Origin: Prevotella sp.
GTDB taxonomy: Bacteria > Bacteroidota > Bacteroidia > Bacteroidales > Bacteroidaceae
Assembly: GCA_016285245.1 (NCBI GenBank)
Contig: JAEEQH010000001.1
Coordinates: forward strand, 86,540 to 150,539
DNA length: 64,000 bases
Reading direction: 5' to 3'
In this document: positions 1 through 64,000 of the stretch, in pieces
How the letters are laid out: the number at the start of each line of letters is the position of its first letter
Numbering within the stretch: the first letter of the stretch is position 1
Notes under the pieces: generated by a model
What the model was told of the DNA's origin: nothing
What the model saw: only the letters and a program-made list of their open reading frames with translations
Database searches by the model: none
Made by a program: the position numbers and the translations under genes

Positions 1-951
1 CTCCGCACCACGGAGAACACGTGGGGACAATACTATAACAACTACTTCCTGCCGTCGGTGAACAATGCCGCCAAGCCGAAGTATTTCACCAACGACCATG
101 TGTCCGTCACGCTGACTAACCACCCGACAGAGTTCGCACACAACCGTTCGTGGAACTTCCTCGGCAATCCCTATCCCTGCTATTTCGACATCCGCGCCAT
201 GCAGACCACGGCTCCCATCACCGTCTGGAATCGTAGTGGGCGTTACGAGACCTATTCGCCGCAGGACGACGACTACATACTCAACCCCGGACAGGCGTTC
301 TTCATTCAGCGTCCGCTCGACAATGGCGAAGTGCTCTTCTTCAAGGAAGGGCGCCAGATGAACACCACCGTTCGTGACACCATTTATTATCAGAGCTCGC
401 GAGCCATGGTGCCTGTCCGCCCCCGTCGTGTCTTCAACGTGATGCTTACTGACGGAACGGACGTCCTCGACCGTACACGCTTCGTTATCAACGAACGGGC
501 TACGGCGGGCTATGATGCCGGTCTTGATGCGCCGAAATTCTTCAGCCTGGAACAGGGCGTCGCCTGTCTCTACACCGTTGCCGATCGTGTGCAGTATGCC
601 ATCAACGAACGGCCCGCCGCCGACGACGTCATACAGTTAGGCGTGCAGCTGCCTGCCGGTGGTACCTATACCATCGCCCTGAACAGCAAGACTGCCGAAG
701 CCCTCACCCTCATTGACCACGAGACGGGCACCGAGACGCTGCTGACGGATAGCGGCGGCTACACCTTCCAAGCTAATGCCGGCACCAGCGACAGCCGCTT
801 TGCCCTCCGTCTCGGTGGCGCCACTATCGTCGAGGCTGTCGCCGTGACACAGCGACCCGCGGAACAGCTCTTCGACCTGCAGGGCCGTCGCGTCAACACT
901 CCCACAAAGGGCCTCTACATTAAGCAGCACAAGAAAGTCGTCATTAAGTAA
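1..951 (+). CDS. C-terminal part of a large secreted/cell-surface protein, truncated at the window start; ends in a short T9SS-like tail
   Basis: Frame 1 is open from base 1 (LRTTENTWGQYYNNYFLPSV...); C-terminus FDLQGRRVNTPTKGLYIKQHKKVVIK resembles the sorting-type tails of Prevotella secreted proteins. Confidence 0.75.
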   Translation, partial: LRTTENTWGQYYNNYFLPSVNNAAKPKYFTNDHVSVTLTNHPTEFAHNRSWNFLGNPYPCYFDIRAMQTTAPITVWNRSGRYETYSPQDDDYILNPGQAFFIQRPLDNGEVLFFKEGRQMNTTVRDTIYYQSSRAMVPVRPRRVFNVMLTDGTDVLDRTRFVINERATAGYDAGLDAPKFFSLEQGVACLYTVADRVQYAINERPAADDVIQLGVQLPAGGTYTIALNSKTAEALTLIDHETGTETLLTDSGGYTFQANAGTSDSRFALRLGGATIVEAVAVTQRPAEQLFDLQGRRVNTPTKGLYIKQHKKVVIK

Positions 952-959
952 GCATAGCC

Positions 960-3900
960 ATGAACAGAATCTTCACACTCTGCATGATGCTACTGCTACA
1001 GATGGTGGCACATGCGCAAGGAATCAACGCAGCAGACTATAACCCCGAGAACCCGCCGGGGCCCCACGAGGACGGCTATGCCGACCCGTGGCCGCTCGTC
1101 AACCTGACGACCATGCCCGACTGGGTCGGCGACACCTCGTTGACGACTGCCGACAATAGTGACGTCGGCAACCATGTGGAGGCGGGCCGTGAGGTCACCG
1201 TCCGTGCCTGGGCCAGGACGCTGGGCTTCAGCTTCCGTGCGTGGGTGGCCGGGGGCGACACCGTGTCGCGCGAGGCCGAGTACACCTTCACCATGCCTGC
1301 CCGCGACGTTAACCTCTGTGCTGTCTTCGACTATACCCCCGACAGTCCTGAACATCCGCATGCCAATGTGTGGAACAAGGAGTCGGGCGAGCTGATCATC
1401 ACCGACTTCGAGCCGGGACGGCTGAGTTGGCAGATTGAAGAGGTGACCCGTCGCGACCCCTGGAGCAGCTACTGGGAACTGATCAGGAATGCTACTGTGG
1501 CCGGCGTGGCCTCCAACGGTGACACCGGCAACGACGACTGGGCGGCCTTCGGCTATGCCGTGAACATGGAGTTCCTCGATATGAGCCGCACCAGCGGGCT
1601 GGGTACCGTCACAGCTTACTGCTTCAGCGGTTATGGAAACCTGAAGACGCTGGTGTTGCCAGCCACCACGACGGCTATCGGTGTCGAGGCCTTCCGCGAC
1701 TGCAAGGCGCTGTCAGAGATCACCTGCTTTGCCACCACGCCACCCGAATTCAAGGGCGAACTGCCTGGTGAGGAACCGAGCAGCATCATCTGGGGCGAGA
1801 GCGGACCGTGGGCTTTCAATGGACTGACGTTGGACAACATCATTGTCCACGTTCCTGCTGAGAGCGTCCCCCTCTATCAGGAGGCCCGCGGCTGGAGCCA
1901 GCTGATGATTCTGCCTATCACGCAGGGCGTGTATCGTCTTACCGTCAGTCTGCCACAGGCACAGAGCTATAAGAACAAGTTCCTGGAGCTGGCCAACAAC
2001 CAGACGGGACAGAGCCAGCGCTATGTGATTACCGACGCGACGGCCTACACGTTCAATAATCTGATCCGTGACACCCGCCACACGCTCTATATCAAGAACC
2101 AGCGTGGCGTCGTCATGGGCACTGTCGATGGAATAGAAATCATCGATAAGGACGTGCAGGTCAGTTTCGCTGACCTGAAAGCCCCCCGTGACATCACCCT
2201 GCGCCTAACCGCGCCCGACGGTTCCGCCGTCGGAACTGACGCCTTCACCGCCACATGGACGGACCGCATGGGGAACTACCTTGGTGCCGGTGCTACGCTC
2301 GCCGGTCAGACGGAGAACTCGCAGGTGCGCTGTCGGGTGAAACTCGGTGAGACTTTGGGACTCCAGTATATGGCTCCCGAAGATACGGTCTATACCGTCA
2401 GTCAGAGCGGCGTGCTGGCCATAGCTCTCAAGGCTATCCCCACGAAGGAGTTTGGTGGTACTGTGATTGCAGAGAACGGCGGTCAGCCCCTGCGTGGCGC
2501 CACGGTCACCGTCAGTCAGACCCTGAACGGGCAGTTTAACACGACGCAGACAGCACGCACTGACGCTGACGGCCGCTGGTCGCTGACCGCCTTCGACGCA
2601 CCGACAACCATCACCGCCCAGGCCACGGACTACATCTCGCATAGCGACACGCTCACCATTGGCAGTTTACCTGCCGACACTGTTGCCCTGCGCGACCTCA
2701 CGGGAACAGTCGTCAACCTCGACCTGTATTACTATCCTACGGTGGCTGAGGGTGTAGAGCCGTCAAGTGAGAACTATACCGACTATGATAACGTCGGTTA
2801 CACCGTCTATGACGAGACACACGGCCAGGAGGTGACGGAGACGGCGTTGCAGTACCCCAAGCTGGTGTTGATCGACCAGCAGCTGGACAAGGGGACGCAG
2901 CTCCGCGTTACTGCCAGCAGCCTGACCGACCAGTTTGCACCCGTCACAACAACCTGTCAGGTGGACTCCGCCAATCAAGCCATCGCCGCCATCGGTATCA
3001 CCGAGCGGGGACGTCTGCATGCGAAGTTCAGTATGACGGATAACGAGCAGGTCATGGGCATCCTCTATGATGCCAAGGGACAGCTCGTCGGTTGGTCACC
3101 GTATGACAACACGGAGCTGACGGTCAACAACCTCACTGATGGTCAGTACACACTGGTAACGATGGGTTATAACAGCCTCTTTACTTCGGTCAGCTCACTG
3201 ACGGCTCTGGCAGAGACGGGTCTCAGTGATGCACTGCTGGTGAAAAACACAGTGACCGTACAGAGCGGACGTATCACCGAGATTACCAACACGACCATCC
3301 CGACCTTCAAGGAGGACGATTTCCGTCTGACAGGTGAGGAAACAGCCTTTACGGTCAATAAGTCAGAGGTGACCGTAGGCCAGTATGTCACCCTGAAGGC
3401 TGTCGTCGGCTTCAAGGCCAGTGTGGATGCAGCGGCTGACGTGCAGCTGCTCTTCGACCTCCCCGAGGGCTGTGAGTATGTGCAGCAGTCGATGATGGTA
3501 GGCAACCATGGCGCTACGCCGCAGCAGGAGGGACGGCGACTCGCCGTCAGCATGACAGACCTGACACAGGCAGTCCGCTTCTGTGTAGTACCTACAAAGT
3601 CCGGAATTTCGGAACCGATAGCCTACGTCTCGTTTATGAACAACGGACAGCGAGTTGTACAGCCCATCGGTTCGGTGGCCGTCACAGCAGAGTCGCTGAC
3701 CATCACCGTGCCGGAGACGACAGCCCGCCGTCTGCTGCCCGTCACTGGCATGGCGGCACCGCAGTCGACGGTGCAGGTCTATGACGGCGATGTGCTCGTT
3801 GCTGAAACAACGTCGTTAGGTACGGGCTACTGGTCGGCGATGGCTGAGTTGAACCAGCCCTATAATCTCAGTAGCCACACCATGTACGCCATCGTCACCA

Positions 3901-6900
3901 ACTCCGAGGGCATGCAGATGCAGTCGGAGGTGAAGACGGTGACGGTGAACCGCGGTTCGCTGACGCCAGTGGTGACCATGCACCTGAAAGGTACCAGTTC
4001 GGAGCATCACAAAAAGGACTTTGTCTTCGACTTCCGTACGGGCGAGGTCAATCCGAAGGGTATGAAACTGACCGACTTCGGTGAGTTCACCCTGGACTTT
4101 AATATTGACTTCTACGACCAGAACGATATGATGGTGAACGACACGACGGCCATCCGTAATGTGAAGCTCTATGTGATGATGGAGCATGGCGAGGTGTTCT
4201 CCTTCCCGTTGAAGTACAGCCTGCGCTACAAAGACTGGTATCTGGCCACTGATTACAATGCCGGAAATATGCCCGTTAACGTTGACCTCGACTACACTAT
4301 CGTTGCCGACGTTGCCGCCGACCGTCAGGAGTTGGATGATATGATGGAGGAGATAAAAGGGTATTATGAGGAAAGCCGACAGTCGTTACTTGATGTCTAT
4401 CATGCTTTTGAAAAAGCCGACGACACAGAGAATGAGGCTGAGATGACCGAACTGAATGAACTGTTGCAAGTGCCCGACCCCGACGATGCCACCATCGATC
4501 GTATGTCCGTATTGGTGCGCACCATCGTAGGCGACAGTATCATGGATTCGGCGGCGAGCAAGCTCCAAATGGACTTAAGTGAACTGGATGCCATGCATGT
4601 CGACGAGAACAGCAGCGATGAGGACTTGTTGAAAGCTAATGAACTCTTGAATAACATCTATGACAATTGGGAGAAGACCTGCGGACAGGGTGTCAATGCC
4701 GATTCACTGCTGGCTGCCATAGACCAGGCATTCGAAGAGTTCGACCGCGGTATGCTTGAGATTCGCGACAGCGTGCTGTCGGTGATGTCGCTCTATTGCC
4801 TACCCGATACAGCCGAGCTGCAGTTCCCCGATGGCGACGGACAGTACGTTCATCCTTGCGGCGACGGACAGTACCAGATTATCACTGTCAGGAACCTGAC
4901 AACCATCGACGTTGCACAGCTCAAGGCCGAAGGGTATGTGGAGATGCCCATGACCGACGGCAGTAGCATCTACTGTCTGAATGACAGCACTAGGAAGTGC
5001 TGTGTCGATACGAAGAAAATGAAGTTCTACTCTCTGGAAATTGTCAGCGGCGATGTGGCTGAGGCACGCCAGATTATCAAGAAGGAGGGCGGCGGCGATG
5101 ACGAAAAAGCCAAGATAGAACCTTTGGGTGTAGCCCTGTCGCTCTTCCCCACCCATTGTGTTGCCGAGTGGACCAAACTGGTTGACGACGTGAAGTCCTT
5201 CGGCGAGTCACTGGGACAGTTAGTCGGTCAGGGATGGAACTGGGACGGCGTTGTCGATGTAGCTGGCAAAGGTGCCAATATGTTCCTGTCAACAGAGGCT
5301 ATCTTCGCCTGCCTGTACGACCACGGTTGCCGGCAGGTATCGGAAGTTGTGAGGAGGATTTTTGCCAAGAAATGGAACGAAGCTGCCGAGAAATATAATT
5401 TCGCCGTGTCCGAAAAGAAAGGTATTCGTGAGAACATTGCTGAAGAGCAGGCCAGAATTGCAGAACGTCAGAAAGCCAGGATAAAGCTGAAAGAAAACAA
5501 CAAAATGCTGACCGAAAGGCTGAAGAATCCCGCACTCACTGAAGAGATGGCAGAACGCATCAAGGCTCAGATAGCCCATAACGAATCAAAGGTTTCCAGC
5601 ATTGACGCAGCAAGAGTTGAATCAACCAAACTGTTGGAGAAGTATGACCGGAAACTGGCCAAAGCTACGGAGAAGGTTGCTACTTCAAAGAATGCACTCG
5701 GGCAGATTGCCAAGAAACGTAAAGAACAGATTGAGAAGTTCAAGAAACTGTTCCCGGCTAAGTTCAAGCCAATGAGGGAATTCCACAAAAAACTCTTCGG
5801 CTGGATGTCTAACCCGCCTATCGAGGCACTGGTGAAGGCTAGTCCGCTGTGCGCCACCTTCCTCGGCTGTGCAACCGACGTGGCCAAATGGGTGTCGTTA
5901 TACGGCAAGTGTAAAGCGAAGAAACCCTGTAAGGATGCAGAATCTGAACTTGAAATGCTTATCAATGACTGCGGACACCTGACCGGTTACCACACCGTCA
6001 CCAACGGCGGACAGTTAGCTATTGACGGCGGCAACTTTGCCTTGTCTCTGAAACCGTCTATTCCGTTTGTCGACACTGGATGGTGGATTGCCAAGTTGCT
6101 TGATATCGTTTCCGTGGTTTACAGTTCATGGCAGACAACTGCATCGGAGAACGATCGTAAGGGCATAGAAGCCCGCCTTAATGCACTGATATGCGACCAC
6201 GAGAAAGAAGGCGACAAAGACAGTGGAAATAAGGCAGGAACGCTCAATAACAACGACAAGGATGAAAAGAACAAGAATAACACATATAACGCCTATCGTC
6301 GTTGGCCTTTCTATCGTCTCTGGTATGTCCGCGACCCGTCGGGTTATGTCTATGAGGCCGTGTCGTCGAACCGCATAGAGGGCGTTCGGGCTTCCTGCTA
6401 TTACAAGGAGCAGAAGGAGGATATGTACGGTGACCTGTATGATGACGTCATCTTCTGGGATGCCGAGAACTACGAGCAGGAGAATCCGCTCTATACCGAT
6501 GCCGACGGACGCTACGCATGGGACGTGCCGACGGGATGGTGGCAGGTGAAGTACGAGAAGGAGGGCTACGAGACGACCTACTCCGACTGGCTGCCCGTAC
6601 CGCCGCCACAGTTGGAAGTAAACGTGGGCATTACTCAGTTGCGGCAGCCCGCTGTCAAGACGGTAGGTGCCTATAAGAACGCCATTGAGGTGGAGTTTGA
6701 TAAGTATATGGCTCCTGCTACGCTGACAAGCGAGAATATCAGCGTGACCAAGGGAGGCAAGACCGTTAACGGCACGTTGCAACTACTCAATGCTGAGGCC
6801 GGCTATCAGAAACCAGCCGAGAAGTACGCCTCAAAGGTAGCCTTCATGCCAACACAGCCGTTGGAGTTCAATGAGCGCGTCGTTCTCACTATCCGTCGTG

Positions 6901-7877
6901 TTGTGGAGAGTTATGCCGGCCTGCAGATGGAGTCCGACTTCCAGCAGGAGTTCACCGTCTCGAATGATACCCTGCCGATAGAGCGTGACACCACACAAGT
7001 AGACAGCACTGCGATGGTTGTAGCAACGCCGACGGCCTCACGCATCAGTGGTACGACGGTGAGCCGTGGCTCGACTGTTACGTTGAGCTGCAGCACGGAG
7101 GGCGCAACGATATGGTACACGACCGATGGTACCTGCCCCTGTGATGAGAACGGTACGAGACAGCGTTATACGGCTCCCATTGTTATCACTAGCCATCTCT
7201 TGCTGAAAGCTTATGCCGTGAAGGGTGTAATGCAGGAGAGTGAGGTGGCTACCTTCGAGTATTTTGTTGACGGGGCGATGACCATTACCACGTCGGCAGC
7301 AGGCTATGCGACGTTCTATGACTCGCAGACGAACTATCAGTTGCCCAGCGGACTGCGTGCCTTCTGTGTCGTGGCAGACCAGAGCCAGAAAGGTGGCATC
7401 AGGAATGTCTACCTTGATGGCAATGTCATTCCTAAAGGTACGGCAGTGGCTATTGCTGCCGATAAGAAGCAGCAGGCTACCTATACGCTGACCAGTGTGG
7501 CTGAGGCGACACCTTATACAGGTGAGAACCTGCTGCATGGCAGCGATGTGGCAACGACGACGACTGCCGACGGCGACTGCTTCTTCTATAAAGCTTGTTA
7601 CGGTCCTGCGGGGACAGCGCTCGCCAACTGGTTCGGCTGGTACCCTGCGAACAAAGCAAAGGGCCCGTTCCGCTCAGAGGCACACCGCGCCTGGCTGGCT
7701 ATACCCAAGTCTATGTCGACCCGTGGCTATTACGGCTTTGGCGATGGTGCCACGGCTATCGATGAAATAGGAACGACAGACAGCGATGGCTGGTATGACT
7801 TGCAGGGACGTCGCATAGAAAAGCCTCGTCGCGCAGGTGTCTACATCAGGAACCGACAGAAGAGGGTCGTTAAGTAA
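960..7877 (+). CDS. Giant (2305 aa) secreted multidomain protein: signal peptide, BspA-like leucine-rich region, carboxypeptidase-regulatory-like repeats, coiled coil, chitobiase C-terminal-like domain, LQGRR tail
   Basis: Signal peptide MNRIFTLCMMLLLQMVAHAQ; 'LKTLVLPATTTAIGVEAFRDCKALSEI' LRR motif; GTVIAENGGQPLRGATVTV CarboxypepD_reg-like; 'TEGATIWYTTDG' chitobiase-like; tail YDLQGRRIEKPRRAGVYIRNRQKRVVK. Confidence 0.85.
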   Translation: MNRIFTLCMMLLLQMVAHAQGINAADYNPENPPGPHEDGYADPWPLVNLTTMPDWVGDTSLTTADNSDVGNHVEAGREVTVRAWARTLGFSFRAWVAGGDTVSREAEYTFTMPARDVNLCAVFDYTPDSPEHPHANVWNKESGELIITDFEPGRLSWQIEEVTRRDPWSSYWELIRNATVAGVASNGDTGNDDWAAFGYAVNMEFLDMSRTSGLGTVTAYCFSGYGNLKTLVLPATTTAIGVEAFRDCKALSEITCFATTPPEFKGELPGEEPSSIIWGESGPWAFNGLTLDNIIVHVPAESVPLYQEARGWSQLMILPITQGVYRLTVSLPQAQSYKNKFLELANNQTGQSQRYVITDATAYTFNNLIRDTRHTLYIKNQRGVVMGTVDGIEIIDKDVQVSFADLKAPRDITLRLTAPDGSAVGTDAFTATWTDRMGNYLGAGATLAGQTENSQVRCRVKLGETLGLQYMAPEDTVYTVSQSGVLAIALKAIPTKEFGGTVIAENGGQPLRGATVTVSQTLNGQFNTTQTARTDADGRWSLTAFDAPTTITAQATDYISHSDTLTIGSLPADTVALRDLTGTVVNLDLYYYPTVAEGVEPSSENYTDYDNVGYTVYDETHGQEVTETALQYPKLVLIDQQLDKGTQLRVTASSLTDQFAPVTTTCQVDSANQAIAAIGITERGRLHAKFSMTDNEQVMGILYDAKGQLVGWSPYDNTELTVNNLTDGQYTLVTMGYNSLFTSVSSLTALAETGLSDALLVKNTVTVQSGRITEITNTTIPTFKEDDFRLTGEETAFTVNKSEVTVGQYVTLKAVVGFKASVDAAADVQLLFDLPEGCEYVQQSMMVGNHGATPQQEGRRLAVSMTDLTQAVRFCVVPTKSGISEPIAYVSFMNNGQRVVQPIGSVAVTAESLTITVPETTARRLLPVTGMAAPQSTVQVYDGDVLVAETTSLGTGYWSAMAELNQPYNLSSHTMYAIVTNSEGMQMQSEVKTVTVNRGSLTPVVTMHLKGTSSEHHKKDFVFDFRTGEVNPKGMKLTDFGEFTLDFNIDFYDQNDMMVNDTTAIRNVKLYVMMEHGEVFSFPLKYSLRYKDWYLATDYNAGNMPVNVDLDYTIVADVAADRQELDDMMEEIKGYYEESRQSLLDVYHAFEKADDTENEAEMTELNELLQVPDPDDATIDRMSVLVRTIVGDSIMDSAASKLQMDLSELDAMHVDENSSDEDLLKANELLNNIYDNWEKTCGQGVNADSLLAAIDQAFEEFDRGMLEIRDSVLSVMSLYCLPDTAELQFPDGDGQYVHPCGDGQYQIITVRNLTTIDVAQLKAEGYVEMPMTDGSSIYCLNDSTRKCCVDTKKMKFYSLEIVSGDVAEARQIIKKEGGGDDEKAKIEPLGVALSLFPTHCVAEWTKLVDDVKSFGESLGQLVGQGWNWDGVVDVAGKGANMFLSTEAIFACLYDHGCRQVSEVVRRIFAKKWNEAAEKYNFAVSEKKGIRENIAEEQARIAERQKARIKLKENNKMLTERLKNPALTEEMAERIKAQIAHNESKVSSIDAARVESTKLLEKYDRKLAKATEKVATSKNALGQIAKKRKEQIEKFKKLFPAKFKPMREFHKKLFGWMSNPPIEALVKASPLCATFLGCATDVAKWVSLYGKCKAKKPCKDAESELEMLINDCGHLTGYHTVTNGGQLAIDGGNFALSLKPSIPFVDTGWWIAKLLDIVSVVYSSWQTTASENDRKGIEARLNALICDHEKEGDKDSGNKAGTLNNNDKDEKNKNNTYNAYRRWPFYRLWYVRDPSGYVYEAVSSNRIEGVRASCYYKEQKEDMYGDLYDDVIFWDAENYEQENPLYTDADGRYAWDVPTGWWQVKYEKEGYETTYSDWLPVPPPQLEVNVGITQLRQPAVKTVGAYKNAIEVEFDKYMAPATLTSENISVTKGGKTVNGTLQLLNAEAGYQKPAEKYASKVAFMPTQPLEFNERVVLTIRRVVESYAGLQMESDFQQEFTVSNDTLPIERDTTQVDSTAMVVATPTASRISGTTVSRGSTVTLSCSTEGATIWYTTDGTCPCDENGTRQRYTAPIVITSHLLLKAYAVKGVMQESEVATFEYFVDGAMTITTSAAGYATFYDSQTNYQLPSGLRAFCVVADQSQKGGIRNVYLDGNVIPKGTAVAIAADKKQQATYTLTSVAEATPYTGENLLHGSDVATTTTADGDCFFYKACYGPAGTALANWFGWYPANKAKGPFRSEAHRAWLAIPKSMSTRGYYGFGDGATAIDEIGTTDSDGWYDLQGRRIEKPRRAGVYIRNRQKRVVK

Positions 7878-7923
7878 GTGATTAAAGAAGTTAGAGAAGT
7901 TAAGAAGTTAGAGAAGTTAAGTT

Positions 7924-8367
7924 ATGCATACAATCAAGTATTATTCCATGACGCTGCTGGCCGGCTTCGCACTACTGGTGGCCGGTTGCGGCGGCAGTGA
8001 TGATCCCGATCCCGTGGAACCACGCGGAAAGCGTTTCGTGCAGGTGTGTAACGTGGAGGCCAGGGCATCGGAGACGACGGTGTCGCTGACCGGTCTCACG
8101 GCTCAGGTAACACGCCATACGGGGGCTAACGTGTGGCTTACCGTCGACATACTACCATATGTGTCGGGGACACCACAGGTAAAGGTGACAACTGCAGAGA
8201 ACAATCAGACAGACATCCGTCAGCAAGAGTTGATATTCTATGCTGCAAACGATACACTCGTACTGACGGTGCGTCAGGCTGTCTTTCCCGCCGAGGGTGG
8301 TGCCGACATGAACCAACCGTTCGACACGCCGAGCGACGAACAGGCGTACAGCAGGGAGATGCGCTGA
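7924..8367 (+). CDS. Small lipoprotein of unknown function
   Basis: Lipobox LLVAGCGGSDDPDP; follows the giant secreted protein on the same strand. Confidence 0.65.
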   Translation: MHTIKYYSMTLLAGFALLVAGCGGSDDPDPVEPRGKRFVQVCNVEARASETTVSLTGLTAQVTRHTGANVWLTVDILPYVSGTPQVKVTTAENNQTDIRQQELIFYAANDTLVLTVRQAVFPAEGGADMNQPFDTPSDEQAYSREMR

Positions 8368-8388
8368 TGGTTAAATTCTGCAAAATAC

Positions 8389-8420
8389 TTTGGAAGTTAC
8401 AGGATTTGTGTGTACCTTTG
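8389..8420 (+). promoter_or_regulatory. Bacteroidetes primary sigma promoter upstream of tRNA-Leu
   Basis: TTTG (8389-8392) - N20 - TACCTTTG (8413-8420). Confidence 0.7.
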
Positions 8421-8461
8421 TGCCGCATTTAACAAGCATAGGGGGCAACAAGCCCCTTTGG

Positions 8462-8546
8462 GCCGCGATGGTGGAATGGTAGACACGAGGGACTTAAAAT
8501 CCCTTGACCAGTGATGGTTGTGCGGGTTCGAGTCCCGCTCGCGGCA
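8462..8546 (+). tRNA. tRNA-Leu (anticodon TAA)
   Basis: Acceptor GCCGCGA/TCGCGGC, discriminator A, anticodon region GGGACTTAAAATCCC, long variable arm, GGGTTCGAGTCCC T-arm. Confidence 0.95.
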
Positions 8547-8589
8547 CTTTGTTCCAATGGATAATGGACAATTGATAATTGATAATTAT

Positions 8590-10269
8590 ATGCAGAAGAA
8601 ACTTCTTTTCGTGTTGTCAACAGCCGCTGTTGTGCTCCTGACAACGTCGTGTTCAAAGTTGAAGGCCCTCTCGGCTGACAATTTCAATGTCGTTCCCAAC
8701 CCCCTGGAGACCGTGCAGGGCACAGTGCCCGCAACCATCAACGGCACCTTCCCAGAGAAATATATGAAGAAGAAGGCTGTGGTGACCGTCATACCCGAGT
8801 TGCGCTATGCCGACGGACAGGTAGCTCAAGGACAGAGCGTCACATTCCAGGGTGAGAAGGTCTACGGCAACGACCAGGTCATCAGCTACCTCGTTGGTGG
8901 ACGCTACACGATGAAGACCAACTTCCAGTATCTGGACTGTAACAAGGCCGATATGTACCTGAAGTTCCAGGCGCGCATAGGCAGCAAGTACCAGGCCGTA
9001 CCCGCCGTGAAGGTGGCCGAGGGCATCGTCGCCACGTCGGAGCTCTACAAGCGCACGCTCAGGTCGGCACAGGCTGCCATAGCCCAGGACGCCTTCCAGC
9101 GTATCAACGCCCAGAAGCAGGAGGCCAGCGTGAAGTTCCTTATCCAGCAGGCCACGCTGCGTAAGAGCGAGCTGAAGAACAACTCCGTGCAGGAGTTCGT
9201 GAAGCTGCTGCAGCAGATTAACAACGATCAGGAGCGTCTGCGCCTGCAGAACATCGAGGTGTCGGCATACGCTTCGCCCGACGGTGGCCAGAAACTGAAC
9301 GACAAACTCGCCGCTGAGCGTCAGCAGCAGACGGAGAAGTACGTCCAGCAGCAGCTGAAGCAGAACAAGAACCTCAGCGCACCCATCGACGCCAAGTATA
9401 CCGCCCAGGACTGGGACGGATTCCAGGAACTGGTGAAGGCCAGCGACATTCAGGACAAGGACGTCATACTGCGTGTGCTGTCAATGTACAAGGATCCCGA
9501 GGAGCGTGAGCAGCAGATCAAAAACATCTCCAGCGCCTTCCGTGAGCTGGCCGACGGCATTCTGCCCCAGCTGCGCCGCTCGCGCATGATCATCAACTAC
9601 GAGACCGTGGGACGCGACGACCAGCAGATACAGGAGCAGCTGCGCCAGGACGCTACGAAGCTGAGCGTCGAAGAGCTGCTCTATGCCGCCACGCTGACAC
9701 AGAACGACCAGCAGAAGGAGAACGTCTACAAGACCACCATACAGGTGTATCCCACCGATGCACGTGCCTACAACAACCTGGCCACACTGGCTTATGCCAA
9801 GGGCGACCTGCAGCAGGCACAGCAGTGGATAGAGCAGGCGCAGAAGCAGAACGCCAACCTCGCCGAGGCTGCTGCCAACCAGGGAATGATTGCACTGGCA
9901 CAGGGTAACCTGGAGGCTGCACAGAACTACATAGCCAAGGCAACGGGGGCCAACGGACTGGACGAGGTGCTCGGTAACCTCCACCTGGCCCAGGGCAACT
10001 ACGCACAGGCTGAGCAGGACTTCAAGGACGTCTACTCGAACAGCGCCGCACTGGCACAGATCCTGAACAAGAACTACGCATCGGCGGCCGTCACGCTGAA
10101 GTACGTGAAGAACGCCGACGCTACGACCGACTACCTGAAGGCTATCCTCGCTGCACGCATGGGCAACACCGCCGATGCTGCAGAGGCACTGCGCGGCGCC
10201 ATCGCCAAGGATGCGTCATACGCCAAGTATGCCGCCAACGACCTGGAGCTGGCAAAGGTGGCCAAGTAA
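8590..10269 (+). CDS. Outer-membrane lipoprotein with OmpA-like segment and C-terminal TPR repeats
   Basis: MQKKLLFVLSTAAVVLLTTSC lipobox (start at 8590 rather than ORF start 8518); 'VSAYASPDGGQKLNDKLAAERQQQTEKYV'; TPR-like 'PTDARAYNNLATLAYAKGDLQQAQQWIEQA'. Confidence 0.75.
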   Translation: MQKKLLFVLSTAAVVLLTTSCSKLKALSADNFNVVPNPLETVQGTVPATINGTFPEKYMKKKAVVTVIPELRYADGQVAQGQSVTFQGEKVYGNDQVISYLVGGRYTMKTNFQYLDCNKADMYLKFQARIGSKYQAVPAVKVAEGIVATSELYKRTLRSAQAAIAQDAFQRINAQKQEASVKFLIQQATLRKSELKNNSVQEFVKLLQQINNDQERLRLQNIEVSAYASPDGGQKLNDKLAAERQQQTEKYVQQQLKQNKNLSAPIDAKYTAQDWDGFQELVKASDIQDKDVILRVLSMYKDPEEREQQIKNISSAFRELADGILPQLRRSRMIINYETVGRDDQQIQEQLRQDATKLSVEELLYAATLTQNDQQKENVYKTTIQVYPTDARAYNNLATLAYAKGDLQQAQQWIEQAQKQNANLAEAAANQGMIALAQGNLEAAQNYIAKATGANGLDEVLGNLHLAQGNYAQAEQDFKDVYSNSAALAQILNKNYASAAVTLKYVKNADATTDYLKAILAARMGNTADAAEALRGAIAKDASYAKYAANDLELAKVAK

Positions 10270-10275
10270 CGACGG

Positions 10276-11277
10276 ATGAAGAAACACTTAGGATACTTAC
10301 TGCTCACCCTGGTTGTGGTGGCCTGTGGCACGCCTGCCGGACAGTTCCGGCTGGAGGGACGGCTCAGGAACTTCAACCAGGGTGAGTTCTATCTCTACAG
10401 CATCGACGACGGAAGGGGACAGATAGACACTATCCACGTCGTGGAGGGACGCTTCGCCCTGACGAAGGACGTGGAACGACAGACGACCTTCGTACTGGTG
10501 TTTCCGAACTTCTCGGAACTGCCGATATTTGCAGAGAGTGGCGCCTCCGTCGACATACAGGGTGACGCCTCGCACCTGAAGGAGACAAAGGTGGCTGGTA
10601 CCGAGGAGAACGACCTGATGACGGAGTTCCGGCTGAACGTGGCCGACATGACGCCGCCGCAGTTGGTGAAAGCTGCCGAGGCCTTCATCAGGGAACACCC
10701 CGAGCGTGAATGTAGCCGCTACCTGCTGGACAAGTACTTCGTTCAGCAGCACGACGCCGACTACAAGAAGGTGGCGGCACTGGCCGCATTGCTGGTCAAG
10801 GCACGGCCCGACGAGCCGCGGCTCACCACCCTGCAGAGCCACCTGAAGAAACTGAAGAACAACAAGGTGGGACAGCAGCTGCCGCGATTCAGCGCTACCG
10901 ACGTGAAGGGCAAGCTGGTGAGCAACGCCTCCCTGACGGGTGATGTCAATGTGGTCACGGTGTGGGCGACGTGGGACTACTCGTCGCAGAACCTGCAGCG
11001 ACAGCTACGTGAGCTGAAGAAGACCTACGGCAGCCGGCTGGGACTGGTGAGCATCTGTCTCGATGCCAACCGACAGGAGTGTCTGAAGATGATGGAGCGC
11101 GACTCCGTCAACTGGGGCACCGTCTGTGACGGCAAGATGTTCGACTCGCCGGTGATGGCTCAGCTGGGACTGGCCGACGTCCCCTGTAACATCATGACCG
11201 ACAAGTCGGGCAAGATTACCGCCATCGACCAGAATCAGACAGACCTGAAAATACGCATCCGTAAAACCCTTAAATAG
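10276..11277 (+). CDS. Thioredoxin-like lipoprotein with N-terminal DUF4369-like domain
   Basis: Lipobox LTLVVVACG; 'GQFRLEGRLRNFNQGEFYLYSID' DUF4369-like; thioredoxin fold 'VNVVTVWATWDYSSQNLQRQLRELKKTYG'. Confidence 0.75.
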   Translation: MKKHLGYLLLTLVVVACGTPAGQFRLEGRLRNFNQGEFYLYSIDDGRGQIDTIHVVEGRFALTKDVERQTTFVLVFPNFSELPIFAESGASVDIQGDASHLKETKVAGTEENDLMTEFRLNVADMTPPQLVKAAEAFIREHPERECSRYLLDKYFVQQHDADYKKVAALAALLVKARPDEPRLTTLQSHLKKLKNNKVGQQLPRFSATDVKGKLVSNASLTGDVNVVTVWATWDYSSQNLQRQLRELKKTYGSRLGLVSICLDANRQECLKMMERDSVNWGTVCDGKMFDSPVMAQLGLADVPCNIMTDKSGKITAIDQNQTDLKIRIRKTLK

Positions 11278-11287
11278 TCAAATGTAA

Positions 11288-12859
11288 TTGCTGGTAAAGA
11301 CGTTTTGTGCCGCTGTGAACGGCCTGGAGGTCACCACCGTGACCGTCGAGGTCAGTATGTCGCGAGGTATGCAGTTCCACCTCACGGGACTCGCCGATAC
11401 CGCCGTGAAGGAGAGCTATGACCGCATCAAGGCGGCCATGGCGAACAACGGCTTCAAGATGCCGTCGATGGACATCACCGTGAACCTCTCGCCGGCAGAC
11501 ATCAAGAAGGAGGGGTCGGGCTACGACCTCCCGCTGGCCATCGGCATCCTCGCCTCGAGCGGGAAGGTGGACACCGCACGCCTCGACAAGTTCATGCTGG
11601 TGGGAGAACTGGGACTCGACGGACGCCTGCAGCCCGTGCGCGGCGCCCTGCCCATAGCCATCAAGGCACGAAAGGAGAAGTTCCAGGGACTCATCGTCCC
11701 CCAGCAGAACATCCGCGAGGCGGCCGTCGTCAACCAGTTGGACGTCTACGGCATGACGTCGCTGATGGATGTCGTCAAGTTCCTGAATGGCGACAACACC
11801 TACGAGCCGACGGTTATCGACACGCGCCGTGAGTTCTACGAACAGCAGAACGCCTATGAGCTGGACTTCTCGGACGTGAAAGGCCAGCAGAGCGTGAAGC
11901 GCGCCCTGGAGGTGGCCGCGGCCGGTGGTCATAACCTCATAATGATTGGTCCGCCGGGATCGGGAAAGTCCATGCTGGCCAAGCGTCTGCCAAGCATCCT
12001 GCCGCCACTGTCGCTCGCAGAGAGTCTGGAAACTACGCAGATACACAGCGTCGCAGGCAAGCTGAACCGTGACACCAGTCTCATCTCACAGCGTCCCTTC
12101 CGGGCACCCCATCATACCATCTCGCAGGTAGCACTCGTCGGTGGCGGCAACAATCCGCAGCCCGGTGAGATCAGCCTTGCCCATAACGGCGTGCTCTTCC
12201 TCGACGAGATGCCCGAGCTGTCGCGTAGTGTCCTTGAGGTGCTGCGTCAGCCCTTGGAGGATCGCAAGATTAGCATCAGCCGCTCGAAGTACAACGTCGA
12301 GTATCCCTGCTCGTTCATGCTTGTCGCCTCGATGAACCCCTGTCCTTGCGGCTACTACGGCGATCCGAACCACCAGTGCGTCTGCACCCCAGGTCAGATA
12401 CAGCGTTATATGAATAAGATCTCCGGTCCGCTGCTGGACCGTATCGACATCCATTGCGAGATTCAGGCCGTACCGTTTGCGCAACTCTCCCAGATGGAGC
12501 CGGGAGAGCCGAGCGAGAAGATTCGTGAGCGAGTCATCCGTGCCCGAAACATTCAGACGGAACGCTTCAGCGCCCTCTCAGTAGGGGAGGGTGGGAGTAG
12601 GAACCGAATCCACTGTAACGCCCAGATGAGCGAGAAGATGCTCCACGACTTTGCGGAGCCTGACGCCGCCAGCCTCGATATGCTCCGCATGGCTATGGAA
12701 CGGCTGAAACTCTCTGCCCGTGCCTACAGCCGCATCCTGAAGGTCGCCCGCACCATTGCCGACCTCGCGGGCAGCGAGAAGGTGCAGACGGTACACATCG
12801 CCGAGGCTATCGGGTATCGCAACCTTGATAGAGGCGATTGGGCAGAGAGAGGGATATAG
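11288..12859 (+). CDS. YifB/ComM-family Mg-chelatase-like AAA+ ATPase (TTG start)
   Basis: Walker [53 protein letters not shown]. Confidence 0.93.
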
Positions 12860-12892
12860 ACTTACCTTTTTATATAAGAATAAAACTCGGTA

Positions 12893-12980
12893 CGCAGCGG
12901 CCGCTGCTAACGATTTCCCCGCCCGCTGCAAATGTTAGCAGCGGCCGCTGCTAACGTTTTCTCCGGCCGCTGCGAGAACG
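12893..12980. repeat. GC-rich palindromic repeats with GCAGCGGCCGCTGC core
   Basis: 12893-12912 CGCAGCGGCCGCTGCTAACG; perfect 22-bp palindrome GTTAGCAGCGGCCGCTGCTAAC at 12934-12955; partial copy at 12963-12974. Confidence 0.85.
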
Positions 12981-13125
12981 AAAAGTGCCGCTTTTCCCCC
13001 GCAGCGATACGCTTTTCCCCTGTAAACTGGCTCCTCGCTCTTCCAAAGTTCCCCTTGTAAAAAGGGAATGTCATAAAAAAAGTTATTATTATGGGAGAAA
13101 GGAACGCTTTTCGTTCGTTTTACAC

Positions 13126-13133
13126 TACCTTTG
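13126..13133 (+). promoter_or_regulatory. Bacteroidetes promoter -7 element (TACCTTTG)
   Basis: TACCTTTG 40 bp upstream of the small His/Cys-rich CDS. Confidence 0.5.
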
Positions 13134-13172
13134 TAGCCTGAAAAGCGCGAATGACGCGCAACAGAGACATCC

Positions 13173-13520
13173 ATGAACCAGAAAGCGAGACGACATATTG
13201 CGTGGTGGTTGCTATTGGCAGTATTCTTGCCAATGCTTCTGCTGTCGTCGGTTCATGTGCACGAAACAAGAGGAACGATAGGCGAGACCGAGTGTGCCGA
13301 CTGTGTTCACCACAGCTGCCACGGTCACATGACCTCGACGGCAGCGTGGACGCACGACTGTGTGCTCTGCCAGTTCCTGACGTTGACATCGCTGACGGCC
13401 GCTATGCTGGCCATCACGGTATATGTTCAAGTAGGTAAGAAATGTCATGCCAAGCCTTTGTGCGGTTGTCATGCCGCTTGCTGTGGCGTCATCGTTACAC
13501 GAGGCCCTCCGTCACTTTGA
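13173..13520 (+). CDS. Small His/Cys-rich membrane protein, predicted metal-related
   Basis: Two hydrophobic segments; CADCVHHSCHGH, DCVLCQF, CHAKPLCGCHAACC; directly upstream of a TonB receptor. Confidence 0.6.
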   Translation: MNQKARRHIAWWLLLAVFLPMLLLSSVHVHETRGTIGETECADCVHHSCHGHMTSTAAWTHDCVLCQFLTLTSLTAAMLAITVYVQVGKKCHAKPLCGCHAACCGVIVTRGPPSL

Positions 13521-13580
13521 TTGCGGAAGGAGGTCTTACTTACAACAGTCATATATACCAACTATTAATAGAAATACAGA

Positions 13581-15758
13581 ATGAAAACAACATACATCAT
13601 TCTGCCTTTGCTGTGTGTATGCACGGCATTGGCAGCCCAAGACAATAATCATCAACATTCGGAAGACTCGACGGACATTTTCTTCCGACATCTGCAATTG
13701 AACGAGCTGACCGTGACGGGTGTCACAGGTGACACGAAGCTGAAACACGCTACGGCGCCGGTGAGCATCGTCTCGCCACAGGTGCTAAGGGCAACGGCCT
13801 CGACGAATATCATCGATGCCATAGCCCATCAGCCGGGTGTCAGCCAACTGACTACGGGTGGCAGCATCTCGAAGCCTATCATCCGCGGACTAGGCTATAA
13901 CCGCGTCGTCGTGATGAGCGAGGGTGTGCGCCAGGAAGGACAACAGTGGGGTGACGAGCATGGCGTGGAGGTCGACGGCAGCAGCGTCGGCTCTGTCGAG
14001 ATTCTGAAGGGCCCGGCCTCGCTGATGTACGGCTCTGATGCGATGGCAGGTGTGGTTATCCTGCACTCACAGCCGACACTGTCTGAGGGCGAGATGGCTG
14101 CCAATGTCAGTTCGGAGTACCAGACGAACAACGGTCTCTTCGCCTATCATCTGTCTTTGGCTGGCAACCAGAAAGGTTTCGTTTGGGACGCCCGCTATGC
14201 TGACAAGCGCGCACACGCATATAAGAATAAGTATGACGGCTACGTCCCTGGCTCGCAGTTTGTCGAACGTGCCGGCCGTCTGATGCTGGGCTTAAACAAG
14301 GCGTGGGGACATTCACGTCTCACATGGACGTCCTACCACCTGACGCCAGGCATCATCGAGGGCGAGCGCGACGAGGAGACGGGCGAGCTGACGCATGAAG
14401 ATGGGTTCAGTGGACATGGCTACGGTGAGACGCTCCCATTCCAGCAGGTGAAGCACTATAAGGCAGTGTGGGACAACTCGCTGAATCTCTCGTCGGGCTA
14501 TCTGAAGGCTGTCGTCGGCTACCAGCAGAACCGCCGTCAGGAGTTCGAGGAGTCGTTCGACGACTATGAACTCTTCTTCAAACTCCATACGCTGACATAC
14601 GACCTGCGCTACGTCACCAGCGAATTCAGTGGTTGGAAACTATCGACGGGCATTGGTGGCATGTACCAGTACTCGGGTAACAAGGGCGAGGAATACCTTA
14701 TTCCCGACTACCGCCTCTTCGACTTCGGTGTTTATGCCACCGCTACGAAGACGCTCGACGACCGTTGGACGCTGAATGGTGGCGTGCGCTACGACCATCG
14801 ACGGCTGCATGGCGACGAGCTGATGGAGGACGATGAACTGCGCTTCACCGATTTCAGCAGGCATTTCAATGGTGTGACGGGTAGCGTAGGTGCCGTCTGC
14901 AACATCAATGAATACTTCAACCTGCGCATGAACGTTGCTCGTGGCTTCCGTACACCTAATATGAGTGAACTGGCGTCAAACGGCGTACACGAAGGCTCTA
15001 TCCGCTATGAACTGGGCAACCAGCAGTTGAAGGCTGAATACAGCCTGCAAGCTGACCTCGGACTCGACTTCACCTCGCGCTATGTGTCGGCACAGCTCGC
15101 CCTCTTTGCCAACCGCATAGACAACTACATTTTCACCCATCGTCAGGCAGAGGAGATAGAAGAGGGCTACCTCACCTACGCCTATACGCAGGGTGACGCC
15201 CGACTGCTGGGCTTCGAGGCCGGTGTCGACATCCACCCCGTCCACTCCGTACACTTCTCCAATACTTTCTCGTATGTCGATGCACAGCTGATGCATCAGC
15301 CTGCCGACAGCAAGTACCTGCCCTTCACGCCAGCCCCGCATTGGTCGTCGGAGTTGAAGTGGGAACTCGCTCACCATTCGCACTCTACTGTTAGTACCCA
15401 TGCTGTCCATGAATACCGTCATACGCACCCCTCGCACGGCTTTTCATTCAATAATGTGTTCGTCTCAGGCGGTCTCGACTGCTACCTGAAGCAGACACAC
15501 ATCTACAAAGCTGACGATACGGAGACAGAGACGCCCGGCTACGTCCTGCTCAGTCTGTCTACAGGTGCCGACATACAGGTGAAAGGCAAGAAGATAGCTG
15601 AGTTGTACGTCTCTGCCGACAACCTGTTGAATAAGGCCTATCAGAACCACCTGAGCCGTCTCAAGTATGCCGACGAGAATGTCGTCACAGGACGTTCCGG
15701 TGTCTTCAACATGGGACGTAACATCACGTTCAAGGTGGTGGTGCCAATAAAGATGTAG
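13581..15758 (+). CDS. TonB-dependent outer-membrane receptor, candidate metal (zinc-like) receptor
   Basis: Plug domain 'TGGSISKPIIRGLGYNRVVVMSEGVRQEGQQWGDEHGVEVD...SVEILKGPASLMYGSDAMAGVV'; His-rich segment HHSHSTVSTHAVHEYRHTHPSHG; C-terminal NITFKVVVPIKM. Confidence 0.9.
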   Translation: MKTTYIILPLLCVCTALAAQDNNHQHSEDSTDIFFRHLQLNELTVTGVTGDTKLKHATAPVSIVSPQVLRATASTNIIDAIAHQPGVSQLTTGGSISKPIIRGLGYNRVVVMSEGVRQEGQQWGDEHGVEVDGSSVGSVEILKGPASLMYGSDAMAGVVILHSQPTLSEGEMAANVSSEYQTNNGLFAYHLSLAGNQKGFVWDARYADKRAHAYKNKYDGYVPGSQFVERAGRLMLGLNKAWGHSRLTWTSYHLTPGIIEGERDEETGELTHEDGFSGHGYGETLPFQQVKHYKAVWDNSLNLSSGYLKAVVGYQQNRRQEFEESFDDYELFFKLHTLTYDLRYVTSEFSGWKLSTGIGGMYQYSGNKGEEYLIPDYRLFDFGVYATATKTLDDRWTLNGGVRYDHRRLHGDELMEDDELRFTDFSRHFNGVTGSVGAVCNINEYFNLRMNVARGFRTPNMSELASNGVHEGSIRYELGNQQLKAEYSLQADLGLDFTSRYVSAQLALFANRIDNYIFTHRQAEEIEEGYLTYAYTQGDARLLGFEAGVDIHPVHSVHFSNTFSYVDAQLMHQPADSKYLPFTPAPHWSSELKWELAHHSHSTVSTHAVHEYRHTHPSHGFSFNNVFVSGGLDCYLKQTHIYKADDTETETPGYVLLSLSTGADIQVKGKKIAELYVSADNLLNKAYQNHLSRLKYADENVVTGRSGVFNMGRNITFKVVVPIKM

Positions 15759-15763
15759 ATAAA

Positions 15764-15795
15764 TTTGGATGGCCGCTTATTTTTTCGTATCTTTG
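15764..15795 (+). promoter_or_regulatory. Bacteroidetes promoter for the phosphatase gene
   Basis: TTTG (15764-15767) - N20 - TATCTTTG (15788-15795). Confidence 0.7.
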
Positions 15796-15816
15796 CACGA
15801 GAAAACTTGTGAGACG

Positions 15817-17328
15817 ATGAAAAGAGTATTGATGATGATTGCTGTCGTGGCGGCTTTCGCCACGCAGATATTGGCACAGAGTGCGTTCGGTGAGCGTCCG
15901 AAGCTCGTGGTGGGAATCGTGGTGGACCAGATGCGATGGGACTACCTGTCGCGCTACTACAACCAGTTTACGAACATGGGTTTCCGCCGGCTGATTGACG
16001 ACGGCTTCTCGTGTAACAACTGCCAGATTAACTATGTGCCGACCGTTACGGCCATCGGACATACATCCGCCTATACGGGCGCCACACCGGCGTTCCATGG
16101 CATCTGCGGCAACAACTTCTACATCGACGGCCGGAAGGTGTATTGTACGAAGGACACAACGGTGGACGTGGTGGGAACGGATAATCAGGAGAAGGGGCAG
16201 ATGTCACCGCGCAATATGCTGTCAACGACCATCGGTGACCAGCTGCGACTGCATACCGACTTCCGCTCGAAGGTGGTAGGCGTCAGCTACAAGGACCGTG
16301 CTGCCATCCTTCCCGCAGGCCACTCGGCTAATGCCGCCTACTGGCTCGACACGAAGAACGTGCAGTTTATCACGAGTACCTATTATATGACGGAGCTGCC
16401 CGAGTGGGCCAAGCAGTACAACCTGAAGCTGAAGAAGAACAAAGAGGCGCAGAAGGCTGGCAAGGACATCGGGCTGTCGCCAATCTGTGGTACGGTGACC
16501 ACGGATATGGCCATCGCCGCCCTGAAAGGTGAACAGCTGGGTAAGGGCGAGGCTACGGATATGCTTTGCGTGAGCTACTCGCAGACGGACGTCATCGGCC
16601 ATGAGTATGGCACCCGCGGTGAACGTACCGATGCCGCCTACCTGCAGTTGGACAAGGATCTTGGTCGTCTGTTGGTGGCTCTCGACGAGCAGGTGGGACG
16701 CGGTAACTACCTGGTGTTCCTGACGGCTGACCACGGTGCTTCGCATAACTACCAGTTCTTGAAGGACCATCAGCTGCCTGGTGGCAAGTGGTTGGATCCG
16801 GATATGAGAAACGGTGTGGAAGCTGCCATAGCCAAGAAGTGTGGTAACACGAAGCCAGTGGTGGCTGCTGAACTGGACTACCGCTACTTCCTGGATTGCC
16901 AGGCCATAGCCGATCAGGGACTGGACTACGAACAGGTGAAGGCTGCCGCTATCGAGTGGCTGCGTCAGGCTCCTCATGTATGCTTTGTTATTGATTACGA
17001 GAAGACTACTGCTGCAGCTGTGCCGCCGCTGATTCGCGAGCGTGCCCTGCTGGGATATCATCCCCGCCGTTCGGGCGATATCCTCGTGGTCGTTGAACCT
17101 GGCTACTACACCTATGGCAGCTGGTCGTCACCCATCGGCACGACGCATGGTGAATGGAATCCCTACGATGCCCATATCCCCCTGTTGTTCATGGGATGGA
17201 AGGTGAAGCATGGAGCCACATCGCGTGAGGTGCATATCACGGATATCGCTGCTACTGTCTGTCAGTTGCTCCATATCCAGCAGCCCAGCGCCTGTATTGG
17301 CGAGCCCATCGTGGAGATAACGAAGTGA
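15817..17328 (+). CDS. Alkaline phosphatase superfamily protein (PafA-like)
   Basis: Signal peptide MKRVLMMIAVVAAFATQILAQ; 'RPKLVVGIVVDQMRWDYLSRY'; 'TVTAIGHTSAYTGATPAFHGICGN'; 'LTADHGAS'. Confidence 0.85.
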   Translation: MKRVLMMIAVVAAFATQILAQSAFGERPKLVVGIVVDQMRWDYLSRYYNQFTNMGFRRLIDDGFSCNNCQINYVPTVTAIGHTSAYTGATPAFHGICGNNFYIDGRKVYCTKDTTVDVVGTDNQEKGQMSPRNMLSTTIGDQLRLHTDFRSKVVGVSYKDRAAILPAGHSANAAYWLDTKNVQFITSTYYMTELPEWAKQYNLKLKKNKEAQKAGKDIGLSPICGTVTTDMAIAALKGEQLGKGEATDMLCVSYSQTDVIGHEYGTRGERTDAAYLQLDKDLGRLLVALDEQVGRGNYLVFLTADHGASHNYQFLKDHQLPGGKWLDPDMRNGVEAAIAKKCGNTKPVVAAELDYRYFLDCQAIADQGLDYEQVKAAAIEWLRQAPHVCFVIDYEKTTAAAVPPLIRERALLGYHPRRSGDILVVVEPGYYTYGSWSSPIGTTHGEWNPYDAHIPLLFMGWKVKHGATSREVHITDIAATVCQLLHIQQPSACIGEPIVEITK

Positions 17329-17373
17329 TAGTTTTACAAGCGAAGCGCCGCTTCGCGTTGAGTTGACAGTTGG

Positions 17374-18063
17374 ATGGAGATCAAGGTAATTGCGTTTGAT
17401 GCAGACGACACGCTCTGGGATTGCCAGACTTATTTTGAGGCTGTGGAAAACAGACTCTATGAGCTGATTGCGCCCTACTGCGATGACCCCGCCCGAGAGC
17501 TGTTCTTGACCGAGAGTGCCAATATGGCAGACCTCGGCTATGGCTGTAAGGCCTTCACCCTGTCGGTGGTCGAGACGGCCTTGAGGGTGGGGGGCTGTCA
17601 CCTGTCGACAGCCGAACTGTCGGACTTACTTAATAGAGGCAAGGCTCTGCTGCAACTGCCTGCTACGCCGCTTCCTGGCGTGGAGCGTACGCTGCAACTG
17701 CTTCGTGAGCGTGGAACGTGGCGTATGGTATGCTTCACCAAAGGTGAGCTGCAGGATCAGGAGAATAAACTGAAACGTTCGGGACTGCTTCAGTACTTCG
17801 ACGATGTGGAGATTACATCGGACAAGTCACAGCGGGAGTTCCTGGCATTGTGCGAGCATCAAGATATACACCCTTCCCAGCTGCTGATGGTGGGGAACTC
17901 CCTGAAGAGTGACATCGCGCCAGCCCTGGCCATCGGTGCATGGGCTGTACACATACCCTTTCACGTCACCTGGCAACTGGAGCATACTGAAGACATCGAT
18001 CACGAAAAACTGACGAAGATAGAGCGCATGGAACAGCTTGCAACCCTCCTTTGTGGCTGTTAA
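17374..18063 (+). CDS. HAD-superfamily hydrolase
   Basis: KVIAFDADDTLWDC motif I; 'MVGNSLKSDIAPALAIGAWAVHIP' motif IV. Confidence 0.88.
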   Translation: MEIKVIAFDADDTLWDCQTYFEAVENRLYELIAPYCDDPARELFLTESANMADLGYGCKAFTLSVVETALRVGGCHLSTAELSDLLNRGKALLQLPATPLPGVERTLQLLRERGTWRMVCFTKGELQDQENKLKRSGLLQYFDDVEITSDKSQREFLALCEHQDIHPSQLLMVGNSLKSDIAPALAIGAWAVHIPFHVTWQLEHTEDIDHEKLTKIERMEQLATLLCGC

Positions 18064-18095
18064 TCAGCGGAAAATGAATAAAAAACGACTAAAAA

Positions 18096-18127
18096 CTTGG
18101 CAGATTGGCAAAATTGTTGTAACTTTG
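18096..18127 (+). promoter_or_regulatory. Bacteroidetes promoter for rpsU
   Basis: CTTG (18096-18099) - N20 - TAACTTTG (18120-18127). Confidence 0.65.
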
Positions 18128-18195
18128 CACCCGCTTTTCGTGGGCCCTGCCCCGAGGCACTAAGTTTAACAATTAAAATTTAAAGCAAAACAACA

Positions 18196-18387
18196 ATGAT
18201 TATCGTACCTGTAAAAGAAGGCGAAAACATCGAGAAGGCTCTTAAGAAGTTCAAGAGAAAGTACGAAAAGACTGGCGTCGTGAAGGAACTCCGTCGTCGT
18301 CAGCAGTTCGACAAACCCTCTGTGCTTAAGCGTCTTAAGATGGAGCACGCCATTTACGTACAGAAGCTTCGCGCTACCGAGGAATAA
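18196..18387 (+). CDS. rpsU: 30S ribosomal protein S21
   Basis: MIIVPVKEGENIEKALKKFKRKYEKTGVVKELRRRQQFDKPSVLKRLK. Confidence 0.97.
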   Translation: MIIVPVKEGENIEKALKKFKRKYEKTGVVKELRRRQQFDKPSVLKRLKMEHAIYVQKLRATEE

Positions 18388-18469
18388 AAATTTTCCACGG
18401 AAAATTTGGTGGTTTCAATAATTTTCCGTAAATTCGTTGCCGAAAAAGAAAGCGGTTGCGTAAACAGCG

Positions 18470-19348
18470 ATGATAGAACGGTTCCTGGACTATATACGCT
18501 ACGAGAGAAACCTGTCGCCACAGACGGTGATGACCTACGAGCGATTCCTCCGCGACTTCGAGTCGTACTTCCGGGGACTGGACGCTACGGCCGACTGGAA
18601 AACAGTCGATGCCGACCTCATACGTGACTGGCTGGAGCAGATGCTTGACAATGGCGCCAAGGCGACAACCGTCAATACTGCACTTAGTGCTGTGCGCTCC
18701 TTCTTCCGTTACGCACTGCGAAGAAGACTGGTAGAGAAAGATCCGGCACACCTCATCGAGGGGCCGAAGAAGTCGAAACCCCTTCCGCAGTTCGTGAGAG
18801 AGAAAGAGATGGATGAGTTGATCGACAATAAAGAATGGGGAGATACATTAAAAGATGTACGCGCACGCGCAATCCTTATTTTATTATATGAGACGGGCGT
18901 CCGTGTATCGGAACTGACAGGACTCGACGATGAGGACCTCGATGTGACGGCAGGACAACTGAAGGTGACTGGCAAGCGTAACAAACAGCGCATCGTACCG
19001 TTCGGGCAGGAGCTGGCAACAGCCATCGGGCAATATGTCAACCAGCGCGATACGGAGGTGGAAAGGCAGACGACGGCACTCTTCGTTACAGACAAAGGGG
19101 AACGGATGACACGACAACAGGTGTATGCCATCGTAAGACGATACCTGGGAGAGGTCACTACCCTGAAGAAACGGTCGCCACACGTGTTAAGGCATTCCTT
19201 TGCCACTGCCATGCTGAACAACGGCGCAGGACTGGAGAGCGTCAAGAAGTTGTTGGGACATGAGAGTCTGGAGACAACAGAGATCTATACCCACACGACG
19301 TTCGAACAGCTGAAACGAGTTTACAAAGAGGCTCATCCAAGAGCCTGA
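18470..19348 (+). CDS. Tyrosine recombinase, XerC/XerD family
   Basis: 'LLYETGVRVSELTGL', 'HVLRHSFATAMLNNGAGLESVKKLLGHESLETTEIYTH' catalytic motifs. Confidence 0.93.
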   Translation: MIERFLDYIRYERNLSPQTVMTYERFLRDFESYFRGLDATADWKTVDADLIRDWLEQMLDNGAKATTVNTALSAVRSFFRYALRRRLVEKDPAHLIEGPKKSKPLPQFVREKEMDELIDNKEWGDTLKDVRARAILILLYETGVRVSELTGLDDEDLDVTAGQLKVTGKRNKQRIVPFGQELATAIGQYVNQRDTEVERQTTALFVTDKGERMTRQQVYAIVRRYLGEVTTLKKRSPHVLRHSFATAMLNNGAGLESVKKLLGHESLETTEIYTHTTFEQLKRVYKEAHPRA

Positions 19349-19386
19349 CCTTTATTAATAACTAACTAAAAAAACTGGAGGTAACT

Positions 19387-19686
19387 ATGGAAATTAAGAT
19401 TCAGTCGATTCATTTCGACGCCACCGAGAAGTTACAGGCGTTCATCGAGAAGAAGGTCGCCAAGTTAGAAAAGTCATTTGAAGATATACAGAAAGTAGAG
19501 GTGCAGTTGAAGGTAGTGAAGCCCGCTACCGCACAAAACAAGCAGACCAGTCTGTCTGTGGCAGTGCCCGGCAATACCCTGTTTGTTGAGAAGACTAGTG
19601 ACTCATTTGAGGAAAGTGTCGATCTCTGTGTGGATTCCATGCGTGCTCAACTACAGAAATTTAAGGAAAAATTGAGGAGTCATTAA
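19387..19686 (+). CDS. hpf: Ribosome hibernation-promoting factor, HPF/RaiA family
   Basis: MEIKIQSIHFDATEKLQAFIEKKVAKLEKSFEDIQKVEVQLKV. Confidence 0.9.
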   Translation: MEIKIQSIHFDATEKLQAFIEKKVAKLEKSFEDIQKVEVQLKVVKPATAQNKQTSLSVAVPGNTLFVEKTSDSFEESVDLCVDSMRAQLQKFKEKLRSH

Positions 19687-19704
19687 AAAAATCCAAGAAA
19701 AAGT

Positions 19705-19735
19705 TTTGGTATTTCAAAAATAATATCTAACTTTG
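19705..19735 (+). promoter_or_regulatory. Bacteroidetes promoter for the tRNA-tuf cluster
   Basis: TTTG (19705-19708) - N19 - TAACTTTG (19728-19735). Confidence 0.7.
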
Positions 19736-19788
19736 CAGCCGTTTTCCGACAGGTCGTAAATCTGAATCAGAGGACGGCTGCAAAAAAA

Positions 19789-19862
19789 GCCTCTTTAGCT
19801 CAGTTGGCCAGAGCACGTGATTTGTAATCTCGGGGTCGTTGGTTCGAATCCGACAAGAGGCT
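19789..19862 (+). tRNA. tRNA-Thr (anticodon TGT)
   Basis: GCCTCTT/AAGAGGC acceptor, anticodon loop TTTGTAA, GGTTCGAATCC T-arm. Confidence 0.95.
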
Positions 19863-19946
19863 CAAGGAAAGGCGAAAGCCAATTGAGTCCCGGGCTCAAG
19901 GAAAGGCGAAAGCCAATCTATGTTGGGAATAAGGCGTAAGCCAAAT

Positions 19947-20029
19947 GGGTGTTTTCCAGAGTGGCCAAATGGGGCAGACTGTAAATCTGCTGTCTTTCGA
20001 CTTCGGTGGTTCGAATCCATCAGCACCCA
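19947..20029 (+). tRNA. tRNA-Tyr (anticodon GTA)
   Basis: GGGTGTT/AGCACCC acceptor, CAGACTGTAAATCTG anticodon arm, long variable arm. Confidence 0.95.
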
Positions 20030-20049
20030 CTCTCAGTGAGGAGAGTCAT

Positions 20050-20122
20050 GCGGAAATAGCTCAGTTGATAGAGCACTAGCCTTCCAAGCTGGGGGTCGCG
20101 GGTTTGAGCCCCGTTTTCCGCT
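20050..20122 (+). tRNA. tRNA-Gly (anticodon TCC)
   Basis: GCGGAAA/TTTCCGC acceptor, anticodon loop CTTCCAA. Confidence 0.95.
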
Positions 20123-20133
20123 CAAGAAGAAAT

Positions 20134-20205
<72 letters not shown>

Positions 20206-20266
20206 CTCTTAAGTAAGGAGGAGATTGAACTTCGATTATACAAACAATTAATAAAAACAACAAAAA

Positions 20267-21451
20267 ATGGCAAAAGAAACCTTTGTGCGCACCAAACCGC
20301 ACGTAAACATTGGTACTATTGGTCACGTTGACCACGGTAAGACTACTCTGACTGCTGCTATCACCACTGTGCTGGCTAAGGCTGGTCTCTCTGAGGTGAA
20401 GTCGTTCGACCAGATTGACAACGCTCCCGAGGAGAAGGAGCGCGGTATCACTATTAACACCGCTCACGTTGAGTACGAGACCAAGATTCGTCACTACGCT
20501 CACGTTGACTGCCCGGGACACGCTGACTATGTGAAGAACATGGTTACTGGTGCTGCCCAGATGGACGGTGCTATCCTCGTTGTCGCTGCTACTGACGGTC
20601 CTATGCCTCAGACCCGTGAGCACGTCCTGCTCGCCCGTCAGGTGAACGTTCCCCGTCTGGTGGTGTTCCTGAACAAGTGCGATATGGTTGAGGATGAGGA
20701 GATGCTGGAGCTCGTTGAGATGGAGGTTCAGGAGATTCTCTCTCAGTATGAGTTCGAGGACGAGACTCCTATCATCCGCGGTTCTGCTCTTGGCGCCCTG
20801 AACGGTGTTGAGAAGTGGGAGGAGAAGGTGATGGAGCTGATGGATACCTGCGACACATGGATCCAGGAGCCTCCTCGCGCTACCGACAAGCCCTTCCTGA
20901 TGCCTGTTGAGGACGTGTTCTCAATCACAGGTCGTGGTACTGTTGCTACTGGCCGTATCGAGACTGGTGTCATCCACGTTGGTGACGAGGTTGAGCTGCT
21001 CGGTCTTGGTGAGGACAAGAAGTCGGTTGTTACCGGTGTTGAGATGTTCCGCAAGATTCTTGACGAGGGTCAGGCTGGTGATAACGTAGGTCTGCTGCTC
21101 CGCGGTATCGACAAGAACGAGATCAAGCGTGGTATGGTGCTCTGCCATCCCGGACAGATCAAGCCCTTCAAGAAGTTCAAGGCTTCTATCTACGTCCTGA
21201 AGAAGGAAGAGGGTGGCCGTCACACTCCGTTCGGCAACAAGTATCGTCCCCAGTTCTACCTCCGCACCATGGACTGCACGGGTGAGATTTCTCTGCCCGA
21301 AGGCGTTGAGATGGTGATGCCTGGTGACAACGTGGAGATCACTGTTGAGCTGATCTACGCCGTTGCTCTGAACAAGGGTCTGCGCTTCGCTATCCGTGAG
21401 GGTGGTCGCACCGTTGGCTCTGGCCAGATTACTGAGGTCTTCGAAGACTAA
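20267..21451 (+). CDS. tuf: Elongation factor Tu
   Basis: [37 protein letters not shown]...; full-length EF-Tu. Confidence 0.99.
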
Positions 21452-21502
21452 TCGTCAGGTTAAACTGCGGCAAAGCTGCAGCCTACATGACAAAACAACA
21501 CA

Positions 21503-21533
21503 GGCCCCCGCTCATGACGGGTGGGGGCTTTTA
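21503..21533 (+). terminator. Rho-independent terminator after tuf
   Basis: GCCCCC...GGGGGC followed by TTTT, just before tRNA-Trp. Confidence 0.75.
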
Positions 21534-21535
21534 AT

Positions 21536-21608
21536 ACGGGAATAGCTCAGTTGGTAGAGCATCGGTCTCCAAAACCGAGGGTCGTGGGTTCGAGTCCTCC
21601 TTCCCGTG
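21536..21608 (+). tRNA. tRNA-Trp (anticodon CCA)
   Basis: ACGGGAA/TTCCCGT acceptor, anticodon loop CTCCAAA; conserved position before secE. Confidence 0.95.
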
Positions 21609-21629
21609 CGTAGAAAGATAGAAAAGGAA

Positions 21630-21818
21630 ATGAAAAAGTTTATTAAGTATTGCCAGACTTGCTATGACGAGTTAGCACACAAGGTGACATGGCCTACATA
21701 CAAAGAGTTGACAGCTAGCGCTATGCTGGTGCTGTCAGCATCGCTGATTATTGCTCTTGTCGTTTGGGTGATGGACATCGTGTTCAAGTCGGTAATGAGC
21801 GTGGTTTATCCGGGCTAA
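21630..21818 (+). CDS. secE: Preprotein translocase subunit SecE
   Basis: MKKFIKYCQTCYDELAHKVTWPTYKELTASAMLVLSASLIIALVVWVMD; synteny. Confidence 0.93.
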   Translation: MKKFIKYCQTCYDELAHKVTWPTYKELTASAMLVLSASLIIALVVWVMDIVFKSVMSVVYPG

Positions 21819-21831
21819 TCTTTAAGTGACA

Positions 21832-22377
21832 ATGACTGAGACGGGAAAGAAGTGGTACGTGCTGAAAGCTGTAAGCGGTAAAGAGGCAAAGGTAAAAGAG
21901 TACTTGGAGGCATTGATGAGAAAGAATCCTACACTGGCCGACAGCGTAGGACAGATTCTTTTGCCTACAGAGAAGTATGCCCAGCTGCGCAACGGCAAGC
22001 GAGTAGTCAAGGAGAAGCTGTTTCTTCCTGGCTATGTGCTTGTGGAGGCTCGCCTTGACGGTGAAATAGCCCACACGCTTCGCTTCATTCCTAATGTATT
22101 AGGTTTCCTTGGCGGAATGGACAATCCCAGTCCGGTGCGTCAGGCCGACATCAATCGCATCTTGGGTACTGTCGAGGACACGGCTTTGCATGCCGAAGAG
22201 GTGGAAGTGCCTTACGTCCTTGATGAGGCTGTAAAGGTTACAGACGGCCCGTTCAGCGGGTTCAGCGGCGTGATAGAAGAAGTGAACACCGAGAAGCGCA
22301 AGCTGAAGGTGATGGTGAAGATCTTCGGTAGGAAAACGCCTCTTGAACTCGGTTTCAATCAGGTAGAGAAAGAATAG
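21832..22377 (+). CDS. nusG: Transcription termination/antitermination protein NusG
   Basis: KKWYVLKAVSGKEAKVKEYLE; C-terminal KOW 'VTDGPFSGFSGVIEEVNTEKRKLKVMVKIFGR'. Confidence 0.97.
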   Translation: MTETGKKWYVLKAVSGKEAKVKEYLEALMRKNPTLADSVGQILLPTEKYAQLRNGKRVVKEKLFLPGYVLVEARLDGEIAHTLRFIPNVLGFLGGMDNPSPVRQADINRILGTVEDTALHAEEVEVPYVLDEAVKVTDGPFSGFSGVIEEVNTEKRKLKVMVKIFGRKTPLELGFNQVEKE

Positions 22378-22470
22378 AGTGTAATGTGTTACGGTGCACT
22401 CATTCTAATATAGGGTCTGGAAGGCTTCCAATTCTGGACTTGTATATCATCAAACAAATTATTAACAGAA

Positions 22471-22911
22471 ATGGCTAAAGAAGTTGCTGGATTAATCAAA
22501 TTGCAGATTAAAGGTGGCGCTGCGAATCCCTCGCCTCCCGTAGGACCTGCTCTGGGTTCTAAGGGTATTAACATCATGGGATTCTGCAAAGAGTTCAACG
22601 CCAGAACCCAGGATAAGGCAGGCAAGATTCTTCCTGTCGTTATCACATACTATGCCGACAAGTCATTCTCTTTCGTCATTAAGACTCCTCCCGCAGCAGT
22701 ACAGCTGCTTGAGGCTGCTAAGGTAAAGGGCGGTTCAGCTGAGCCTAACCGCAAGAAGGTGGCCAGCGTCACTTGGGATCAGGTACGCGCCATTGCCGAG
22801 GACAAGCTTCAGGACTTGAACTGCTTCACTGTGGAGTCGGCTATGAAGGTGATTGCTGGTACGGCTCGTAGCATGGGTATCACTGTACAAGGGGAGTTCC
22901 CTGGTAAATAA
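22471..22911 (+). CDS. rplK: 50S ribosomal protein L11
   Basis: [40 protein letters not shown]. Confidence 0.99.
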
Positions 22912-22935
22912 CAATAACTTCAATTTTACAAGACA

Positions 22936-23628
22936 ATGAGTAAACTGACAAAAAATCAAAAGTTGGTAGCTGATAAGGTTGAAGCAGGGAAAGCATACTC
23001 TTTGAAGGAAGCCGCCGCACTCGTCAAGGAAATAACCACGACGAAGTTCGAGGCATCCGTTGATATCGATGTACGCTTGGGCGTTGACCCGCGTAAGGCT
23101 AACCAGATGGTGCGCGGCGTTGTGTCGCTGCCTAATGGTACTGGCAAGGTGACGCGTGTTCTCGCTCTCTGCCCCCCCGATCAGGAGGCTGCCGCAAAGG
23201 AAGCTGGTGCTGACTATGTTGGTCTTGACGAATATATCGATAAGATCAAGGGAGGCTGGACTGATGTTGATGTCATCATCACGATGCCCTCATGCATGGG
23301 CAAGCTGGGACCCTTGGGTCGTATCCTCGGTCCCCGTGGACTTATGCCTAACCCCAAGAGCGGTACCGTTACGATGGATGTTGCAAAGGCAGTGAAAGAA
23401 GTGAAGCAGGGTAAGATTGACTTTAAGGTGGATAAGACTGGTATTGTGCATACCTCTATCGGTAAGGTGACTTTCACTCCCGATCAGATCTTTGAGAATG
23501 CCAAGGAGTTTATCTCTACCATTATCAAGCTGAAGCCGGCTGCCGCCAAGGGTACTTACTTGAAGAGCATCTTCCTCTCAAGCACGATGAGCATGGGTAT
23601 CAAGGTAGATCCTAAATCAGTTGAATAA
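22936..23628 (+). CDS. rplA: 50S ribosomal protein L1
   Basis: [30 protein letters not shown]. Confidence 0.99.
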
Positions 23629-23648
23629 CTCGCAAAAAGATTAGACAA

Positions 23649-24170
23649 ATGAAAAAGGAATTAAAAGATACTATCATCGTAGAATTGGGTGAGAAGCTGA
23701 AGGAGACTCCTCATTTCTATTTGGTCGACCTGACTGGACTGAATGCTGAGCAGACAAGTGAGCTGCGCCGCAACTGCTTCAAGAACGACATCAAGTTGCT
23801 GGTGGTGAAGAACAAACTGCTGCACAAGGCTTTTGAGAATGCAGAGGCTGACTTTACTCCTCTGTACGACTGCCTGAAGGGCAACACCGCACTGATGTTC
23901 ACGCAGGTGGCAAATGCTCCCGCAAAACTGCTGAAGGACTATAAGAACAAGAAGCAGGAGGTTCCCGCACTGAAGGGTGCCTTTGCTGAAGAGAGTTTCT
24001 TCGTTGGTGCCGACAAGCTCGACGAGCTGGTGGCTATCAAGAGCAAGAACGAACTGATAGCCGACGTTGTGGCTCTGCTGCAGTCGCCCATCAAGAATAT
24101 TATGTCCGGACTGAATGCCGGTGGAAAGATCCACGGCCTGCTTGACGCTATCGCTGAGCGTAACAAATAA
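23649..24170 (+). CDS. rplJ: 50S ribosomal protein L10
   Basis: Synteny and L10 sequence FYLVDLTGLNAEQTSELRRNCFKNDIKLLVVKNKLL. Confidence 0.98.
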   Translation: MKKELKDTIIVELGEKLKETPHFYLVDLTGLNAEQTSELRRNCFKNDIKLLVVKNKLLHKAFENAEADFTPLYDCLKGNTALMFTQVANAPAKLLKDYKNKKQEVPALKGAFAEESFFVGADKLDELVAIKSKNELIADVVALLQSPIKNIMSGLNAGGKIHGLLDAIAERNK

Positions 24171-24227
24171 TAAGCGACGCAACATTTATAACATTCACAT
24201 TAAAACAATTAAAATCAATTAAATAAA

Positions 24228-24605
24228 ATGGCAGATATTAAAGCTATTGCTGAGCAGTTGGTAAACCTGACTGTGAAGGAAGTGAACGAGTTGGCAACGG
24301 TCCTGAAGGACGAGTATGGAATTGAGCCTGCTGCTGCAGCCGTTGCAGTAGCTGCTGGCCCCGCAGCTGGCCCCGCTGAGGCAGCTGAGGAGAAGACCTC
24401 TTTCGACGTGGTGCTGAAGTCGGCTGGCGCTGCTAAGCTCCAGGTGGTGAAGGCCGTGAAGGAAGCATGTGGTCTGGGCCTGAAAGAGGCTAAGGATCTG
24501 GTTGACGGTGCTCCCGCCACCATCAAGGAAGGCCTGTCAAAGGATGAGGCTGAGAACCTGAAGAAGACCATCGAGGCCGCTGGTGCCGAGGTTGAGCTGA
24601 AGTAA
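24228..24605 (+). CDS. rplL: 50S ribosomal protein L7/L12
   Basis: [69 protein letters not shown]. Confidence 0.99.
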
Positions 24606-24628
24606 TTCAGTCCGAAACGATACCATTA

Positions 24629-24666
24629 GGTTAGGAACTCTCCAGTAGAGGGTTCCTAACCGTTTT
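24629..24666 (+). terminator. rplL-rpoB attenuator/terminator-like hairpin
   Basis: GGTTAGGAAC (24629-24638) pairs with GTTCCTAACC (24652-24661), followed by GTTTT. Confidence 0.7.
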
Positions 24667-24679
24667 CGTCTCTCTATCA

Positions 24680-24737
24680 CTAGATTTTCTAGACTGACTA
24701 GATAATCTAGAAGTACTAGTAAATCTAGGACATTTAG
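24680..24737. repeat. 9-bp-periodic CTAG array
   Basis: CTAG begins at 24680, 24689, 24698, 24707, 24716 and 24725 (exactly 9 bp apart), followed by TTAG at 24734. Confidence 0.95.
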
Positions 24738-24755
24738 AATCAACATTATTTTTAT

Positions 24756-27700
24756 ATGGCTTCAAAAGTAATAGACAACAGAGTAAACTTTGGCAGCGTC
24801 AAGAACCCGATGCCATTACCCGATTTCCTCGACGTGCAGCTCAAGTCGTTTCAGGACTTCCTGCAATTAGACACTCCGCCTGAGGAACGCAAGAACGACG
24901 GTCTCTACAAGGTGTTCGCCGAGAATTTCCCCATTACCGACACACGCAACAATTTCGTGCTTGAGTTCCTGGATTACTATATTGACCCGCCCCGCTACAC
25001 CATAGAGGAGTGCCTGGAGCGTGGCCTTACATATAGTGTACCCCTGAAGGCTAAGTTGAAACTGTATTGCACCGACCCTGACCACGAGGAGTTTGGAACC
25101 GTCATTCAGGATGTATTCCTTGGCCCCATTCCCTACATGACGCAGAACGGCACCTTCGTCATCAACGGTGCTGAACGTGTGGTGGTCTCTCAGCTGCATC
25201 GCTCGCCGGGTGTGTTCTTCGGACAGAGCGTACATGCCAACGGTACTTTGCTCTATTCAGCACGCATCATCCCCTTCAAGGGGTCGTGGATAGAGTTTGC
25301 CACCGACATCAACAACGTGATGTATGCCTATATCGACCGAAAGAAGAAGTTGCCTGTTACTACGCTGCTGCGTGCCATCGGTTTCGAGAACGACAAGGAC
25401 ATACTGCAGATTTTCGACTTGGCTGAGGAGGTGAAAGTGAACAAGGCCGCACTGAAGAAAGTGCTGGGATGCAAACTGGCTGCCCGTGTGCTGAAGAGTT
25501 GGAACGAGGACTTTGTCGATGAGGATACGGGCGAAGTTGTATCTATTGAGCGTAACGATGTCATCATGGACCGTGAGACGGAGATTACCGAAGACAACAT
25601 GATGGCCATCCTTGAGAGTGGCGCTCAGACCATACTCGTGCATAAAGATGAGGCTGTGGCACAGGACTACAGCATTATCTTCAACACGCTCGCCAAGGAC
25701 CCGTCAAACTCGGAAAAGGAGGCTGTGCTCTACATCTATCGCCAACTGCGCAATGCCGACCCTGCCGACGATGCTTCTGCTCGCGAAGTCATACAGAATC
25801 TCTTCTTCAGCGACAAGCGTTATGACTTGGGTGATGTAGGCCGCTACCGCATCAACAAAAAGCTGGGGCTTGACACCGAGATGAACGTGCGTGTACTGAC
25901 AAAAGAGGATATTATCGAGATTATTAAATACCTCATACAGCTCATCAACTCAAAAGCAGCTGTCGACGATATCGACCACCTGTCGAACCGCCGCGTGCGC
26001 ACAGTGGGCGAGCAGCTCAGCAACCAGTTCTCAATAGGCCTGGCGCGCATGAGCCGCACCATTCGTGAGCGCATGAACGTGCGCGACAACGAGGTGTTCA
26101 CACCTACCGACCTTATCAACGCCAAGACCATTTCGAGCGTTATCAATTCGTTCTTCGGCACCAACCCGCTGTCGCAGTTCATGGACCAGACCAACCCCCT
26201 GGCTGAGGTGACACACAAGCGCCGCCTCTCTGCACTTGGCCCTGGCGGTCTGAGCCGCGAGCGTGCAGGCTTCGAGGTGCGCGACGTGCACTATACCCAC
26301 TATGGACGCCTTTGTCCTATTGAGAGCCCTGAAGGTCCGAACATCGGTCTTATCTCCTCGCTCTGCGTCTATGCCAAGATCAATGAGCTGGGCTTCATAC
26401 AGACCCCCTATCGTAAGGTGGAGAACGGCATAGCCAACCTCAACAACGATGAGATAGTCTATCTCACTGCTGAGGACGAGGCCAATTACATCATTGGTCA
26501 GGGCAATGCTCCGCTTAACGACGACGGCACCTTCATACGCAAGGTAGTGAAGTGCCGCCAAGACGCCGACTTCCCCGTGGTTCCTCCTTCAGAGGTGAAC
26601 CTGATGGATGTGTCGCCGCAGCAGATAGCCTCTATAGCCGCATCGCTTATTCCCTTCCTGGAGCACGACGATGCTCACCGTGCACTCATGGGATCGAACA
26701 TGATGCGCCAGGCTGTGCCCCTGCTCCACAACGAGGCTCCCATCGTGGGTACCGGCATCGAGAAGCAGGTGTGCGAGGATTCCCGCACCATGATAACCGC
26801 TGAGGGCGACGGTGTCATTGAGTATGTCGACGCCACCACCATTCGCATTCTCTACGACCGCACCGATGACGAGGAGTTTGTGAGCTTCGAGCCGGCACTG
26901 AAGGAATACCGCATTCCAAAGTTCCGCCGCACCAACCAGAATATGACCATCGACCTGCGTCCTATCTGCGACAAGGGACAGCGTGTGAAGAAGGGTGACA
27001 TCCTGACCGAAGGCTATGCCACTGAGAACGGTGAGCTGGCACTGGGCCGCAACCTGCTCGTGGCATACATGCCGTGGAAGGGTTACAACTATGAGGATGC
27101 TATTGTGCTCAACGAGCGCATCGTGCGCGAGGACATTCTCACCAGTGTCCACGTTGACGAGTACTCGCTCGACGTGCGTGAGACGAAGCGCGGTGTTGAA
27201 GAATTCACCTCCGACATCCCCAATGTCTCGGAGGAGGCCACTAAGGACCTCGACGAAAACGGTGTCATCCGTGTGGGTGCCCGTGTGGAGCCGGGCGACA
27301 TCCTTATCGGCAAGATTTCACCGAAGGGTGAAAGCGATCCCTCGCCTGAGGAGAAGCTGCTGCGCGCCATCTTCGGCGACAAGGCCGGCGATGTGAAGGA
27401 CTCTTCGCTGAAGGCCAATCCTTCGCTCACTGGTGTCATCATCGACAAGAAGCTCTTTGCCCGTGCCATCAAGACACGCCAGACAAAGATGCAGGACAAG
27501 GTGACACTGGCCAAGATTGACGAGGAATACGAGGCTAAGGTCAACGACTTGAAGGACATCCTCATTGACAAGCTTGCTGAGCTGACAAAAGGCAAGACTT
27601 CGCAGGGCGTGAAAGACTATACCGGAGCCGAAATCATTACCAAAGGCTCAAAGTTCACCATGACCGTGCTTCGCAATCTGGAGTATGGCGACGTGCAGAC

Positions 27701-28568
27701 GAACAAGTGGACCAATGATGACCACAAGAACGAACTCATAGCCAAGCTCATCATTAACTATATGAAGAAGTACAAGCTGCTCGATGCAGAGATGAAACGC
27801 CGCAAGTTTGCCATCACTATTGGCGATGAGCTGCCCTCTGGCATCCTGCAGATGGCTAAGGTCTATGTGGCCAAGAAGCGCAAGATTGGCGTGGGCGACA
27901 AGCTGGCCGGCCGTCACGGCAACAAGGGCATTGTGTCGAAGGTGGTGCGTCAGGAGGATATGCCGTTCCTTGAGGACGGACGTCCTGTCGACCTGGTGCT
28001 CAACCCTCTGGGCGTGCCTTCGCGCATGAACCTCGGACAGATCTTCGAGGCCATTCTCGGTGCTGCCGGCAAGCGCATGGGCGTGAAGTTTGCCACACCT
28101 ATCTTCGATGGTGCTAAACTGGATGACCTGGCCGAGTGGACCGACAAAGCCGGACTGCCCCGCCTGTGTTCCACACACCTCTATGACGGTGAGACGGGCG
28201 AACGCTTCGACCAGCCTGCCACCGTGGGTATCACCTACTTCTTGAAGCTCGGCCACATGGTGGAGGACAAGATGCACGCTCGCTCCATAGGCCCGTACAG
28301 CCTCATCACCCAGCAGCCGCTTGGAGGTAAGGCTCAGTTCGGTGGCCAGCGCTTCGGAGAGATGGAGGTTTGGGCACTCGAAGCCTTCGGTGCCAGCCAT
28401 GTACTTCAGGAGATTCTTACTATCAAGTCTGATGATACCGTGGGCCGCTCAAAAGCCTACGAGGCTATTGTCAAGGGCGAGCCGATGCCTACACCGGGCA
28501 TCCCCGAATCGCTCAATGTGCTGCTCCATGAGCTGCGCGGCCTCGGCCTGAGCGTGACCCTCGACTAA
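24756..28568 (+). CDS. rpoB: DNA-directed RNA polymerase subunit beta
   Basis: 1270 aa; canonical RpoB motifs including [31 protein letters not shown] and [24 protein letters not shown]. Confidence 0.99.
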
Positions 28569-28613
28569 GTGAAGTAATCGTAAATCGTAAATTCGTAAAT
28601 TGTCAATTGAAAT

Positions 28614-32942
<4,329 letters not shown>

Positions 32943-32983
32943 GCACCACAGCCATCAGTTGGCGTTCTTGATTCTAACCGATA

Positions 32984-33019
32984 AAAAACTCCGAATCGCT
33001 TGACGGTTCGGAGTTTTTT
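32984..33019 (+). terminator. Rho-independent terminator after rpoC
   Basis: ACTCCGAA...TTCGGAGT followed by TTTTT. Confidence 0.9.
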
Positions 33020-33029
33020 GTATGCTCGG

Positions 33030-33520
33030 CATAAGCGCACATAAAGCAGTCTGCTGTTGACCGAAGCGAAAAAAAAAGCCCGCTGTTGACCGCTGCTAAA
33101 AAAAGTCCGCTGTTGTCCGCTGCTAAAAAAGTCCGCTGTTGTCCGCTGCTAAAAAAAGTAAAAAAAGTAGCCCGCTGTTGTCCGATGCGCACATAAAAAG
33201 TCCGCTGTTGACCGAAGCGCACATAAAAAAGTCCGCTGTTGTCCGATGCGAAAAGTAGCCCGCTGTTGTCCGATGCGCACATAAAAAGTCCGCTGTTGAC
33301 CGAAGCGCACATAAAAAAGTCCGCTATAGTCCGATGCGAAAAGTAGTCCGTTGTTGTCCGATGCGAAAAAAAGTAGTCCGTTGTTGTCCGATGCGAAAAA
33401 GAAGCAGTCCGCTGTTGTCCGATGCTAAAAAAGTAGTCCGCTGTTGTCCGATGCGAAAATAAGTAGTCCGTTGTTGTCCGATGCGTACATAAAAAGACCG
33501 CTGTTGACGGAAGCCTCACA
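33030..33520. repeat. Array 1: ~16 imperfect tandem copies of a 27-39 bp unit with core GTCCGCTGTTGTCCGATGC and A-rich linkers
   Basis: Direct reading of units such as gtccgctgttgtccgatgcgaaaagta; contains a duplicated block of about 87 bp. Confidence 0.95.
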
Positions 33521-33617
33521 AAAAAAGTTAAATAGCAACACGTGCCCTACTTTTCTTCAGCAGTTTTCCTAAGTTTTCATTAATTTTGCAGCAAAATTGA
33601 CAAGAACAAATAATCAT

Positions 33618-34145
33618 ATGGAAAAACAAATAATGCATGCATCTGACGAGCAGGCACAGCCACAGCGACAAGTAGTGGAACAGCGCCCACAGGTGTTGGA
33701 GTGCGACGTGGTGCGCTTTCAGAACAACAAGGAGAAGTGGGTGGCACTGGTGGGGCTGCTCGACGGCTACCCCTACGAGATATTCACCGGCCTGCAAGAC
33801 GAAGAAGAGGGCATCATGCTGCCCAAGTCGGTGAGCAAGGGGAAGATAGTGAAGCAGGTGAATGCCGACGGCACCAAGCGCTACGACTTCCAGTTTGAGA
33901 ACACACGCGGATACAAGATTACCGTAGAGGGCATCAACGAGAAGTTCAACCCCGAATACTGGAACTACGCCAAGCTCATCAGCGGCGTGCTGCGCTACGG
34001 CATGCCCATAGAGCGAGTCATCAAGCTGGTGGCCTCGCTATCGCTGCACGACGAGAGCATCAACACATGGAAGAACGGCGTGGAGCGCGCCCTGAAGAAA
34101 TACCTGCCAGGACAGGCCGACATTGCCAATGACGCTGCAGAGTAG
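33618..34145 (+). CDS. Stand-alone protein resembling the C-terminal region of Bacteroidetes adenosylcobalamin-dependent ribonucleotide reductase
   Basis: VVRFQNNKEKWVALVGLLDGYPYEIFTGLQDEEEGIMLPKSVSKGKI...EYWNYAKLISGVLRYGMPIERVIKLVASLSLHDESINTWKNGVERALKKYLP; no catalytic domain upstream. Confidence 0.55.
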   Translation: MEKQIMHASDEQAQPQRQVVEQRPQVLECDVVRFQNNKEKWVALVGLLDGYPYEIFTGLQDEEEGIMLPKSVSKGKIVKQVNADGTKRYDFQFENTRGYKITVEGINEKFNPEYWNYAKLISGVLRYGMPIERVIKLVASLSLHDESINTWKNGVERALKKYLPGQADIANDAAE

Positions 34146-34542
34146 TATCATCAGCATAGAAGGGCTGCGCCTGCATGCACATCACGGCGTACTGCCACAG
34201 GAGCGCCGCGTAGGTGGCGACTTCACGGTGAGCATATACGTACATTATAATATAGAGCAGGCCATGGCCACCGACCGTGTGGCCGACACGCTGAACTATG
34301 CCGAGCTGTGCAAGGTGGTGGAAGAGCAGATGGCAGTGCCGTCGAACCTGCTGGAGCATGCGGCAGGGCGCATCTGCAAGGCCGTGTTCGACCGTTTCAC
34401 ACAAGCCACGGCTATACGCCTGAAGCTCACCAAGCTGAACCCACCCATGGGTGCCGACTGCGCAGGAGCGAGTGTGGAAGTGGAGGTAAGTAAGGCCTTT
34501 GGTCTGTATGACAAAGCAATGATAAATGGCAAACACAACTGA
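34129..34542 (+). CDS. folB: Dihydroneopterin aldolase
   Basis: SIISIEGLRLHAHHGVLPQERRVGGDFTVSI; 'LNYAELCKVVEEQM'; 'LTKLNPPMGADCAGASVEVE'. Confidence 0.92.
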   Translation: MTLQSSIISIEGLRLHAHHGVLPQERRVGGDFTVSIYVHYNIEQAMATDRVADTLNYAELCKVVEEQMAVPSNLLEHAAGRICKAVFDRFTQATAIRLKLTKLNPPMGADCAGASVEVEVSKAFGLYDKAMINGKHN

Positions 34543-34547
34543 TTACT

Positions 34548-35786
34548 ATGCGTAGAACAATAACTACACTGCTGAGAAACAGATGGATGATGGTGATAGC
34601 TTTAGCACTCATCGTCTGTCATTTGTCATTTACCCACGCAGCGGCACAAGAGAAGCACAAGTACACCCTGGTGATTGATGCAGGCCACGGCGGCAAGGAC
34701 GGCGGTGCGTGTGCCAACGGCGCCAAGGAGAAAAACATCAACCTGAGCGTGGCACTGGCCTTCGGCAAGTTGGTGGAACAGAACTGTGCCGACGTAAAGG
34801 TGATATACACCCGCAAGACCGACGTGTTCATACCATTGCACCGCCGCGCAGAGATAGCCAACAAAAACAAGGCCGACGTATTCATATCCATACACACCAA
34901 CAGCGTGGAGAGCCGTAAGACTATTACAGGCATGGAGACCTATACCATGGGCATGCGCCGCAGCAACGAGAAGCGCAGCGCTGCCATGCGCGAGAACGAG
35001 GTCATCCTGATAGAGAGCGACTACCGCCAGCACTATGCAGGATTCGACCCGAACTCACCTGAAAGCTATATCATCTTCGACATGGTGAACGAGGCAAACA
35101 TGGCACAGAGCGTGGAGCTGGCACAGCTTATACAGAAAAACGTGTGTGCCACCGCCGGCCGGCCCAACAAAGGCGTGAAGCAAGATGCCTTCCTGGTGCT
35201 ACGCGAAACATCGATGCCCGCCTGCCTCATTGAGCTGGGCTACATCACCACCCCCTCGGAGGCAGCCTACCTCACCAAGCAGGCTAACGTCGATGCAATG
35301 GCACGCGGCATATACAAAGCTTTCGTGGCATACAAGAACAAGGGTGCCACATCCCCTACCCCACCCTCTACTCCCAGCACGCCCACTCCGCAAGAGCCCC
35401 CTGCCACACCTGCCGCAGCAGAGCCACCCGTCGCATCAGATGCCGCAGACACACCTGCTGCCACTGAGACCGCAGCCGCAACTGATGCCACAGATGCCGC
35501 AGTAGCTACTGCTGCACCCATCTTCAAGGTGCAAATCCTGGCCAGCGACCGCCAGCTGCGCCCCAACGACCGTCAGTTGAAAGGCCTGCAGGGTGTGGAC
35601 AGCTACAAGGAAGGCGCGCTGTGGAAGTACACCATCGGCGCTTCAGCCAACTACAACGAGATATACAAGCTGCGCAAAAGCGTGCTGCAGAAGTTTCCAC
35701 AGGCATTCATCATTGCCTTCAAGAACGGAGAGCGCGTCGATGCTGCCGAAGCCCTGCAGGAGTTCAAGCGCAACCAGCGGCGATAA
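34548..35786 (+). CDS. N-acetylmuramoyl-L-alanine amidase with Pro/Ala-rich linker and SPOR-like C-terminus
   Basis: TLVIDAGHGGKDGGACANGAKEKNINLSVALAFG; C-terminal FKVQILASDRQLRP... Confidence 0.93.
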   Translation: MRRTITTLLRNRWMMVIALALIVCHLSFTHAAAQEKHKYTLVIDAGHGGKDGGACANGAKEKNINLSVALAFGKLVEQNCADVKVIYTRKTDVFIPLHRRAEIANKNKADVFISIHTNSVESRKTITGMETYTMGMRRSNEKRSAAMRENEVILIESDYRQHYAGFDPNSPESYIIFDMVNEANMAQSVELAQLIQKNVCATAGRPNKGVKQDAFLVLRETSMPACLIELGYITTPSEAAYLTKQANVDAMARGIYKAFVAYKNKGATSPTPPSTPSTPTPQEPPATPAAAEPPVASDAADTPAATETAAATDATDAAVATAAPIFKVQILASDRQLRPNDRQLKGLQGVDSYKEGALWKYTIGASANYNEIYKLRKSVLQKFPQAFIIAFKNGERVDAAEALQEFKRNQRR

Positions 35787-35856
35787 CTACAAGCACGGAT
35801 AGCACGTTTTTCACCATATAGAATAAGCAACACACGAATATAACGCATTAATAAGC

Positions 35857-36756
35857 ATGAAGATCTCTAACGAAATAAAGATTGCACTGGTGGCCATCGC
35901 AGCGGTAGTAGTGCTGTTCATAGGCCTGCATTTCCTCAAGGGCATGTCGCTGTTCTCCAGCAATGACGTCTACTATGTAGTCTTCGACGACGTAAGCGGA
36001 CTCTCACCCTCCAGCCCCATCTATGCCAACGGCTATCGTGTGGGCGTTATCAAGGACATAGACTATGACTACAGCCGCCCCGACCACATCATAGCCACAG
36101 CCGACCTCGACCCCAAGCTGCAGATGCACAAGGGAACGCGGGCCGAGATAGTGAGCGACTTTCTGGGCAACGTAAGGCTGGAGCTGCGCTTCGGCCCCGC
36201 TGAAGGCCGGCTGCTCACAGTAGGCGACACTATAGAGGGCGGCACACAAGAAGGACTGATGAGCAAGGCCGCCAACATGCTGCCGCAGATAGAGCAGATG
36301 CTGCCCAAGCTCGACTCCATACTGCAGAACATCAACCTGCTGGTGAGCGACCCGGCCCTCGCAACCACCATGCACAACGCCGAACAACTCACTGCCAGGC
36401 TCACCGCCACCTCGGCACAGCTGCACCAGCTCACTGCCCAGCTCAACCGCCACATGCCGCAGATGATGACCAAGGCCGAGGGCGTGCTGGCCAACACCGA
36501 GACACTCACAGCCAACCTCTCGCAGGTGGACATCGAAGCCACCATGCAGCGCGTAGACCATGCACTGGCCAACGTAGAACAGCTCACCGCCAAGCTGAAC
36601 AGCCCCAACGGCACCGTGGGAATGCTACTGAACGACACACAGCTCTACGACCACCTCAACGCCACCATGCGCGATGTCGACTCGCTGCTACTCGACTTCA
36701 AGAGCCATCCACGGCGCTACATCAACCTGTCTGTTTTCGGCAAAAAAGACAAGTAA
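35857..36756 (+). CDS. MlaD/MCE-family substrate-binding protein
   Basis: MKISNEIKIALVAIAAVVVLFIGLHFLKGMSLFSSNDVYYVVFDDVSGLSPSSPIYANGYRVGVIKDI. Confidence 0.92.
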   Translation: MKISNEIKIALVAIAAVVVLFIGLHFLKGMSLFSSNDVYYVVFDDVSGLSPSSPIYANGYRVGVIKDIDYDYSRPDHIIATADLDPKLQMHKGTRAEIVSDFLGNVRLELRFGPAEGRLLTVGDTIEGGTQEGLMSKAANMLPQIEQMLPKLDSILQNINLLVSDPALATTMHNAEQLTARLTATSAQLHQLTAQLNRHMPQMMTKAEGVLANTETLTANLSQVDIEATMQRVDHALANVEQLTAKLNSPNGTVGMLLNDTQLYDHLNATMRDVDSLLLDFKSHPRRYINLSVFGKKDK

Positions 36757-36937
36757 TTTTATTTCGTCTAAATAACAAACAGCACGTAAAGCCCGATTAG
36801 TGTCTCTGCAAATCACTGAAAGCCAAAACCTTTTAACTGTGCAAGACCTGAATCTTGCAAAAAAACGTGAAACAACATAATTTGCCAAGGAATAGAAAGT
36901 TACGGCGTTTGTAAACACAGTGGTCTTTTTCTACACA

Positions 36938-36969
36938 TTTGCACAGGTCATTTTTTTTTGCGACCTTTG
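36938..36969 (+). promoter_or_regulatory. Candidate dnaA promoter
   Basis: TTTG (36938-36941) - N20 - GACCTTTG (36962-36969; one mismatch to TAnnTTTG). Confidence 0.5.
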
Positions 36970-37057
36970 CACTCCGAAAGTAAATGAAAAACCACTTTCG
37001 CCTAGTGATAGTCGATAACAATCAACTTTCAGACCAGGAATAATCTAAAACGCAAGA

Positions 37058-38464
37058 ATGCAAAAGAGTCATCAGGCGCTCTGGCAACACTGCCTGCACC
37101 TCATCAAGCAGAATGTTGCTGAGCAGACATACAAGACGTGGTTCGAGCCCATTGTCTTCGAGAGCTATGACGAAAAGCTCTCGACGGTACTGGTGCAGGT
37201 TCCAAGCCCGTACATATACGAGTTCTTGGAGCAACACTACGTGCGTCTGATGGCCTGGGCACTCAACAACAGCTTCAAGACCAACGTAAAGCTGAAGTAC
37301 CGTCTTGTGGTGGACCGCGAGAACGGCAAGACACAAGAGGTGGAGGGAGAGCGCCCCGCTGAAATCGACCCCCCTGCCGGCACCCGCGCCAACCAGTCGC
37401 CCACAGTGTTCGATGGCGCCAAGTCACAGCAGCTCAACCCGCAGCTCGACCCCAATAAGACTTTCGAGAGTTTCATCGAGGGCGACTCCAACAAGCTGCC
37501 GCGAGCCGTAGGACTGTCCATCAGCGAGCATCCGGGCAAGTCAACCTTCAACCCCTTCTTCGTGTTCGGCCCTTCCGGCTGTGGAAAGACCCACCTCATC
37601 AATGCCATCGGCGTGGAGTGCAAGCGCCGCGCCCCCAAGAGCCGCGTGCTCTACGTGTCGGCACGCCTCTTCCAGGTGCAGTACACCGATGCCGTGAGGC
37701 AGAACACCGTCAACGACTTCATCAACTTCTACCAGACCATCGATGTGCTCATCGTCGACGACATACAGGAGTGGGTGTCATCGCCAAAGACACTCGACAC
37801 CTTCTTCTTCATCTTCGACCACTTGTTCCGCCTTGGCAAGCAGATAATCCTGGCCAGCGACCGGCCACCCGTCGACCTTGACGGTGTGAAAGAACGCCTG
37901 CTCACCCGCTTCTCCTGCGGACTCATTGCCGAGTTAGAGAAGCCCGACACGCAGCTCTGCGTAGACATACTCAACGACAAGTGCAGCCGCGACGGACTGA
38001 AGATTCCTGCTGATGTCATCCTCTACATTGCACAAACAGCCAATGGCAGCGTGCGCGACCTGCAGGGAGTGGTCAACTCGCTCATGGCCTATAGCATTGT
38101 CTACAACTCAGCCATCGACATGCATCTGGCCGAGCGCCTCATCAAGCGCGCCGTGAAGGTGGACAATGCTCCGCTCACCATCGACGAGATTCTCGACCGT
38201 GTATGCCAGCACTACGGCGTCAGCCAGCAGAATGTGTTCAGCAAGAGCCGCAAGCGCGAATTTGTGCAAGTGCGCCAGGTGAGCATGTACCTGGCTCAGA
38301 AGTACACCAAGATGCCCGCTTCGCGCATAGGCCAGCTCATTGGCGGGCGCGACCACAGCACCGTGCTCCACAGCTGCGCAGCAGTGGAACAGCGGCTGAA
38401 GGTAGACAAGGCTTTTGTTGACGACATCAACAGCATTGAGCAGTCGTTCAAGCTGAAACAATAA
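37058..38464 (+). CDS. dnaA: Chromosomal replication initiator DnaA
   Basis: NPFFVFGPSGCGKTHLINAIG; VLIVDDIQEW; C-terminal ASRIGQLIGGRDHSTVLHSCAAVEQ. Confidence 0.98.
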   Translation: MQKSHQALWQHCLHLIKQNVAEQTYKTWFEPIVFESYDEKLSTVLVQVPSPYIYEFLEQHYVRLMAWALNNSFKTNVKLKYRLVVDRENGKTQEVEGERPAEIDPPAGTRANQSPTVFDGAKSQQLNPQLDPNKTFESFIEGDSNKLPRAVGLSISEHPGKSTFNPFFVFGPSGCGKTHLINAIGVECKRRAPKSRVLYVSARLFQVQYTDAVRQNTVNDFINFYQTIDVLIVDDIQEWVSSPKTLDTFFFIFDHLFRLGKQIILASDRPPVDLDGVKERLLTRFSCGLIAELEKPDTQLCVDILNDKCSRDGLKIPADVILYIAQTANGSVRDLQGVVNSLMAYSIVYNSAIDMHLAERLIKRAVKVDNAPLTIDEILDRVCQHYGVSQQNVFSKSRKREFVQVRQVSMYLAQKYTKMPASRIGQLIGGRDHSTVLHSCAAVEQRLKVDKAFVDDINSIEQSFKLKQ

Positions 38465-38502
38465 CGCCCCCCGTCTGCAACGTTGCAGGCAAGACAACAG
38501 TG

Positions 38503-39109
38503 GACTTACCTAGCTACGCCGCAACTGATACTATTAGCAGAGGACAACAGCGGACTACAACGGACTTATGTGCCACATTGTAAGTCCGCTGCAAATTATT
38601 AGTCCGTGGTTATCCGCTGCAAAATATTAGTCCGTTGTTGTCCGCTGCATAATAATAGTCCGCTGTAGTCCGCTGCAAAATATTAGTCCGCTGTTGTCCG
38701 CTGCATAATAATAGTCCGCTGTAGTCCGCTGCAAATTATTAGTCCGCTGTTGTCCGCTGCATTATAATAGTCCGTTGTTGTCCGCTGCAAAATATCTGTC
38801 CGCTGTTGTCCGATGCATAATAATAGTCCGCTGTTGTCCGATGCATAATAATAGCCCGCTGTTGTCCGCTGCAAAATAATAGTCCGCTGTTGTCCGATGC
38901 AAAATATCAGTCCGCTGTTGTCCGCTGCAAAATAATAGTCCGCTGTTGTCCGATGCAAAATATCAGTCCGCTGTTGTCCGCTGCATTATAATAGTCCGCT
39001 GTTGTCCGATGCATTATAATAGTCCCCTGTTGTCCGATGCAAAATAATAGTCCGCTGCAAAAATCAGTCCGTTGTTATCCGCTGCAAAAAGAGTCCGTGG
39101 TTGTCCGCG
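38503..39109. repeat. Array 2: inverted copies followed by ~17 regular 28-bp units (AGTCCGCTGTTGTCCGMTGC + 8-bp AT-rich linker)
   Basis: Units read directly, e.g. agtccgctgttgtccgctgcataataat; reverse-oriented copies around 38538-38568. Confidence 0.95.
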
Positions 39110-39143
39110 TCCTGAATAAATACCAGCTTTTTTTGCAGAAAAA

Positions 39144-39175
39144 TTTGGTTATTATACCAAATCTTTATACCTTTG
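39144..39175 (+). promoter_or_regulatory. Bacteroidetes promoter for the cobalamin-regulated operon
   Basis: TTTG (39144-39147) - N20 - TACCTTTG (39168-39175). Confidence 0.75.
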
Positions 39176-39184
39176 CACCCGCAA

Positions 39185-39400
39185 CAGGAAACTGGAGCCT
39201 ACAGATGGCTGCAGTGCAAGGGAACCGGGTGAGAATCCCGGACAGTACCTGCTGCTGTAATCCTCGTTTAAGAGGTTTGCCTGTATAACGCCACTGAGCA
39301 GCCCGCCTTCTCCCCATCCACACGATGTGGAGGAGCGAGGGTGGAACTCGGGAAGGCAAGGCAGACTGGGGAGAGTCAGAATACCTGCCGTTGCAAGGCT
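39185..39400 (+). promoter_or_regulatory. Cobalamin (B12) riboswitch
   Basis: GGGAACCGGGTGAGAATCCCGGACAGTACCTGCTGCTGTAA core, GCCACTG element, and distal AGTCAGAATACCTGCC; upstream of a TonB receptor. Confidence 0.9.
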
Positions 39401-39447
39401 GAAAAACGCGCCGCTCAGGAGCAAGCGGAGGCGTAAGAAGTAAAAGA

Positions 39448-41634
39448 ATGACGAAGTCGAATCGTACATCGAAAATGAGTAAATCGTCAATCCTCGCGGT
39501 GCTGGCCTTCATGGCTTGCGCTACTGTGTCGTTGGCGCAAGATGTGCTGCAGGGCGACTCGCTGCAGGAGGTGGTGGTGACGGGCACCGGCACGCGCCAC
39601 CTGCTGAAGAACACGCCCGTGCAGACAGAAGTCATATCGCGACAGATGCTGGCGAGCTATGGCGGCAAGAGTCTGGAGGACATTCTCAGCGGACTGACCG
39701 CGTCGTTTGCCTTTAACGAGGGCGACATGGGCAGCCAGACCCAGCTGAACGGACTAGGCAACAACTACATCCTGATACTGGTGGACGGGAAGCGTATACA
39801 CGGCGACGTGGGAGGCGAGAACGACCTGGGTCTGATAGACCCTCACAACATTGAGCGCATAGAGATAGTGAAGGGAGCGCAGAGCGCGCTCTACGGCAGC
39901 GACGCCATGGCAGGTGTCATCAACATCATCACCAAGCGGCACGACACAGAGGGCTGGCTCGTGGAGAACTCCACCCGCTACGGCTCGCACAACGACCTGC
40001 GCCAGCACAACGGCGTGGGACTGCGATGGGGCCAGTGGCAATCGTACACCAACTTCCAGCTGCAGCACACCGACGGTTGGCAGAACACCACGAATGAGTA
40101 TACCGAAGCAAAGATGATTACCGACACGCGCAACCACACGGTGAACAAATACACCAACTGGCAGATAGCGGAGCGGCTGACCTACACGCCAACGAAAGAC
40201 ATGGAGCTCTATGCCGACGGCAGCTACTACACCAAGCGCATATACCGCCCCACCGACGGGCGCCACCCCTCGTGCGACGTCTACACCTACGACCTGAAGT
40301 ACCGCAATGCCTCGGCTGCTGCGGGCGGCAAGTGGTATGTGGGCGGCGAGCAGCCTGAAGCGGGCAGCAAGCGCAATGTGGTGACGCTCGACGTGAGCTG
40401 GGACAGGCATGCCTACTACTATGCCTTCACCGATACCACCCTGGAGGATGGCTACTACCGCGGACAGTTTACCCACTACTATCCTTACTTCACTGGGCAG
40501 ACCAACTTGCAGAGCGACCAGCAGCGCACCATGGCCAACGCCAAAGGGGTGTTCTACCTGCCCCACGACCACACACTGAACGTGGGAGCAGAATACCGCT
40601 ACGACTATCTGAAAGCACCCATGCGCGTGAACGGCGGGAAGGCCGACGACTGGACGGCTGCCGTGTATGCGCAGGATGAGTTCGACCCCTTCAGCTGGCT
40701 CAACATCACCGCCGGCGTGCGACTGATAGACAACAATGCCTTTGGCCTGCACGTCACCCCGAAGCTAAGCACCATGGTGTCGGTGGGCAACTGGCGCCTG
40801 CGCGCAGGATGGAGCCAAGGCTTCAAGTCGCCCACCACGAAAGAACTGGGCTACCACTACGTGAAGCAGATGGGGGCCAACACCTATTATTATATGGGCA
40901 ACACGAAACTCGATGCACAGACCAGCAACTACTGGTCGGCCAACGTGGAGTATCGCACCGACCGGTTCACCTGTTCGGTCACGGGCTACGTTAACCGCCT
41001 CGACAACATGATTACACTGGTCAATGTGCCCGTGAGCGAGATACCGCCCGGAGCCACGTCGGCCTTCGCCGGCGACGGCAGTACCAACATCATTCCGCGC
41101 ATGTATAAAAATGCAGAGGATGCCAAGACCTACGGCGTGGACATGAACCTCAGCTGCAACATCAGCAAGGAGCTGACCCTCGGCGGCAACTACAGCTACT
41201 TAGACACGAAGGCCAACGTATATAACACGACGCATGGGGTGCTGCACGAGGTGGTGATCGACGGCATGGCGCATCACAAATGGAACGGTTTCGTGACGTG
41301 GAGCCACCGTTTCTCCGACAGCTACCGCTTAGGGCTGAACCTCAGCACACGCGGGTCGAGCCGGCGCTACTATGAGAACGACGGCGACGGAAAGGCATAC
41401 CAGCTCTGGCGGCTTAACACCACCCACGACCTGGGGCACAGCAAGCTGGCTTCCTATCGCGTGGAATTAGGGGTAGACAACATCTTCAACTACAAAGACA
41501 CCACCCCGCGCCCCTACCACTTAGGCACCACGTCGCCAGGCACCACGCTCTACGCCACACTCACGGTGAAGTTTAATAAAGGAAAACGGGTGAAGGCATC
41601 GGCCGTGCGCTCGATGAAAGAAGACGAAGAGTGA
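39448..41634 (+). CDS. TonB-dependent receptor, BtuB-like (cobalamin/corrinoid uptake)
   Basis: 'LQEVVVTGTGTRHLLKNTPVQTEVISRQML' TonB box/plug; 'IERIEIVKGAQSALYGSDAMAGVINIITK'; riboswitch upstream. Confidence 0.9.
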   Translation: MTKSNRTSKMSKSSILAVLAFMACATVSLAQDVLQGDSLQEVVVTGTGTRHLLKNTPVQTEVISRQMLASYGGKSLEDILSGLTASFAFNEGDMGSQTQLNGLGNNYILILVDGKRIHGDVGGENDLGLIDPHNIERIEIVKGAQSALYGSDAMAGVINIITKRHDTEGWLVENSTRYGSHNDLRQHNGVGLRWGQWQSYTNFQLQHTDGWQNTTNEYTEAKMITDTRNHTVNKYTNWQIAERLTYTPTKDMELYADGSYYTKRIYRPTDGRHPSCDVYTYDLKYRNASAAAGGKWYVGGEQPEAGSKRNVVTLDVSWDRHAYYYAFTDTTLEDGYYRGQFTHYYPYFTGQTNLQSDQQRTMANAKGVFYLPHDHTLNVGAEYRYDYLKAPMRVNGGKADDWTAAVYAQDEFDPFSWLNITAGVRLIDNNAFGLHVTPKLSTMVSVGNWRLRAGWSQGFKSPTTKELGYHYVKQMGANTYYYMGNTKLDAQTSNYWSANVEYRTDRFTCSVTGYVNRLDNMITLVNVPVSEIPPGATSAFAGDGSTNIIPRMYKNAEDAKTYGVDMNLSCNISKELTLGGNYSYLDTKANVYNTTHGVLHEVVIDGMAHHKWNGFVTWSHRFSDSYRLGLNLSTRGSSRRYYENDGDGKAYQLWRLNTTHDLGHSKLASYRVELGVDNIFNYKDTTPRPYHLGTTSPGTTLYATLTVKFNKGKRVKASAVRSMKEDEE

Positions 41635-41715
41635 ACATTTTATTGTTTGAAGTGTATAGATAAGAAAGAAGAACAGAAGCATTCGTTAATTAACATTTTA
41701 AAAACAACAAACACT

Positions 41716-42831
41716 ATGAAAGCAAAAATTCTGATGATGGCCATGATGGCCATTTGTGGAGCGTTCGCCTTCACCGCATGCAGCGATGACGACGACGATG
41801 CAGCAAAGTCGAACCACGACCTCTATCAGGAGGCCGTCACCAAGACCGTAAAGGCCAACAAGAAGCACGACAAGGCTATTCTGCTCGTGGCCTTCGGCAG
41901 CACCTGGCAGCAGGCCTATGATGCCTTCGACGCCACCGTCGATGCCACAAAGAAGCAATTCCCCAACTACGACGTGTACCTCAGCTTCTCGTCTGTCATC
42001 TGCATCAACCGCGCCGCTGCCGGCGAGAACGTGGCAGCACGCAACTTCTACGCCCCGTCGTTCTGGCTCAACGCCTTCGCCGACAAGGACGTGCAGTACA
42101 AGGAGATTGTAGTGCAGTCGCTGCAGGTCATACCCGGCGAGGAGTACAAGAACGTGCGCGACAGCTACATCAAGAACTTCGCCAACAACTTCTATGGCGA
42201 CCTCGACGACGAGTACCTCTCGAAGGTGAAAATCTACCTCGGCACGCCGCTTATGGCTGAAGACACCGACGTAGATGCACTCGCCACCGTTCTCTACAAC
42301 GCCACCAAGTCGAAGCTCACCGGCAACAACATCATCACCTTCATGGGCCACGGCAACCCCGAGGGCTACGACTACTACGGAGCCAACGTGCGCTACACCG
42401 AGCTGGAGCAGAAGTTGCAGCAGATTAGCGGCACCAAGCAGTATTACGTGGGCACGGTCGACATGCCCGAGAACTACAAGACCGATGTGCTGAAGCGCAT
42501 GAAGGAGAATGGCTTCAACAGCGGAACCGTCTATTGCTATCCGCTCATGTCAATAGCCGGTGACCACGCCCACAACGACATGGCCGGCGACGACGACGCA
42601 TGGGACAACGGCTACGAGCTGAACGACGAGGGCGAAGTGGAGGACACCTCGTGGAAGTGCTTCTTCACCCGCAACGGCTACACCTGCAACGACAACGTGC
42701 TCGAGGGCTGCGTCGTTGGCCTGCTGGAAAACAGCGCCGTGCGCCAGCTCTGGCTCAACCACATAGACCGCGCCGTAAAGAACGACTACGGACTGCTGGA
42801 CTACTACCACTCAAAGAACCCTGAGGAATAA
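41716..42831 (+). CDS. CbiK-like sirohydrochlorin cobaltochelatase lipoprotein
   Basis: Signal/lipobox ...FAFTACSDDDDD; CbiK motifs AILLVAFGSTW, 'NIITFMGHGNPEGYDYYGA', 'SIAGDHAHNDMAGDD'. Confidence 0.88.
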   Translation: MKAKILMMAMMAICGAFAFTACSDDDDDAAKSNHDLYQEAVTKTVKANKKHDKAILLVAFGSTWQQAYDAFDATVDATKKQFPNYDVYLSFSSVICINRAAAGENVAARNFYAPSFWLNAFADKDVQYKEIVVQSLQVIPGEEYKNVRDSYIKNFANNFYGDLDDEYLSKVKIYLGTPLMAEDTDVDALATVLYNATKSKLTGNNIITFMGHGNPEGYDYYGANVRYTELEQKLQQISGTKQYYVGTVDMPENYKTDVLKRMKENGFNSGTVYCYPLMSIAGDHAHNDMAGDDDAWDNGYELNDEGEVEDTSWKCFFTRNGYTCNDNVLEGCVVGLLENSAVRQLWLNHIDRAVKNDYGLLDYYHSKNPEE

Positions 42832-42888
42832 ACCACACCACCAACCTTTGTAAACCTCTGTCTTCCTACATCTAGGAGGCAGCACCCT

Positions 42889-42945
42889 CACCTCCCACAC
42901 CCAACGGGCTACTCACTGACAGTCAGTGCCGTTTTGGGTGTGGGA
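42889..42945 (+). terminator. Long hairpin downstream of the cbiK-like gene
   Basis: CCCACACCCAACGG...CCGTTTTGGGTGTGGG with inner ACTGAC/GTCAGT. Confidence 0.65.
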
Positions 42946-43046
42946 TGGCTTTTCACCCCGCACCCGATACCACACCTAATGGCCAGACATCACAAAATGA
43001 CACGATTTTTGAATCTCCGATTGGGAAAAGAGGAGACCGTATCTCT

Positions 43047-43273
43047 CGCGCGCGCGTTTTATACGCGCGCGTGACTGCCAGGTGCTTGCACCACTTGCAC
43101 CACTTTTTCAAAATACGGATGCCTCCCAGCAAAATTTGGCGGCCACTTTTTTTCACAGGAGGCCGCCAAATTTTTACAGGAGGGCACCACGCAAAACACA
43201 TGAAGCAGCACATTGATGTGGTGCAAGTGGTGCAAGCACCTAACGCTCACACGCGCGATATAACGCGCGCGCG
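43047..43273. repeat. Large nested inverted repeat (~57-bp outer arms, inner GGCGGCC/GGCCGCC stem)
   Basis: 43047-43103 CGCGCGCGCGTTTTATACGCGCGCG...GGTGCTTGCACCACTTGCACCAC versus reverse complement of 43218-43273; inner AAATTTGGCGGCC/GGCCGCCAAATTT. Confidence 0.9.
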
Positions 43274-43392
43274 AAAGGCCATAACTATAGTGGCAGGCAC
43301 ACACCCAATGCCTTTCAGCGTCTTAATCACTTCATAGCTGATAATCATATCAAACTATTTTCCCCTTGTGGCAGCAAAAAAAAGGCTGAAAT

Positions 43393-43423
43393 TTTGTACT
43401 TTTGCCTTTTTTTTGTACTTTTG
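43393..43423 (+). promoter_or_regulatory. Candidate promoter of the fumarase gene, with overlapping duplicated -7 element
   Basis: TTTG (43393-43396) - N19 - TACTTTTG (43416-43423); second TACTTTTG at 43397-43404. Confidence 0.55.
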
Positions 43424-43451
43424 TACCCGAAAAACAAAAAACGACTACAAT

Positions 43452-45101
43452 ATGGCAACAACACCCGCATTCAAGTACGCCCCGATGTTTCAGCTGGGCG
43501 AAGACAAGACAGAGTACAGACTGCTTTCAAAGGAAGGCGTGACCACCGCCGAGTTTGAGGGAAAGGAAATCATCAAGGTGAGCCCCGAGGCACTGACGCT
43601 GCTGGCACAGCAGGCCTTCCACGACGTGGAGTTCATGCTGCGCCGCGAGCACAACCTGCAAGTGGCTCAGATACTGAGCGACCCCGACGCATCGGAAAAC
43701 GACAAGTACGTGGCACTGCAGTTTCTGCGCAACGCCGAGGTGGCCGCTCACGGCATCCTGCCCTTCTGTCAGGACACAGGCACAGCTATTATACATGGAG
43801 AGAAAGGACAGCAGGTGTGGACGGGCTTCGAGGATGAAGAAGCCTTGAGCCTTGGTGTGTATAACACCTATACCCAGGACAACCTGCGCTACTCGCAGAA
43901 TGCTCCGCTGACCATGTACGAAGAGGTGAACACCCGCTGCAACCTGCCTGCTCAGATTGACATCGAGGCCTGCGAGGGTGCCGAATACCGCTTCGTCATG
44001 GTGGCCAAGGGCGGTGGCTCGGCCAACAAGACCTATTTCTACCCCATGACCAAGGCCACCATACAGAACGAGGGCACACTCATACCCTTCCTCGTGGAGA
44101 AGATGAAGAGCCTCGGCACTGCAGCCTGCCCACCCTACCACATCGCCTTCGTCATAGGCGGCACCTCAGCAGAGAAGAACCTGCTCACGGTGAAGCTCGC
44201 CAGCATTAAGTACTATGACTCGCTGCCTACCACAGGCGACGAGACGGGACGTGCCTTCCGCGACATCGACCTGGAGCAGAAGCTGCTCGACGAGGCCCAC
44301 AAGATAGGCCTGGGCGCACAGTTCGGCGGCAAGTACCTGGCCCACGACATCCGTGTGGTGCGTCTGCCGCGCCACGGTGCATCGTGCCCCATCGGCATGG
44401 GCGTGAGCTGCTCGGCCGACCGCAATATCAAGGCAAAGATTAATCGCGACGGCATCTGGCTGGAGAAGATGGACTCTAACCCCGCCGAGCTGATTCCTGC
44501 CGAGTATGCCAAGGCTGGCGAGGGACAGAACACCATCGTCATCAACCTGGATGAGGGCATCGACGCCGTGCGCAAGGAGCTGTCGAAGTATCCTGTATCT
44601 ACGAGGGTGAACCTGCGTGGCACCATTATCGTGGCGCGCGACATTGCCCACGCCAAGCTGAAGGCCCGCATTGACGCTGGTGAGGAGATGCCCGAATACT
44701 TCAAGAAATATCCCGTGTTGTACGCCGGACCCGCCAAGACCCCCGAGGGCTACCCCTGCGGCTCAATGGGCCCCACCACAGCCAACCGCATGGACCCCTA
44801 CGTGGACGAGTTCCAGAGCTTGGGCGCTTCGCTGGTGATGATAGCCAAGGGCAACCGCTCGCAGGTGGTCACCGACGCCTGCCAGAAGTATGGCGGCTTC
44901 TACTTAGGAAGCATAGGCGGCGCTGCAGCAGTGCTCTCGCAGTCGAGCATCAAGAGCATAGAGTGCGTGGAGTATCCCGAACTGGGCATGGAGGCCATCT
45001 GGAAGATAACAGTAGAGGACTTCCCCGCCTTCATACTCGTAGACGATAAGGGCAACGACTTCTTTAAAACACTCAAACCGTGGGCACCATGCGCAAAATA
45101 A
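43452..45101 (+). CDS. Class I fumarate hydratase
   Basis: '[25 protein letters not shown]', '[17 protein letters not shown]', '[31 protein letters not shown]'. Confidence 0.94.
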
Positions 45102-46615
45102 TATGTCTGCTCACTGTGCTGCTTGCAGCATTCCAAGCCTCGGCGCAACGGAATTTCATTCACTACAACTGCATGGCGCAGACAGAGGAGCACGCAAGCA
45201 ACGGTAGCATGCAGGCACCGCGCCGCCCGCTGACACTGCTCACCAACTGGGATGCTAGCCGCACCTACCCCGTGGCAGTGGTGCTGGTGAGCTTCGCCGA
45301 CCGTGACTTCGCTGCAGGCGATGCCACAGTGGCCGTCACCATGGGCGACATCACCGACATTAATGAGCGCTACAACCGGATGTTCAATGAGGACGGTTTC
45401 AACAGGCGCAACGGGCCGGGATGCGTAAGAGAGTACTTCCAGACGCAGTCGGGAGGACTGTTCAATCCGCGCTTCGATGTATACGGCCCAGTGAAGGTGA
45501 GCGCTGCCAGCACCGAGGGTGGCAAATACGGCAGCAGTATTCTGCGCACGGCCCTTGCAACCCTGACTGACTCGCTTGACAACGACTTCTCGGTGTACGA
45601 CTGGAACGGCGACGGAAAAGCCGAGTCAGTCATCTACATCTACGCTGGCTATGGCGGCAACGACTCGTCGATAGAGAACAACAAATTCATCTGGCCCAAC
45701 ACAGGCTCTCTCTCCTCTTCGCTCACTGTAGGCAACACCCGGTTCTCGGGCTATTCAGCCAGTGCCGAACTGTGGGGCAACGACCGTAGCTGCGGCATAG
45801 GCACCATCTGCCATGAGTACAGCCACGCACTCGGGCTGCCCGACATCTATCCCACCAGCAGTAGCTCAACAGAGTATTCCATCTGCGACGAGTGGGACCT
45901 CATGGACGGCGGCAACTTCACCCGCTCTGGCTGGTGTCCCCCCAACTATACCGCCCTCGAGAAGATGCTTCTTGGATGGAAGAGCCCCGAAGAGCTGACA
46001 GGCCCCGTATCCATTACACAGATGAAATCGGTATCCGAAGGGGGAAAGGCGTATATCGTATACACCGACAACCCTAACGAGTATTTCCTCTTGGAGAACC
46101 GTCAGTGGAAAGGATGGGATCTCTATACCCCCGGCCACGGACTGCTCATCACGCATGTTGACTACAATGCCGGCACCTGGAGTTCAAACACCGTCAACAA
46201 CACGGCCAACCACCACCGCTACGACATAGTACATGCCGACAACATGAACTACGACCAATGGGATGAAATCATTGGAGATGAGTCGCAATACGTAGGCGGG
46301 CACAACTTGCACCTGAGCACCTCGTCCTATCCCTACATCAGCGACACCATGGAAAACAGGGCACTCACCGACAGCACCACACCCGCAGCAGTGACCTACA
46401 GCGGTTCGAAGTTGCTGTCGAAGCCCATTACCGACATCATGGAGGACGAGGAAGGCAACATTAGCTTCCACTTCATGGGAGGCACGCCCAGCGGCATCAG
46501 CGACCTCAACAACGAGGCAACCACCAGCAACCGCTGCTACAACCTGCAGGGCCGTAGAGTGAACTCAGCCTATAGAGGCATCGTCATCAGCAATGGTAAG
46601 CTAAAACTGCAATAG
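45089..46615 (+). CDS. M6-family secreted metalloprotease with LQGRR tail
   Basis: Signal peptide [20 protein letters not shown]; zinc motif [12 protein letters not shown]; tail [25 protein letters not shown]. Confidence 0.92.
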
Positions 46616-46709
46616 TGCCCGGAAAAGCAAGGCGCTATGAGCCCAGATTTACTATATCCCCCAGCAAAACAACCACTAATAATAACCAACAAATAATTAC
46701 AGAACTATT

Positions 46710-47504
46710 ATGAGAGTCATTATTGAACCAAACTATGATTTAATGTCGCAATGGGCAGCCAACCACGTTATTGAGCGCATCAACGCCGCCAACCCCACTG
46801 CTGAGAAGCCATTCGTACTGGGTTTGCCCACGGGCAGCAGCCCCATTGGCATGTACCGCTGCCTGGTGAAGGCCGTACAGGAAGGGAAGGTGAGCTTTAA
46901 GCACGTGCTAACCTTCAACATGGACGAATACGTGGGACTGCCTGAAGAGCATCCCGAGAGCTACCATTCATTCATGTTCACTAACCTCTTCAACCACATT
47001 GACTGTCCGAAGGAGAACATACACATACTTAACGGCAACGCTCCCGACCTGGCCGCCGAGTGCAAACACTACGAGCAGATGATTGAGGAGGCTGGCGGCA
47101 TCGACCTATTCCTCGGAGGCATAGGCCCCGACGGACACATAGCCTTCAACGAGCCTGGCAGCAGCCTCAGCAGCCGCACACGCCAGAAGACGCTCACCAC
47201 CGACACCATCATTGCCAACAGCCGCTTCTTTGACAACGACATCAACAAAGTGCCCAAGACTGCACTCACCGTGGGCGTAGGCACCGTTATGGCTGCCAAG
47301 GAAGTGATGATACTCGTCAACGGACACGCCAAGTGCCGCGCACTGCAGGCTGCCGTAGAAGGAAGCGTGAACCACATGTGGACTATCTCGGCCTTGCAGA
47401 TGCACCAGCATGGCATCATCGTGGCCGACGACGCCGCCTGCGACGAGCTGAAAGTGGGCACCTACAGATACTTCAAGGACATAGAGCGCCAAAACCTGCT
47501 CTAA
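46710..47504 (+). CDS. nagB: Glucosamine-6-phosphate deaminase
   Basis: [53 protein letters not shown]. Confidence 0.97.
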
Positions 47505-47537
47505 CTCCACGACTTCTAACTCCTAACTCATAAAAAG

Positions 47538-48776
47538 ATGTCAAGAATACTAATGATTGGCGCCGGTGGCGTCGCAACAGTTGCCGCATTCAAAATTGCG
47601 CAGAATGCCGACGTGTTTACTGAGTTCATGATAGCCAGCCGCCGCAAGGCAAAGTGCGACGCACTGGTGGAAGCCATACACAAGGCAGGCTATGCCATGG
47701 ACATCAAAACGGCACAGGTGGATGCCGACGATGTGGAGCAGCTGAAAGCGCTGTTCAGCGACTATAAGCCCGAACTGGTAGTGAACCTGGCCCTACCCTA
47801 TCAGGACCTCACCATCATGGATGCCTGCTTAGCCTGCGGATGCAGCTATCTCGACACGGCCAACTATGAGCCAAAAGACGAGGCACACTTTGAGTACTCC
47901 TGGCAGTGGGCCTACCGCGAGCGATTTGAGAAGGCCGGACTGACCGCCATCCTGGGCTGCGGATTCGACCCCGGTGTCACCAGTATCTTTACTGCCTACG
48001 CTGCTAAGCATCACTTCAAGGAGATACAGTATTTAGACATCGTTGACTGCAATGCCGGCGACCACCACAAGGCCTTCGCCACCAACTTCAACCCGGAAAT
48101 CAACATACGCGAGATTACTCAAAAAGGCCTCTACTGGGAAGACGGCAAATGGGTGGAGACGGAACCGCTGGAGATTCACAAAGACCTGACCTACCCGGAG
48201 ATAGGACCGCGCGACAGCTACCTGCTGCACCACGAGGAGATAGAGAGTCTGGTCATCAACTACCCGACGATTAAGCGTGCACGCTTCTGGATGACCTTCG
48301 GCCAGCAGTACCTGAAGCACTTGGAAGTGATTCAGAACATTGGCATGAGCCGCATCGACGAGGTGGAATACGAGGCACCTTTAGCCGACGGCAGTGGCGT
48401 GGCAAAAGTAAAGATAGTGCCGCTGCAGTTTCTCAAAGCCGTGCTGCCCAACCCGCAGGACCTGGGCGAGAACTACGAGGGCCAGACCTCGATAGGCTGC
48501 CGTATACGCGGCATAGGCAACGACGGGAAGGAGCACACCTACTACGTATACAACAACTGCTCGCACCGTGCCGCCTACGAGGAGACAGGCATGCAGGGCG
48601 TAAGCTACACCACGGGCGTTCCTGCCATGATTGGTGCCATGATGTTCTGCAAGGGACTTTGGAAGAAGGCTGGCGTGCACAACGTCGAGGAGTTTGACCC
48701 AGATCCCTTCATGGAACAGCTCAACAAACAGGGCCTTCCCTGGCACGAAATTCACGACGGCGACTTGGAGCTGTAA
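47538..48776 (+). CDS. Saccharopine dehydrogenase family; carboxynorspermidine dehydrogenase/synthase-like
   Basis: MSRILMIGAGGVATVAAFKIAQN; 'AILGCGFDPGVTSIFTAYAAKHHF'; 'GTGVPAMIGAMMF'-like segment. Confidence 0.85.
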   Translation: MSRILMIGAGGVATVAAFKIAQNADVFTEFMIASRRKAKCDALVEAIHKAGYAMDIKTAQVDADDVEQLKALFSDYKPELVVNLALPYQDLTIMDACLACGCSYLDTANYEPKDEAHFEYSWQWAYRERFEKAGLTAILGCGFDPGVTSIFTAYAAKHHFKEIQYLDIVDCNAGDHHKAFATNFNPEINIREITQKGLYWEDGKWVETEPLEIHKDLTYPEIGPRDSYLLHHEEIESLVINYPTIKRARFWMTFGQQYLKHLEVIQNIGMSRIDEVEYEAPLADGSGVAKVKIVPLQFLKAVLPNPQDLGENYEGQTSIGCRIRGIGNDGKEHTYYVYNNCSHRAAYEETGMQGVSYTTGVPAMIGAMMFCKGLWKKAGVHNVEEFDPDPFMEQLNKQGLPWHEIHDGDLEL

Positions 48777-48803
48777 ACCTAACCCTAACGTTAACCCAAA
48801 CCA

Positions 48804-50183
48804 GTGAAGAAGCTGTATATAGAGACCTACGGTTGCCAGATGAACGTGGCCGACTCAGAGGTGGTGGCGTCGGTGATGCAGATGGCGGGCTACGAAACCT
48901 GCGAGAGCGTAGACGAGGCCGATGCTGTGTTTCTGAACACCTGCTCGGTGCGCGATAACGCCGAGCAGAAAATATTCCACCGGCTAGAAGCACTCGATGC
49001 ACTGCGCCGCCAACGGCGCAAAGGTGCCCTCTCCACAGGCGAGAGCGGGGCAAACGGCTTCATCATTGGTGTGCTGGGCTGCATGGCCGAGCGTGTGAAG
49101 GACGACCTGCTCCACAAATACGGCGCTGACCTGGTGGCCGGACCTGACAGCTATCTTTCATTGCCCGACCTCATTGCTCAGGCAGAAACAGGACATAAGG
49201 CCATCAACATAGAGCTCAGCACCACTGAGACCTATCGCGACATCGTGCCGCAGCGCATGGCCTTGGGACAGAAGATAGGGGGATTCGTCAGCATCATGCG
49301 CGGATGCAATAACTTCTGCCACTACTGCATCGTGCCCTACACACGTGGACGCGAGCGCAGCCGCGACGTGGAGAGCATACTGCGAGAGGTGCGCGACCTG
49401 CGCGACCGCGGTTTTAAGGAAGTGACGCTGCTAGGGCAGAATGTGAACTCGTATAAGGCACAACAGGAGGTGGGCTTTGCCCAGCTATTGCGCATGGTGG
49501 CAGAGACGGCCCCTCACATGCGCATACGATTCACCACCAGCCACCCCAAGGACATGAGCGACGAAACGCTACACGTCATTGCCGACATGCCCAACGTGTG
49601 CAAGCACATACACTTGCCCGTGCAAAGCGGTAGCAACCGCATTCTACAGTTAATGAATCGCAAGTACACCCGCGAGTGGTACTTAGACCGAGTGGCTGCC
49701 ATCAGGCGCATCATTCCTGACTGCGGACTCTCAACCGACATCTTCGTGGGTTATCACAGCGAGACAGAAGAAGACCACCAGATGAGCCTATCACTGATGC
49801 GTGAAGTACAATATGACTCGGCATTCATGTTCAAATACAGCGAGCGACCAGGCACCTATGCCTCAAAGCACCTGCCCGACAACGTGCCCGAAGAGGTGAA
49901 ACTGCAACGACTAAACGAGCTCATTGCTCTACAGACGGAAATCTCGGCCCAGCAGAACAGGAAAGACGAGGGAAAAGTCTTTGACGTACTGGTGGAAGGA
50001 TTCTCGAAGCGCAGCCGTGAAGACCTCTGCGGCCGCACTGAGCAGAACAAAATGGTGGTGTTTCCCAAACAGTCGAAAAATCAAACATCTAATCACCCAA
50101 ACAACATTTACCACATCGGACAGACCGTGCCCGTGCGCATCACTGGCTCTACCAGCGCCACCCTGCTTGGAGAACCTATTTAA
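48804..50183 (+). CDS. miaB: tRNA-2-methylthio-N6-dimethylallyladenosine synthase
   Basis: YIETYGCQMNVADSEVV; radical-SAM CNNFCHYCIVPYTRGRERSR; TRAM-like C-terminus. Confidence 0.97.
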   Translation: MKKLYIETYGCQMNVADSEVVASVMQMAGYETCESVDEADAVFLNTCSVRDNAEQKIFHRLEALDALRRQRRKGALSTGESGANGFIIGVLGCMAERVKDDLLHKYGADLVAGPDSYLSLPDLIAQAETGHKAINIELSTTETYRDIVPQRMALGQKIGGFVSIMRGCNNFCHYCIVPYTRGRERSRDVESILREVRDLRDRGFKEVTLLGQNVNSYKAQQEVGFAQLLRMVAETAPHMRIRFTTSHPKDMSDETLHVIADMPNVCKHIHLPVQSGSNRILQLMNRKYTREWYLDRVAAIRRIIPDCGLSTDIFVGYHSETEEDHQMSLSLMREVQYDSAFMFKYSERPGTYASKHLPDNVPEEVKLQRLNELIALQTEISAQQNRKDEGKVFDVLVEGFSKRSREDLCGRTEQNKMVVFPKQSKNQTSNHPNNIYHIGQTVPVRITGSTSATLLGEPI

Positions 50184-50207
50184 TGCAACAATTAAACAAA
50201 GAAATAG

Positions 50208-51824
<1,617 letters not shown>

Positions 51825-51845
51825 ACTGACAACATCCATCATAAA

Positions 51846-51897
51846 CACTGACAGCGACGAAAGATCTGCGAGGGCTTTCATCGCTGTCAGTTTGTTT
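51846..51897 (+). terminator. Terminator hairpin after ABC-F gene
   Basis: ACTGACAGCGA-CGAAAG...CTTTCA-TCGCTGTCAGT followed by TTGTTT. Confidence 0.8.
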
Positions 51898-52001
51898 AGT
51901 ACCTCTGGGGAACGCGACACTTGGGCCGCCTTTGGGTTGCTTTTCCCTGACGTTGTCCGTTGCTAAGTCATAGTAATCTGGTTTACTTGTTGCACAATTG
52001 T

Positions 52002-52285
52002 TTACAGGCTGTTGATCATCTCAATACCTAGTCCTGTGTACTTGGCTATCAGCTCCACGGGCATGTTGTCGGCCTTCATGCGGCGGGCGTTCTCAAGGTT
52101 GGCGGTTTCCATGCCTTGGGCAAAGCCTTTCTCCATGCCGTCGGTAAACCCCTTTCCTACTCCGTCAAGGTATCCTTCTCCACGGTGCTGATGAAACCCT
52201 CCAAGACATCGTAGTTGGCTTTTTCATGCAGCAGGTGCTTCAGTGCCCAATCAAAACTGATGAATGAACGTTTCTTCTTTGCCAT
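52002..52285 (-). pseudogene. Rpn-family PD-(D/E)XK nuclease/transposase remnant with internal deletion and frameshift
   Basis: Minus-strand N-terminus MAKKKRSFISFDWALKHLLHEKANYDVLEGFIS then, in another frame, EGYLDGVGKGFTDGMEKGFAQGMETANLENARRMKADNMPVELIAKYTGLGIEMINSL*. Confidence 0.85.
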
Positions 52286-52359
52286 AGTTGTTTTTGTTTT
52301 GATATAATGATGCAAAGATATTTTTTTTGTGAGTTGAACAAGAAAAATACACTATATTT

Positions 52360-52391
52360 CTTGCCAGAGTGCAAGAAAAATGTTAATTTTG
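52360..52391 (+). promoter_or_regulatory. Bacteroidetes promoter for galE
   Basis: CTTG (52360-52363) - N20 - TAATTTTG (52384-52391). Confidence 0.6.
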
Positions 52392-52425
52392 CACACTGTC
52401 AATCAAACTGTATATTCTGAGAACT

Positions 52426-53466
52426 ATGAAACAGACAATCTTAGTGACAGGTGGCACCGGCTTTATCGGGAGCCACACCACCGTAGAGCTGCAGCAGGCA
52501 GGCTACGAAGTAGTGATTATCGACAACCTGTCGAACTCAAACGCCAACGTCGTCGACGGCATTGAAAAGATAACGGGCATACGCCCCGCTTTCGAGAAGG
52601 TGGACTGCTGCGACATGGAGGCCTTGGAAAATGTGTTCAAGAAGTACCCCAAGATAGAGGGCATCATACACTTCGCCGCCTCAAAGGCCGTAGGCGAGAG
52701 CGTGGAGAAGCCCCTACTCTATTACCGCAACAACCTGACCTCGCTCATCAACCTGCTGGAACTGATGCCGAAGTACAACGTAAAGGGCATCATTTTCTCC
52801 TCCAGCTGTACCGTATACGGACAGCCTTCGCAAGAGAACCTCCCCGTCACGGAGAGTGCTCCCATACAGAAGGCCCTAAGCCCTTACGGCAACACAAAGC
52901 AGATTAACGAGGAGATAATTCAAGACTACATACACAGCGGTGCTCCCATCAAGAGCATCATACTGCGCTATTTCAACCCCATTGGCGCACATCCCACAGC
53001 CCTTATCGGCGAACTGCCCAATGGCGTACCCATGAACCTCATACCCTTCGTTACGCAGACGGCCATAGGCATACGCAAGCAACTGAAGATTTTCGGCCAC
53101 GACTACAACACACCCGACCACACCTGCATACGCGACTACATCTATGTGGTAGACCTGGCCAAGGCTCACGTGAAAGCTATGGAGCGTGTGCTCGACCAGC
53201 CCGACACTGATGCCGTAGAGATATTTAATATTGGCACGGGCAAGGGGCTGTCAACACTCGAAGTGGTTGAAGGCTTTGAGAAAGCCACTGGCGTGAAGGT
53301 GAACTGGGAATATGCACCGCGCCGCGAGGGCGACATAGAACAAGTGTGGGGCAATGTAGACAAGGCCAACCAAGTGCTGGGATGGAAAGCCGACACCCCT
53401 ACCGAAGAAGTACTGAAAAGCGCCTGGCGCTGGCAGGAGAAACTGCGTGCTGACGGCATACAGTAA
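52426..53466 (+). CDS. galE: UDP-glucose 4-epimerase
   Basis: ILVTGGTGFIGSHTTVELQQAGYEVVIIDNLSNS; SSSCTVYGQP; SPYGNTKQINEEI. Confidence 0.96.
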   Translation: MKQTILVTGGTGFIGSHTTVELQQAGYEVVIIDNLSNSNANVVDGIEKITGIRPAFEKVDCCDMEALENVFKKYPKIEGIIHFAASKAVGESVEKPLLYYRNNLTSLINLLELMPKYNVKGIIFSSSCTVYGQPSQENLPVTESAPIQKALSPYGNTKQINEEIIQDYIHSGAPIKSIILRYFNPIGAHPTALIGELPNGVPMNLIPFVTQTAIGIRKQLKIFGHDYNTPDHTCIRDYIYVVDLAKAHVKAMERVLDQPDTDAVEIFNIGTGKGLSTLEVVEGFEKATGVKVNWEYAPRREGDIEQVWGNVDKANQVLGWKADTPTEEVLKSAWRWQEKLRADGIQ

Positions 53467-53476
53467 AGATGCTAAA

Positions 53477-53508
53477 AACGGGCTTCCAAATGTGGAAGCC
53501 CGTTCATT
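53477..53508. terminator. Bidirectional terminator between convergent galE and beta-helix gene
   Basis: AACGGGCTTCCA-AATG-TGGAAGCCCGTT. Confidence 0.85.
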
Positions 53509-53514
53509 TTGGCG

Positions 53515-54510
53515 TCAGTCTTCGTAGTCGGGAATATCCTCCGCTTCGTCATAGTCCATTTCCACCTGGCAGTTCGTAAAACTCACATTGGCAGTGCTTT
53601 TGTCATAGTGGTGCTCTATGTCGCTGTTCTTGACAGTGATGGCCGAGTTGCACGAGAACAGCATGCCCTTGTTGCCGAAAAACTTGCTCTTGTCGAAGCT
53701 GATGCGGCTGCAGTGCTCATCCACGTAGATGCCGCCACCGTTGTTGAACACCTTGCACTTGTCGAAGCTCACATTGCGTGCACCTTCGAGCACAACACCC
53801 ATGAAGCTACATCCGTACATCTCAGTGCCAGTGACGGCTACTTGTGTGGAGTGATCGACATGCAGACCGTTCACGCCACAACCAAAGAGTTCGCAGCCAC
53901 TCACGCTAACGTTCTTGCATTCGTTGAGCACCAGCACATCGCCAACACAATAGCCCGTCACCTTATGACCCATGATGAGGTTTTTCAGCACAATGTTCTC
54001 ACAGTTCACAAACCGCAGCACATCGGCATAGCTGGGTGTTACTAAAAGCGAGCCCTTCTCATCAGAGAGTGCCTCGATGGTGATATTGTTCAGCCCTGAC
54101 ACGATGAGGGAGTTGCCGTCGTACACAGGATCCCAGAACACGCCAGCATCCTGCCTCGGCCGCTCGTTCACGTAATAGCGCGCCATCACCCCCTCGTCAA
54201 TGAGATCGTCAAGGGCATCGGTAAGGTTCAGCTGCTGGATAGTAACCACCCTGATGTGGGTGTCGCTCTTCAGGGCCAGCAACAGCTCACGGGCGGTACG
54301 CACATCCACAACGTTCTGCTGTGCTCCCGACGCGGCGGTTGCCTCTTCATCGTCTTCCGTCGTAGCTTCGGCCAATTCTGTCTCGTCCTCGTCGTCCTCG
54401 TCCATATCACTGTTCGTGCGCCCCTTGCCGTTCTTGCACGATGCAAGAACCACGCATGCCAACAGCATCACCGATGCCGCACATGCCATCATTTTCACTA
54501 CTTTTCTCAT
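53515..54510 (-). CDS. Lipoprotein with acidic N-terminus and right-handed parallel beta-helix repeats
   Basis: MRKVVKMMACAASVMLLACVVLASCKNGKG lipobox; DMDEDDEDETELAEATTEDDEEA; repeats 'CENIVLKNLIMGHKVTGYCVGDVLVLNECKNVSVSGCELFGCGVNGLHVDHSTQVAVTGTEMYGC'. Confidence 0.8.
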   Translation of the reverse strand: MRKVVKMMACAASVMLLACVVLASCKNGKGRTNSDMDEDDEDETELAEATTEDDEEATAASGAQQNVVDVRTARELLLALKSDTHIRVVTIQQLNLTDALDDLIDEGVMARYYVNERPRQDAGVFWDPVYDGNSLIVSGLNNITIEALSDEKGSLLVTPSYADVLRFVNCENIVLKNLIMGHKVTGYCVGDVLVLNECKNVSVSGCELFGCGVNGLHVDHSTQVAVTGTEMYGCSFMGVVLEGARNVSFDKCKVFNNGGGIYVDEHCSRISFDKSKFFGNKGMLFSCNSAITVKNSDIEHHYDKSTANVSFTNCQVEMDYDEAEDIPDYED

Positions 54511-54659
54511 ATACTGTTGTTTTAAGTTTTTTGCTTGTCGATGCAAAGGTAATGAAAAAAAAGAATCCCCATACGTTGTTTTGCCTTTTTAACATTTTGT
54601 ATGCAGGCATTTTGGCAATTATTGTGTAATTTTGCAATCCGAAAAACTCACACATCATT

Positions 54660-57251
54660 ATGACCTACACCATAGAGAAGATAGCAACGCTCATCGGTGC
54701 ACGCCGATATGGCCACACCGATGCCACCATAGGCTGGCTGCTCACCGACAGCCGCTCGCTCAGTTTCCCAGAACAGACCTTGTTCTTCGCCTTGCGCACC
54801 CAGCGCAACGACGGTCACAAATACATTGAAGACCTGTACCACCGAGGTGTGAGAAACTTCGTGGTGGAGAGTGCCAGCCTAGCTCCCAGCCCCTCTCCTG
54901 CTGCCGAGGGGAGCATTACGCCCAAAGGCGCCTCCCCCAGCTGGGGCATGCTCGACGGGGCAAACTTCCTGGTGGTGCCCTCGCCGCTGGCTGCCCTGCA
55001 GCGGCTGGCTGAGCGCCATCGCGACGAGTTCAACATTCCCGTGGTAGGCATCACAGGCAGCAACGGCAAGACGTGGGTGAAGGAGTGGCTATACCAACTG
55101 CTTCGCCTGTCGCCTAAAATCGGCGGGGCAGTCACACGCTCACCCCGTTCATACAACTCGCAGATAGGAGTGCCTCTCAGCGTATGGCTGCTGAATGAGC
55201 AGAGCCGTCTGGGGTTGTTCGAGGCAGGTATCAGTCAGCCAGGCGAGATGCTAGCCTTACACGACATCATACAGCCCACCATCGGCGTGTTCACCTCGCT
55301 GGGGGCTGCCCATCAGGAGAACTTCCGCTCGATGGACGAGAAGTGCATGGAGAAGCTGCAGCTCTTCCGCGATGCAAAAGTCATAGTATACCCCAGCGAC
55401 AATGACTGCGTGAGCCGCTGTATGCGGCGGAGCGACTTCAAGGGCGAGCGCATAGGGTGGAGCCGCTTCAGCCAGACAGCTCCCATGTATGTCACCGTAT
55501 CCCACCCCGACAGCCAGCCTTCTTCCACCATACAGGAGAGGCGTTCACACATTACTTATACATATAAGGGCATGGAGGGGAGCTATGACATTCCCTTCAC
55601 CAGCGAGGCTGCCATAGAAAACTCCATCACCTGCGCCGCCACGGCACTCTACCTCGGACTCACGCCCGAAGAACTGGCTGAGCGCATGTGCAGGCTTGAG
55701 CCCATAGCCATGCGCCTGGAGGTGAAGGAAGGCCAGCACGGGCTGACACTTATCAACGATGCCTACAACAACGACCTCCAGTCGCTCGACATTGCACTCG
55801 ATTTCATGAACAGAAGGGCTGAAGCCCCCTCTGACAATCCCAACAGGGAGAGGGCAAAGAAGGCACTCATACTGAGCGACATCTACCAAAGTGGCGAACT
55901 CCCCCAACAGCTCTATACACAAGTGGCAGAGCTGGCAAGGAAGCGCGGCATCGACCACTTCATTGGCATAGGGCCCGAAATATCGGCACAGGCAGCCGTT
56001 ATAACCGCCCGCATGCCCGCTAGCTTCTTCAACGATGTAGAACAGTTCCTCCACAGCAGCACCTTTCGCTCACTGCACGACGAGGTGGTGCTACTGAAGG
56101 GAGCCCGCAAGTTCGGCTTCGAGCACATTAGCGAGCAGTTAGAGCAAAAGGTGCATGAAACCATACTCGAAGTAGACCTGAACGCCGTGGTGAACAACCT
56201 GAATCACTACCGCTCACTCATGAAGCCAGGCACAAAGCTGGTGTGCATGATCAAGGCCGACGCTTATGGTGCCGGAGCCATTGAGATAGCGAAGACACTG
56301 CAAGACCAGCGTGTGGACTATCTTGCCGTGGCCACTGCCGACGAGGGCGCCGACCTGCGCCGTGCCGGCATCACCCAAAACATCATAGTCATGAACCCGG
56401 AGATGTCGTGCTTCAAAACCCTTTTCGACTACGACCTGGAGCCAGAGGTGTACAGCTTCCGACTGATGGACGCCCTCATACGCGCTGCCCGGGCACAAGG
56501 CATCACCGGCTGGCCCGTGCACATCAAACTCGACACGGGCATGCACCGCCTAGGATTCGATTGCAATGTAGAAGAACTCATCGCACGCCTCACTTCACAA
56601 CAGGCCATCACGCCACGATCGGTATTCAGCCACTTCGTGGGCAGCGACAGCAACGACTTCGACGCTTTCTCCAAACATCAGTTCGAGCTCTTCGACCATG
56701 CCAGCCAACAGCTGCAGAACGCCTTCAGCCACAAAATACTGCGACACATCGACAACAGCGCCGGCATAGAGCACTTCCCCGAGCGACAGCTCGACATGTG
56801 CCGCCTCGGCATAGGTCTCTATGGTGTGGAGCCCTATGAGGCGAATGCAAACTCCACACTGCAATGCGTGAGCACCCTCAAGACCACCATCCTCCAAATA
56901 CGCAACGTGCAGAAAGACGAGACCGTGGGCTACAGCCGCAAGGGCGTGCTCACACGCAACAGCCGCATAGCCGCCATACCCATTGGCTATGCCGACGGAC
57001 TCGACCGGCACTTGGGCAACCGCCACGGCTACTGCATCGTCAACGGACAGAAAGCAGAGTACGTGGGCAACATCTGCATGGACGTAGCCCTTATCGACGT
57101 CACCGACATCGACTGCGAAGAAGGCGACCAGGTGGAAATCTTCGGCAAGCAGCTGCCCGTCACCGTGCTTAGCCACATACTCCAAACCATTCCCTATGAG
57201 GTGCTCACCAGCGTCAGTAACCGCGTGAAGCGCATCTATTTCCAAGACTAA
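54660..57251 (+). CDS. Bifunctional MurF (UDP-MurNAc-tripeptide:D-Ala-D-Ala ligase) - alanine racemase fusion
   Basis: N-terminal VVGITGSNGKTWVKEWLYQLL; C-terminal alanine racemase 'MIKADAYGAGAIEIAKTL', 'HIKLDTGMHRLGF', 'IPIGYADGLDR'. Confidence 0.95.
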   Translation: MTYTIEKIATLIGARRYGHTDATIGWLLTDSRSLSFPEQTLFFALRTQRNDGHKYIEDLYHRGVRNFVVESASLAPSPSPAAEGSITPKGASPSWGMLDGANFLVVPSPLAALQRLAERHRDEFNIPVVGITGSNGKTWVKEWLYQLLRLSPKIGGAVTRSPRSYNSQIGVPLSVWLLNEQSRLGLFEAGISQPGEMLALHDIIQPTIGVFTSLGAAHQENFRSMDEKCMEKLQLFRDAKVIVYPSDNDCVSRCMRRSDFKGERIGWSRFSQTAPMYVTVSHPDSQPSSTIQERRSHITYTYKGMEGSYDIPFTSEAAIENSITCAATALYLGLTPEELAERMCRLEPIAMRLEVKEGQHGLTLINDAYNNDLQSLDIALDFMNRRAEAPSDNPNRERAKKALILSDIYQSGELPQQLYTQVAELARKRGIDHFIGIGPEISAQAAVITARMPASFFNDVEQFLHSSTFRSLHDEVVLLKGARKFGFEHISEQLEQKVHETILEVDLNAVVNNLNHYRSLMKPGTKLVCMIKADAYGAGAIEIAKTLQDQRVDYLAVATADEGADLRRAGITQNIIVMNPEMSCFKTLFDYDLEPEVYSFRLMDALIRAARAQGITGWPVHIKLDTGMHRLGFDCNVEELIARLTSQQAITPRSVFSHFVGSDSNDFDAFSKHQFELFDHASQQLQNAFSHKILRHIDNSAGIEHFPERQLDMCRLGIGLYGVEPYEANANSTLQCVSTLKTTILQIRNVQKDETVGYSRKGVLTRNSRIAAIPIGYADGLDRHLGNRHGYCIVNGQKAEYVGNICMDVALIDVTDIDCEEGDQVEIFGKQLPVTVLSHILQTIPYEVLTSVSNRVKRIYFQD

Positions 57252-57454
57252 CGCCCACCACCATAGTGCAGAGCCTGCTGTCCACGCATTCATTTCTCAC
57301 GCGGAAGCTGGCTCTGCACTTGTTATTACCCCTTAAAGCCCCCACACCGAAGTATTCGCCATCGTTTTCGCCATGAAAACATAAGGCACTTCGCCCCGCC
57401 ACCCCCTGCTAAAGGGTCCACGCCGTGAGGGCATCATCCCCCCCTGAGTGGACA

Positions 57455-57508
57455 CACCTGTCAAAATGCGGAAAAAGAATCGTATCTTTTTCCGCATTTT
57501 GATAGGTG
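57455..57508. terminator. Near-perfect long hairpin, bidirectional terminator between convergent murF-alr and gldN
   Basis: CACCTGTCAAAATGCGGAAAAAGA-TCGTA-TCTTTTTCCGCATTTTGATAGGTG. Confidence 0.85.
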
Positions 57509-57561
57509 CATGTCTATGATAGGTTTCTCTCCCACTCAACGGGCAACAGATCTGATAAAAA

Positions 57562-58623
57562 TCAGTGGCGCTCTCGGCGCACCGACACTCTTGCTGGCTG
57601 TGAGCCGCCTGAAGAGCTGGCGCCCGACTTCTCGCGGCGGCTGCGCACGCGTTCCTTCTTCTCCTTCGGCTGTCGTGAGCCCTTGGCAGCCTTGGCCTTC
57701 GGGTCGGCTGCAGCAATGCTGTCTAATGAGTCGCGGCGTGCGGGGTCGCCGAATATTCGCTGGCGGAATGCGTCCAGCTCGGCCTCTATGCGCCGCTGCT
57801 CGGCGCTGAGCTTGGCGGTGTCGCCGTCGGCCACCTGTGCCAGCGTCTTGCCCAGACGGTTGGCGGTCTTATAGATGGTACCCTTGTATTTGTTTAGTGT
57901 AAAGAAGTCGTCGAGGGTCATCTGCGCTGCATCGTTCACGTCGCTGGTCTTCACGGTCTGCCGGCTGAGGTATGGCTCCACGTCGCTGTACTTCACCCAG
58001 AAGAGAGGGTAGCGTGTGTTGTCGCCAAAGTCGTCGTCATCGCTCACCATGACGGGGCAGAAGGCTATGGGCTTGATGTGGAAGGTGGTGTTGGCCTGGT
58101 CGTAGTAGGCACACTCCTTGAGATAGTAGAGCCTTACCTGTGCTGAGGGTATGTCGCTGTTGTCGACCTTGAGCTTGCCTCCCTGCTCCTCATACAGTAT
58201 CTTGTAGTCATCGAGTATGCGCTTCATCTCTATTTTGGCCGACGGCTCCAGCACCTCGTTTCCGTCGAGGTTGTACTCATAAACGGGTATGTAGCCGCCC
58301 AGTGCGAGTTTGAAGACGTAGGTAAAGAGGTTCAGTCGCTTGCCCTGGGGCTCCACGGGGTCGTAGAGTCCGGCGTTCTCCTCGTCGTTGAGATTGATTT
58401 CGCGGTAGATGTCGCGCCGCCACACCACATCCTCGGGCATCTGCGCGGTGGTGGGGTACATAATCTGCATGCGCTGCGTCATGCCACCCTGCTGCTGTGC
58501 TCCCTGCTGCGCCTGCTGCCGTTGCTGCTGTGGCGTCTGCTGCTGTGTTCTGCGCTGTCGGGGCTGCGACATGGCTGTGCCCGCCGTCAGTGCTATCATC
58601 ATCAAGAACAATAGTCTCTTCAT
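57562..58623 (-). CDS. gldN: T9SS component GldN/PorN
   Basis: 'VVWRRDIYREINLNDEENAGLYDPVEPQGKRLNLFTYVFKLALGGYIPVYEY'; operon context. Confidence 0.9.
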   Translation of the reverse strand: MKRLLFLMMIALTAGTAMSQPRQRRTQQQTPQQQRQQAQQGAQQQGGMTQRMQIMYPTTAQMPEDVVWRRDIYREINLNDEENAGLYDPVEPQGKRLNLFTYVFKLALGGYIPVYEYNLDGNEVLEPSAKIEMKRILDDYKILYEEQGGKLKVDNSDIPSAQVRLYYLKECAYYDQANTTFHIKPIAFCPVMVSDDDDFGDNTRYPLFWVKYSDVEPYLSRQTVKTSDVNDAAQMTLDDFFTLNKYKGTIYKTANRLGKTLAQVADGDTAKLSAEQRRIEAELDAFRQRIFGDPARRDSLDSIAAADPKAKAAKGSRQPKEKKERVRSRREKSGASSSGGSQPARVSVRRERH

Positions 58624-58679
58624 CTGCTTTGTCTATATTAAGTCTTCAATCGGGGGAAAAAATACGTTACTCGTTAGTG

Positions 58680-60239
58680 TCACTGCACCTTGACCTCCAT
58701 GGCAGCGGTGAGCGTTCGCTCTATGCCGTCGGGGCCTACTGCCACTACTCGCGAAATGTAGAATCGCCGTCCGCGCGACAGCTTGCGGAACTGCTCTTTC
58801 TGTGCAGCCGAGAAGCTGGCTCCGTCGCTGGCCAGAGGCTTGGCGTTGCCCATGTTGTCGAAGAACACTGTTTCGAACGACTGCACTCTGAATCCTATGT
58901 CGAGTATGCCGTCGTCGATGGCGGCTCCTATGGTCTCTGCTGCCATGAGGCTTCCCTTCGACATGTTGCCGCCCTTGAATCGCGACGGGTTGCCCTGATC
59001 GTCGCTGATGTCGATGTAGGGCGTGGGGTCGGGCAGCTTGCGCACGCGGAAGGTAAAGGTGCCCATGGTCTGCGGTCGCCCGGTATTGGTAGATGTGACG
59101 GTGATGACGGCATCCTGCCCTATCTTTGCGGGTCGTGCAATGTACTTGCCGGCACCGTTGGCGGTGAGGGTGCCGTTGGTCATCGAGGCCGATATCTTGT
59201 TGAGGGGCACTCCAGGCACGCTGACGCTGATGGGGTTGTTGTAGCCAGCGTAGAGCATGCGTGTGAGGTCGGCGCTGACGGTGGCACTGGGCTCCACCAC
59301 TGTGTACTTCTGCGAGAAGTCACGTCGTATGGGGTCGCCGTTGCCGTTGATAGTCTGTATGTAGCCAGAGAGCGTGAAGTCGCCGGTGCGGTTGCACACA
59401 GTCTCGTATACGTTGCCGGGCAGGTCTACCTTGCGGTCGCCTATGAAGATTTCGGGCACCTGTGTGGTGTCGATGGCAGCCATGACGATGTGAGCTGAGA
59501 AGCGGTCGCCCTGCACGATGGTCTGCGAGTTGGGTATGACGAAGGCGTCGAGTGCATTGACGCGAATGTCCTTCACGTCGATGTTCTGCACCAGTGTGTG
59601 GAGCACCTCTTTCTCGGCATTGCGCACGTCGTTCTGCAGCTTGGTGAGCATGGTCACGGCAGCCACAGCAGGCATGGCCTCGAACATATACTCCTGCCAA
59701 TTCTTTCCCAGTATGCCCTGTGGCACGGTGGTGGTGAGGTCGCTGGCTATGTGCTGCTTCTTCAGCGAGTCGGTGACCATTTGCAGTATACCCTCTCGGT
59801 AGGCGTCGATAGCCATCTTCAGCTCTTCGCCGCGTCCCCTGCCCGGAGCCAGCATCACCTGGTTGGCAGCCTCGAGGTCTTCCTTGTTCTGCAGGCTGTC
59901 GGGGTTGGCTTGCTGGCCGTCGGCTTCGCGGGCTATGGCCATTTTCAGCTCTGAAGCGAAGTGATAGAGTGAGTCGCTCATGCTGCGCACGAGCATGGCC
60001 TTGTCGTACCACTCCCTCACTTTCTGCGGGTTGGCAGCCATCTGCTCCTCGAAGTCCTCGTATATGGAGAGGTTCTCCTGGGCAGCGTTCTCCGTGGTAC
60101 GGTTCAGGCTCTCCTGTACGATGGCGAAGCCGTTGAGCACCTCGTTAGAGACGTTCAGAGCCAGCATGGCCATCAACACCACATACATGAGGTTGATCAT
60201 CTTCTGGCGCGGAGAGACGGGTCTTTTCTTTATTGCCAT
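58680..60239 (-). CDS. gldM: T9SS/gliding motor component GldM/PorM
   Basis: 'SPRQKMINLMYVVLMAMLALNVSNEVLNGFAIVQESLNRTTENA'; operon context. Confidence 0.95.
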   Translation of the reverse strand: MAIKKRPVSPRQKMINLMYVVLMAMLALNVSNEVLNGFAIVQESLNRTTENAAQENLSIYEDFEEQMAANPQKVREWYDKAMLVRSMSDSLYHFASELKMAIAREADGQQANPDSLQNKEDLEAANQVMLAPGRGRGEELKMAIDAYREGILQMVTDSLKKQHIASDLTTTVPQGILGKNWQEYMFEAMPAVAAVTMLTKLQNDVRNAEKEVLHTLVQNIDVKDIRVNALDAFVIPNSQTIVQGDRFSAHIVMAAIDTTQVPEIFIGDRKVDLPGNVYETVCNRTGDFTLSGYIQTINGNGDPIRRDFSQKYTVVEPSATVSADLTRMLYAGYNNPISVSVPGVPLNKISASMTNGTLTANGAGKYIARPAKIGQDAVITVTSTNTGRPQTMGTFTFRVRKLPDPTPYIDISDDQGNPSRFKGGNMSKGSLMAAETIGAAIDDGILDIGFRVQSFETVFFDNMGNAKPLASDGASFSAAQKEQFRKLSRGRRFYISRVVAVGPDGIERTLTAAMEVKVQ

Positions 60240-60276
60240 TTCTATGTTGTTATGGAGCCTATGTAACTATTGGTGC

Positions 60277-61194
60277 TTATGAGTTGATGGGCGGTTTTGG
60301 CATGTTCACCGTCATGGCCTCAATCATGCGGGTGTAAATCTTGTTCAGCTCGGCTATCTGCTCGGCCATGCGCTTCGACTGCTCGTTAATCTGGTCGATA
60401 GTGCCTATCTGCTGGCTGGCGCCCTTGAGCTGCATCTCGTACACCTTGCAGATTCCGGTGAGGGTGCGGTTGAGGTTCTCCATCTCCTCGCTGTCGCGGG
60501 TCAGTCGCTCGCTCTGCTCAGACACCTTCTTCAGCGTCTCGGTGAGGTTCTTCAGCTGTTCCACGTAGTTCTGCGTAGCCTCCTCCATCTCTGCCGGGTC
60601 GATGTCGGGTATGGCAGGAGCCACTACGCCGCCAATGATGGTGCCACCCGCAGGCATCGCTGCTGCAGCGGCTGCGATGTCGCCCTCGCCGGCGGAGAAG
60701 CCTTCGCCCGTGGTGTAGCTCTCACCGGCGGCTGCGCTGCCACCACTGCCTATGACGATGGTACCACCGCCACTGCCTACCACGGGGCCTCCGCTCACCA
60801 CAGTGCCTCCACTGCCCAGCACCACTTCAGGCCCTGCCGAAATGGGAGCATAGTCGGAGCCCTCGCCAGCCACCTGGGTGTCCTGAGGCTCGCCACCCTC
60901 TGTAAGTTCGCCGTTGTCGCTCTCAATGCTGACGTGCGTAGGCAGATCCTTGCCATCCTCGGTCTTGTCGAAGGGACGGTCGAAACCAGCTATGAAGAAC
61001 ACCAGCACCTCAGTGCCCATGCCGAGGAACAGCATGGTGTTGGCGCCTGGCAGGTGGGTGAGTTTGAAGAGTGCGCCCAGGATGACGATGGAGGCGCCCC
61101 AACTGTAGGCGTAGTTCATGAACGTCTGCCCCGGCACGCTGTCGAGCCATTTCTGCAGGCGGTAGATGGGATTGAATTTACTATACTTGGTCAT
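60277..61194 (-). CDS. gldL: T9SS/gliding motor component GldL/PorL
   Basis: 'FMNYAYSWGASIVILGALFKLTHLPGANTMLFLGMGTEVLVFFIAGFDRPF'; C-terminal MTVNMPKPP. Confidence 0.95.
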   Translation of the reverse strand: MTKYSKFNPIYRLQKWLDSVPGQTFMNYAYSWGASIVILGALFKLTHLPGANTMLFLGMGTEVLVFFIAGFDRPFDKTEDGKDLPTHVSIESDNGELTEGGEPQDTQVAGEGSDYAPISAGPEVVLGSGGTVVSGGPVVGSGGGTIVIGSGGSAAAGESYTTGEGFSAGEGDIAAAAAAMPAGGTIIGGVVAPAIPDIDPAEMEEATQNYVEQLKNLTETLKKVSEQSERLTRDSEEMENLNRTLTGICKVYEMQLKGASQQIGTIDQINEQSKRMAEQIAELNKIYTRMIEAMTVNMPKPPINS

Positions 61195-61289
61195 CTTGTA
61201 GATTAACGATTTACTTATTTACGATTGGTTGAGGCAATGGTATGTGAGCTTGCTGCAATAGCATTGTTTTCACTTCGACTGGCGCTTCA

Positions 61290-62771
61290 TCACTTCCTCT
61301 GCTTTTTAGCTGTGGCTTTGGCAGGCTTGGCCTTCTCGCTGGTGGTGTTGGCCAGGCTGCGCACGCAGCGGAATCCTATGAAGGAGCGTGGCTGGTTCTG
61401 GAACTCGCTGGTGCGCCAGGCGGCGCGTATGTAGCTCTCGGGGTCTTTCCACGAGCCGCCGCGCACGCTCTTCTTCTTCAGCCTGTAGGGGTCTTCGAGT
61501 GCGGCGTTGTAGCGCAGCTGCGGGTTGAGGTCGTTCATGGCGTCGACGCCGGCCTCGGTATAGATGGTGCTGGTCCATTCGGCCACGTTGCCAGCCATGT
61601 CGTAGAGTCCGTTGCTGTTAGCACTATAGATGGCCACCTTCGAAGTGATGAGGTTGCCGTCCTTGGTGTAGTTGCCGTCGTCGGGCTTGAAGTTGGCAAA
61701 GAAGCATCCCTTGCCACTGGCCACGTCCTCGTTCTCCCAGGGGAACTCGTTCTGGTTCTTGCCGCGAGCGGCATACTCCCATTCAGCCTCGGTGGGCAGG
61801 CGGTAGCGCTGCACGAATCGTGCCGACGGGCCGAGTCCCTTGAGCAGGAACTCTGTGCGCCATGCGCAGAAGGCGTTGGCCTGCTCCCATGTGACACCCA
61901 CCACGGGATAGTCGTTGTAGGCGGCGTTTGAGAAGTAGTTGCGCATGTACATCTCGTTGTCGGCATTGGGAAAATCGTTCACCCAGCAGGTGGTGTCGGG
62001 GTAGATGTTCACGATGTAGGTATTGAGGAAGTCCCACGGTCCGGTGTACTCGCGGTTAATGGTCTCGCTGTGTATCTTTCCCTCGTCGTCGATGTAGGCC
62101 GTGTCTTTCGATATGTAGATTTTCTCATCGTATATGCCGCCCTGCCGCTGTTTGTTCCACTGGTCGGTGTCCAGGTGGCGCTCCTCGGCATTCTCACGAT
62201 ATTGGCGCTTGGCCGCCTCGGTGTAGTCGTAAATCTCGTAGCGGTAGTTCATCTGTCGGGCGTCGAGCATCTTCTCGCCAGTGACGGGGTGCACCACGTA
62301 CACACTCTCTATGGCGCGCAGCTCGTCCTCGCTGGGCTTGCGCGGCAGCGGCTTCTTCCAGTTCAGGTAGGGCTTGATGGGGTCGCCGTTCTTGTCCTCT
62401 TCTATCTTGTAGCTCTCGTCGCCGCCATAGTTGGGGTCGGCCAGTCGCTCGCGTATGATGCTGTCGCGCACGTAGCTCACAAACTGGCGATACTCGGAGT
62501 TTGTTATCTCGGTGTCGTCCATCCAGAAGCCCTCCACGGAGATGTCTCTCAGGGGTGTCTGCCGTCCCCATAGCGAGTCGTTCTTCTCCATACCCATCTT
62601 CAGGTGGCCACGCTTGATGAGCACCATGCCATAGGGGGCTGGCTCAGAAAAGGCTCGGCCAGAGGCGCCTGTCAGCTCTCCGCCCGAGGCCATCGTCTCT
62701 TTGCCTCCGAAGCAACTTGCCAACACCATCATTGCCATGGCGCAAATTGCTATGATTATTTTCTTTTTCAT
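61290..62771 (-). CDS. gldK: T9SS lipoprotein GldK/PorK
   Basis: Lipobox MMVLASC; SUMF/FGE-like 'MVLIKRGHLKMGMEKNDSLWG...FWMDDTEITNSEYRQFV', 'RLPTEAEWEYAARG', 'GGSWKDPESYIRAAWR'. Confidence 0.95.
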   Translation of the reverse strand: MKKKIIIAICAMAMMVLASCFGGKETMASGGELTGASGRAFSEPAPYGMVLIKRGHLKMGMEKNDSLWGRQTPLRDISVEGFWMDDTEITNSEYRQFVSYVRDSIIRERLADPNYGGDESYKIEEDKNGDPIKPYLNWKKPLPRKPSEDELRAIESVYVVHPVTGEKMLDARQMNYRYEIYDYTEAAKRQYRENAEERHLDTDQWNKQRQGGIYDEKIYISKDTAYIDDEGKIHSETINREYTGPWDFLNTYIVNIYPDTTCWVNDFPNADNEMYMRNYFSNAAYNDYPVVGVTWEQANAFCAWRTEFLLKGLGPSARFVQRYRLPTEAEWEYAARGKNQNEFPWENEDVASGKGCFFANFKPDDGNYTKDGNLITSKVAIYSANSNGLYDMAGNVAEWTSTIYTEAGVDAMNDLNPQLRYNAALEDPYRLKKKSVRGGSWKDPESYIRAAWRTSEFQNQPRSFIGFRCVRSLANTTSEKAKPAKATAKKQRK

Positions 62772-62781
62772 ATTCTTTTTA

Positions 62782-63720
62782 TTATAGTATTCTCACGCTC
62801 TGGTGTCTGTTTCGTCCCTTCTTAAAGAGGTTCAGGTCGCTTTGGTAGCCCACGAACAGCTCATGCGAACCGTTGCCCAGGCTGATGCCGTTGGTGTAGG
62901 CTTCGTAGCTGTAGCCCACGGTGATGCCGTGGAAGTTGCCGCCGAGCAGAACCGTTACCGAGTTCGATGGGCTGTAGCCCACGCCAGCATACATCATTCG
63001 CTCCTCGTGGGTGTAGGTGAGGCGTGTGGTAACGTCGGCCCTGTAGCCCACGCCGTCGGAGCGTCCGAGCACAGAGGGCTGTATTGATAAGAACGGACTT
63101 CTGAGCCGAATATTGCATCCTGCCGTCAAATAATATGTCATGTCTATCTTTAGCTGATTGGTTTGCCCCAGTTCCACAGTGGGTGCAGTGAGGTGCTGCA
63201 CACTGGCTCCCACATACCATTTTTTGTGCTGGTAGTAGAGTCCGGCACCAATGTCAACGGCAGTACCCGTCACCTCAGATGTGGCGAAGACGGGGTCGCC
63301 GCTTTCCCTCAGGTCCACCTTGCTGCCGTCGAAGCTCTCGCTCAGCATGCCGCCCTGCACGCCAATGGCCAGCGTGCCGCCCAACAGCTTCTGCCGGTAG
63401 GCATACTGCAGGCCGATGTTCTTGTGCGAGAAGAGGCCTATGGCATCGTTGACAAAGCGTGCGCCCACGCCGTGGTACATGCCCAGCGCGTAGAAGGGCA
63501 TATCGGCCGAGGCATACATCGTGTTGGGGTTGTGCTTAAAGCCCACCATCGACATGTTGTAGGCGGCGGTGATGTTGATCTTCTCCTGTTTGCCCACAGC
63601 GGCAGGGTTATACGCCGTCTGCATCGCCCAGTAATGACTGAACGACGGGTCGTACTGTGCCAGAGCCTGTAACGAGGCCACAAACCACAGGGCCAATATC
63701 AGCAGATTTCGCCTTAACAC
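62782..63720 (-). CDS. porP: PorP/SprF-family type IX secretion membrane protein (GTG start)
   Basis: 'AQYDPSFSHYWAMQTAYNPAAVGKQEKINITAAYNMSMVGFKHNPNTMYASADMPF'; operon with gldKLMN. Confidence 0.92.
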   Translation of the reverse strand: MLRRNLLILALWFVASLQALAQYDPSFSHYWAMQTAYNPAAVGKQEKINITAAYNMSMVGFKHNPNTMYASADMPFYALGMYHGVGARFVNDAIGLFSHKNIGLQYAYRQKLLGGTLAIGVQGGMLSESFDGSKVDLRESGDPVFATSEVTGTAVDIGAGLYYQHKKWYVGASVQHLTAPTVELGQTNQLKIDMTYYLTAGCNIRLRSPFLSIQPSVLGRSDGVGYRADVTTRLTYTHEERMMYAGVGYSPSNSVTVLLGGNFHGITVGYSYEAYTNGISLGNGSHELFVGYQSDLNLFKKGRNRHQSVRIL

Positions 63721-64000
63721 GAATAAATAACGTCTTTTCCACGCTATTTATTATATTTTTCTCTGTAAATGTGTAGAAAAACGGCGGATACAGCAATAAC
63801 GTGCATAAAAATCGCACCTTTGGCTAACGCCGAAGGTACTCCCGCTTCCATATAACAAATCATTTGTTACATAAACTTCAATTTAAGAGCCTTAAATCTA
63901 TACTCTGCACAAGAATGATAGCGCCCGTAGGCACGGGAGTGATGGCGTCCGTAGGCACTCCCCGCCCCTGTAGGCAATTGCGAGGAGGGAGCAATTGGGG

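Follow-up and report, generated by a model that had tools for sequence, protein, structure and literature searches.

A conserved CTAG array between rplL and rpoB and its probable place in a class of phased repeats paired with small four-helix-bundle proteins

The array at the rplL-rpoB junction

The window analysed here, a stretch of 64,000 nucleotides, carries on its forward strand the rplL gene for ribosomal protein L7/L12 (24228..24605, an open reading frame of 125 amino acids) upstream of rpoB (24756..28568, an open reading frame of 1270 amino acids). RNA folding places a strong 14-bp hairpin, attenuator- or terminator-like and followed by a T-rich stretch, at 24629..24661 on the same strand; in relatives as well, a hairpin and an array follow the end of rplL. 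Between the hairpin and rpoB lies an array of six CTAGN5 units with a period of 9 bp (24680..24728, without assigned strand), recognized by pattern count and by orthologous arrays in relatives. As the earlier note had claimed, CTAG begins exactly at 24680, 24689, 24698, 24707, 24716 and 24725, and TTAG at 24734. This TTAG (24734..24737) is a seventh in-phase unit, one transition away from CTAG, and the one-base variants CTGG and CCAG occur in relatives. The spacers are, in order, ATTTT, ACTGA, ATAAT, AAGTA, TAAAT and then GACAT, and from 24680 the region reads CTAGATTTT CTAGACTGA CTAGATAAT CTAGAAGTA CTAGTAAAT CTAGGACAT TTAGAATCA. A gap of 27 bases separates the end of the last CTAG from the rpoB ATG (24756).

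The pattern (CTAGN5)2CTAG has four matches in the window, every one inside this array, and dinucleotide shuffles, a kind of control that the earlier note had called for, contain none. Given the density of CTAG in the window, 5.5e-16 runs of six phased CTAG are expected; chance is excluded as the origin of the array. It is also the sole (CTAGN5)2CTAG array of the 2.77-Mb source assembly, which is 81% complete. The covariance models of Rfam 15 give no match at 24,600-24,760, even at E <= 1. A possible resemblance to arrays of restriction sites was considered and not adopted. Elsewhere in the window, two long arrays of GTCCGCTG(T)/GTCCGATGC units, with periods of about 26-30 and up to 17 copies, lie downstream of rpoC (33048-33528) and near 38.6 kb (38584-39108). 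They possibly represent another array family, and a related GCTCGGACTGACAG repeat stands beside one gene (L531) of the TIGR04258 protein family described below.

Among 91 rplL-rpoB regions of relatives that were read for arrays, many contain a 9-bp-phased array at the same site, in the order hairpin, array, rpoB, with a core that varies by species. The core is CTAG in most, CCGG in G018, G093, G098, G116, G137, G149 and G467, or CTATAG/CCTATAAG, with TATA-centred cores in G022, G034 and G096. Some of the 91 regions have no array and consist of unrelated sequence or of almost no spacer (G050, G066). The hairpin is kept in nearly all relatives, array present or absent.

Two lineages have CTAG arrays that can be aligned, and their units were aligned by hand, with each string checked against the genomic sequence. 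Pairwise divergence in the first lineage (8 species) is 1.0% in cores versus 32.7% in spacers, with 1 of 24 core columns variable against 19 of 26 spacer columns (Fisher 3.6e-7); the second lineage (9 species) gives 5.1% versus 34.5%, with 4 of 24 and 16 of 28 variable columns, respectively (p 0.004). The cores stay while the spacers drift, and the cores are thus under purifying selection or otherwise actively kept. The view that motif and phase are retained, and that the array is no recent tandem duplication, is supported by these orthologous arrays, in which spacers have diverged in place around conserved cores.

The same alignments bear on mutational bias as an explanation, according to which slipped replication or template switching would homogenise short palindromes in the absence of selection. 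Some arrays do contain recent identical units, and local higher-order duplications occur. However, orthologous units align one to one with spacers diverged in place and cores kept, and such a bias leaves unexplained both the TCNGA arrays and the fixed 9- or 10-bp periods by protein clade described below. We give this explanation scant credence.

The interpretation in the earlier note is partly supported. The low divergence of the cores speaks for selection on the motif. A device specific to rpoB is doubtful, because many other loci also carry arrays, for the most part close to the 3' ends of genes, and the rplL-rpoB site of some relatives lacks one.

Phased arrays in related genomes

The interpretation in the earlier note depended on similar arrays existing elsewhere, and phased arrays prove abundant in relatives. 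A scan finds (CTAGN5)2CTAG in 77 of 150 congeneric genomes, with up to 213 overlapping matches each versus 0-7 or fewer for the reversed pattern; of the 301 genomes examined at the family level, 100 have the pattern, and they fall in 17 of 30 genera. Outside the family, the named records are mostly Bacteroidales, with some Victivallales and Kiritimatiellae, and the few matches in other phyla resemble coding repeats. Genomes with CTAG arrays also contain CCGG-N5 and CTATAG-N3 arrays, and a general scan finds TCNGA-N4 and other period-9 arrays alongside arrays of period 7 and 8. A single trans-acting factor with one specificity per genome was rejected, since several core types share a genome. 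Of the periods scanned in one genome (G010), a 9-bp spacing of CTAG cores is clearly the most prominent.

The copies are dispersed. Intergenic arrays begin a median of 12 bases past the preceding stop codon. Few of them separate divergent genes (6 of 91 versus 58 of 273 intergenic regions), and some are found between convergent genes. Many further arrays overlap open frames, a share that is uncertain because the gene calls are simple ORF calls. Strand polarity relative to the upstream gene is weak, with 43 purine-rich and 25 pyrimidine-rich arrays. Tandem in-frame stops, with a TAG every 9 bases past the gene stop, were also considered: 12 of 62 arrays begin in the stop codon, and this reading was rejected because CCGG and TCNGA arrays contain no such stop.

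Several further observations concern placement. Array clusters are present in viral contigs. In the nearly complete genome G010, most CTAG arrays fall within one 170-kb stretch (G010:C3, 1.52-1.69 Mb, L255-L264) that lies between the inverted heptamer arrays (GAGAGTT)n...GCCCGTC and GACGGGC...(AACTCTC)n, and no four-helix-bundle gene was found in that genome. Placement is also uneven in a 2.76-Mb contig (G372:C6), where all listed CTAG triplets lie beyond 1.45 Mb. CTAG arrays within open frames (L018, L054, L399 and others) read as Thr-Ser-x or Leu-Glu-x repeats, and these in-frame arrays always use the unusual CTA-G junction.

The array had been proposed to act either as a register for a binding protein or as an RNA, whose self-complementary units would adopt alternative pairings in the rpoB leader that adjust rpoB expression. 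In favour of the RNA, the rplL-rpoB array can fold into a hairpin, and rpoB arrays fold slightly better than versions with shuffled spacer letters (mean z -0.98). This weak excess is gone under permutation of spacer order, which is the better control: for 22 rpoB arrays, permuted orders fold as well (median fraction as stable 0.48), and mirror pairing is absent. Within spacers, N1:N5 complementarity lies below its null (539 versus 557.7 expected); no hairpin covariation is seen between neighbouring units, and no mirror pairing of the whole array is seen over 186 arrays (868 versus 853.7, p 0.17). The presence of arrays between convergent genes also speaks against an RNA device, as does TCNGA, an odd palindrome that cannot make full stems. 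Self-pairing units are therefore not supported, and we consider the RNA device very unlikely. We infer that recognition on double-stranded DNA fits the arrays better. The register for a binding protein is supported indirectly, in that phase and core symmetry persist through a switch of core, the motif tracks a protein tree and TCNGA belongs to the class.

Four-helix-bundle proteins and their arrays

A comparison of array-adjacent genes across genomes yielded one recurrent family. These partner proteins, about 217 amino acids long, match TIGR04258 (four helix bundle suffix domain). They have weaker matches to TIGR02436/PF05635, the profiles of the S23 or 23S rRNA intervening-sequence protein (IVP) family; TIGR02436 scores above its cut-off and PF05635 just under (30.6 versus 33.8). 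The predicted TIGR04258 structure is a four-helix bundle with a mean pLDDT of 84.6 (confident), and its closest PDB folds are the S23-family structures 2GSC and 2RLD, with no Foldseek match at E <= 0.001. Both profile and fold thus place the partner proteins in the S23/IVP family; no partner gene was found in the window. No transposase family matches the TIGR04258 partner protein at a meaningful score. An anti-phage defence family was tried as a further candidate and rejected, with no PADLOC match. The structures of S23/IVP proteins are solved, and to our knowledge they have no known function outside the Avd relatives.

The genes lie inside arrays. At loci chosen solely for TIGR04258, a detector of arrays with a 7-11 bp period within 200 nt scores 47 of 55 TIGR04258 genes versus 44 of 485 control ORFs from five genomes, 8 of 232 distal windows taken from these loci and 0 of 116 flanks after shuffling (p 8.8e-34). 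Each TIGR04258 copy has its own motif, given here with its period: CTAG/9, CCTAGG/10, TCNGA/9, CTATAG/9, CCGG/9, TCGA/8 and many others. The motif tracks the protein tree. On a tree of 95 proteins it requires 19 changes versus 59.4 when shuffled, a clustering that near-copies help, and the period needs 4. The CTAG/9, TCNGA/9 and CCTAGG/10 groups each span long protein distances.

Plain TIGR02436 genes, which encode about 120 amino acids without the suffix, have an array with a period of 7-8 bp on each side, the two in inverted orientation, and this holds for Prevotella, for cyanobacteria and for a spirochaete. In Prevotella, all 19 of the plain genes read in eight genomes, both copies of the source genome among them, are flanked by inverted arrays as judged by eye. 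An inverted-repeat score of at least 12 is reached by the flanks of 19 of 24 plain genes versus 1 of 156 control ORFs; in a phylum-wide draw the proportion falls to 10 of 26. Among genes carried by plasmids of cyanobacteria, Treponema saccharophilum and Bernardetia, 15 of 15 have an array within 150 nt versus 7 of 131 ORFs of the same plasmids, where one of the 15 (L652) passes by a weak match alone and has no array in its flanks by eye. The heptamers at these plasmid genes, e.g. TAATTCG, GCGAATT and GTAGGGA, are of the STRR kind. That the array class is tied to TIGR04258/TIGR02436 proteins we regard as nearly certain.

Some of these genes have distinctive neighbours or extensions. TIGR04258 genes with CCTAGG/10 arrays (L489, L516, L519, L523; also L482, L515) adjoin apparent type I restriction genes, with hsdS upstream and hsdR downstream as judged from short translated stretches. 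A TIGR04258 subgroup (L539, L544, L550-L553, L666, L669) has a topoisomerase-like zinc-ribbon end (CPLCGKPMIKR...CSxYPxCNGT), and most of its members with readable arrays have period 8. Three cyanobacterial plasmid cassettes with a four-helix-bundle gene (L651, L653, L647) interrupt CRISPR-cas operons, either separating cas6 from cas4 or immediately preceding cas1.

Arrays and partner genes are also associated across genomes. Among genomes of the genus that are at least 90% complete, 25 have both CTAG arrays and TIGR04258, 6 arrays only, 14 the gene only and 26 neither (p 1.4e-4). In the 11 genomes with an rpoB array and TIGR04258 flanks that were read, the rpoB array and a gene share their motif in 4 (CTAG in G007 and G061, CCGG in G137 and CCTATAAGT in G096) and do not in 7. 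These 4 are all the genomes whose TIGR04258 genes include a motif of a type known from rpoB sites; the permutation p for this agreement is 0.02, with motifs paired by eye in a small sample. The source genome, at 81% completeness, gives no TIGR04258 match. Its only two TIGR02436 genes (L619 on G000:C49 and L620 on G000:C33) have other repeats on both sides, TTCAATTC with period 8 and ATGAAAG with period 7. The most fitting name for the rpoB array is thus a solo array, its partner being absent, left out of the assembly or replaced. Four genomes (G010, G034, G049, G093) hold 62-101 CTAG triplets with no TIGR04258 match, and in G010 (99% complete) no TIGR02436 gene was found either; arrays can therefore persist, and perhaps grow, without the protein.

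Such genomes, in which array cores stay conserved in the absence of a four-helix-bundle gene, would suit a DNA-binding protein of the host from some other family, such as a ribbon-helix-helix dimer or a MerR-like filament of the BldC kind, with the four-helix-bundle genes merely inserting near its sites or carrying them. BldC indeed binds in head-to-tail fashion to 9-bp direct repeats (PMC5859096). Such a binder leaves unexplained, however, how motif and period follow the four-helix-bundle tree over long distances, and we judge it distinctly unlikely.

The arrays could instead be relics of a mobile element, namely the ends of a four-helix-bundle cassette, with solo arrays as remnants that have no present function. 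The genes are flanked by inverted arrays and lodged between other genes, there are many copies per genome with patchy presence, and arrays are depleted from divergent intergenic regions; the proteins also share a family with those of rRNA intervening sequences (PMC4990558). Against this, the cores of a relic should decay as fast as the spacers, yet they are kept at rplL-rpoB, and the arrays have no linked transposase and no demonstrated empty-site pair. A pure relic seems unlikely to us, although it deserves more weight than the other alternatives. It would be equally simple to suppose that the arrays bound a mobile cassette with kinship to the rRNA intervening sequences, and that some copies were later kept for function.

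A proposed explanation and its relation to known systems

Our preferred reading, to which we assign a probability of about 0.6 as a whole, is that the rpoB array is a conserved solo copy of a protein-paired class of phased arrays. The class would consist of degenerate arrays with a period of 7-10 bp paired with small S23/IVP four-helix-bundle proteins: those with period 9-10 and mostly palindromic cores (CTAG, CCGG, CTATAG, TCNGA, CCTAGG) would belong to TIGR04258 proteins, and those with period 7-8, as a rule in opposite orientation to the left and right of a gene, to plain TIGR02436 proteins. Each protein, probably an oligomer like the solved S23 relatives, would recognise its own array on double-stranded DNA with about one protein contact per 7-10 bp unit, and arrays would spread and persist through this recognition. 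Judged from sequence, direct recognition of an array by its protein is somewhat favoured. A bound rplL-rpoB array may be kept for its effect on transcription passing from rplL to rpoB. Since arrays lie mostly just after stop codons, an array with its protein bound could influence transcription that runs out of one gene and into its downstream neighbour, and our guess is that at rplL-rpoB it would tune read-through into rpoB. That the array affects rpoB is, on comparative sequence evidence, possible and rather doubtful.

A broader conjecture, offered tentatively, is that S23-family four-helix bundles are register-reading, nucleic-acid-binding oligomers that maintain and spread their own arrays. 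Cyanobacterial heptamers would then form one cross-phylum system together with the Prevotella arrays built on CTAG, CCGG and TCNGA, with some arrays, such as that at rplL-rpoB, co-opted as regulatory sites whose core changes with protein specificity. Tandem repeats of 7-10 bp fill the intergenic DNA of Bacteroidota and Cyanobacteria and now have a candidate partner protein, and pairing them with S23/IVP proteins gives the questions of repeat origin and protein function one direct test. If the explanation is true, paralogues with different motifs (CTAG, CCGG, CTATAG, TCNGA, CCTAGG and others) form a ready series for studying in-register DNA reading by a small helical protein.

Tandem operators of the MetJ/TrpR type consist of adjacent palindromic boxes every 8 bp, each bound by a ribbon-helix-helix or TrpR dimer, whereas the period of the rplL-rpoB array is 9. 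A precedent for a 9-bp DNA register is BldC of Streptomyces, which places one protein unit per 9-bp repeat on arrays of variable length (PMC5859096). BldC, however, is a MerR-like winged helix-turn-helix protein that reads an asymmetric AATTNNNNC, and neither its sequence nor its fold relates it to the four-helix-bundle proteins; the array in the window has a palindromic CTAG core and no AATT phase in place of asymmetric AATTNNNN(C) direct repeats.

The REP/RAYT system (PMC3116915) shares with the phased arrays dispersed extragenic palindromic repeats, several types per genome, gene-repeat co-evolution and a repeat type that adjoins its cognate gene. REPs, in contrast, are units of about 16-25 bp that pair into hairpins, compared with 7-10-bp units with variable spacers here, and in place of an HUH/Y1 transposase the partner is a four-helix bundle without a known catalytic site. 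The RAYT analogy is functional only.

Close in protein are the intervening sequences (IVS) of 23S rRNA (PMC4990558), in which an ORF for the same protein family is enclosed by inverted repeats. In the IVS of Coxiella, GACAGAT heptamers precede the ORF, and the Xanthomonas S23 protein is a homopentamer (PMC4990558). IVS differ in lying inside rRNA genes, from which RNase III cuts them out, whereas the cassettes and arrays of this analysis have protein genes as their neighbours, and some arrays stand alone with no ORF. Close in repeat are the heptanucleotide STRR of cyanobacteria and the TAACTGA repeats (PMC4679880), tandem heptamers in intergenic DNA, and cyanobacterial four-helix-bundle flanks are of the same type. 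TAACTGA repeats are known in Beggiatoaceae, Cyanobacteria and Bacteroidetes, and their study names no partner gene and no evident mechanism of spread (PMC4679880). Flanks of plain four-helix-bundle genes have the tandem 7-bp units of STRR, while the window array, with period 9 and a 4-bp core, does not; arrays in the present class also have periods of 8-10 and keep only the core. In the open-access literature, to which our search was confined, we found nothing about TIGR04258 and no work that connects S23 proteins with tandem repeats. STRR, TAACTGA repeats and IVS are described there separately, and phased arrays paired with versions of one protein apparently form a large, undescribed class.
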